31,885 nucleotides of DNA, taken from positions 1-31,885 of IMG/VR virus record IMGVR_UViG_3300043775_004202; one strand, written 5' to 3'. Shown here in pieces: positions 1 through 31,885 of the stretch. Position 1 is the stretch's first letter. The number at the start of each line of letters is the position of its first letter. The notes beneath the pieces were generated by a model. That model searched no databases, was not told the origin of the DNA, and worked only from the letters and a program-made list of their open reading frames with translations. The translations under genes and the position numbers were made by a program. Source of the DNA: a virus.

Positions 1-16
1 GTACGATCTGACGATA

Positions 17-394
17 ATGAAAGTATCGCTAACCAACTTAAAAAATCTGCTACTCAATAACGTTGCAGAGATAAAATTCTCTAGAAGAAGGATAAAATTT
101 GGTGCATCGACGACGCGTCGGATGTTATGTACAAACTCTCTTACTCTTCTTAATAGTACAGAGGGCAGAATAGCACTAAACTACAGACGCGCGATTACTG
201 CTCCACAATTTGACCCTGCAACAAAAAATTTACTCATTACATGGGATATTTTTATGCAAGATTATAGATGTGTAAACATGGCTGCCTGCGAACTGATTCA
301 AGTAATACCTGCAAATCAGCAATTTTGGAAATTTTTTAATGAAAAACTCGCTTTGCTTTCTGCACAGCAAAAGATAAATTTTATGAACTCATGA
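17..394 (+). CDS. Small phage protein of unknown function, possibly SH3-like fold
   Basis: The product is 125 residues if it starts at the first ATG. The frame stays open to the window edge, so the true start could lie upstream. The middle part (about residues 35-96) alternates predicted beta strands, including LLITWDIFMQDYRCVNM, and ends in a strand followed by IP. This resembles small SH3-like barrel proteins (DUF2693 type) of T4-like phages, but the resemblance is an impression and I cannot assign a function. No membrane segment or signal peptide is visible. Its stop overlaps the next start by four bases (ATGA), which suggests translational coupling with the following gene. Confidence 0.6.
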   Translation: MKVSLTNLKNLLLNNVAEIKFSRRRIKFGASTTRRMLCTNSLTLLNSTEGRIALNYRRAITAPQFDPATKNLLITWDIFMQDYRCVNMAACELIQVIPANQQFWKFFNEKLALLSAQQKINFMNS

Positions 395-735
395 CGTCAC
401 CAGAAGAAATAGAGGACCTTATAAAGCCATTACTGCTTACGCATGTTGAATTTTTACTTGAGAATAAAAAAATTAAAAGCGGTAAATTTATATTATTCTC
501 TGTTCGTGATTTCTTTTGCATTTTTACATTTTTTGATACACATAAAAATAAAAAAATGATATACGAGATACCTTATCCTTTTAAGGTATCAAAGGTAGAG
601 AAAGGTATTGTTTTCGATTATACAGTAAATACTTTTTGTGAAAAAAACCTCGACATAAGCCCTCGTGTTGTAAAGTTTATCAGCAAAAAACCATCTAAAC
701 TTTTTAATAAAAAGTTGTTTGTAATAGCGCAATAG
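391..735 (+). CDS. Hypothetical phage protein
   Basis: The product is 114 residues and lysine-rich, with an aromatic hydrophobic stretch at about residues 30-50 (ILFSVRDFFCIFTFFD) that is probably a buried beta hairpin rather than a membrane segment, because charged residues interrupt it. I do not recognise the family. The start codon lies inside the end of the preceding gene (ATGA overlap), and the helicase gene follows after 17 bases, so the three genes probably share a transcript. No Shine-Dalgarno motif precedes the start. Confidence 0.6.
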   Translation: MTSPEEIEDLIKPLLLTHVEFLLENKKIKSGKFILFSVRDFFCIFTFFDTHKNKKMIYEIPYPFKVSKVEKGIVFDYTVNTFCEKNLDISPRVVKFISKKPSKLFNKKLFVIAQ

Positions 736-752
736 TCAGCTATAATTGCTTT

Positions 753-2384
753 GTGCAAATACCAAAGTTAACAACAGTCTTTCCGAAAGAATATACACCG
801 ACAAAAAAACAAATATCTCTTCTTGATAAGATAGAAGACGGTCTCAGTAGAAATAAATTTGTTATTTGCAGTGCCCCTACAGGATCAGGAAAGAGTCTTA
901 TAGCACGAACGCTTGCGGGTATCTCTTCTGACGCTTCACAAGAGAAACGTAGACTTATCAATTCATACGAAGCTTTCAAGCAGGACTTCACAGGTAACTA
1001 TACTAACAGTGAAGAATGCAGGGATGAACCACCTTCCGGTGCGTTCGCATTAACAATCACCAAGACGTTACAGGATCAATATAGCGGTCTTTTTAAGGGG
1101 AGTGATATATTAAAAGGTAAATCAAACTATAGCTGCAATCTTGATGATAATTATAATGTTGATTTTGCACCTTGTACATTTGTATCGAAATTAAAGGAGA
1201 CGTGCTGGGATAAGGGAACATGCTCGTACTATACAGCAAGAAATGAGGCTCTTTTATCAAAGTTTGCAGTTTTAAATTATAAAATGTTTCTTGCACTACC
1301 GGAGCATGTAAAACGTAAGAATGTTATAATATGTGATGAAGCGTCTGAACTTGAGGAAGAATTGGTACGTCAATTTTCTGCAGAGATAGATTACGAACGC
1401 TTGAAGCAATCTGACATTAACATTAAGATGTTAGTGAGTGACAATCATACACGCGCTCGTGCGTGGCTGTACGAATTAATCGAAAAAGTAACAACAGCGA
1501 TTGAGAGTATAACGCAGATTGGATCGAAAAAACTTGAGATGTTATCGAAAGGTGATATCGCTAAATTTCAATATTTAAAAAATCTACATAACTCTTTAAC
1601 AACCACTGATAGTATGTGGATGGAGTGTGAGTATATAATTGACGTAAGCGCTACACGCGTAACCTTCACACCACTACACGCACATACACTTGCAAAATAC
1701 ATATTTGATCATGCTGATAAGGTTATTCTTATGTCTGCGACAATAATTGATCATGTACACTTTGCAAAATCACTCGGTATTACTGAATATAGTTATGTGG
1801 AGTGTGAGAGTGATTTTGAACCTTCAAAATCACCAATATATGTATCTTCGACAAATAAAATTAATTATAAGACATTAAAGACGGTACTGCCAAAAATATG
1901 CAGTCAAATTGAGCAAATAGTTAGTCATCATAAAAGTGAAAAAGGTGTGATTCATACACATACACAGGAAATAGCAAATATCATACAGGATAAAGTAGGT
2001 AAAAATAAGCGATACCTTTTCAGAGATGCAACATCTACAAACGAAAATATTCTTAAGGAACACTGTGAAACAAGCGACCCCACAGTACTTGTTTCACCCT
2101 CTCTGGTTTACGGCGTTGACTTGAAGGATGAACTCGCTCGCTTTCAAATTATAGTAAAATTACCGTTCCTACCGTTATCATCAAAACGCATCAAACGGCT
2201 TTTTGATACAGATAAAGAGTGGTATGAGAATAAAATGCTTAGTGCAACAGTACAGGCTGCTGGCAGGGCTACACGCAATAAGGATGATTATTCCATTACA
2301 TATATACTCGATAGTAATTTCATTAACGTTGTAAAGAGAGCGAGAGCTAAATTACCTAAGCACTTTATAGATAGGATACAGTAA
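753..2384 (+). CDS. DinG/XPD-family Fe-S DNA helicase
   Basis: This is a superfamily 2 helicase of 543 residues, predicted to unwind DNA 5'-3' using ATP. The Walker A motif APTGSGKS is at residues 41-48. Four cysteines at about 128, 141, 151 and 157 fall between motif I and motif II, where XPD/DinG proteins bind a 4Fe-4S cluster. The DEAH-type box reads DEAS at 195-198, and a motif VI-like GRATR is at 504-508 near the C-terminus. The fourth DEAH residue is Ser instead of His. Translation begins at GTG, with no in-frame ATG close by and no Shine-Dalgarno motif. In a phage it could act in replication, recombination or repair. The family is clear; the specific role is inferred. Confidence 0.87.
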   Translation: MQIPKLTTVFPKEYTPTKKQISLLDKIEDGLSRNKFVICSAPTGSGKSLIARTLAGISSDASQEKRRLINSYEAFKQDFTGNYTNSEECRDEPPSGAFALTITKTLQDQYSGLFKGSDILKGKSNYSCNLDDNYNVDFAPCTFVSKLKETCWDKGTCSYYTARNEALLSKFAVLNYKMFLALPEHVKRKNVIICDEASELEEELVRQFSAEIDYERLKQSDINIKMLVSDNHTRARAWLYELIEKVTTAIESITQIGSKKLEMLSKGDIAKFQYLKNLHNSLTTTDSMWMECEYIIDVSATRVTFTPLHAHTLAKYIFDHADKVILMSATIIDHVHFAKSLGITEYSYVECESDFEPSKSPIYVSSTNKINYKTLKTVLPKICSQIEQIVSHHKSEKGVIHTHTQEIANIIQDKVGKNKRYLFRDATSTNENILKEHCETSDPTVLVSPSLVYGVDLKDELARFQIIVKLPFLPLSSKRIKRLFDTDKEWYENKMLSATVQAAGRATRNKDDYSITYILDSNFINVVKRARAKLPKHFIDRIQ

Positions 2385-2394
2385 TAAATAATTA
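2382..2394 (+). promoter_or_regulatory. T4-type late promoter box (AATAAATAATTA)
   Basis: AATAAATA at 2384-2391 differs from the T4 late box TATAAATA at the first position. If the box spans -13 to -6 as in T4, the transcript would start at 2397, which is the GTG of the gp15-like gene. The same extended AATAAATAATTA string occurs upstream of the minus-strand gene starting at 20938. Confidence 0.55.
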
Positions 2395-2396
2395 CT

Positions 2397-3203
2397 GTGA
2401 TAAGTCAGACATACCACTTTGAGATAAAAGATGTACTAACACAATTTATTGCAGCATTTGACGATATTGTAATAAAGCGTTTTAATAAGAGTAGAGTACC
2501 AGAAGCTAATATTCAGGTACGATATGTTTACTCGCCAAAGCAACGTGTGTTATTTGACATAGTAAACAGAGCACAAAACATAACTATTCCTGTTGTGGCC
2601 GTGTCAATTAATAGTGTACAGCGTGATGAGAGCCGTGTGTTCAATAAAATAGAAGGCTTTTATTATACACACGGTGAAATCGATAAAGATCATTTACGTA
2701 ATTCAATTCATTACAGAACACCAGTTCCTGTCAACATCAACATATCTATGTCGATAGTAACGAGGTTTCAATCTGATATGGATCAAATATTATCTAATTT
2801 TATACCGTATAATAATCCTTATATAATAATTTCATGGAAAACACCCGATACTGTTGTCAGCACTGGATTTAAAGTACCACAAGAGATACGAAGTGAAGTC
2901 TTATGGGATGGTACAATGAATCTTACATACCCGACAGATATTAATGCTTCTGAAAAATATAAAGTGATAGGTGATACTAACTTTACCATAAAAGCATGGC
3001 TATTTGCAGCACCTATTGATCCTATTGGCAATATCTTTTATATTGACAGTAATTTTCACAATTCTCGCAATGTTACACTATATGAAGATTTGAGCGGTGA
3101 GACATTTACGTACCCTCTTACAAGCGTTCTTGTTAATGACAAGGACATAGTTACTGTTAATGGTTACCCGCAAGTTACACGCATTGTAGATCAAGAATTA
3201 TAA
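2397..3203 (+). CDS. 15: Tail sheath stabiliser and completion protein, gp15-like
   Basis: The product is 268 residues, close to T4 gp15 (272). It follows the gp15 pattern: an N-terminal helix and short strands (residues 1-60), a central block with SMSIVTRFQSDMDQILSNFI at about 118-137 that matches the conserved STRYEDDMxQI-like segment, and a C-terminal part where the string IKAWLFAAP precedes a DSNFHNSR stretch. In T4, gp15 forms a ring on top of the tail tube and sheath and joins the tail to the neck. The gene starts at GTG next to a late-promoter-like box, and the next gene follows after two bases. The neighbouring sheath and tube genes of T4 order are not here. Confidence 0.8.
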   Translation: MISQTYHFEIKDVLTQFIAAFDDIVIKRFNKSRVPEANIQVRYVYSPKQRVLFDIVNRAQNITIPVVAVSINSVQRDESRVFNKIEGFYYTHGEIDKDHLRNSIHYRTPVPVNINISMSIVTRFQSDMDQILSNFIPYNNPYIIISWKTPDTVVSTGFKVPQEIRSEVLWDGTMNLTYPTDINASEKYKVIGDTNFTIKAWLFAAPIDPIGNIFYIDSNFHNSRNVTLYEDLSGETFTYPLTSVLVNDKDIVTVNGYPQVTRIVDQEL

Positions 3204-3205
3204 TT

Positions 3206-3742
3206 ATGAGTTACGAAAAAGTAATACCAATTTACGGCCCTGCTCAATCTATAACTATCACTAATTTAGGTTATAATTATGATTGGCTACAAAATGTCTT
3301 CTTAAGCTCGTATAGTGTAGGTCTTCCATCACTAACAGCCATTGATAGACATACCGGTCTTAGACGTGTATCAGCTATATGTCCACCGTTTGAAGGCTTC
3401 CTTGTACCTACATCAGCGTATAAAGTTATAGACAGAAATAATTTTTATCTCAACCTTAGCTCTTTTCAGTTTGATGATAGCGGTTATATAGATGTAATAT
3501 TTGAAAACGTTGCAGGCTACACAAAACTTACTGACATAGATCATATTTTACTGTTTGATACACCAGCATACCTTGCAGTTGCGCCACTTGCACCTGATAC
3601 ACCTATTATTTTTACACCAGCACCTACAACGGATACAGATGGTGATGGCTATACGGATAGTGATGAAACAATAGCAGGCACCGATCCTAATGATTCAAAT
3701 AGTTTCCCTGATTCATTATTTAATGTTTTTAATAATATATGA
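3206..3742 (+). CDS. Probable virion protein with a thrombospondin-type-3 calcium motif
   Basis: The product is 178 residues and unrecognised overall. Residues 1-120 are rich in beta strands. A Pro/Ala linker (about 121-141) leads to a C-terminal DTDGDGYTDSDE at 143-154, followed by a GTDPNDSNS segment. This is a typical thrombospondin-type-3 calcium-binding repeat, with Asp residues at 143, 145, 147, 151 and 153. Such repeats are common in secreted surface proteins, notably of Bacteroidetes, and are unexpected between neck and portal genes. Its stop overlaps the start of the next gene by four bases, so the two are probably co-translated and may act together at the virion surface. That last point is inference. 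Confidence 0.7.
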   Translation: MSYEKVIPIYGPAQSITITNLGYNYDWLQNVFLSSYSVGLPSLTAIDRHTGLRRVSAICPPFEGFLVPTSAYKVIDRNNFYLNLSSFQFDDSGYIDVIFENVAGYTKLTDIDHILLFDTPAYLAVAPLAPDTPIIFTPAPTTDTDGDGYTDSDETIAGTDPNDSNSFPDSLFNVFNNI

Positions 3743-5226
3743 AATTACAATCAAATAATACAGGCACCTTTACTAAACAAGACTCAGTGTCATTTGATCC
3801 CTCTCTTTGGGCAGCAACAAACGGTATAATTGATTGGTCGGATTATCCTGATTATGCTCCATATTCTGAAGCAGATGTTTTTCATACTCAATTAACACAT
3901 ACACCAGCAGGGGCAAGTGACATTGGGTGGACGGTAAGAATTGGAAAGGGTGGGCAAATGTATTATATAGACATTGATGGTGTCGGTCAAATTACACCAC
4001 CACAAAGAGTATTTTCTGCATGGAATGATGATTGTATGACAAATCATGTTTGGGGCGGACCAGCTAACACGGATCCAGAAATGATAGCAACTAGTTCAGT
4101 ATTTCCAAGAGGTACAGACACGTACGAATGGACTTTCATACACGGTTCAGGGATGTATTCAAAACCACACATGGACCCTATTAATAATAAACCATTTTAT
4201 AATCCTCTTTTGGTTGATGGATTTAATCAAAATGATAGAAGTTATACTGTTGTAAATTTTGGTGTAGTCACAAAGCCAAATATTAATAGGTCAGATGTTC
4301 TTTTTTATCACAGATATAGAGATATCGGTAACGGGGTTCTGGAAATGACATATTATTGTTACAATTTCGGACAAAGAACATTCGAGCTCGCCCAAACCCC
4401 ATGGTGGCCTGTTAGACCTTCAGTATTTCCAAATAGAGTGCATGGTGTTAAGGGAACTTCCTCATATATTAATGCGACTACTCTCAATACGGGATCAAGC
4501 ATTCCTGGTAACGTTGGTTGGTTAGCTCATACAGTTAATGCAAATGATCCAGATTCTATTACTTCTGCATTTGTTTTGGGATCAAATTTTAAAGCAGGAG
4601 GTATAACTTTTGGTGTTGTGAGGGAGGGGGAAAGGGATATGGCATTAACAGCTGCATTAAAATTTAGGATCGACCTAACACCAGGCACAGGTGTTAGATA
4701 TAGAAGATATGCTGTTTTCGGTAAATTAAAAAATGTTGCAGATATTTGCGCAAAATTAGATTCATACCCATTTTTTCAAAAAATAGAATTCTCTACAAAT
4801 TATTCTGGAAAAATGCCATTGTACGCAACAACACTTGGTGGCCAAAATATACTAACAACTAATCCAACAGGAAGTCCTATCGCATACACACATCCAATTC
4901 CAGTAAAAGATTCATTACCTTTATTATTAATGAAAAATAATGATACTGGAAATTATTTTCTTTCGACAGATCCTTGTGCTGCTTGCGGAAAGAAACCATT
5001 CATAAATCCATACCCTGTTGGGCATGCTAAATACAGCAATTATCAAAATAAACACATTTATCAAGTATATGATGGTAAAACTGAATGGGTTTCTTTATTA
5101 GGGTATGTACGAATTATACCTAACACCGGTATTCCCACCGGATACAGACCTCTGTCAGAAGTACTTAACGGTATAACTTTTATTGCAGGTGAAAAACTAA
5201 ACACCACGCAACTATTAGTAATGTAG
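3739..5226 (+). CDS. Large unknown protein, candidate virion surface or carbohydrate-interacting protein
   Basis: The product is 495 residues with no family I can name. It is rich in Gly, Asn, Pro and aromatic residues and looks all-beta. Features include WTVRIGKGGQMYYIDIDGVG near residue 64 and a region with many Trp, His and Tyr residues (about 90-230: SAWNDDC, HVWGG, YHRYRDIGNG). A CAACGKKP motif lies at about residues 413-420. There is no signal peptide. It lies between gp15 and the portal gene, overlapping the previous gene by four bases, which fits a structural or receptor-interacting role. A glycan-active domain is possible but unproven. Confidence 0.65.
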   Translation: MKLQSNNTGTFTKQDSVSFDPSLWAATNGIIDWSDYPDYAPYSEADVFHTQLTHTPAGASDIGWTVRIGKGGQMYYIDIDGVGQITPPQRVFSAWNDDCMTNHVWGGPANTDPEMIATSSVFPRGTDTYEWTFIHGSGMYSKPHMDPINNKPFYNPLLVDGFNQNDRSYTVVNFGVVTKPNINRSDVLFYHRYRDIGNGVLEMTYYCYNFGQRTFELAQTPWWPVRPSVFPNRVHGVKGTSSYINATTLNTGSSIPGNVGWLAHTVNANDPDSITSAFVLGSNFKAGGITFGVVREGERDMALTAALKFRIDLTPGTGVRYRRYAVFGKLKNVADICAKLDSYPFFQKIEFSTNYSGKMPLYATTLGGQNILTTNPTGSPIAYTHPIPVKDSLPLLLMKNNDTGNYFLSTDPCAACGKKPFINPYPVGHAKYSNYQNKHIYQVYDGKTEWVSLLGYVRIIPNTGIPTGYRPLSEVLNGITFIAGEKLNTTQLLVM

Positions 5227-5249
5227 TCCTTGTTTAGTTATGACACGAA

Positions 5250-5257
5250 TATAAATA
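5250..5257 (+). promoter_or_regulatory. T4-type late promoter box, exact TATAAATA
   Basis: This is an exact match to the T4 late consensus TATAAATA. T4 geometry would put the transcription start at 5263, the ATG of the portal gene. This supports choosing the ATG at 5263 over the in-frame TTG at 5230. Confidence 0.65.
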
Positions 5258-5262
5258 CTCCT

Positions 5263-7032
5263 ATGGCTGATCAGACAGACCCTAATAGAGAGAGTACTTT
5301 TGGACGAGATTTAGTAAGTTATATTTCCTCTAAACTACCGTACCAGTCATTGACGGTTGCGGATAAAATTGAACAACTTAACCCGAAATATGATTTATTT
5401 TACAACAAGGGTACACAGCGTCAAGAAGCGCTTTTAAGACAATCGATTGCATCATCAATTGCCGTTACTGATGATGCATATGCAAGTATTTTACAAAATA
5501 AAGATTACCATAACTTTATGTATGCCAATATCCAACCGGATAAAGGTAGACGGCTTATGGATTATCGCGTCATGGCGGCATTTTCAGAGGTTGCTGACGC
5601 TCTCGATGAAATATGTGATGAGTATATAAACAAAGATGAAAATGGTGAAATTATAACACTGCGATTTGTTGATACAGATATATCAGAAGAACAAAAAAAT
5701 AAAGTAAGAAAAGAATTTAAAAAATACATAGGTTATTTTGACCTTGAAAATAAAGGCTGGGAATATATCCGTCAACTGCTAGTTGATGCTGAGATATATT
5801 TTGAGCATATTATACATAAAAAATACCCTAAAGAAGGTATCCTTGGTATTGTGATGATACCGTCAGATATTATTGATCCAATTTTTGAAAATGTTCAGAA
5901 TATGGTCGCAAAAGGATATCTTCTTCGTAAGCCAATTTTTGATTCTAAAAACCCTGGTAAGGTAGCAAAAACCGAACTCATACCACTTGACATTAATCAA
6001 GTTACATATATCAATTCAGGTATTTGGAATGAAACAAAAACACTACGACTTCCGTTTATCGAGAACGCTCGTCGTGCTTATAGACAATTAAGCTTGATAG
6101 AAGATTCAATCGTAATTTATAGACTTGTTAGAGCACCAGAGAGACTTGTTTTTAACGTTGATGTAGGTAATATGCCTCCAGCAAAAGCAGAAGCATATTT
6201 ACGTAAATTAATGTCAAATTACTGGTCAAAGCGTACTTATGATGCTAATCAAGGTGCCTCTGTTCAAAAATTTAATCCACAATCTATGTTGGATAGTTTC
6301 TGGTTTGCAAAGAGAGCAGGATCTGAAGGAACTAGTGTTGTACAGCTTGCCGGTGGCTCAAATTTAGGTGAATTAACAGATTTGATGTATTTTGTTAAAA
6401 AATTATACAAGTCACTTAAAGTGCCTGCTTCAAGATTAAACCCAGAAGAGCAGTTTAAGGATGGTCTCGATATATTACGTGAAGAGTTAAAGTTTGCACG
6501 TTTTATTATGAGACAACAACAACACTTCTCAGAAGGGTTGAAGAATGGGTTTGTAACTCATTTAAAACTTAGAGGCTTATGGGAAGAGTTAAACCTGTCT
6601 GAAACGGAAATAAATCTACGTTTCAATCCCCCATCAAACTTTTATGAGTTACGTGAAAATCAAAAACTTCAACTTAAAGCTGAAAATTTTAATGCTATAA
6701 CACAAAGCGATTTTGTATCAAAAACATATGCTCAAAAACGATATCTCGGGTGGTCTGATTCTGATGTAATGGCAAATAGAGAATTCTTAAGAAAAGATCG
6801 TGAACTAATGTGGGAGCTTGATCAGATATCAAATGGTGGTCCGAACTGGTCAGAGATGGATACTATGGCTCAAGGTGAGGCACCAGAAGCAGGCGGTGGT
6901 GGTACCCCGTCTGGTACCCCGCCAGCCTTCGGTCCTGCTCCTACCGGTGCTGAAACACCACCGGCAGAAACAGCTCCGGGCGCTGAAGCACCACCCCCAG
7001 CAGGCGGAGGCGCGGTACCTCCACCCGCATAA
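5263..7032 (+). CDS. 20: Portal vertex protein, gp20-like
   Basis: The product is 589 residues from the chosen ATG; an in-frame TTG at 5230 would give 600. It forms the dodecameric portal ring at one capsid vertex, through which DNA is packaged and the neck attaches. The gp20 hallmarks are the early DYRVMAAFSEVADALDEICD helix, the VTYINSGIWNETKTLRLPFI-like segment, YRLVRAPERLVFNVDVGNMP and MLDSFWFAKRAGSEGT followed by a LAGGSNLGELTD stretch. The last 50 or so residues are a low-complexity Pro/Ala/Gly tail that T4 gp20 (524 residues) lacks. It lies upstream of gp13, gp4 and gp21 homologues. The start is preferred because a perfect late box sits just before it. Confidence 0.92.
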   Translation: MADQTDPNRESTFGRDLVSYISSKLPYQSLTVADKIEQLNPKYDLFYNKGTQRQEALLRQSIASSIAVTDDAYASILQNKDYHNFMYANIQPDKGRRLMDYRVMAAFSEVADALDEICDEYINKDENGEIITLRFVDTDISEEQKNKVRKEFKKYIGYFDLENKGWEYIRQLLVDAEIYFEHIIHKKYPKEGILGIVMIPSDIIDPIFENVQNMVAKGYLLRKPIFDSKNPGKVAKTELIPLDINQVTYINSGIWNETKTLRLPFIENARRAYRQLSLIEDSIVIYRLVRAPERLVFNVDVGNMPPAKAEAYLRKLMSNYWSKRTYDANQGASVQKFNPQSMLDSFWFAKRAGSEGTSVVQLAGGSNLGELTDLMYFVKKLYKSLKVPASRLNPEEQFKDGLDILREELKFARFIMRQQQHFSEGLKNGFVTHLKLRGLWEELNLSETEINLRFNPPSNFYELRENQKLQLKAENFNAITQSDFVSKTYAQKRYLGWSDSDVMANREFLRKDRELMWELDQISNGGPNWSEMDTMAQGEAPEAGGGGTPSGTPPAFGPAPTGAETPPAETAPGAEAPPPAGGGAVPPPA

Positions 7033-7042
7033 TAAATAAATA
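7031..7042 (+). promoter_or_regulatory. Late promoter-like box (AATAAATAAATA)
   Basis: Two overlapping AATAAATA matches (7031-7038 and 7035-7042) end three bases before the ATG of the neck gene, just after the portal stop codon. T4 spacing from the first copy predicts a start at 7044, one base before the ATG. Confidence 0.5.
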
Positions 7043-7044
7043 GT

Positions 7045-8124
7045 ATGGATTGCTCCACAATCACACCTATTACTGCCTTCCAGAGCACAAATTTAAGCTC
7101 AAAAATTGACTCTTTTACACGACTCGGTACACGCATATCACGTACACTCGGTGCACCGATGATAAACGTTGAGATACACCATGATCAACTTTTCGAGAAT
7201 ATATCTATTGCCTGTGAGTTATTCACTAAATATGCAGGTTATACTGAAGAGTATATAGTATTTGACTCAGATTTATATCTTGACGGTAAAGGTGTAAAAC
7301 TAGATGAATTATTCAGCATTACACCGTACTTCAATAAAGTCATTAAACCATCACTTACTGTTTATACTGCTACTTCAGCAATACCTGCTTCTTATTTTAG
7401 TACTTCCAATACGCTCTCAAGTATATATGTGGATGGTATATTTCCGAATCAAATTCTCACAACGAGTGATTATTTAAGTGTTATTAACTTTAATAGTGCT
7501 GTAGCGGATACATTTAAGCCGTCTGAGAATTCACAACAAACTTTTTCAAATAGTTTTGATTATGATACAATGGATTACAGAAAAGTAATTGATATAATTG
7601 ACTTTGAGGAAGGTACTAGTACCGGTATTAACACATTATTTACAATTGAACAAACCTTAGCACAACAAACATATTTTAGTTATGCGATGGGCAATTACGG
7701 GTTTGATCTTATTAGTTGGTATATTCTAAAAGATTGGATAGAATCGAGAGAGAAATTATTAGCAACAAAGAGACACCTTACCTTCGATTCGCGTACACAA
7801 TATATGGTAATGTATCCACCGCCGCGTACACCCAGCTCAGGCAGTAGATTTTATGGTGTAGTCGCATGTCATGTCGAGCGCCCGTTGCGTGATATAATAA
7901 AGGAGCCGTGGATATATCAATACGCTCTTGCATTAAGCAAAATTACACTAGGAAATAATCGCGGTAAGTATCAAAATGTAACCATGTTTGGAGGTGGTTC
8001 TATTAACTTTAATGACATTCTCTCACAAGGTATAGAAGAAAAAAATGCTCTCGAGGAAAAACTATTTACAGGTGCGTCACCGGGCTTTGGCGACGCAGAT
8101 CCACCGATGTTCTTTGTAGGTTAA
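7045..8124 (+). CDS. 13: Neck protein, gp13-like
   Basis: The product is 359 residues; T4 gp13 has 309. Two blocks match the gp13 family as I recall it. At the N-terminus, TLGAPMINVEIHHDQLFENI followed by a CELFTKYAGYTEE stretch corresponds to RLGAPIINVEL...IQRALELFGEY. At the C-terminus, YALALSKITLGNNRGKYQNV, GGGSINFNDILSQGIEEK and the terminal PPMFFVG correspond to the ATALAKELNGQI, LPGGVTIDG and PPFGILVG segments. gp13 joins gp14 to seal the packaged head and bind the tail. The family is supported by motif order; the middle (about 120-230) is divergent and longer. In T4, gene 13 lies upstream of gene 15, so its place after the portal is a rearrangement. Confidence 0.75.
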   Translation: MDCSTITPITAFQSTNLSSKIDSFTRLGTRISRTLGAPMINVEIHHDQLFENISIACELFTKYAGYTEEYIVFDSDLYLDGKGVKLDELFSITPYFNKVIKPSLTVYTATSAIPASYFSTSNTLSSIYVDGIFPNQILTTSDYLSVINFNSAVADTFKPSENSQQTFSNSFDYDTMDYRKVIDIIDFEEGTSTGINTLFTIEQTLAQQTYFSYAMGNYGFDLISWYILKDWIESREKLLATKRHLTFDSRTQYMVMYPPPRTPSSGSRFYGVVACHVERPLRDIIKEPWIYQYALALSKITLGNNRGKYQNVTMFGGGSINFNDILSQGIEEKNALEEKLFTGASPGFGDADPPMFFVG

Positions 8125-8131
8125 TTAAAGT

Positions 8132-8593
8132 ATGGCTATACCGTTACAAAAAAACAGTAAATTCCGTCAAGGTATCTTTACACCTAAAAATCCTGCAAAA
8201 TATATAGGTAAAGGAAAACCAATATATAGATCAGGATGGGAATTAAAATTTTTTAGATGGTGCGATGATAGTGCTAATGTTGTAGAGTGGGCGAGTGAGT
8301 CAGTTATTATACCATACACTAACCCACTCGATAGAAAAGTGCATCGTTATTACACTGATGGTGTTATTGCTCTTAAGGAAGGTGATGAGATCAAGAAATA
8401 TGTAATTGAAATTAAGCCAAGCTCACAAGTATTGCCACCAAAACCTGGCAAGAAAAAGAAAACGACTGTCATTTATGAGAATCAAAGATATATACAAAAT
8501 ATGGCAAAATGGGACGCAGCAAAAGAGTGGTGCAAGAAAAAGAATTACAATTTTTGGATCTTAACAGAAAAGGAACTTGGATTAAATAAATAG
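8132..8593 (+). CDS. 4: Head completion nuclease-like protein, gp4-like
   Basis: The product is 153 residues, near T4 gp4 (150). The layout is that of a restriction-endonuclease-like (TnsA-type) fold: E37 in YRSGWELKFFRWCDD, D76 in YYTDGVI, and E93-x-K95 in YVIEIKPSSQ. A C-terminal KWDAAKEWCKKKNYNFWILT completes the family signature. gp4 acts late in T4 head completion after DNA packaging. A Lys/Pro loop (about 101-112) is inserted after the ExK motif. It follows the neck gene by seven bases with no Shine-Dalgarno motif. Family membership is strong; nuclease activity is inferred from the conserved acidic residues. Confidence 0.85.
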   Translation: MAIPLQKNSKFRQGIFTPKNPAKYIGKGKPIYRSGWELKFFRWCDDSANVVEWASESVIIPYTNPLDRKVHRYYTDGVIALKEGDEIKKYVIEIKPSSQVLPPKPGKKKKTTVIYENQRYIQNMAKWDAAKEWCKKKNYNFWILTEKELGLNK

Positions 8594-8601
8594 AGCTAAA
8601 T

Positions 8602-8613
8602 TTAATAAATATT
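8602..8613 (+). promoter_or_regulatory. Late promoter-like box (TTAATAAATATT)
   Basis: AATAAATA at 8604-8611 would put the transcription start at 8617, the ATG of the prohead protease gene, under T4 geometry. The same TTAATAAATATT string precedes the tail fibre gene at 21000. Confidence 0.55.
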
Positions 8614-8616
8614 TTT

Positions 8617-9285
8617 ATGTCATTACGCTTATTAGTAGAAACGCCACCATCACTTGATCAGTTTGAATATATCATTGAGGAAAAAAACTCAAAGGGGCCT
8701 TCAGTTTTAAAGATAAAGGGTGTATATATGGAGTCGGAGTCCGTTAACAAGAATCGTCGTTGTTATACGTATGACGACATGAGACGTGAAGTAAATCGTT
8801 ATACTGAAGAATTAGTAAAAACACAACGCGCTCTCGGAGAATTAAATCACCCTGCTTCTGCGGAAGTAGATCTAGAGCGTGCATGTCACATGGTTACAGA
8901 TTTACAATGGGAGGGTAAAGCGGTGGTCGGCACATCAACCGTGCTCTCAACACCAACAGGTCAGATTGTACGTTCACTTATTAACGATGGTGTTAAGGTA
9001 GGTATGTCAAGCCGCGCTCTCGGTCAACTAACAGAGGAAGCGAATGGTATTAATAGGGTTCATGAGATGCGTCTTATTGCTGTTGACTGTGTTGCTGACC
9101 CAAGCTGCCCAAAAGCATTTGTTAATGGTATTCTTGAAAGTAAGCAGTTTATCTTACGTTCTGACGGCAAACATGAAGAGATATATGAACGCTTTGAAAA
9201 GAGCCTTAAGAATTTACCTAATAAAGATGTACAATCATACCTTAAAGAACAAGTTATGTCATTTCTTAGCTTTTTAACTAAGTAA
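8617..9285 (+). CDS. 21: Prohead core protease, gp21-like
   Basis: The product is 222 residues (T4 gp21 has 212), a serine protease of the herpesvirus-assemblin-like clan that matures the prohead by cutting scaffold and capsid precursors at L/I-x-E sites. The conserved LGELNHPASAEVDL carries the likely catalytic His78. GVKVGMSSRALG carries the likely nucleophile Ser131 or Ser132. The spacing is close to the H85/S140 pair of T4. VDCVADPSCPKAFVNGIL is another family hallmark. It lies directly before the scaffold genes, as in T4. A late-type box abuts the start and no Shine-Dalgarno motif is present. Confidence 0.92.
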   Translation: MSLRLLVETPPSLDQFEYIIEEKNSKGPSVLKIKGVYMESESVNKNRRCYTYDDMRREVNRYTEELVKTQRALGELNHPASAEVDLERACHMVTDLQWEGKAVVGTSTVLSTPTGQIVRSLINDGVKVGMSSRALGQLTEEANGINRVHEMRLIAVDCVADPSCPKAFVNGILESKQFILRSDGKHEEIYERFEKSLKNLPNKDVQSYLKEQVMSFLSFLTK

Positions 9286-9289
9286 TAAT

Positions 9290-10435
9290 ATGAAGAAGTC
9301 TATTAATGAGTTGAGTTTATTACCTAATTTAGGTCTCGGTGGTGTACAGCGCACAACAGGTACAACCGGTACAGGTACTACAGGAATGAACACGCCTGGT
9401 TCAAAAACACAAGCTATTGCCAAGTCAACAGCACTCTTAACAAAGCAAATCAACGATATCACTAATAAAATTGCTTCTTCAAAACAAAAAGCTGCACAAT
9501 CTGGCCAAGGTGATCAACAGAAACTTGTACAAACAATTGGATTACTTCAAAAACAACTTCAAACGCTCACGACTTCAGAAAATGAAGAGAATAATTTTAA
9601 GAAAAAAGCTGTAAAAGGGTATAAAGCAGTTGCGAATATGACCGGTCAAGCAATCGGTGCTCGTACAGGAGTACCAGGAGCTGGTGCTGCACTCGGTAAG
9701 ATGGGTGAATACACAGCTGGTAAAATGAGTAAATTTTTAGGGCTTGAAGGTAAAAAAAGTAAGTCTACAGATATAAATAATAATAAAGATATGCGCGTAT
9801 CTAAAAGCAAAAAAATTGAAGAGGGGTTATTACCAGCAGTGGGCAAAGCTGCTAGTACTGCGGTTAAGACAGTAGGTAATGTTGCAGGTATGATACCTGT
9901 AGTAGGGGGCCCAGTAAAGGCAGCAGCAGATCTTGCTGGCGATGTTACTACAGGAGTGCTTGGTGGTGAGGATGAAGAATCATCCGGACAATTAACACCA
10001 ATTCAAGATGAAGTTGTGAACGCTCTTGCACGTAAGAGATATCATATCAATAAAGTCTCTCATCAATACGCTGAAGAAGAAGGTGGACCTACTGTATACA
10101 TGAGTAAGCGCCCTAACAAATATTCAACACGTTACGCGTCAGTGGCTCCAGATGGATCTGTTAACGGTATGCCACTCAAAGAATTTTTCGGTAGTGAAGA
10201 AAACGAAGAAAGAGTTTTAACAAAAAAACAACAAATGATTGCTAAGGCAGCACCACCGCATGATAAAATTACAGGTGCAGATTTTGCAGCTCTTAATAAA
10301 GAGAGTATAGAAACAAAAAACTTTTTAAAAGCAGTTTTACAAAAAAACTACTCCGAGGCTAATAAATATTTAGGTATCCTTGTTAATGAGAAGCTTAAAA
10401 AAGTAATTAGCAAGGCCACTGACATTAAAAAATAA
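9290..10435 (+). CDS. Putative prohead core or internal head protein with a gp67-like C-terminus
   Basis: The product is 381 residues and lies where T4 has small prohead core genes, between protease and scaffold. The N-terminus is Thr/Gly-rich, followed by a Gln/Lys coiled-coil-like segment (about 40-105). Two Gly/Ala-rich hydrophobic stretches follow (about 112-150 and 183-226, for example AGMIPVVGGPVKAAADLAG). The last 40 residues, around FLKAVLQKNYSEANKYLGIL, resemble the N-terminal helix of T4 gp67 (short helix, x-AxxxF/Y, then a basic segment). KKIEEG near residues 174-179 fits a gp21-type I-x-E cleavage site. An internal or scaffold protein processed by gp21 is the best guess; the similarity is short. 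Confidence 0.6.
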   Translation: MKKSINELSLLPNLGLGGVQRTTGTTGTGTTGMNTPGSKTQAIAKSTALLTKQINDITNKIASSKQKAAQSGQGDQQKLVQTIGLLQKQLQTLTTSENEENNFKKKAVKGYKAVANMTGQAIGARTGVPGAGAALGKMGEYTAGKMSKFLGLEGKKSKSTDINNNKDMRVSKSKKIEEGLLPAVGKAASTAVKTVGNVAGMIPVVGGPVKAAADLAGDVTTGVLGGEDEESSGQLTPIQDEVVNALARKRYHINKVSHQYAEEEGGPTVYMSKRPNKYSTRYASVAPDGSVNGMPLKEFFGSEENEERVLTKKQQMIAKAAPPHDKITGADFAALNKESIETKNFLKAVLQKNYSEANKYLGILVNEKLKKVISKATDIKK

Positions 10436-10438
10436 TTT

Positions 10439-11317
10439 ATGGATAAAGACATAACACAAGTTCTTAAAGAAGCAGCTAAAGACATTCTTACTGAGGATGT
10501 TTTAAAAGATATCGAAGCTGCCTTTAACACTGCGGTACAAAACAAAGTTGCTATTCACGTTGAAAAAGCACTTAACGAGCAAGATGAAGATTACGCTTCA
10601 AAACTTGAGGGTCTTGTTAAAGCAATCGACGCTGATCACACTGCAAAATTGAAAATGGTTGTTGAAGCTATTGATAGTGACCGCGCTGGAAAACTTAAAA
10701 AAATTGTTAGTAAGTACGAAACAGCACTCGTTAAAGAAGCTGCAGATTTTAAATCCTCACTTGTTGATCAAGTGAGCAATTACTTAGAACTTTATCTTGA
10801 AGAAAAACTACCTCTTGTTGAGGTCCAGGAAGCAGTTAATAATAAAAGAGCCGTTGCTACTCTTAATGAGATCCGCAACATGCTCTCTGTTGATATGGCA
10901 CTTGCAAAAGAGAGCATTAAAGAAGCTATCGTTGATGGCAGATCAAGATTAGATGAAGCTGCAACGCAGCTTGAGACTGCTAATAAGCAGGTTAATGAAT
11001 TAAAGAGCAAGCTTACTCTTACCGAGTCACAATTAGTACTCGAAAAGAAAGTATCAACTCTTGACAGCGGTGAGAAGGCATATATGAAAAAGATGCTTAC
11101 CGGCAAGTCAGCTAAATTTATCGTCGAAAATTTCGACTATACATTAAGTTTATTCAATAAATCTGAAGAAGCTCGTCTCAAAACTTTGAAAAATGAGGCA
11201 ATTACAGAAACAGTCGCGACTACTGTCGATAGACCTGTGATTGAGGAATCAGTTGCCGAGCTTGACGAGGCAGATCCATCTTTTAACCTCTATCTTTCAG
11301 AACTCAAAAAATATTAA
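10439..11317 (+). CDS. 22: Prohead scaffold (core) protein, gp22-like
   Basis: The product is 292 residues (T4 gp22 has 269), largely helical and charged. It carries repeated AIDADHTAKL and AIDSDRAGKL segments, a long coiled coil (about 160-215) and a C-terminal acidic tail. The stretch VSTLDSGEKAYMKKMLTGKS and the following FIVENFDYTLSLF are typical of gp22 proteins. gp22 forms the inner scaffold on which gp23 assembles and is then degraded by gp21. It sits between the protease and the capsid gene as in T4. The ATG comes four bases after the preceding stop and has no Shine-Dalgarno motif. Confidence 0.88.
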   Translation: MDKDITQVLKEAAKDILTEDVLKDIEAAFNTAVQNKVAIHVEKALNEQDEDYASKLEGLVKAIDADHTAKLKMVVEAIDSDRAGKLKKIVSKYETALVKEAADFKSSLVDQVSNYLELYLEEKLPLVEVQEAVNNKRAVATLNEIRNMLSVDMALAKESIKEAIVDGRSRLDEAATQLETANKQVNELKSKLTLTESQLVLEKKVSTLDSGEKAYMKKMLTGKSAKFIVENFDYTLSLFNKSEEARLKTLKNEAITETVATTVDRPVIEESVAELDEADPSFNLYLSELKKY

Positions 11318-11346
11318 TTTTTGATGAGGGTAATACCTGAATAGAA

Positions 11347-11391
11347 ATGTCTATATACTTCTATAAAGAAGTAAACTCTGATATCAGACAT
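11347..11391 (+). promoter_or_regulatory. Nested inverted repeats in the capsid gene leader
   Basis: Three inverted repeats lie in the 90-odd bases between scaffold and capsid genes. ATGTCT (11347-11352) pairs with AGACAT (11386-11391). TACTTC (11356-11361) pairs with GAAGTA (11368-11373) across a TATAAA loop. TCTGATATCAGA (11377-11388) is a perfect palindrome. The outer stem and the palindrome overlap, so they are alternatives. TATAAAGA at 11362-11369 differs from the T4 late box at one position and would start transcription near 11375, in which case only the palindrome is in the mRNA. A control element for the most abundant virion protein is plausible but unproven. Confidence 0.45.
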
Positions 11392-11422
11392 AGTCACAAA
11401 ATAGAAAGTGAAACAAAATAAT

Positions 11423-12913
11423 ATGTCAAACATACGTCCTTCACAGTCTTACATCGATGAAAATCGTGCTAAACTCCTTGTTGAGAAGTGGGCTCCAGTA
11501 TTGGATTACACCTCTAACAACGTTCGCGCTATTGAAGATGATCACACACGCTTAAACACTGCTATCCTTCTTGAGAATCAAGAAAAGTATTGCTTTGAGG
11601 CGTCAAACACTGCTGGTGGTTCCACTGGTGTCTTCGGCTCAGCCATTAATAATGGCGGCTACGGCAATCAGTTCCCATCGCAGAATGACGGCGCTTATGC
11701 GCAAGGTGATTCCCGTCTTCCTAAGATCCTCATCCCGATGATTAGACGTACATTCCCTGAGTTGATCACCAACGAAATCGTTGGCGTTCAGCCAATGAGT
11801 GGTCCTGTAGGTCTTGCTTTCGCTCTCCGTTATAAGTACGAAGGTTCAGCACTTGGTGCAACTAATGGCAAGGGTCTTGATGGCTCACTCGCCAATGGTT
11901 CATTTGCTGGTGGTCCTCAGAATCAGTCTTCTGGTTCAGAGTTAGGCTATCAGTATCTCGATACTCGCTTTACAGGTACGTCCGCAGGGGCGTTATCCGG
12001 TAATAACGATTTCGCGATGATCGCATCCGATCAAGGTGTTGCTCAACTTCTCAGTCAGTTCGAATTAACAAGTCAGATCCCACAGATCGTTGTTTCTTTC
12101 GAGAAGACAGCAGTTGAAGCAGGAACCCGTCGTCTCGCAGCTCGTTGGTCAGTTGAGCTCGAGCAGGATCTTAAGAACATGAATGGTATCGATATCGATA
12201 CTGAACTCACAAACGCTATGTCGTATGAGTTACAGGCCGAAATCGACCGTGAAATGATCATCAGAATGATTCAAACAGCTCTCAATGCCGGTTTCGGCAC
12301 TGGGTTCTCAGTTTGGTCACCTGCTTCAGCAGACGGCCGCTGGCTCGTTGAGCGCAACCGCGACTTCTATCAGAGACTCATCATTGAGGCTAACCGCATT
12401 GCCGTCCGCAACCGCCGCGGCTCTGCTAACTTCATCGTTGCTACACCTCGCGTGTGCGCAATCCTTGAAATGTTACCAGAGTTCCAGTGGGTACCGGTCC
12501 AAGGTAATGTGAATACACAGCCCGTTGGTGTTGCGAAAGTTGGTACACTTGCTGGTCGCTTTAACGTATACCGCGATACACGCACCGAAGCTCAATTTGA
12601 AGCTTCTAGAGGTGGCAACTACGGTGGCAGCGCCGGGTTCCCCGGTGGTACTACACGTACTGCACGCCTCGAATACGCGCTTCTCGGTTACAAGGGACCT
12701 GAATTCTATGACACCGGTATCATCTACTGCCCTTACATCCCTGTAATGGTACAGAGAACCATCGGTCCTAACGATTTCTCACCAAGAGTTGGTTTATTGA
12801 CACGCTACGGCGTCGTTGATAACATCTTTGGTGCAAATCTTTATTACCATGTCATTATTCTTCAAGGTCTTGGAGTGGCTTTTGAGCCAGGTAAAACTTC
12901 CGTGTACTTCTAA
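11423..12913 (+). CDS. 23: Major capsid protein, gp23-like
   Basis: The product is 496 residues from ATG 11423; an in-frame GTG at 11408 would add five. T4 gp23 has 521. Family signatures are KLLVEKWAPVLDY near the N-terminus, TAILLENQEKY, the block RRTFPELITNEIVGVQPMSG, the ARWSVELEQDLKNMNGIDID helix, and NFIVATPRVCAILEMLPEFQ. A gp21-type L-L-E site lies in ILLENQEKY, where the propeptide may be cut. This gene uses many more C-ending codons than its neighbours, which fits strong expression. A strong terminator follows. Identification is firm; the exact start and cleavage site are inferred. Confidence 0.96.
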   Translation: MSNIRPSQSYIDENRAKLLVEKWAPVLDYTSNNVRAIEDDHTRLNTAILLENQEKYCFEASNTAGGSTGVFGSAINNGGYGNQFPSQNDGAYAQGDSRLPKILIPMIRRTFPELITNEIVGVQPMSGPVGLAFALRYKYEGSALGATNGKGLDGSLANGSFAGGPQNQSSGSELGYQYLDTRFTGTSAGALSGNNDFAMIASDQGVAQLLSQFELTSQIPQIVVSFEKTAVEAGTRRLAARWSVELEQDLKNMNGIDIDTELTNAMSYELQAEIDREMIIRMIQTALNAGFGTGFSVWSPASADGRWLVERNRDFYQRLIIEANRIAVRNRRGSANFIVATPRVCAILEMLPEFQWVPVQGNVNTQPVGVAKVGTLAGRFNVYRDTRTEAQFEASRGGNYGGSAGFPGGTTRTARLEYALLGYKGPEFYDTGIIYCPYIPVMVQRTIGPNDFSPRVGLLTRYGVVDNIFGANLYYHVIILQGLGVAFEPGKTSVYF

Positions 12914-12931
12914 GAATTACGCAGTTCAAAC

Positions 12932-12968
12932 AAAAAAAAAGAGAAGCAGAAATGCTTCTCTTTTTTTT
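12932..12968. terminator. Strong bidirectional intrinsic terminator
   Basis: Stem GAGAAGCA (12941-12948) pairs with TGCTTCTC (12953-12960) around a GAAA tetraloop of the GNRA type. It is flanked by nine A on the left and eight T on the right, so it can end transcription from both the capsid gene and the converging queF operon. Confidence 0.93.
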
Positions 12969-12986
12969 GTCTTTTTTAAACTATAA

Positions 12987-13889
12987 TTATTGTCTAAGGG
13001 TCTTTGTGAACTGAACCGATGTATCGATCAAGCTTGAATCGATTAAATGCGGATGACTTGCACGTGTAGGGTTAATATCAATACCACCTCTTCTTACATA
13101 GAGACATGTTACGCAGAGCTCGAGCGGTGAGAAAAGATCCCATATTCTCTTATAAATTGTCTCGCAGATTTCTTCATGAAAGTGACACTCGTCTCTAAAC
13201 GAGACAATATATTTCAATAGAGATTCTTTAGATATATCATACTCACCCTTATAATAGACATAGACATCACCCCAATCCGGTTGCGATGTAACCCTGCAAT
13301 TACTCTTTAAGAGGCTTGAGTGGTATTTTACTTCATAGACTGTTTCAGTCTTTGCACCCTTGAGTATGGAGGGTGTCTCTTTGTATATAGAGCATTTGAG
13401 TAACGTAGTATCAAGAGTATTCTCGATCGTAAGATATTCCTGACCAAACGGAGTGTTTACATTTTTAACATCCTTGCAGAGAAAGATGTGTGCCTTCACT
13501 TCAGTTTCTAATAATTGCGAGAGATCTGTCTCAACAACATTCCTTACAGTAAGAATAATATCGTCGATATTGCCTGGATACTGCTGCATGTTAAATGTGT
13601 TAAAATACAGCTTAATTGATTTTGACTCTACGATATACTTGCTTGAAGCAGGATACATAACCTTCACGATACCAGTGAGCGGGGTACCGTTCTCACATAA
13701 GCATGAAAATTCATAAGCATTCCAGATATCATAGCCTATGAAAGGCAAATTATCATCATCAATGTTGAGATGTTTACGATTTGATTGACGTGGTTCTCTT
13801 ACAAGGAGAGAAGGGTCATATGTAGATTTATATTCACTACTCTTTCCTAAGTGTACTGATATGTGTGTGTTGTCTAGTTCTGTTAGCAT
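12987..13889 (-). CDS. queF: NADPH-dependent preQ0 reductase QueF (long form)
   Basis: QueF reduces the nitrile 7-cyano-7-deazaguanine (preQ0) to the aminomethyl compound preQ1. The 300-residue length fits the long, two-domain form (E. coli about 282). N-terminal LGKSSEYKSTYDPSLLVREP is the family start. IVESKSIKLYFNTFN carries E88. SNCRVTSQPDWGDV carries the nucleophile C198 and D205, and FRDECHFHEEIC carries H238-E239. These match the E. coli set C190, D197, E89 and H229. A Pro usually following the Cys is Arg here. It is the last gene of the minus-strand modification operon and overlaps the kinase gene by seven bases. In a phage it most likely feeds DNA modification rather than tRNA queuosine. 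Confidence 0.93.
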   Translation of the reverse strand: MLTELDNTHISVHLGKSSEYKSTYDPSLLVREPRQSNRKHLNIDDDNLPFIGYDIWNAYEFSCLCENGTPLTGIVKVMYPASSKYIVESKSIKLYFNTFNMQQYPGNIDDIILTVRNVVETDLSQLLETEVKAHIFLCKDVKNVNTPFGQEYLTIENTLDTTLLKCSIYKETPSILKGAKTETVYEVKYHSSLLKSNCRVTSQPDWGDVYVYYKGEYDISKESLLKYIVSFRDECHFHEEICETIYKRIWDLFSPLELCVTCLYVRRGGIDINPTRASHPHLIDSSLIDTSVQFTKTLRQ

Positions 13890-14437
13890 AAAGTTTCTTT
13901 AATTAAATTTAATCGTTCATCAACTGTACCCTTTAAGATAATTAATTTATCTTTCGTCATATCTTTATATGTCTCAAAAAGAAGATCGAACGTATTAATA
14001 ATTTTATCGCGAAATTCATTATTCACGCTACGCTCACCATCATCAATCAAAGGTACATCGCCTGGCCATGTATAAAATATCTTATCGATGCGAGTTATGA
14101 GTATGTCGAATACATTACGCGCATATTCAGCTACCCAGCGTGAGACCTTATTCTCTACAGCGAGATACGTTGTATACACTAAGCCATCTACAATACATCT
14201 ATCCATAATAATACCCTTTTTATTATCTGACATCTGCTTGAATGTATTTTGAATATGCTGATTAATAATCAGCAGTTGTGTTATGTCATTACCACCTTCA
14301 TTAATATTAACATTATACGTACGTTTTACAAGTCTCGTAACCTCGTCTACAAACTCGTAATCTGGATACAGCTCTTTGCACTTTGTTAATAATGTAGTCT
14401 TACCGGTACTCTGTGCCCCTGTAAACGATATAATCAT
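13883..14437 (-). CDS. P-loop kinase / NadR-like AAA_28 ATPase
   Basis: The product is 184 residues and a compact P-loop NTPase. Walker A is GAQSTGKT at residues 7-14. FVDEVTRLV at about 34-42 and MDRCIVDGLVYTTYL at about 79-93 match the acidic and DR-type motifs of NadR-like kinases and nucleoside kinases. A LID-like ERSVNNEFRD segment follows at about 136-145. NadR-type enzymes phosphorylate ribosylnicotinamide, and related proteins act on nucleosides. The gene is locked in the operon with queF (seven-base overlap), so a substrate linked to the 7-deazaguanine pathway is possible; an NAD salvage role is the alternative. The fold is certain, the substrate unknown. Confidence 0.8.
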   Translation of the reverse strand: MIISFTGAQSTGKTTLLTKCKELYPDYEFVDEVTRLVKRTYNVNINEGGNDITQLLIINQHIQNTFKQMSDNKKGIIMDRCIVDGLVYTTYLAVENKVSRWVAEYARNVFDILITRIDKIFYTWPGDVPLIDDGERSVNNEFRDKIINTFDLLFETYKDMTKDKLIILKGTVDERLNLIKETLC

Positions 14438-14473
14438 ACAACGATATTATATAAAAAAATATGAATGTCAAAC

Positions 14474-14821
14474 TTATTTTGCCCATTTTTTATTATTGAC
14501 AATTTCAGCAATAATACAATAAACTGAGGTGTCAAGAAAAGTATCAAGAACTGATTCGTTTGCAGTCTCACTCAACCCTCTACGCAGTACAATATTAATA
14601 AGGCGTTGAAGCTTATCATTCAACCGTACGACGATAGCTGATATAGATGCTTTTCTTTCCTCGAAAGTTTCTAGCGTACTACCAAGCGATATGTTGCCTG
14701 GACCGTAGTCAAGCTGTTTCTTACAAAAAGTAAGATATTGATACTTTTGTATTCGCTTAAACTCCTGACATGTTTCAGGGTACTTTGTTTCTATTATACT
14801 AACGATTTCATCATCACACAT
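14474..14821 (-). CDS. Nmad1/DUF1599-like nucleotide-modification-associated protein
   Basis: The product is 115 residues and all-helical. The FCKKQLDYGPGNISLG stretch, a central RLNDKLQRLINIVLRRG helix and a C-terminal LDTFLDTSVYCIIAEIV helix follow the pattern of the nucleotide modification associated domain 1 (DUF1599). There, a YGxxN segment precedes a DK-RL helix and an acidic D-x2-D helix. Domains of this kind were named for their repeated occurrence near phage DNA-modification genes; their biochemistry is not settled. The gene overlaps the formyltransferase stop by eight bases and ends 36 bases before the kinase gene, so it belongs to the same operon. Confidence 0.68.
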   Translation of the reverse strand: MCDDEIVSIIETKYPETCQEFKRIQKYQYLTFCKKQLDYGPGNISLGSTLETFEERKASISAIVVRLNDKLQRLINIVLRRGLSETANESVLDTFLDTSVYCIIAEIVNNKKWAK

Positions 14822-15359
14822 ATTTGTTTAAAAAATGACACCACATCACTGAAGCGAGAGCATGCAAATCAACATATAAGCGATCGAGATCAGCATGCTG
14901 CGAGTTAATTTCATGCTCAAGCATTATTTCACCACTATCTACCTCCGGTGTTACACGATGTATCACACAGCCAATAGTTGGATACTTTTTATGAAAAGCT
15001 CTATCTTGCGGATCTTTACCTTTCAGATCCGGGTATTTTGTAATCAGACCGGGATGTAGATTATACATCTCATATTTTTCACATATTTCTTTAGGTATAA
15101 TACGAAGATACCCGTGCAAAGTAATGATGGGATTCTTATATTTTTCGAGAACAGAAAAATAATCATCAACGGTCGGTTTTGCCGGGAGTTGAATAATGCT
15201 CGTTGATTGCTTTTTTACTTGTTGTAATACCCATGAGTTAACCTTATCAAGGTTACGTTTATTATGTACTATGCACGTTGGTACAGATTTATGAAATACA
15301 GAGATGTTAGCTATCTCTGTACCGGTTTGTGAAAAAAATGCTACCCAGTCTCGTTTCAT
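14814..15359 (-). CDS. dpdN: PurN-like formyltransferase, candidate dPreQ1 formyltransferase (DpdN)
   Basis: The product is 181 residues and carries the folate-dependent formyltransferase core. YNLHPGLITKYPDLKG gives the catalytic N100-x-H102 pair, and PEVDSGEIML gives D141, matching the Asn/His/Asp triad of PurN. IITLHGYLRIIP at about 78-89 matches the segment before it. 10-formyl-tetrahydrofolate would be the donor. Published work on phage 7-deazaguanines named a dPreQ1 formyltransferase, DpdN, that yields (formylamino)methyl-7-deazaguanine. Location directly after the transglycosylase gene (ATGA overlap) and in one operon with queF makes that role the best fit. A purine-synthesis or sugar-amine formyltransferase is the alternative, less likely in this context. 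Confidence 0.75.
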   Translation of the reverse strand: MKRDWVAFFSQTGTEIANISVFHKSVPTCIVHNKRNLDKVNSWVLQQVKKQSTSIIQLPAKPTVDDYFSVLEKYKNPIITLHGYLRIIPKEICEKYEMYNLHPGLITKYPDLKGKDPQDRAFHKKYPTIGCVIHRVTPEVDSGEIMLEHEINSQHADLDRLYVDLHALASVMWCHFLNKYV

Positions 15360-16174
15360 CGACGTATAATCCTCTTAAACATATTAGTGTTGTATTCAAG
15401 CAATGCAAGACCATCATCATTAAATTCATACTCAATCAGGTCTGCAAGCTTAGTATGAGGCTTTGTATTGAGACCGTAGTCAGCATCGTATTTCATTCCG
15501 TGAATCGCGGCAACAACAGGATTGCTCGTATCACAACTTACAATATTATGAATATTGTTATCAACATAGTACCTAAATTCTCTAGCAAGAGAACAGCCGA
15601 GTAAGTGATGCGGCTTATTCCAATTCCAAACACCATCATCGATAAGCTGTCTAATTAAGCGCTCACGACCAGAGCAGAACCGTTCAAGTTGATTATTGCC
15701 TTCACCGGTAACGTGATAGTAGCTAAAGTCAAAACTAATAGCAATCATGTCAGCACTATCTGACATAAACTTATAACATGTCTTAATATCATTCCACGTC
15801 TTGCCTTGAATAGCACCAATTGTTTTTGTATTAAAGCTATTCTTGATATTATTAATCATCCCGTTTTTTTGCCATTCAATAAAGCTATGAATTGTACCGT
15901 TTGTATCTTCGAGAACATCAGGAATAATAAACATATTCGGCTGTAGCCACATTACTTCCTTATAGAAGAGATCCTTATCAAACGCCGTGCCAAGCTCAAA
16001 GATAGAATTGTCAAGCAATACTTCACGGTTATAGTGTTCACGCGCCGCTTTAAAATAATGTCTATATTCAGGAAACTTATCAAATAAATGTACCAAAGCA
16101 TAATCAAAATCATTATATGCTTGTGATTCTCTCAGTATAGAGATAGGGGATTCATGTGAAACTTTCATTAGCAT
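15356..16174 (-). CDS. dpdA: DpdA-like DNA guanine transglycosylase
   Basis: The product is 272 residues and TGT-like, predicted to swap guanine in DNA for a 7-deazaguanine base. LDNSIFELG (D55) takes the place of the first catalytic Asp region of tRNA-guanine transglycosylases, and IVSCDTSNPV (D215) that of the second. FIIPDVLED at about 82-90, IGAIQGKTW at about 119-127, a DMIAISFDF strand and HHLLGCSLAREF fit strands and loops of the TIM barrel. It lacks the C-terminal zinc site and RNA-binding domains of bacterial Tgt, as expected for phage DpdA. First gene of the operon; a second Met at residue 3 may be the real start. Family assigned from motif order; subfamily not determinable here. 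Confidence 0.78.
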   Translation of the reverse strand: MLMKVSHESPISILRESQAYNDFDYALVHLFDKFPEYRHYFKAAREHYNREVLLDNSIFELGTAFDKDLFYKEVMWLQPNMFIIPDVLEDTNGTIHSFIEWQKNGMINNIKNSFNTKTIGAIQGKTWNDIKTCYKFMSDSADMIAISFDFSYYHVTGEGNNQLERFCSGRERLIRQLIDDGVWNWNKPHHLLGCSLAREFRYYVDNNIHNIVSCDTSNPVVAAIHGMKYDADYGLNTKPHTKLADLIEYEFNDDGLALLEYNTNMFKRIIRR

Positions 16175-16188
16175 ATCAAGAGTATAAA

Positions 16189-16198
16189 CGTAAATAAT
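16189..16198 (+). promoter_or_regulatory. Late promoter-like box in the divergent dpdA / hub intergenic region
   Basis: CGTAAATAAT is a weaker match to the late box. T4 geometry would place the start near 16202, nine bases before the hub ATG. The intergenic gap is only 36 bases and must also hold the promoter of the minus-strand modification operon, for which I see no clear motif. Confidence 0.35.
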
Positions 16199-16210
16199 AA
16201 TGAATCAACT

Positions 16211-19174
16211 ATGGAATATCCGAAGTATCATGGCAATTATCTTGGCATTGTCGTTCAGAATAACGACCCGCTACATAGAGGTAGAGTAAAAGTCTTTGTA
16301 CCACATATTTCACCAACAGTTTATAAATCATGGGTCGAGGATAAAAAAGATAAACGGTTTAGATTTATGGGGTCAAATATTGAAAGTGATCTAACACAAA
16401 TTATTACTGATCTTAAGGAAATATTGCCGTGGGCTGAAGTTGCAACACCGCTAGCCGGTGAGTCAAGCAGCGGTAGATATAATGCACAATCAAACCATGC
16501 AACAACAAGTGATAGTAGTAATATTAGTTTTACAGAAGCATATTCATCAGATGTAGGTGCCGGTAACCAAAATATCGATAACGTCGGAGAGAAACCCGGT
16601 AATGTTTTTGACATGATGAATTATAGGCTCTGTGATGCTTTTAATGATCCTGCTGCTACTAATATTAACTACGTTAATAAGTTAAGTTATAATTATGTTC
16701 CAGAGTGTTATAGTAATAGTGCTAAAGGTGCCTTCCCGGTACTTAGCGTAGGAGCGCATGTCTGGATATTTTTTAATAGCGGTGATCCGCTCAAGCCTGT
16801 CATTTTTGCTTCTTCTTTTGGTAGTCATGAATGGTGTAGTATTTTTGATTCTACAAGCGCTTCACCGGGTATGGATTACCCCGGTAAATATGAAAATACA
16901 ATCGGTGGTAAAGACATCAACACCGATACATATAGAAACAAATACATTATAAACCAGAAAGGTGGTACATTAGCATTCGTTAATACAGATAACAGGGAGA
17001 TGCTTAAGCTGACGCATTTCTCCGGGTCTTTTAAAGAGTTTAATAATATGGCTAATATTGAGTTAGCCACAAATAATGATCAGAAACTTGTTTTAAATGA
17101 TTCATTTGATACTGTACGTGGTATGCGTAATGTGTTTACACAGCGTGATTTTGATAATGTTGTGCGCGGTGATCATTATAGAAAAGTTGGAAACCTCGAA
17201 GCAAGTTTATATGAGAAGTGGAAAGAGTTATGGGCACCTATTGCAGATATAAAACAATTATTTGATGTTCAGAGAACATTTGGTGTACAGGGAGAACTGG
17301 GTGCGGCTGGGTCATTTATTAAGCTTAATGGATCTGGTCAAACACAAAGCGGAATGCCGGCCATGTGTCCAGTTTGTACTGCGAATATAAGACTGGATAT
17401 GGCAGTCAATAATACGTTTGATCCTCCGGGCTTTAAAAAGACTTCAAAGCCATCCACCGCGACACATGAAGATGGCGACGGTGCCGGGGCGCAGATGATT
17501 GACGCTGAAGGTGTAGGTTATCAAGTAACATATCAAGACGGTAGACCAGCAGGTCCTATTAACCTGTTTCTATTAATGAAAAATGACGGTACATATACCG
17601 ATGTGTTTGGTAACCCGCTCGTACAGCCACCTGGTGAGATTGGTGGTATAAAATGCCCGTCGTGTAATAATTCTTTAGGTGGTGGTAGCATCACTTCAGG
17701 CCCGGGGTTCAGTAAAAGTTCTTTTGCAGGTATATGGACTCCTGAACCACAAAAGTTATTACTACCGACTATGATCGCTGCAGTTATGCCTGAGCTTGCA
17801 AAAGTTGAAGCGCAAATGGGTCTCGGTGGTAGTGAGATAGTCGAAATAACAAAGCACAAAGTTGAAACAATAGGTATGGTTATGAATGACTTCGGTGCTG
17901 TACGCGTAGATCCGCAAGGTAAAATGGAACCCGGATACGTACTACCGTCACAATTTAGTACAATTGTCGTTAACACACCATCACCGCTTGTTGAGCAAGT
18001 ACATGTTGATGACTTACCGGGTGGTACCTATACACTCAATGTGTGTAACCGCTACAGCATACTTGTCGGTGCAGGTGGTGTTAACCTTAAGTCATACGGT
18101 GTTATTAATATATCAGGTGCTATGGCTAACATTGCAGGTGAGCAAGTTAACATTGGCAGTGCTAATGAGGTAAATATTGACGGCGGTAAGCGTACATCTA
18201 TTGTGGGCGACATTGTCAGCATCAGGCAGCGTAACGGCGAGCAAGTTATAATTGATAGTGGTCTAGGCATTAACGGTAACGTTATTATTCGCGGCGGTCT
18301 TTATGTCGAAGGTGATACCGGGTTACAATCGATGACGTGTGTATCACAAAAAACAACAACTGACCCCGTGAACGCTTATGGTGGCGGTAGACAAGGCCTC
18401 GTCGGTGGTACAATGCTTACATGTGATTATTCACATAATATGGATGAAACTACCGGTGAATTAATGCCTGGTAAGGGGACTGCCAAGACATACCTTGGTT
18501 ATACTGACTACAATAAAGTTGCAGGTTTTATTGATAAGGACACTGTTATCGGTACATTAATGGAAGGAACAATAATTACCGGTGACTTTAAAGGTTTAAG
18601 CTTAGCAATCGGTGGTATACCGACATTAATTGATATAACAGGTGCTACGTTTACCGTGACATCAATAACACCTTCACCTTTAGCTGTTGCCGCTGGTGTT
18701 CAGGGTTGTATCGCTGCCGTTGACAATCTTACACAGGTAAAAACGCTCATGCAAGCAGGAGATCCGATGGCTGATGCAGATGCACTACCGGGTGGTGGAT
18801 GTTATATAAGAGGTACAAATGATGGTGTTACTGTACCTTCAAAGCCTAAAAATTTATCTCTTCGCGGGCAACCATATACTGATGTAATTGCAGCTGTTGA
18901 AGAAGCGAAAGCTATATATAAAGCTCCCGGTGCACTCTATGCACCAGGCTTTATTGTGGGTAACGGTTGCCATTCATCATATACACAAACAGCAACACAT
19001 GTTATGACATTTGAAGAACCGGCTGTAAATAAAGTTGCCACATGTTCAGCGGTGAGAAAAATACATGGGAAAAATATAAATGTTCTGGTTAGTGCCAAGT
19101 CCATTGGCGATTATCATAATATTACTGATGAAATAGTAGACCCACCAGATCTACCTACTACCGGTCTTGTATAA
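16211..19174 (+). CDS. 5: Baseplate central hub/spike protein, gp5-like, without lysozyme domain
   Basis: The product is 987 residues. The N-terminal OB-fold is evident: NYLGIVVQNNDPLHRGRVKV, then LPWAEVATPLAGES, and the later VGAHVWIFFNSGDPLKPVIF. A beta-prism-like repetitive segment (about 600-720: SYGVINISGAMANIAGEQVN, then NIDGGKRTSIVGDIVSIRQ) corresponds to the T4 needle. T4 gp5 has 575 residues with a lysozyme domain; I see no phage-lysozyme catalytic motif here. CPVC at 386-389 and CPSC at 482-485 form a zinc ribbon split by about 92 residues. The gene is co-oriented with the head genes but separated from them by the modification operon, and its stop abuts the next converging stop. Confidence 0.85.
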   Translation: MEYPKYHGNYLGIVVQNNDPLHRGRVKVFVPHISPTVYKSWVEDKKDKRFRFMGSNIESDLTQIITDLKEILPWAEVATPLAGESSSGRYNAQSNHATTSDSSNISFTEAYSSDVGAGNQNIDNVGEKPGNVFDMMNYRLCDAFNDPAATNINYVNKLSYNYVPECYSNSAKGAFPVLSVGAHVWIFFNSGDPLKPVIFASSFGSHEWCSIFDSTSASPGMDYPGKYENTIGGKDINTDTYRNKYIINQKGGTLAFVNTDNREMLKLTHFSGSFKEFNNMANIELATNNDQKLVLNDSFDTVRGMRNVFTQRDFDNVVRGDHYRKVGNLEASLYEKWKELWAPIADIKQLFDVQRTFGVQGELGAAGSFIKLNGSGQTQSGMPAMCPVCTANIRLDMAVNNTFDPPGFKKTSKPSTATHEDGDGAGAQMIDAEGVGYQVTYQDGRPAGPINLFLLMKNDGTYTDVFGNPLVQPPGEIGGIKCPSCNNSLGGGSITSGPGFSKSSFAGIWTPEPQKLLLPTMIAAVMPELAKVEAQMGLGGSEIVEITKHKVETIGMVMNDFGAVRVDPQGKMEPGYVLPSQFSTIVVNTPSPLVEQVHVDDLPGGTYTLNVCNRYSILVGAGGVNLKSYGVINISGAMANIAGEQVNIGSANEVNIDGGKRTSIVGDIVSIRQRNGEQVIIDSGLGINGNVIIRGGLYVEGDTGLQSMTCVSQKTTTDPVNAYGGGRQGLVGGTMLTCDYSHNMDETTGELMPGKGTAKTYLGYTDYNKVAGFIDKDTVIGTLMEGTIITGDFKGLSLAIGGIPTLIDITGATFTVTSITPSPLAVAAGVQGCIAAVDNLTQVKTLMQAGDPMADADALPGGGCYIRGTNDGVTVPSKPKNLSLRGQPYTDVIAAVEEAKAIYKAPGALYAPGFIVGNGCHSSYTQTATHVMTFEEPAVNKVATCSAVRKIHGKNINVLVSAKSIGDYHNITDEIVDPPDLPTTGLV

Positions 19175-19594
19175 TTATTCCGGCCAAATATACTCTAGAT
19201 CAGCCGGCACATCTGGCCAAATAATAGAATAAAACTCTGGTTTTTTCTGAACGAGCATTGACTTGTGTGAAAGGTGAAAATTATCATTACCAAGCCAAGA
19301 AGGCATTTCTGTAGTTTCCGACGGCACAAAATGAGCTTTAATTTTATCCAAGCAGGTATCTTTATAACCACGATCACGCCATGCCTTGCAGATTTGAACA
19401 CCATATTCAACGAGAGCATTAGGCGTCTTCGACCACATTTTTGTACATGGGTGATTTGACCAGCCTCGGCCTTGTGTAATACCGCGAATTTTGTTGAGCA
19501 TTTGCAGTACCTCAACACGCTGCTTTCCGAGACGCTTTTGGTCAAGAACTGAGCCAGATTTATAAAAATCAGAATACGGTAAGAATGTTTGCAT
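19175..19594 (-). CDS. MSMEG_6728-type / pyrimidine-dimer glycosylase-like protein
   Basis: The product is 139 residues. The opening MQTFLPYSDFYKSGSVLD, then KRLGKQRVEVLQML, GWSNHPCTKMW and ICKAWRDRGYKDTC closely follow a family of small bacterial and phage proteins annotated as MSMEG_6728-like or related to pyrimidine dimer DNA glycosylases (Pyr_excise). The N-terminal Thr-Phe-Leu and the conserved Lys, Arg and His residues fit a DNA lesion-recognition role, but enzymatic activity for this family is not firmly shown. It converges on the hub gene with no gap between stop codons. Upstream is a strong hairpin, so it may depend on its own promoter. Confidence 0.75.
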   Translation of the reverse strand: MQTFLPYSDFYKSGSVLDQKRLGKQRVEVLQMLNKIRGITQGRGWSNHPCTKMWSKTPNALVEYGVQICKAWRDRGYKDTCLDKIKAHFVPSETTEMPSWLGNDNFHLSHKSMLVQKKPEFYSIIWPDVPADLEYIWPE

Positions 19595-19630
19595 ACAGTA
19601 ACATTATATTAAACTACTGTTGTGTGCAAG

Positions 19631-19719
19631 AAAAAAAATGAAGGAGCGTATCTCTAATAGTAACCAAACTTTCTAAGGTTCCCGCCGACCCGCCCCTATT
19701 ACAGAGTACTGCTCCTTCA
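19631..19719 (-). ncRNA. Long bulged hairpin with a G-rich apical loop; structured RNA or terminator
   Basis: Read on the minus strand, TGAAGGAGC pairs with GCTCCTTCA (19639-19647 with 19711-19719) and is followed by eight T (19638-19631). Inside, GTA/TAC, CTCT/AGAG and AATAG/CTATT continue the helix with only one- or two-base bulges, about 21 pairs in total. The apex holds an AACC/GGTT mini-hairpin and a G-rich segment (complement of 19681-19696) with four G-runs, GGGGCGGGTCGGCGGG. It lies between two minus-strand genes in an AT-rich genome. The T-run suggests a terminator for the upstream genes, but the size and the G-runs are unusual for that. A stable small RNA is the alternative. Confidence 0.6.
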
Positions 19720-19733
19720 ATACATATTTATTA

Positions 19734-20276
19734 CTAAGGTTGGTAGTATTTTATGCCGGAGTCAAGTAAAATATAAATTTTATAATATCTTAATTTTAGA
19801 TATGATGGTATATATGTATCCTGCATCATATCTTTATAGAGTGTATTAAGTATATTTTTATCTTTTGTAACGTCTGAAAGATATTCACTATCCAAAGGGT
19901 AGATACCATCTTGCAAGCAGCTCAACGTATGCTCACAATCTAATTTATACTTTAGTACATACTTTATATAACTGTTAGTTGTAATAGCCTTAAAGTTAGT
20001 ATCTCTATAGTTTGATAATTCTTCAATAAGACTTGAAAGTTTATTATTAGGTGTAAAAGTTATACCTCTTAAAAAAACAGGTGTAACAGAAGGTAGTTTA
20101 GTAAAATGTACAATATCTTTAGGTTTTAACTTTTTGCTGATTGTTAAGTACTTTTGATCGAAAAGGTTTTTTATTTCATAGCCTAAGATACAAAGCGGGT
20201 ACTTATTTGACGATAACAGCTTAAACTTCTCATATTCTACCGGTATGGTCTTTTCAGTTATATCTACACTATACAT
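19734..20276 (-). CDS. Hypothetical phage protein
   Basis: The product is 180 residues and unrecognised. It is Lys/Tyr/Leu-rich with mixed alpha and beta character. The first 85 residues look beta-rich (YPLCILGYEI, PVFLRGITFTP). The rest is helical, with two Cys residues in the LDCEHTLSCLQDGIYPLD segment. No membrane segment is visible. It is the last gene of a three-gene minus-strand group, ends just before the large hairpin, and its start codon directly abuts a nine-pair inverted repeat. Confidence 0.6.
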   Translation of the reverse strand: MYSVDITEKTIPVEYEKFKLLSSNKYPLCILGYEIKNLFDQKYLTISKKLKPKDIVHFTKLPSVTPVFLRGITFTPNNKLSSLIEELSNYRDTNFKAITTNSYIKYVLKYKLDCEHTLSCLQDGIYPLDSEYLSDVTKDKNILNTLYKDMMQDTYIPSYLKLRYYKIYILLDSGIKYYQP

Positions 20277-20303
20277 AATTCAATATAATAAAACATTGAA
20301 TTA
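20276..20303 (-). promoter_or_regulatory. Start-codon-adjacent inverted repeat
   Basis: AATTCAAT (20277-20284) and ATTGAATT (20295-20302) are perfect inverted repeats around a ten-base spacer, extended to nine pairs by the A of the start codon. In the minus-strand mRNA this hairpin would sit against the ATG of the 180-residue gene and could limit or regulate its translation. It is AT-rich and so only moderately stable; an operator-like DNA site is also possible. Confidence 0.4.
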
Positions 20304-20314
20304 CATATTCCACA

Positions 20315-20701
20315 TTAGATTCGCTTAAAAACTTCTGTCACTACTATCGTTAATAGAGAGCCTATGCCAGCAACAAACGCCGTAAAGACACTTGTTTTAA
20401 AATTCCATTTGTGACCTTGCTCTGTTCTTTTTTTCTCAAATTCATTTGCTATTTGATATGAAATATTATTAAACCGTTCATTAACAACATCAGTAATATT
20501 TTTAAATTTTAACGTCATTTCCGTATCAATAGAAGTAAAACTTTGTTCAAGCTTATCTTCTAAGCTGCATATTCTATGCTCCAGCTTAGTAACTTGATTA
20601 ATTAACGAAGGGGTACCGTTACCTTGATAAACCGTTTTATACAATGTTGATACATTGTCTTTTAATTCATTTATTTGCTGTATATTCACGTCGCTTTTCA
20701 T
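20315..20701 (-). CDS. Coiled-coil protein with C-terminal transmembrane anchor (XhlA/holin-like)
   Basis: The product is 128 residues. Residues 1-95 form a heptad-rich coiled coil (INELKDNVSTLYKTVY, then VTKLEHRICSLEDKLE). A conserved-looking GNGTPSLINQV turn lies at about 28-38. Residues 104-124 (SVFTAFVAGIGSLLTIVVTEV) form one hydrophobic helix ending in FKRI. The design matches tail-anchored XhlA-like haemolysin-associated proteins and some phage holin or antiholin accessory proteins. A lysis role is inferred; no endolysin is visible nearby. It follows the 77-residue gene by three bases and shares its transcript. Confidence 0.68.
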   Translation of the reverse strand: MKSDVNIQQINELKDNVSTLYKTVYQGNGTPSLINQVTKLEHRICSLEDKLEQSFTSIDTEMTLKFKNITDVVNERFNNISYQIANEFEKKRTEQGHKWNFKTSVFTAFVAGIGSLLTIVVTEVFKRI

Positions 20702-20704
20702 ATA

Positions 20705-20938
20705 CTATTTAATATCAAAACTATAAGAAACAACGCCGGTTTTTAAAGAATATACCTTACCTTTTTTGTTACCGCTTTTATCTTCGACAACAACTGTCAA
20801 CTTGTCTCTTGTGATAACTGGTCCATTTATTATTGTAACATTGCCGAGATTCAATGAATAAGCGCGTACACCACTCTCTACATCAAATACTATAATATTA
20901 TTTTTTCCGGTCGTTGTTGCGGAATATATCTTTTTCAT
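20705..20938 (-). CDS. Small beta-rich protein of unknown function
   Basis: The product is 77 residues and made of short beta strands. SATTTGKNNIIVFDVESGVR and the later KKGKVYSLKTGVVSYSFDI resemble two half-blades of a beta-propeller repeat (PQQ/WD-like), too short for a full propeller alone. It may oligomerise or decorate the virion; this is a guess. A late-promoter box (AATAAATAATTA) lies nine bases before the ATG, making it the first gene of the minus-strand group that continues to 19734. Confidence 0.6.
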   Translation of the reverse strand: MKKIYSATTTGKNNIIVFDVESGVRAYSLNLGNVTIINGPVITRDKLTVVVEDKSGNKKGKVYSLKTGVVSYSFDIK

Positions 20939-20943
20939 GTATA

Positions 20944-20955
20944 TAATTATTTATT
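20944..20955 (-). promoter_or_regulatory. Late promoter box on the minus strand (AATAAATAATTA)
   Basis: The string is identical to the box before the gp15-like gene. T4 geometry places the transcription start at about 20942, four bases before the ATG at 20938. It is divergent from the tail fibre promoter 25 bases away. Confidence 0.5.
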
Positions 20956-20979
20956 CAATGCCGTGATATACAGGTATCG

Positions 20980-20994
20980 TTAATAAATATTATT
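20980..20994 (+). promoter_or_regulatory. Late promoter box before the tail fibre gene
   Basis: AATAAATA at 20982-20989 lies within TTAATAAATATTATT, the same core as before the protease gene. The predicted start is near 20995, five bases before the ATG. Confidence 0.5.
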
Positions 20995-20999
20995 ACAAT

Positions 21000-22523
21000 A
21001 TGGCCGAAAATATTACCAAAATTATCTTTAGACAAGGTACAGACGAGCAAAGACGAAAAGCAAATCTCGGGACAGGCGTGGTATTTCATAGCGCCGAACC
21101 AGTATTTTGTGTTGATACTAAGAGATTGTATATCGGCGATGGGAGAAGCGGTGGCGGTTTACCGGTTGGTATGAGAAATCTCGGTGCTGTAAATCAATTG
21201 TTCGGAACATATAACGGTACCGGTTACACGCAAGATGCATACAAAATAATGCAATTAAGTGGTGCTGCGGTTGGTGATATTATATATGACCGCGATACAC
21301 GTATTCTTTATTCGCTTACGGGTGCGACTTCATTTCCACCCGTTACAAGTAATTTTGTAAAATATGACTTTACAGTTTTAATTAACCCTGCTCAGCTTGA
21401 ATTTAATACTCTCAATCAGGTACAAATTAAAAACGAAGGTATCGGTTATTCACAAATAGCTTCATCTGTTGCAGGGCCTGGGTTAACAAAGCCCCTCGTC
21501 AATGGACCTATTCAAGTTAGCGTAAACGGTGTTACAAATAACATGATACAGCAACAACCTGGATTTACGATTATAGGTAACCCGGGCATAAATCTTGATG
21601 ACGTCGAGGCTATAAAAGTATATGAAAATAATTTTATAGGTCGTACCGACACCAACCAGCTTACATCATTCCCTTTTTCGCTTATTTCTTCCTCTACTGT
21701 TAATTCTAATAACGGAATACAAAAAGTCGTAGGTAGTTCTACAGTTCTTCAATTAAGCACTGATGTCTTCTTCGTAACACCAACAAAAGTCGATATCAAG
21801 AAAGCAACCACAGTACATAATACATTAAGTGCTACAGCAGGGATTAGTACGGATGGAACAGTTACTATAAACAATGCTACAGCAATTAATGCCGGCATTA
21901 ATACAATAAATTGTGGCGTTATAAATTCAAGAACAATTAACGCTGGCGCCTTTGGTGTAAATTGCGGAGCTGTCGCTTGTACTTCAGTAAACACGAACAA
22001 TGGTAATATTACTATGGGAACTGGTGATATTTCATGTGATGCAATATCCTGTAATTCTGTTAACACGAACAATGGTAATATTACTATGGGAACCGGTGAT
22101 ATTTCATGTGATGCTATATCCTGTAATTCTGTTAACACGAACAATGGTAATATTACTATGGGAACCGGTACACTCACGTGCGCATCCGTACAAGCAACAG
22201 GTGATATTATAGCATTCTTTACATCCGATAGTAGACTTAAAGATAATATTAAGAAGATAACATCACCGCTGAAAAAACTATCTGATATCAGCGGATATAC
22301 ATTTACATGGAATGCATCAGATACTATTACTAAAAAGACAGGTGATGATATTGGGTTAATAGCTCAAGAAGTAAGAAGCATTATACCACAAGCAGTTGTA
22401 TTGAGAGAAAACGGTTATTACGGTCTTGACTATATTAAAGTAATACCGTTGCTTGTTGAAAGTATAAAAGAACTAAAGCAAAAAGTTGAAGACCTTGAAG
22501 ATGATATTCGATCAAACCGTTAA
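21000..22523 (+). CDS. Tail fibre / receptor-binding protein with S74 intramolecular chaperone
   Basis: The product is 507 residues. The N-terminus (ITKIIFRQGTDEQRRKANLG, then CVDTKRLYIGDG) matches the virion-attachment domain of Mtd_N-type fibres. Residues 140-330 are repetitive beta, likely a trimeric shaft. Two full and one partial copy of a 24-residue unit (starting VNTNNGNITMGTGDISCDAI) lie at 330-391. From about 406 comes a peptidase S74 domain: SDSRLKDNI with the S409/K414 dyad, GDDIGLIAQEVRSIIPQAVV, and a final coiled coil. S74 domains trimerise the fibre and then cut themselves off. The following small gene overlaps its end by 23 bases. Confidence 0.88.
   Translation: MAENITKIIFRQGTDEQRRKANLGTGVVFHSAEPVFCVDTKRLYIGDGRSGGGLPVGMRNLGAVNQLFGTYNGTGYTQDAYKIMQLSGAAVGDIIYDRDTRILYSLTGATSFPPVTSNFVKYDFTVLINPAQLEFNTLNQVQIKNEGIGYSQIASSVAGPGLTKPLVNGPIQVSVNGVTNNMIQQQPGFTIIGNPGINLDDVEAIKVYENNFIGRTDTNQLTSFPFSLISSSTVNSNNGIQKVVGSSTVLQLSTDVFFVTPTKVDIKKATTVHNTLSATAGISTDGTVTINNATAINAGINTINCGVINSRTINAGAFGVNCGAVACTSVNTNNGNITMGTGDISCDAISCNSVNTNNGNITMGTGDISCDAISCNSVNTNNGNITMGTGTLTCASVQATGDIIAFFTSDSRLKDNIKKITSPLKKLSDISGYTFTWNASDTITKKTGDDIGLIAQEVRSIIPQAVVLRENGYYGLDYIKVIPLLVESIKELKQKVEDLEDDIRSNR
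21987..22171 (+). repeat. 72-base coding tandem repeat in the tail fibre shaft
   Basis: Units begin at 21987, 22059 and 22131; the last is partial. Copies one and two differ at only a few silent positions. The repeat is in frame and encodes 24-residue shaft units, so copy number could change by slippage or recombination and alter fibre length without a frameshift. Confidence 0.9.
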
Positions 22524-22701
22524 AAGAATACTTGAAGATTTTAATATCTACCCCCAAGCACAAAACGCTGTAAGTGCGGGACCCGATCAAGGCATGACGA
22601 CAGCTGATATTAATAATACATTTCCAAGTAAAATCGGTACGGTTTTTATTAAAAAATTAAAAAAACGAAATAATAGAAAATATCTTAAAAAGACACTATA
22701 A
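22501..22701 (+). CDS. Small conserved-looking phage protein
   Basis: The product is 66 residues from the ATG at 22501 (MIFDQTVKRILEDFNIYPQA), chosen over an ATG five codons upstream because the sequence from here is a natural helix start. The middle AGPDQGMTTADINNTFPSK looks like a fixed motif, and the C-terminus is strongly basic (KKLKKRNNRKYLKK). I do not recognise a function; a virion or DNA-contacting protein is possible. It overlaps the fibre gene by 23 bases, which argues for translational coupling, perhaps as a fibre-assembly partner. Confidence 0.6.
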   Translation: MIFDQTVKRILEDFNIYPQAQNAVSAGPDQGMTTADINNTFPSKIGTVFIKKLKKRNNRKYLKKTL

Positions 22702-22712
22702 TTAATATTGTC

Positions 22713-22967
22713 GTGGGTAAGAAGAAAACAAACACAAAGCATGAATTAGCTGTTAAAAAAATAACTGAATATGTAATATCATCATACTTTTATTATAAAG
22801 TCTGTGAAGGGTGTGAGTCAGTTATTTTAGAACATAGGGTGTTTTGCCCGCTGTGTGATAGCTACAATTTTGATTATTCATTTAAACGTATAAATGAACG
22901 TGTTGTAGAGCTTGCCGCAGTAAATCATGAAGCATTTACAATGTTTATTGATTATTTTGGCGAATAA
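22713..22967 (+). CDS. Small zinc-ribbon protein
   Basis: The product is 84 residues. CEGC at about 31-34 and CPLC at about 45-48 form a two-knuckle zinc ribbon, preceded by a Lys-rich N-terminus and a short helix, and followed by an amphipathic helix. Translation starts at GTG, with no in-frame ATG upstream of the ribbon. Such ribbons occur in phage transcription and replication accessory proteins, but nothing here fixes the role. A small converging minus-strand gene overlaps its last 23 bases. Confidence 0.62.
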   Translation: MGKKKTNTKHELAVKKITEYVISSYFYYKVCEGCESVILEHRVFCPLCDSYNFDYSFKRINERVVELAAVNHEAFTMFIDYFGE

Positions 22968-23106
22968 ACTTATTTAAATTTTGTGATAAAAACATAACGT
23001 GTTCCATAGCGACATCACGTTTTTTGCCTTTTAATTTTTTTGCAGCAAGATATTCATCTATTACGTAATCTGCAGTAATCTTAATATCTCTTGTAGATTT
23101 ACTCAT
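22945..23106 (-). CDS. Possible 53-residue protein on the minus strand
   Basis: This reading frame fills a 161-base gap between the zinc-ribbon gene and the sulfotransferase-like gene. It encodes MSKSTRDIKITADYVIDEYL, then a basic KKLKGKKRD and a helical end, with good phage-like composition. It overlaps the zinc-ribbon gene tail by 23 bases and diverges from the sulfotransferase-like gene with 22 bases between starts. It lacks a clear promoter box. A small DNA-binding or modulator protein is conceivable; confidence rests only on composition and position. Confidence 0.45.
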   Translation of the reverse strand: MSKSTRDIKITADYVIDEYLAAKKLKGKKRDVAMEHVMFLSQNLNKFIRQNNQ

Positions 23107-23128
23107 ACATTATATTAATATTTAAGAT

Positions 23129-24121
23129 ATGAAATATGATTTTTGTGTGGTAACACAGCCAAGATCAGGCGATGAGATTTTAATATCAAAATTAAGATCA
23201 CATCCTAATGTGTATATAACTCTTGGAATTCCTTACAAAGAATTTTTACTACAGACGGTACACAATTCGTTTGACAATTATTTGCTAGAACACAAATACA
23301 ATAAACAAAATTACGACTTGAAGCTTAACGAGCAAGACATTATGCATAGCCTTAATACAAGAGAATACATGTCTTCATATTACAATGAACTCGTAAAAAC
23401 AGGCTGCATTAACGAGAATGAAAGCCAACAAATTACAAGCTTTCTTGATTTAATATATACGAGAGATAAAGAGAAGAAGAAAGAAGGCTATAAGTTAGCG
23501 GCAGAAAATGCTTTACGGCGGTATACAAATTATGGTATTACTATCTATGGCGAGCATTTCCTACAAAAAAACGCTGATGATATATTATCTGACAATCCTC
23601 GCTATATTATACTATTTCGCAAAAATCTTCTGTGGCAGTACGTTAGTACATTATTACCGGTGATAACAAATGAACACGGTTATACAAAAATTATTGATAC
23701 TAAGCTTAATATTGATCCGTTGCTTTTTGCACAGTACGTTATTGATACTCTTAACGAAAGAGAATCAATAATTAATAATATTAGTAACACTGGAAATCCT
23801 CATATTATTATATATTATGAAGATCTTGTAAAAAAGAACAGAGAAACACTTGATATTGTACAGCAATTTCTTAATGTACCTATACAGGAGAAAGATTTAT
23901 ATGGTATTAATGTCGAAAACATATATGAAGAAACACGTCCAGTTGATACTATAATTGAAAATTACACGGAGTTAAAAAATTACTTTATAAAAGACGAAAA
24001 TATTATAACATATTTTAAACTAGCAGAAGATTCAGTTAACCCGTTTTATTATGAGCTTAGAAAAGCAGGTTCTTTTAAAAGTTTAGAATTTTTACAAGAA
24101 ATGTATAACGGTAAATCGTAA
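23129..24121 (+). CDS. Sulfotransferase-like protein
   Basis: The product is 330 residues. VVTQPRSGDEILISKLRSHP at about 7-26 matches the 5'-phosphosulfate-binding loop of PAPS-dependent sulfotransferases (PRSGT/S type). YIILFRKNLLWQYVS at about 154-168 matches the 3'-phosphate motif (R-x6-S-like). IIIYYEDLVKKNRETLDIVQ at about 226-245 fits the YEDL segment that follows in these enzymes. The usual Ser/Thr after PRSG is Asp, so nucleotide binding may be altered. It would sulfate a glycan or small molecule. It sits among glycosyltransferase genes, which suggests joint glycan modification. Confidence 0.7.
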   Translation: MKYDFCVVTQPRSGDEILISKLRSHPNVYITLGIPYKEFLLQTVHNSFDNYLLEHKYNKQNYDLKLNEQDIMHSLNTREYMSSYYNELVKTGCINENESQQITSFLDLIYTRDKEKKKEGYKLAAENALRRYTNYGITIYGEHFLQKNADDILSDNPRYIILFRKNLLWQYVSTLLPVITNEHGYTKIIDTKLNIDPLLFAQYVIDTLNERESIINNISNTGNPHIIIYYEDLVKKNRETLDIVQQFLNVPIQEKDLYGINVENIYEETRPVDTIIENYTELKNYFIKDENIITYFKLAEDSVNPFYYELRKAGSFKSLEFLQEMYNGKS

Positions 24122-24122
24122 T

Positions 24123-24497
24123 TTATATAAGCTTTGTAAGATTATCAGCGCTCATCTCCGCAGCAATTAATATGTGTCTTAGTGCTGAAAAAGCGGCATT
24201 TGCTTCTTCGTCATCTATAACACCTTCACGACGTGAATCATCAAGCAAATCAAAAGCATTATTAATGTATGATTTAATAAAATTTAAAGAATCTTTTTCA
24301 ATTTTATCCTTATATATTTTTGCTTCTTCGCGACACAATGCTTTGTAATTTTTACTCGCTGCATCTATTTCTTCATTTATAATCCGCAGACGGAAAGACT
24401 TAATATATTCATCTTCACAAAGCGTATAGTACTGGTTGAGTTGACGCTCGAAATCATCAAACACTCTCGTCTGGATGATTTCTGCTGATAGCTTCAT
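24123..24497 (-). CDS. Hypothetical helical protein
   Basis: The product is 124 residues, almost entirely helical and charged. IIQTRVFDDFERQLNQYYTL begins a long coiled-coil-like region, and a later acidic DDSRREGVIDDEEANAAF segment is followed by a final helix. No motif I recognise. Its start overlaps the stop of the upstream 105-residue gene by one base, so the two are co-translated. Its stop lies one base from the converging sulfotransferase stop. A structural or regulatory partner of its neighbour is plausible. Confidence 0.6.
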   Translation of the reverse strand: MKLSAEIIQTRVFDDFERQLNQYYTLCEDEYIKSFRLRIINEEIDAASKNYKALCREEAKIYKDKIEKDSLNFIKSYINNAFDLLDDSRREGVIDDEEANAAFSALRHILIAAEMSADNLTKLI

Positions 24498-24814
24498 TAC
24501 TTAAATTTTTTTTGCAATCTATTATTTGCTCGTATTTCTTTAAAGACGAGCTCGCGCATGGTACTATCTTTAACCATAGTATTGATAAGCTCTATTATTA
24601 ATACAGCTGCCATACGTGCCTTAAATGGTGTATCTATAAAAGGTAACCGTATCCAGTCTTTAATTGAGGTTTTTGCTACCTCTTGATTGTTTTGACTTTG
24701 AAACTGTGTTGTTAGTGGCTTACTTTGCACTACAGCGGGCGATCCCGTAGCCGACGGTGCCACTGGCATTTGTGATATATATGCGTCTGCAAGTAGTCTA
24801 CTATCCTTTGTCAT
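24497..24814 (-). CDS. Hypothetical protein with Ser/Gln/Pro-rich N-terminus
   Basis: The product is 105 residues. Residues 1-48 are low complexity and probably disordered (MPVAPSATGSPAVVQSKPLT). Residues 50-105 form two or three helices (TPFKARMAAVLIIELINTMV, then a basic LQKKFK end). I do not recognise the family. A late-type box 5 bases before the ATG shares the 14-base string AAATAATTAGACAT with the upstream region of the gene at 31359, so both are probably expressed together late in infection. Confidence 0.6.
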   Translation of the reverse strand: MTKDSRLLADAYISQMPVAPSATGSPAVVQSKPLTTQFQSQNNQEVAKTSIKDWIRLPFIDTPFKARMAAVLIIELINTMVKDSTMRELVFKEIRANNRLQKKFK

Positions 24815-24819
24815 ATGTC

Positions 24820-24832
24820 TAATTATTTAATA
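24820..24832 (-). promoter_or_regulatory. Late promoter-like box on the minus strand
   Basis: ATTAAATA on the minus strand (24831 to 24824) predicts a transcription start near 24818, four bases before the ATG at 24814. The extended string AAATAATTAGACAT recurs at 31347-31360. Confidence 0.5.
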
Positions 24833-24902
24833 AAAAGTATTTAAGATCTATATAACTGTACCTTGCAATTAATATTATTGGCGTGTATAATTTTATTAAT
24901 GT

Positions 24903-26159
24903 ATGATACTTTATGATAAGGAAGAAGGTAAAAATACTTACTTTAATTTTTTACATAAAAAAAATAGAGTTGTTAATGGTATAAATAGATGTGACAGTTA
25001 CTTTATACCTCACAGGAACCACATAGAGGTAGATGATATTGTTAATTTACCGGTAGTGGATAAAGTACCATTATATACGAAGTATATATACCAAATTCCT
25101 TTTAGATTTTATAGAATAAAATCACTACCTGTTTCACATATAACATCACTTCTTACATCACTTCTCGACACAGGTAATTTAATTAACGACATCAATACCG
25201 GTACATGCATGTTAATATTTGATGAACATGCACATCCATGTGTACTCACAGATGATATAATAATGCGAATCGATGTATGTCTTAGACATATTGGTATAAG
25301 AAAGCATGTATATATATTAACATGCAATAAACATAATAATAACAAGCACGGGAAAATGTTTAAGACAATATATTGTGAATATTATGAAATTATAGCAAAA
25401 AGCTTGCAGCACAAATATGTAAGTTGCAATGAAATACAAGCCGATAAGAAGCGATTTTTATGCTTAAATCTAAGACAAAGAATGCATAGGTATTTTTTAC
25501 TTTACAATTTGTGTAATATACATAATTTTAAAAAAAATTCAATTCTCAGTATTAAACCGCTTACGTTTAGCTGGCTGCATAGTCAGCCGGAATACGGAAT
25601 GTTTAAGAATGAATTTAGTACAAAGAGCAGTCTTGTACAGTTTATGAAACAATTACCCCTTACAACGGGGTATGATAGTACTGATGGTCCTTGTAAATTA
25701 AAAGGCGAGCGAGGTAACGTTTACGGTGATGTGTTGTTAGAAACGTTATATTCTAACAGCTCTATTTTTATAGTTACTGAAAAAGAGTATAAATATAAAG
25801 AAAAATTTCTCTTTGTTACTGAAAAAACCTTTAAACCTATACGAGCTAAAATGCCGTTTATAATTTACGGGCAACCAGGAATATGTAAACACTTGCAAGA
25901 ATTAGGATACATGACCTTCGATACTATTTGGAGCGAAGAATATGATACTATATATGATCCTGTGAAGCGATGTAAAAAAATTGTTGAGCTCATTACCCAT
26001 CTTAATAAGATGAGCAATCGCGATTTTAATATCATCTTACAAAAAAGTGTAGAAATTACCGATCATAATTACGCCAACATGTATAAACGTATACCTACGC
26101 TTTCTCTCACTAGTGCAATTAATGAGTTTTTTAAGTACCCAGTACAGTACCATGAGTAA
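24903..26159 (+). CDS. Glycosyltransferase (exostosin/fucosyltransferase-like)
   Basis: The product is 418 residues. The C-terminal half carries a donor-site pattern common in phage and marine bacterial glycosyltransferases: RFLCLNLRQRMHRYFLLYNL at about 184-203, then FVTEKTFKPIRAKMPFIIYG at 304-323, followed by QPGICKHLQELGYMTFD. The EKTFKP and GxPG strings are characteristic of GT-B enzymes related to GT10 and exostosin-like families. Many Cys and His residues lie in the N-terminal half, which is unassigned. The product probably adds a sugar to a host or virion glycan. The next gene starts within its last eight bases, so the two glycosyltransferases are coupled. Confidence 0.75.
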   Translation: MILYDKEEGKNTYFNFLHKKNRVVNGINRCDSYFIPHRNHIEVDDIVNLPVVDKVPLYTKYIYQIPFRFYRIKSLPVSHITSLLTSLLDTGNLINDINTGTCMLIFDEHAHPCVLTDDIIMRIDVCLRHIGIRKHVYILTCNKHNNNKHGKMFKTIYCEYYEIIAKSLQHKYVSCNEIQADKKRFLCLNLRQRMHRYFLLYNLCNIHNFKKNSILSIKPLTFSWLHSQPEYGMFKNEFSTKSSLVQFMKQLPLTTGYDSTDGPCKLKGERGNVYGDVLLETLYSNSSIFIVTEKEYKYKEKFLFVTEKTFKPIRAKMPFIIYGQPGICKHLQELGYMTFDTIWSEEYDTIYDPVKRCKKIVELITHLNKMSNRDFNIILQKSVEITDHNYANMYKRIPTLSLTSAINEFFKYPVQYHE

Positions 26160-27051
26160 AAATTTACCTTTACATATAAGACAGTTAACATGGTCAAAAG
26201 AAATGAAAAATGTACATTTCGGGCTTCGTAATTTCGGCGACGCAGATTGTGCTTTTACGGGTAAGAGTGTTGTTGACAACGCCTTCTTTATACAAAATAC
26301 CCCGTATAATGTTTACCGTCTTATTGCAAAAGTACTACCATCATTATCACACTATTGTGAAAATTCACATGCGAATATTATATTAGGTAACTACCCGCAA
26401 CTAAACAATATCTTTGCTGAATATCTTACACTTTTAAACATACATAATATCACTTGTTATAATATTTGCGATGTACAGTATATTAATAATCTTCAGCAAT
26501 TTCCTTATAATGCATTACCCCCTGGCCCAGGAAGCGCACTCACATATGATTGGATTACTAAATACAGAAAATTAATCACAGCCCCCAGCGAGTATAAAAA
26601 AATAGTAATAGTTCGGCAAAATTTAAGAAATATGCCTGCAAATATTTTATACTTTCTCATATCTGAGGGATTTAAACTTATTACGCTTGAGACTATGTCC
26701 GTTCAAGAACAAATTAACTTGTTTGCTGGCGCAAATCAAATCGTCGGTGTCCAGGGCGCCGGGCTTGGTAATACAGTATATTGTACAGGTGGCTGCAAGA
26801 TTCTTGAAATTTCTGCGGGGTTCGATATTGATCTATACACTAGCCTTACCAATCATATTAACAACACTCTACAGCTAAATCCCACAATATACCATTACAA
26901 AGTTGATAGAGATGAAGTGATTGAAGATCAAACTTTTAGAAAACGCTACACAAAAAAAATACGAAAAGAAATGTTTTTTGATCAGCCAGTAAGGTTAAGC
27001 TACGATCGTTTTATAAAACATTATAACCATTTTTTTAACAATGGTAATTGA
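26152..27051 (+). CDS. GT61-like glycosyltransferase
   Basis: The product is 299 residues from the ATG at 26152, which overlaps the previous stop (ATGAGTAA); an in-frame ATG at 26113 would add 13 residues. The C-terminal half matches the DUF563/GT61 family: IVIVRQNLRNMPANILYFLI, the LETMSVQEQINLFAGANQIV segment and VGVQGAGLGNTVYCTGG. GT61 enzymes usually have His in a GxHGAGL motif; here it is Gln201. That could alter catalysis or substrate choice. It would act on a glycan together with the upstream enzyme. The stop overlaps the converging gene by 17 bases. Confidence 0.78.
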   Translation: MSKNLPLHIRQLTWSKEMKNVHFGLRNFGDADCAFTGKSVVDNAFFIQNTPYNVYRLIAKVLPSLSHYCENSHANIILGNYPQLNNIFAEYLTLLNIHNITCYNICDVQYINNLQQFPYNALPPGPGSALTYDWITKYRKLITAPSEYKKIVIVRQNLRNMPANILYFLISEGFKLITLETMSVQEQINLFAGANQIVGVQGAGLGNTVYCTGGCKILEISAGFDIDLYTSLTNHINNTLQLNPTIYHYKVDRDEVIEDQTFRKRYTKKIRKEMFFDQPVRLSYDRFIKHYNHFFNNGN

Positions 27052-28069
27052 GATAGCGTTGAGCAGCTTTAGCAGTATTATTCCCTTTATTCTTTTGTTT
27101 TGATTTAAGGGAACGTGCTTTGGAACAGGTCATTTTACCTTTAACCTGTCTCTTTAATATGCCAGGTCGAACTGGATCGTGAACAGATTTCTCTTTTAAG
27201 CAGTAATCTCTAAATGTACCTATAGTACTCTCTGATGTGCGTTCCTTTGATTTAAGCTCAGCCATAGACATTTTTGAATTACCGAGTTGTTTCTTTTGAA
27301 GATTTTGTGATGATTTCGGGATCTCAACACCTATACCATATTTCTTAGGATCGAGCCCGTGCTGCTTAACGATTCGTTCTATCTCACTCTTAATCTCACT
27401 TTTACGCTCCTCATCTCCGGAAGCTATATGAAGTTGAGCTAACCACCCCGCAAGTTCCTTTTCATACGGCTTAAGCTCTTTAGCATGCAATATTTCAGAT
27501 ATAGGAAGTACAGGCTCACTTTCTGCACGTTGAAAAAATATGTTATTTTCCAATACTTTGGGATATAATTTCTGTAAAAACGGTACAGTTAATTTTGTTA
27601 CTATTTGCTTATTAAAATGCCACATAGCAAACACTGCCGTATAAATGCTATTAATGTACCACGTTCTACCGTAGCGTGTAGTATCGTAGCGAGCTAGAGG
27701 TACTGTAACAATATTAGGATATTTTTGCAATAGTTGCTCAAATTCTTTTTGTTTTTTAGGGTTGTGGAAATATATATCAATATTCCATTTCTGCTTAGCC
27801 TGCCTATATGTAAGCTCATCCTCATCACGCAGAATATCAATTATGCTAGCATGTGCTAGCATCTTACCATCGGGTAATATTGTAGGAGCAAATATCGTAA
27901 CTTCGCCGCATTGGAATGGTAATTCCTTCGAGTTATTTGGCTCTGGCCAAAAACCTACATCATTAGTGTGAAAGAAGGTTATAGGGTTATAGAGATTGTC
28001 AATAGTAAGTTCATAGACAGTACCATTAATATCAGCATCAAGATAATCTGGAGATTCTTTTACAAACAT
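27035..28069 (-). CDS. Hypothetical protein with highly basic C-terminus
   Basis: The product is 344 residues. The N-terminal 200 residues are mixed alpha/beta and rich in aromatic and Pro residues (FFHTNDVGFWPEPNNSKELP), with a DTTRYGRTWYINSIYTAVFA segment and a helical part. A coiled-coil-like stretch (about 205-245) leads to a Lys/Arg-rich, probably disordered tail (GILKRQVKGKMTCSKARSLK) fit for binding nucleic acid or an acidic partner. I cannot name a family. A double late-type box precedes it, so it is probably a late, perhaps virion-associated product. Confidence 0.6.
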   Translation of the reverse strand: MFVKESPDYLDADINGTVYELTIDNLYNPITFFHTNDVGFWPEPNNSKELPFQCGEVTIFAPTILPDGKMLAHASIIDILRDEDELTYRQAKQKWNIDIYFHNPKKQKEFEQLLQKYPNIVTVPLARYDTTRYGRTWYINSIYTAVFAMWHFNKQIVTKLTVPFLQKLYPKVLENNIFFQRAESEPVLPISEILHAKELKPYEKELAGWLAQLHIASGDEERKSEIKSEIERIVKQHGLDPKKYGIGVEIPKSSQNLQKKQLGNSKMSMAELKSKERTSESTIGTFRDYCLKEKSVHDPVRPGILKRQVKGKMTCSKARSLKSKQKNKGNNTAKAAQRYLNYHC

Positions 28070-28076
28070 TATAGAT

Positions 28077-28092
28077 TATTTATTATTTATTA
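28077..28092 (-). promoter_or_regulatory. Double late promoter-like box on the minus strand
   Basis: Two AATAAATA copies on the minus strand (28091-28084 and 28084-28077) overlap by one base. The proximal copy predicts a start near 28071, two bases before the ATG of the gene at 28069. The boxes overlap the stop codon of the adhesin gene upstream. Confidence 0.5.
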
Positions 28093-29919
28093 TGTTAGTA
28101 TATAAGGGGTGTTCTTGTATGGGTGATCTATTGGTAGTTTTGATTGTATACCCCATTTCCATGCCAAATAGCCTTCTACTCTAGTTCTATCTAATGTTGT
28201 GTTACTACCCATGCCAATAACTTCAGCCATTGCTCCAATTGGGAATGCAAATTCAGATCTATTTGTAAACATTCTAAACTGAGCACCATTTAAGTTCAAG
28301 GGTTCTGTATTACTTCTACTTGCTTTAAAGACGCCATTTAAATATATCGAATCTATATTATTAATTGTATCAAAAGACACTTCAAACATTTGATATTCTC
28401 CTGAAAGATCCACACTGCCATATAACAATCTTTTACGAACCGTAGCACATCTTGTAATAGCACCATGGAATTGATTTACATTAAAACTATTCAATTGCCA
28501 AGTGTCACACTCTCTGCTAGCGTCTCCTGGGACATGGACCGATAAGAGAGAATCTGCTGAATCATTTACCCCGCCGACATCAACCTGTGCCACCACAAAC
28601 CATGTCAAGTTTATGTTAGGTATAGTCATACCTATTCTTCTAAGAAATTGACCCTGGGTTCCAAAATTAACAACATTTAATCCATTATGTGTTCTATTGT
28701 ATGTTGGAGCTTTAGCTAAAGTTCCATTATAACTCATGTTATTTCCGTATGGTGTTTTATCTAACCATGTAATAACACTTTGACCTGATTTTACAATTGT
28801 AGACTCATCACTGGCATCATACCAACCATAGAATGTTGCCACAGTTTCTACTGACGTATCATTGATTGTGACACTTACTGTTTGTCCAGCGGATGTAATA
28901 GTCATCGTCTCTGTACCTTCTGTTACAGAATCTGCTGTAATGTTTATTGTAATGTTTGCTGTATTACCATTAACAGTGAAGTTTCCTGATAAAGATGCAC
29001 CATCTATATCGTTAGTTGATACACCGGTGATAATATAAGGCACAGTTGAGCCGTCAGGTACATTAGTTGTTGTGAGGGTAAATGTAACAGAACCACCTTC
29101 ATTTACTGAATTAACATTAGAGACTAATGCATACGTTGGCGGCGAAACTGACGTATCATTGATTGTAACACTCACTGTTTGACTAGCAGCCTCTACCGTT
29201 AAGGTCTCAACACCCTCTGTTGTAAGATCTTGTGTAATGTTTATAGTAATGCTCGCAGTATTATTATTAACAACAAAATTACCAGCTAATGATGCACCTC
29301 CAATATCAGAGGATGTTACACCTGTAATTATATACAGTATATTAGTACCATTTGAGACATTAGTTGTTGTGAGGGTAAATGTAACAGAGTCCCCTTCATT
29401 TACAGAATTAACATTTGAGCTTAGTACGTAAGTCGGTGGCGATAACGACGTATCATTGATTGTAACGCTTGCTGTTTGTCCAGCAGATGTTATAGTCATT
29501 GTCTCCGTACCTTCTGTTGTAAGATCTTCAGTAATGTTAAAGGTAACACTAGCTGTACCATTATTAATTGTAAAGTCGCCAGTTAAGCTTGCGCCTCCAA
29601 TATCTGCAGTAGATACCCCGGTGATAATATATGGGATTATTATTCCATCAGCTACAAGAGTAGTGGTTAAGGTGAAGGTAACAGAGCCCCCTTCATTTAT
29701 CGATGATACAGAGCTAGTTAATTCGTATGTCGGTAGAATTGGTGCCTCAGTTGTGGTACTAGTAGCTTGAGGGTTGTATCTAGTCATAACTTCCTCATAA
29801 TTACCAAGTCTTGTTGTAATCTCCGGTGGTGTCTGAGGTGCTGATCGCCTTACCGGAAGAGTAATTTCAAGTGCACCGCTAGTCGATCTCCCACGCCCTA
29901 CAATTATACCACGTCTCAT
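28090..29919 (-). CDS. Large adhesin with three Calx-beta-like repeats and a LamG-like domain
   Basis: The product is 609 residues. The N-terminal 62 residues are a virion-anchor-like segment (TTRLGNYEEVMTRYNPQATS). Three 99-residue beta-sandwich repeats follow at 63-161, 162-260 and 261-357. Each begins with PTYxL, has an INEGGSVTFTLTTT-like strand and ends VTINDTS, as in Calx-beta-type domains. The C-terminal half starts FYGWYDASD and contains a concanavalin/LamG-like fold, closing with EGYLAWKWGIQSKLPIDHPY, a segment frequent in phage tail-fibre C-termini. It probably binds a surface glycan at the host. No signal peptide, consistent with a virion protein. Confidence 0.8.
   Translation of the reverse strand: MRRGIIVGRGRSTSGALEITLPVRRSAPQTPPEITTRLGNYEEVMTRYNPQATSTTTEAPILPTYELTSSVSSINEGGSVTFTLTTTLVADGIIIPYIITGVSTADIGGASLTGDFTINNGTASVTFNITEDLTTEGTETMTITSAGQTASVTINDTSLSPPTYVLSSNVNSVNEGDSVTFTLTTTNVSNGTNILYIITGVTSSDIGGASLAGNFVVNNNTASITINITQDLTTEGVETLTVEAASQTVSVTINDTSVSPPTYALVSNVNSVNEGGSVTFTLTTTNVPDGSTVPYIITGVSTNDIDGASLSGNFTVNGNTANITINITADSVTEGTETMTITSAGQTVSVTINDTSVETVATFYGWYDASDESTIVKSGQSVITWLDKTPYGNNMSYNGTLAKAPTYNRTHNGLNVVNFGTQGQFLRRIGMTIPNINLTWFVVAQVDVGGVNDSADSLLSVHVPGDASRECDTWQLNSFNVNQFHGAITRCATVRKRLLYGSVDLSGEYQMFEVSFDTINNIDSIYLNGVFKASRSNTEPLNLNGAQFRMFTNRSEFAFPIGAMAEVIGMGSNTTLDRTRVEGYLAWKWGIQSKLPIDHPYKNTPYILT
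28849..29733 (-). repeat. Three 297-base coding repeats in the adhesin
   Basis: The units are in frame with a 297-base period and encode 99-residue Calx-beta-like domains. Repeats are similar but not identical, with divergence in loops (for example the segment just before each YIITGV strand), so they are older than the fibre-shaft repeat. Recombination could vary copy number. Confidence 0.88.
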
Positions 29920-29925
29920 ATAATA

Positions 29926-30276
29926 TTACTTATCATACCTACTCTTTAGCTTTTGATGCCATGCCTTCACATCTTTATCAATATTTGAATTTATATCTCT
30001 ATAACTGCCAAGATGACCAATGAGAAGATGACAATTCAAGCCGTACGACAAATTTTCACAAAGCGTAATGAGATTAGATGAATCTAACTCAAGATCTGGA
30101 CGTTTATGAAATGGTTGTTTATGGTGTACTTCGAGTTTTTTAGTCCCATTGCATACAGCGCATGTTGAATGGTTAGAGAGATGTTTCTTCCGTACTGCTG
30201 GCCATTGCGGAGAACGGCTTTGTTTTATACTAGCCTTTCCTAGTAAAATATCCTTAACTTTAGTAAGAGCTTGCAT
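29926..30276 (-). CDS. HNH endonuclease
   Basis: The product is 116 residues. The HNH motif runs from C39-x2-C42 through LEVHHKQPFHKRPDL (H51-H52), SSNLITLCE (N68, C73) to NCHLLIGHLG (C82-H83, H88). It therefore has a zinc-binding Cys set plus the H-N-H metal site. The N-terminus is basic (RSPQWPAVRKKHL). It could be a free-standing homing-type nuclease, or act in DNA processing or packaging as some phage HNH proteins do. Its start overlaps the stop of the upstream glycosyltransferase-like gene by 17 bases, unusual for a recently inserted homing gene. Confidence 0.86.
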   Translation of the reverse strand: MQALTKVKDILLGKASIKQSRSPQWPAVRKKHLSNHSTCAVCNGTKKLEVHHKQPFHKRPDLELDSSNLITLCENLSYGLNCHLLIGHLGSYRDINSNIDKDVKAWHQKLKSRYDK

Positions 30277-31264
30277 ATATAGTATTTAAGTGATTTTTAA
30301 AAATAATCTTATTATTAATTTTTATAAATGTCTTACCTATGTAAATTTGATTATACCACTTTGCTAAGTCCCAAAACGTGCTAGGTATATCTTCTACCAT
30401 ATTCGTTCTCGAGAGAATAAGCATATCAATTATACCTTCAATGACCGCGTCCTTTGTAATGTAATTCAATGGAAATAGTGTCTTAGGCTGCATGGTGTAC
30501 ACTTTGCGCTGCTGTATAAAGTCTGAAGCATTAGAGCAGAGATCATTATATGATGTGAAAAATTCAGGGTAGTATTCTTTTGGTCTATATATAACGTTAT
30601 CTAACGTATTAAGACTTTGCTCAAATCCATGGTCGCACGAGCATACAAAATATCTATTATCCTTATCTTCTGTTATTGTCATTAATAAGTTTTGTTTATT
30701 AATATTGTTAAGATTGCTATAATCTTTTTTTCTATTATAACAATCTGTAAACCTTCCATGATACCCTTTATCTTTATAATTGATATTATGTTCTCTAATA
30801 AACTCATACGCTTTTTTATAGATTTCACCCCTAAACAATAATTCACTTAATATACTGATAATATCGCAGTTATTGATAAAGTTTGGAAGTATGTGGCATG
30901 TATGTGTAATTATATTGTGTTTAAGTAACAGATCTTGGGTAACAAGTTCAATATGAAGAAGTTTATTAATACCACGATCAAAAATGGTCTTTTCCGTCTT
31001 CAGTACCGGGCTTCCAATAACTAAATCACTTTGCTCTTTTAATACCTTATACTCACAAGACGTTAGAAATGTTATATCTGTACTAGCAAAAATATCATAA
31101 AACTCACAGTCACAAAGATGACAAGGTTTCCAATGTACGAAAAACTTACAATTTAATGTCCGTGCAAAAAATATTCCACCTATTAGGTTAATTATTCTAT
31201 TACCGAGGCCACCCTTAGGACACATAATAATAGCTCTATCGCCCGGTGAAATACTATTAACCAT
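30260..31264 (-). CDS. Fucosyltransferase-like glycosyltransferase
   Basis: The product is 334 residues. PKGGLGNRIINLIGGIFFAR at about 16-35 matches the N-terminal GDP-sugar fold entry of alpha-1,2/alpha-1,6 and O-fucosyltransferases (GGLGNR type). H169-x-R171-x2-D174 in YHGRFTDCYN corresponds to the HxRxxD donor motif. YFVCSCDHGFEQ at about 204-216 fits the next strand, and DAVIEGIIDMLILSRTNMV near 268-286 is the typical LIDMLLLS-type helix. Donor GDP-fucose is the best guess but other GDP-sugars are possible. It is the third glycosyltransferase-like gene in 8 kb. Confidence 0.7.
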   Translation of the reverse strand: MVNSISPGDRAIIMCPKGGLGNRIINLIGGIFFARTLNCKFFVHWKPCHLCDCEFYDIFASTDITFLTSCEYKVLKEQSDLVIGSPVLKTEKTIFDRGINKLLHIELVTQDLLLKHNIITHTCHILPNFINNCDIISILSELLFRGEIYKKAYEFIREHNINYKDKGYHGRFTDCYNRKKDYSNLNNINKQNLLMTITEDKDNRYFVCSCDHGFEQSLNTLDNVIYRPKEYYPEFFTSYNDLCSNASDFIQQRKVYTMQPKTLFPLNYITKDAVIEGIIDMLILSRTNMVEDIPSTFWDLAKWYNQIYIGKTFIKINNKIIFKNHLNTIYASSY

Positions 31265-31285
31265 GTCGAAAGTATTTAATAATTT

Positions 31286-31334
31286 CGCTTATACACGCAA
31301 CTCCTGAAAGAGAGGCCCCGGCACGAAAGTTTTT
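31286..31334 (+). repeat. Direct element copy 1, upstream of the acidic gene
   Basis: It contains ATACACGC, then GCC-CC-GGC (31315-31322), A, and CGAAAGTTTTT. It matches copy 2 at 31776-31813 in order and spacing of these blocks, with a 16-base insertion between the first two. The GCC/GGC pair has too short a loop here to form a hairpin alone. It lies in the divergent region between two genes. Confidence 0.45.
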
Positions 31335-31343
31335 AGTCTAAAG

Positions 31344-31353
31344 CATAAATAAT
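31344..31353 (+). promoter_or_regulatory. Late promoter-like box within an inverted repeat
   Basis: CATAAATA (31344-31351) predicts a transcript start at 31357, two bases before the ATG. The box lies between GTCTAA (31336-31341) and TTAGAC (31353-31358), a perfect six-base inverted repeat that could be an operator. Confidence 0.5.
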
Positions 31354-31358
31354 TAGAC

Positions 31359-31775
31359 ATGAGAAACAAAGATACGGTTATATTAGAAGGACTATACTCA
31401 AAGAAAGTATTAAGCGAAAGAACATATGGAGCTGATTTTAGTGGTGAAGAAGAATCATTTAATACTACAATAGATGGTGCCGAATACGAGGCAGCTTTTG
31501 ATTGGGAAGCTACCGGTCATCAGGATACCGGTGATTACGATACACCACCCTCTGGTGATATCGATAAGTTAAATATAGCGCTTTATTTCCTTGTAAAATA
31601 CCTACAGGATGGTAATGTAGAGGTAATACATAATACACTTTCAAATTCTGATTATGAGATAAAGGATTTACGTCGGATAAACCCGGAAGAGTTTAAGAAG
31701 TGGAGCAGTATTATAGAGGATCATTTCTACAATAGCCATGATTGGGATAGCGAAGACTGGTCATCTGGTGACTAG
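31359..31775 (+). CDS. Acidic hypothetical protein
   Basis: The product is 138 residues and strongly acidic, with Asp/Glu/Ser/Trp-rich ends (WDSEDWSSGD at the C-terminus and GADFSGEEESFN near residue 24). A helical middle contains DKLNIALYFLVKYLQDGNVE. Acidity and size recall DNA-mimic inhibitors of host nucleases or restriction enzymes; this is only a guess. It is a single gene flanked by two direct copies of a short element and has a late-type box at its start, so it looks like an independent cassette. Confidence 0.6.
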   Translation: MRNKDTVILEGLYSKKVLSERTYGADFSGEEESFNTTIDGAEYEAAFDWEATGHQDTGDYDTPPSGDIDKLNIALYFLVKYLQDGNVEVIHNTLSNSDYEIKDLRRINPEEFKKWSSIIEDHFYNSHDWDSEDWSSGD

Positions 31776-31813
31776 CGCATATACACGCCGCCGTAGGCCC
31801 GAAAGTTTTTTTT
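31776..31813 (+). repeat. Direct element copy 2, downstream of the acidic gene
   Basis: It begins right after the TAG stop with CGC, ATACACGC, GCC-GTA-GGC (31790-31798), C, and CGAAAG followed by eight T. The GCC/GGC pair can form a minimal hairpin, so this copy may also work as a weak terminator. The shared block order with copy 1 is the main evidence. Confidence 0.45.
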
Positions 31814-31814
31814 A

Positions 31815-31885
31815 TTAGTAGCTGTCCTTAGCTTTATTTATCCCGTTCTCACGTACATCTTTAACAATGTATTCTTCAGCGCGAG
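31815..31885 (-). CDS. C-terminal end of a gene running past the window
   Basis: On the minus strand an open frame covers the last 71 bases and ends at TAA (31817 to 31815). It encodes AEEYIVKDVRENGINKAKDS plus a final Tyr, a helical and charged end typical of a real protein. The other two minus-strand frames contain stops here. Too little is visible to name a function. Confidence 0.45.
   Translation of the reverse strand, partial: RAEEYIVKDVRENGINKAKDSY

What the first reader, a model, noticed from the sequence alone, without database searches (positions are those of the whole stretch)
12987..16174. Five-gene operon that looks like a full preQ1-formylation DNA hypermodification cassette
Seen: overlapping minus-strand genes for a TGT/DpdA-fold protein (D55, D215), a PurN-like formyltransferase (N100, H102, D141), an Nmad1-like protein, a P-loop kinase and a long QueF (C198, D205, H238). 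Known: DpdA enzymes insert 7-deazaguanines into phage DNA, QueF makes preQ1, and a formyltransferase (DpdN) has been proposed to make (formylamino)methyl-7-deazaguanine. Inference: this T4-like phage carries formylated dPreQ1, placed between capsid and baseplate genes.
Basis: partly seen in the sequence, partly recalled or inferred. Interest (0 to 1): 0.9.

Follow-up and report, generated by a model that had tools for sequence, protein, structure and literature searches.

The report
Phage operon replacing DNA guanines
This uncultured T4-like virus carries a compact five-gene operon that most likely swaps the guanines of its DNA for a formyl-capped look-alike base; the chemistry is already known from a cultured relative, but the operon also carries, in a gene order shared by scores of related viruses, nucleotide-handling genes whose role is unexplained.

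Summary
The five minus-strand genes at 12987-16174 are real. (1) The 272-aa product folds as a tRNA-guanine transglycosylase (all 50 listed PDB matches are TGT, best E 1.6e-9) and keeps the TGT catalytic motifs. Its named relatives are the annotated DpdA of Flavobacterium phage immuto (47%) and its homologue in Campylobacter firehammerviruses (43%), phages whose guanine is completely replaced. (2) The formyltransferase keeps Asn100/His102/Asp141; (3) QueF keeps Cys198/Asp205/His238. Immuto carries dpdA-formyltransferase-kinase-queF in the same order. The chemistry itself is untested here. Beyond that reading: in 86 unique loci the order DpdA-[formyltransferase]-[GMP reductase]-[Nmad1 or dATP/dGTP diphosphohydrolase]-kinase-[QueF] holds, except that GMP reductase lies upstream of dpdA in 7. 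The kinase (79/86) is the constant partner, not the formyltransferase (62/86). Nmad1 and the diphosphohydrolase share one slot and never co-occur. This suggests that bulk guanine replacement is coupled to control or recycling of guanine nucleotides. The window lacks FolE, QueD and QueC; long relatives carry them elsewhere. Verdict: a new member of a known kind, with an unassigned, testable nucleotide module.

The parts
15356..16174 (-). dpdA (DpdA3-like DNA-guanine transglycosylase), 272 aa
   Evidence: AlphaFold2 model pLDDT 92.6; 50 of 50 listed PDB matches are TGT, best E 1.6e-9; 47% to immuto DpdA, 43% to CP220 gp056; D55, D86, Q123, G193, D215 in the same order as the E. coli TGT motifs, no CxCxxC zinc motif; phrog_19058 E 1e-54, annotated unknown function
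14814..15359 (-). PurN-type formyltransferase (DpdN candidate), 181 aa; overlaps dpdA by 4 bp
   Evidence: PF00551 E 6e-13; 43% to the immuto homologue next to its dpdA; N100, H102, D141 invariant in 39 relatives; far below the PurN equivalog cut-off, 46 of 150 bits
14474..14821 (-). Nmad1/DUF1599-like all-helical protein, 115 aa; role unassigned, possibly a dNTP diphosphohydrolase by position
   Evidence: DUF1599 hit in 17 of 28 relatives, best E 2e-4; phrog_1485 E 2e-12; its slot is taken by PF18909 dATP/dGTP diphosphohydrolase in 12 loci, never both; AlphaFold model has no significant PDB match
13883..14437 (-). P-loop nucleotide-kinase-like protein (AAA_28), 184 aa; the most constant partner of this DpdA type
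   Evidence: PF13521 E 3e-15; phrog_2107 'thymidylate kinase' E 3e-25; profile matches solved dTMP kinases (E 7e-5) and NadR; invariant G7, G12, K13, T15, R80, D84, D133, G134, R136; present in 79 of 86 loci, always on the dpdA strand
12987..13889 (-). queF (7-cyano-7-deazaguanine reductase making preQ1), 300 aa; overlaps the kinase gene by 7 bp
   Evidence: PF14819 E 1e-31, PF14489 E 2e-20; TIGR03138 E 6e-78, 262 bits against cut-off 293; E88, C198, D205, H238, E239 invariant in 41 relatives
11408..12913 (+). flanking major capsid protein (gp23 type), converging on queF; neighbour, not part of the cassette
   Evidence: PF07068 E 5e-89; gp23 within 5.5 kb in 65 of 86 loci
16211..19174 (+). flanking baseplate OB/hub gene, divergent from dpdA; neighbour
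   Evidence: PF04717 E 2e-9; phrog_430 E 9e-5

Best explanation
The operon makes and installs 7-(formylamino)methyl-7-deazaguanine (fdPreQ1) in the phage genome. preQ0 comes from FolE, QueD, QueE and QueC, encoded elsewhere in this phage lineage or by the host. QueF reduces preQ0 to preQ1. The DpdA3-type transglycosylase cuts guanine from the DNA strand through a covalent Asp215 intermediate, with Asp55 as acid/base, and puts the 7-deazaguanine in its place. The PurN-type enzyme formylates the aminomethyl group using 10-formyl-tetrahydrofolate. Because this DpdA type is tied to bulk guanine replacement, the accessory genes (kinase, Nmad1 or diphosphohydrolase, GMP reductase) probably manage the guanine-nucleotide pool during the exchange. 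SHOWN computationally: folds or families, catalytic residues, synteny. INFERRED: the product base, the order of the steps, bulk replacement. GUESSED: the substrates of the kinase and of Nmad1.
For: TGT fold with ordered TGT motifs. Nearest named relatives: immuto DpdA and firehammervirus CP220 gp056; firehammervirus DNA has complete dG replacement (stated in PMC10273834). Same gene order dpdA-FT-kinase-queF in immuto. Invariant catalytic residues of FT and QueF. Nested gene content: FT almost only with QueF (59 of 62 within 5.5 kb), and one operon order throughout. FolE, QueD and QueC in long relatives G001-G004 and G008. GMP reductase in 21 of 86 loci, a xanthine/guanine phosphoribosyltransferase-like gene near dpdA in immuto, and HD phosphohydrolase-kinase next to dpdA in CP220.
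Against: No chemistry for this virus. The primary paper on fdPreQ1, DpdN and DpdA3 (NAR 2023, 10.1093/nar/gkad657) is not held, so the link from immuto-like genes to fdPreQ1 rests on memory plus a citation. DpdA has no sequence-level match to solved TGT and a non-significant HMM alignment to E. coli TGT. QueF falls under the NCBIfam cut-off, and phage QueF and QueF-L are hard to tell apart by sequence (PMC6884629). QueE in the relatives was only weakly detected. G006 (146.8 kb) shows no FolE, QueD or QueC, so some members must draw preQ0 from the host.
Confidence: 0.75

Rival explanations
1. Pool-level replacement: the transglycosylase (or the pathway around it) makes modified deoxynucleotides rather than editing finished DNA. 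Nmad1 or the diphosphohydrolase cuts dGTP to dGMP, the base is exchanged and formylated at monophosphate level, and the kinase rebuilds the di/triphosphate for polymerase, as T4 gp56/gp42/gp1 do for hydroxymethyl-dCMP.
For: The kinase is the most constant partner of this DpdA type (79/86), and a different P-loop kinase sits beside dpdA in distant relatives L003 and L004. Nmad1 and PF18909 dATP/dGTP diphosphohydrolase share one slot and never co-occur; a PRA-PH gene near dpdA in immuto and an HD domain beside it in CP220. DpdA1 of 9g and Dp-1 have no adjacent kinase or hydrolase.
Against: Known TGT/DpdA enzymes act on polymers; from memory, dADG phosphates were looked for in firehammervirus infections and not seen (Crippen 2019). 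Nmad1 has no detectable relation to PF18909 by HMM or to solved NTP-pyrophosphatases by fold. On the tree each gene changes only 3-8 times, so co-occurrence rests on few events.
Confidence: 0.13
2. Guanine recycling: exchange occurs in DNA, and kinase plus GMP reductase (or phosphoribosyltransferase) recycle the large amount of guanine set free back to nucleotides. This is an add-on to the best explanation, not an alternative base chemistry.
For: GMP reductase in 21 of 86 loci (19 of them with the full cassette), 14 of them inside the operon; xanthine/guanine phosphoribosyltransferase-like gene near dpdA in immuto. At 36.4% GC about 57,000 guanines per 157-kb genome would be released; with an assumed 100 genomes in 1 fL that is roughly 10 mM, far above guanine solubility (inference).
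Against: No guanine phosphoribosyltransferase in this window; does not explain Nmad1 or a dNTP diphosphohydrolase.
Confidence: 0.35
3. The genes serve queuosine in tRNA or general purine metabolism, not DNA modification (TGT-like protein modifies tRNA, PurN-like makes purines).
For: The fold is that of TGT; PurN-like genes occur as auxiliary genes in cyanophages.
Against: No zinc-binding CxCxxC motif of tRNA-TGT; FT scores 46 of the 150 bits required for PurN; nearest dpdA relatives are in phages with fully replaced guanine; no other purine-synthesis genes in the operon.
Confidence: 0.06
4. The kinase acts on the DNA base itself, like 5-hydroxymethyl-dU DNA kinase, building a further hypermodification on the base.
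For: A P-loop kinase is conserved beside the transglycosylase.
Against: Neither fdPreQ1 nor ADG offers an obvious hydroxyl for phosphorylation; the kinase also occurs in loci without QueF and FT and in CP220.
Confidence: 0.05

Closest known systems
dpdA-formyltransferase-kinase-queF locus of Flavobacterium phage vB_FspM_immuto_2-6A (NC_055915)
   Same: Same four genes in the same order; DpdA 47%, FT 43%, kinase 34% identical
   Different: No Nmad1 in the operon; FolE, QueD, QueE, a phosphoribosyltransferase and a PRA-PH gene lie close upstream; not inserted beside gp23 in the region shown
DpdA3-type system of Campylobacter firehammerviruses (CP220), dG fully replaced by a 7-deazaguanine derivative (dADG)
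   Same: DpdA 43% identical; kinase next to dpdA (35% in CPt10/CP20, 32% in CP220); T4-like virion genes near by
   Different: No QueF and no formyltransferase near by; HD-phosphohydrolase-kinase fusion upstream of dpdA
DpdA1 systems: Enterobacteria phage 9g (dG+), Streptococcus phage Dp-1 (dPreQ1)
   Same: 7-deazaguanine synthesis plus a TGT-like protein
   Different: Another DpdA subfamily (317 and 311 aa, different motifs), no adjacent kinase or nucleotide hydrolase, partial replacement (about 1.7% of G in Dp-1, PMC6884629)
T4 hydroxymethyl-dC pathway (gp56 dCTPase, gp42, gp1 kinase) and Z-genome pathway (PurZ, DatZ/MazZ)
   Same: Combination of a nucleotide hydrolase, a base-altering enzyme and a kinase associated with complete replacement of one base (from general knowledge)
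   Different: The base-altering enzyme here is a transglycosylase; pool-level action is not shown

Membership tests
DpdA (DNA-guanine transglycosylase), DpdA3-like | TGT fold | tested here: met
   All 50 listed PDB matches are TGT, E 1.6e-9 and weaker, probability 1.00, TM 0.62-0.70 by query, rmsd 6.5-7.4 A
DpdA (DNA-guanine transglycosylase), DpdA3-like | Nucleophile Asp, acid/base Asp and base-recognition motifs | tested here: met
   D55, D86, Q123, G193, D215 in the E. coli TGT order D89, D143, Q187, G245, D264; D55 and D215 invariant in 54. Read from motifs, not from a residue-level structural alignment
DpdA (DNA-guanine transglycosylase), DpdA3-like | Homology to the firehammervirus/immuto enzymes | tested here: met
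   42-47% identity over more than 90% of the length
DpdA (DNA-guanine transglycosylase), DpdA3-like | Base exchange in DNA; full replacement of G | not testable with these tools
   Needs LC-MS of virion DNA
DpdN (dPreQ1 formyltransferase) | Formyltransferase fold family with Asn-His-Asp catalytic triad | tested here: met
   PF00551 E 6e-13; N100/H102/D141 invariant in 39
DpdN (dPreQ1 formyltransferase) | Genetic link to dpdA and queF | tested here: met
   62 loci with FT, 59 of them with QueF within 5.5 kb; orthologue in immuto
DpdN (dPreQ1 formyltransferase) | Identity with the DpdN named in NAR 2023 | not tested
   Paper not held
QueF nitrile reductase | Cys, Asp, His, Glu active-site residues and full-length two-module arrangement | tested here: met
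   PF14819 + PF14489; C198, D205, H238, E239, E88 invariant in 41
QueF nitrile reductase | NCBIfam equivalog cut-off TIGR03138 (293 bits) | tested here: not met
   262 bits; so nitrile reductase versus QueF-L activity is not settled by the model
Purine PurN (GAR transformylase) | TIGR00639 equivalog cut-off | tested here: not met
   46 of 150 bits
Nmad1 (DUF1599) | Pfam PF07659 gathering score | tested here: inconclusive
   Window protein 14 of 25 bits; 17 of 28 relatives hit it at E up to 0.1, best 2e-4
All-alpha dNTP diphosphohydrolase | Detectable fold or profile similarity of Nmad1 | tested here: not met
   No significant Foldseek hit; hhalign to PF18909 members not above controls

The most novel reading that the evidence does not exclude
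DpdA3-type cassettes are not pure post-replicative editing systems but nucleotide-pool systems. A dGTP-directed diphosphohydrolase (Nmad1 or PF18909), a base-exchanging transglycosylase and a dedicated deoxynucleotide kinase together starve replication of dGTP and feed it a formylated 7-deaza-dGTP, which explains complete guanine replacement. Nmad1, a family of unknown function, would then gain one.
Probability: 0.13. Interest if true: 0.85.

Novelty: new member of a known kind. Interest (0 to 1): 0.5.

Why it matters
If right, formyl-capped 7-deazaguanine DNA is common in uncultured T4-like phages: at least 589 DpdA relatives were found in one viral collection, and 62 of 86 checked loci carry the formyltransferase. 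Such DNA should resist many restriction enzymes. The conserved kinase, the interchangeable Nmad1/diphosphohydrolase slot and the GMP reductase turn an open question into direct tests: how a phage replaces every guanine, and where the released guanine goes. They also offer a first functional handle on the DUF1599/Nmad1 family.

Tried and rejected
Sequence-level proof of the TGT family: no PDB sequence hit for the DpdA profile, no Pfam TGT hit, hhalign to E. coli TGT not significant; only the fold search settled it. Nmad1 as an all-alpha NTP-pyrophosphatase by fold or profile: no support; only the shared slot remains. Statistical independence of gene associations: the tree shows few gains and losses (Kin 3, FT 5, QueF 7, Nmad1 3, diphosphohydrolase 3, GMP reductase 8), so sign tests have no power and raw counts must not be read as independent trials. 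PF18909 is common in phages generally (706 records), so only its position, not its presence, is informative. Literature on fdPreQ1, DpdN and DpdA3: the key paper and the MMBR review are not held. PurN purine biosynthesis and tRNA-Q modification were considered and rejected as main function. PF18909 and PRA-PH elsewhere in the long relatives: only in G006 and immuto respectively.
Full report
OBSERVATION. The five minus-strand ORFs are at the stated coordinates and lie between a gp23 capsid gene (11408-12913) and a baseplate gene (16211-19174). Three of the four gene junctions overlap (4, 8 and 7 bp) and one has a 36-bp gap, which is typical of a co-translated operon. The record is a 31,885-base viral fragment with other T4-type genes: helicase, tail sheath stabilizer, portal, neck, head closure, prohead protease, tail fibre, hub lysozyme.

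DpdA. No sequence library names the 272-aa protein: no Pfam TGT hit, PHROG 19058 'unknown', no PDB sequence hit. By tblastn it is 47% identical to the gene annotated DNA guanine transglycosylase in Flavobacterium phage immuto and 42-44% to a hypothetical protein of Campylobacter firehammerviruses. AlphaFold2 on 36 relatives gave pLDDT 92.6 and pTM 0.90. Foldseek returned only TGT among its 50 listed PDB matches (best E 1.6e-9, probability 1.00), although rmsd is high (6.5-7.4 A) and TM by query is 0.62-0.70. Motifs DNSIFE(55), PD(86), QG(123), HLLG(190-193), DTSNP(215) follow the order of E. coli TGT DSGGFQ(89), FDE(143), QG(187), YLMG(242-245), DCVMPT(264); the tRNA-TGT zinc motif CxCxxC is absent. 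The DpdA1 proteins of 9g and Dp-1 differ. I call it DpdA3-like because its relatives include the firehammervirus gene; the subfamily name itself is from memory of NAR 2023 (10.1093/nar/gkad657), which is not held but is cited in PMC12783734 as the source of further 7-deazaguanine derivatives. Complete dG replacement in firehammerviruses is stated in PMC10273834.

FORMYLTRANSFERASE AND QUEF. The 181-aa protein matches PF00551 (E 6e-13) but reaches only 46 of 150 bits for PurN. N100, H102 and D141 are invariant in 39 relatives, and its phage orthologue sits one small ORF downstream of immuto dpdA. QueF has both modules and invariant C198, D205, H238, E239, E88; it falls just under the NCBIfam cut-off (262 of 293 bits). 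PMC6884629 reports that QueF and QueF-L in phages are hard to separate by sequence, and that Dp-1 with such a gene carries dPreQ1.

SYNTENY. 120 unique DpdA loci were collected from IMG/VR, GTDB genomes and named phages; 86 hold at least 4.5 kb downstream. In these: kinase 79, QueF 71, formyltransferase 62, Nmad1 45, GMP reductase 21, PF18909-like diphosphohydrolase 12. The order is DpdA, FT, (GMP reductase), Nmad1 or diphosphohydrolase, Kin, QueF, with genes missing but not shuffled; the exception is that in 7 loci GMP reductase lies upstream of dpdA. The kinase is always on the dpdA strand. Nmad1 and the diphosphohydrolase never co-occur, and 56 of the 57 loci with either one carry the formyltransferase. 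The formyltransferase lacks a detected QueF within 5.5 kb in 3 of 62 loci; L042 does have QueF just beyond that distance. The DpdA tree puts these patterns in clades with only 3 to 8 changes per gene, so the associations rest on few evolutionary events. A gp23 gene lies within 5.5 kb in 65 of 86 loci, so the insertion place is conserved too.

REST OF THE PATHWAY. FolE, QueD and QueC are absent from the window but present, at distant places, in long relatives G001-G004 and G008, in immuto and in CP220; G006 (146.8 kb) has none of the three. QueE was sought with one divergent query and found only weakly. So the genomes, not the cassette, hold the full pathway, and some members must use host preQ0.

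ACCESSORY GENES. The kinase is AAA_28, closest by profile to dTMP kinases and NadR. The distant DpdA homologues of Chryseobacterium phage MA9V-3 (L003) and Weizmannia phage Youna2 (L004) have other P-loop genes directly upstream of dpdA, whereas DpdA1 of 9g and Dp-1 has neither kinase nor hydrolase next to it. The slot between FT and kinase holds Nmad1 (DUF1599 supported in 17 of 28 relatives) or PF18909 dATP/dGTP diphosphohydrolase (E 8e-21). GMP reductase is identified by PRK05458 (339 of 344 bits). Near dpdA, immuto has a PRA-PH protein and a xanthine/guanine phosphoribosyltransferase-like protein; CP220 has an HD-kinase fusion directly upstream. Nmad1 could not be tied to any NTP-pyrophosphatase by fold or profile, so its role by substitution is only a lead.

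MECHANISM. Best supported: preQ0 to preQ1 (QueF), exchange for guanine in DNA (DpdA3), formylation (FT), giving fdPreQ1. Shown: families, folds, residues, order. Inferred: product, direction, bulk replacement. Two add-on models for the accessory genes remain: recycling of released guanine, or pool-level replacement in the T4/Z-genome style. From memory, Crippen 2019 saw no dADG phosphates in firehammervirus infections, which favours exchange in DNA.

VERDICT. This is a new member of the immuto-type system, most likely making fdPreQ1. What may be new is the constant kinase and the interchangeable nucleotide-hydrolase slot; whether the 2023 paper already notes them could not be checked.

Noticed in passing
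window 19175-19594 (-): Pyrimidine dimer DNA glycosylase (PF03013, E 2e-21), a denV-like repair enzyme, on the minus strand next to the baseplate gene.
   Followed up: no
L015:9399-10358 and 20 other loci: GMP reductase (PRK05458, 339 bits) in 21 of 86 DpdA3 loci: 14 between formyltransferase and Nmad1, 7 upstream of dpdA.
   Followed up: partly
L046:9801-10175, L035:9586-9951: dATP/dGTP diphosphohydrolase (PF18909) occupying the Nmad1 slot.
   Followed up: partly
L039 and L042, between DpdA and Nmad1; L036 and L038 after DpdA: Extra operon genes: ornithine cyclodeaminase family (PF02423, E 2e-70) and HIT protein (PF01230); a cupin-like protein after DpdA in L036 and L038 (sequence). Possible further tailoring enzymes.
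   Followed up: no
L010, L014, L019, L021, L022, L025, L029, L032, L033: QueF in these otherwise syntenic cassettes scores only about 136-155 bits against the window QueF (others about 390), although all catalytic residues are kept: two QueF lineages share one slot.
   Followed up: no
L072 (Microcystis phage Mel-JY01) 12001-12345: Close Nmad1 homologue (47%) without an annotated dpdA in the displayed region, beside clamp-loader and SAM-synthetase genes and about 4 kb from an IMP dehydrogenase/GMP reductase gene.
   Followed up: no
L002 6868-7899 (CP220 gp055): HD-phosphohydrolase fused to a P-loop kinase immediately upstream of the firehammervirus dpdA.
   Followed up: no
L170-L179: DpdA relatives in contigs binned to bacterial and archaeal genomes (Rhodobacteraceae, Flavobacteriaceae, Woesearchaeota and others); probably phage contigs or prophages.
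   Followed up: no
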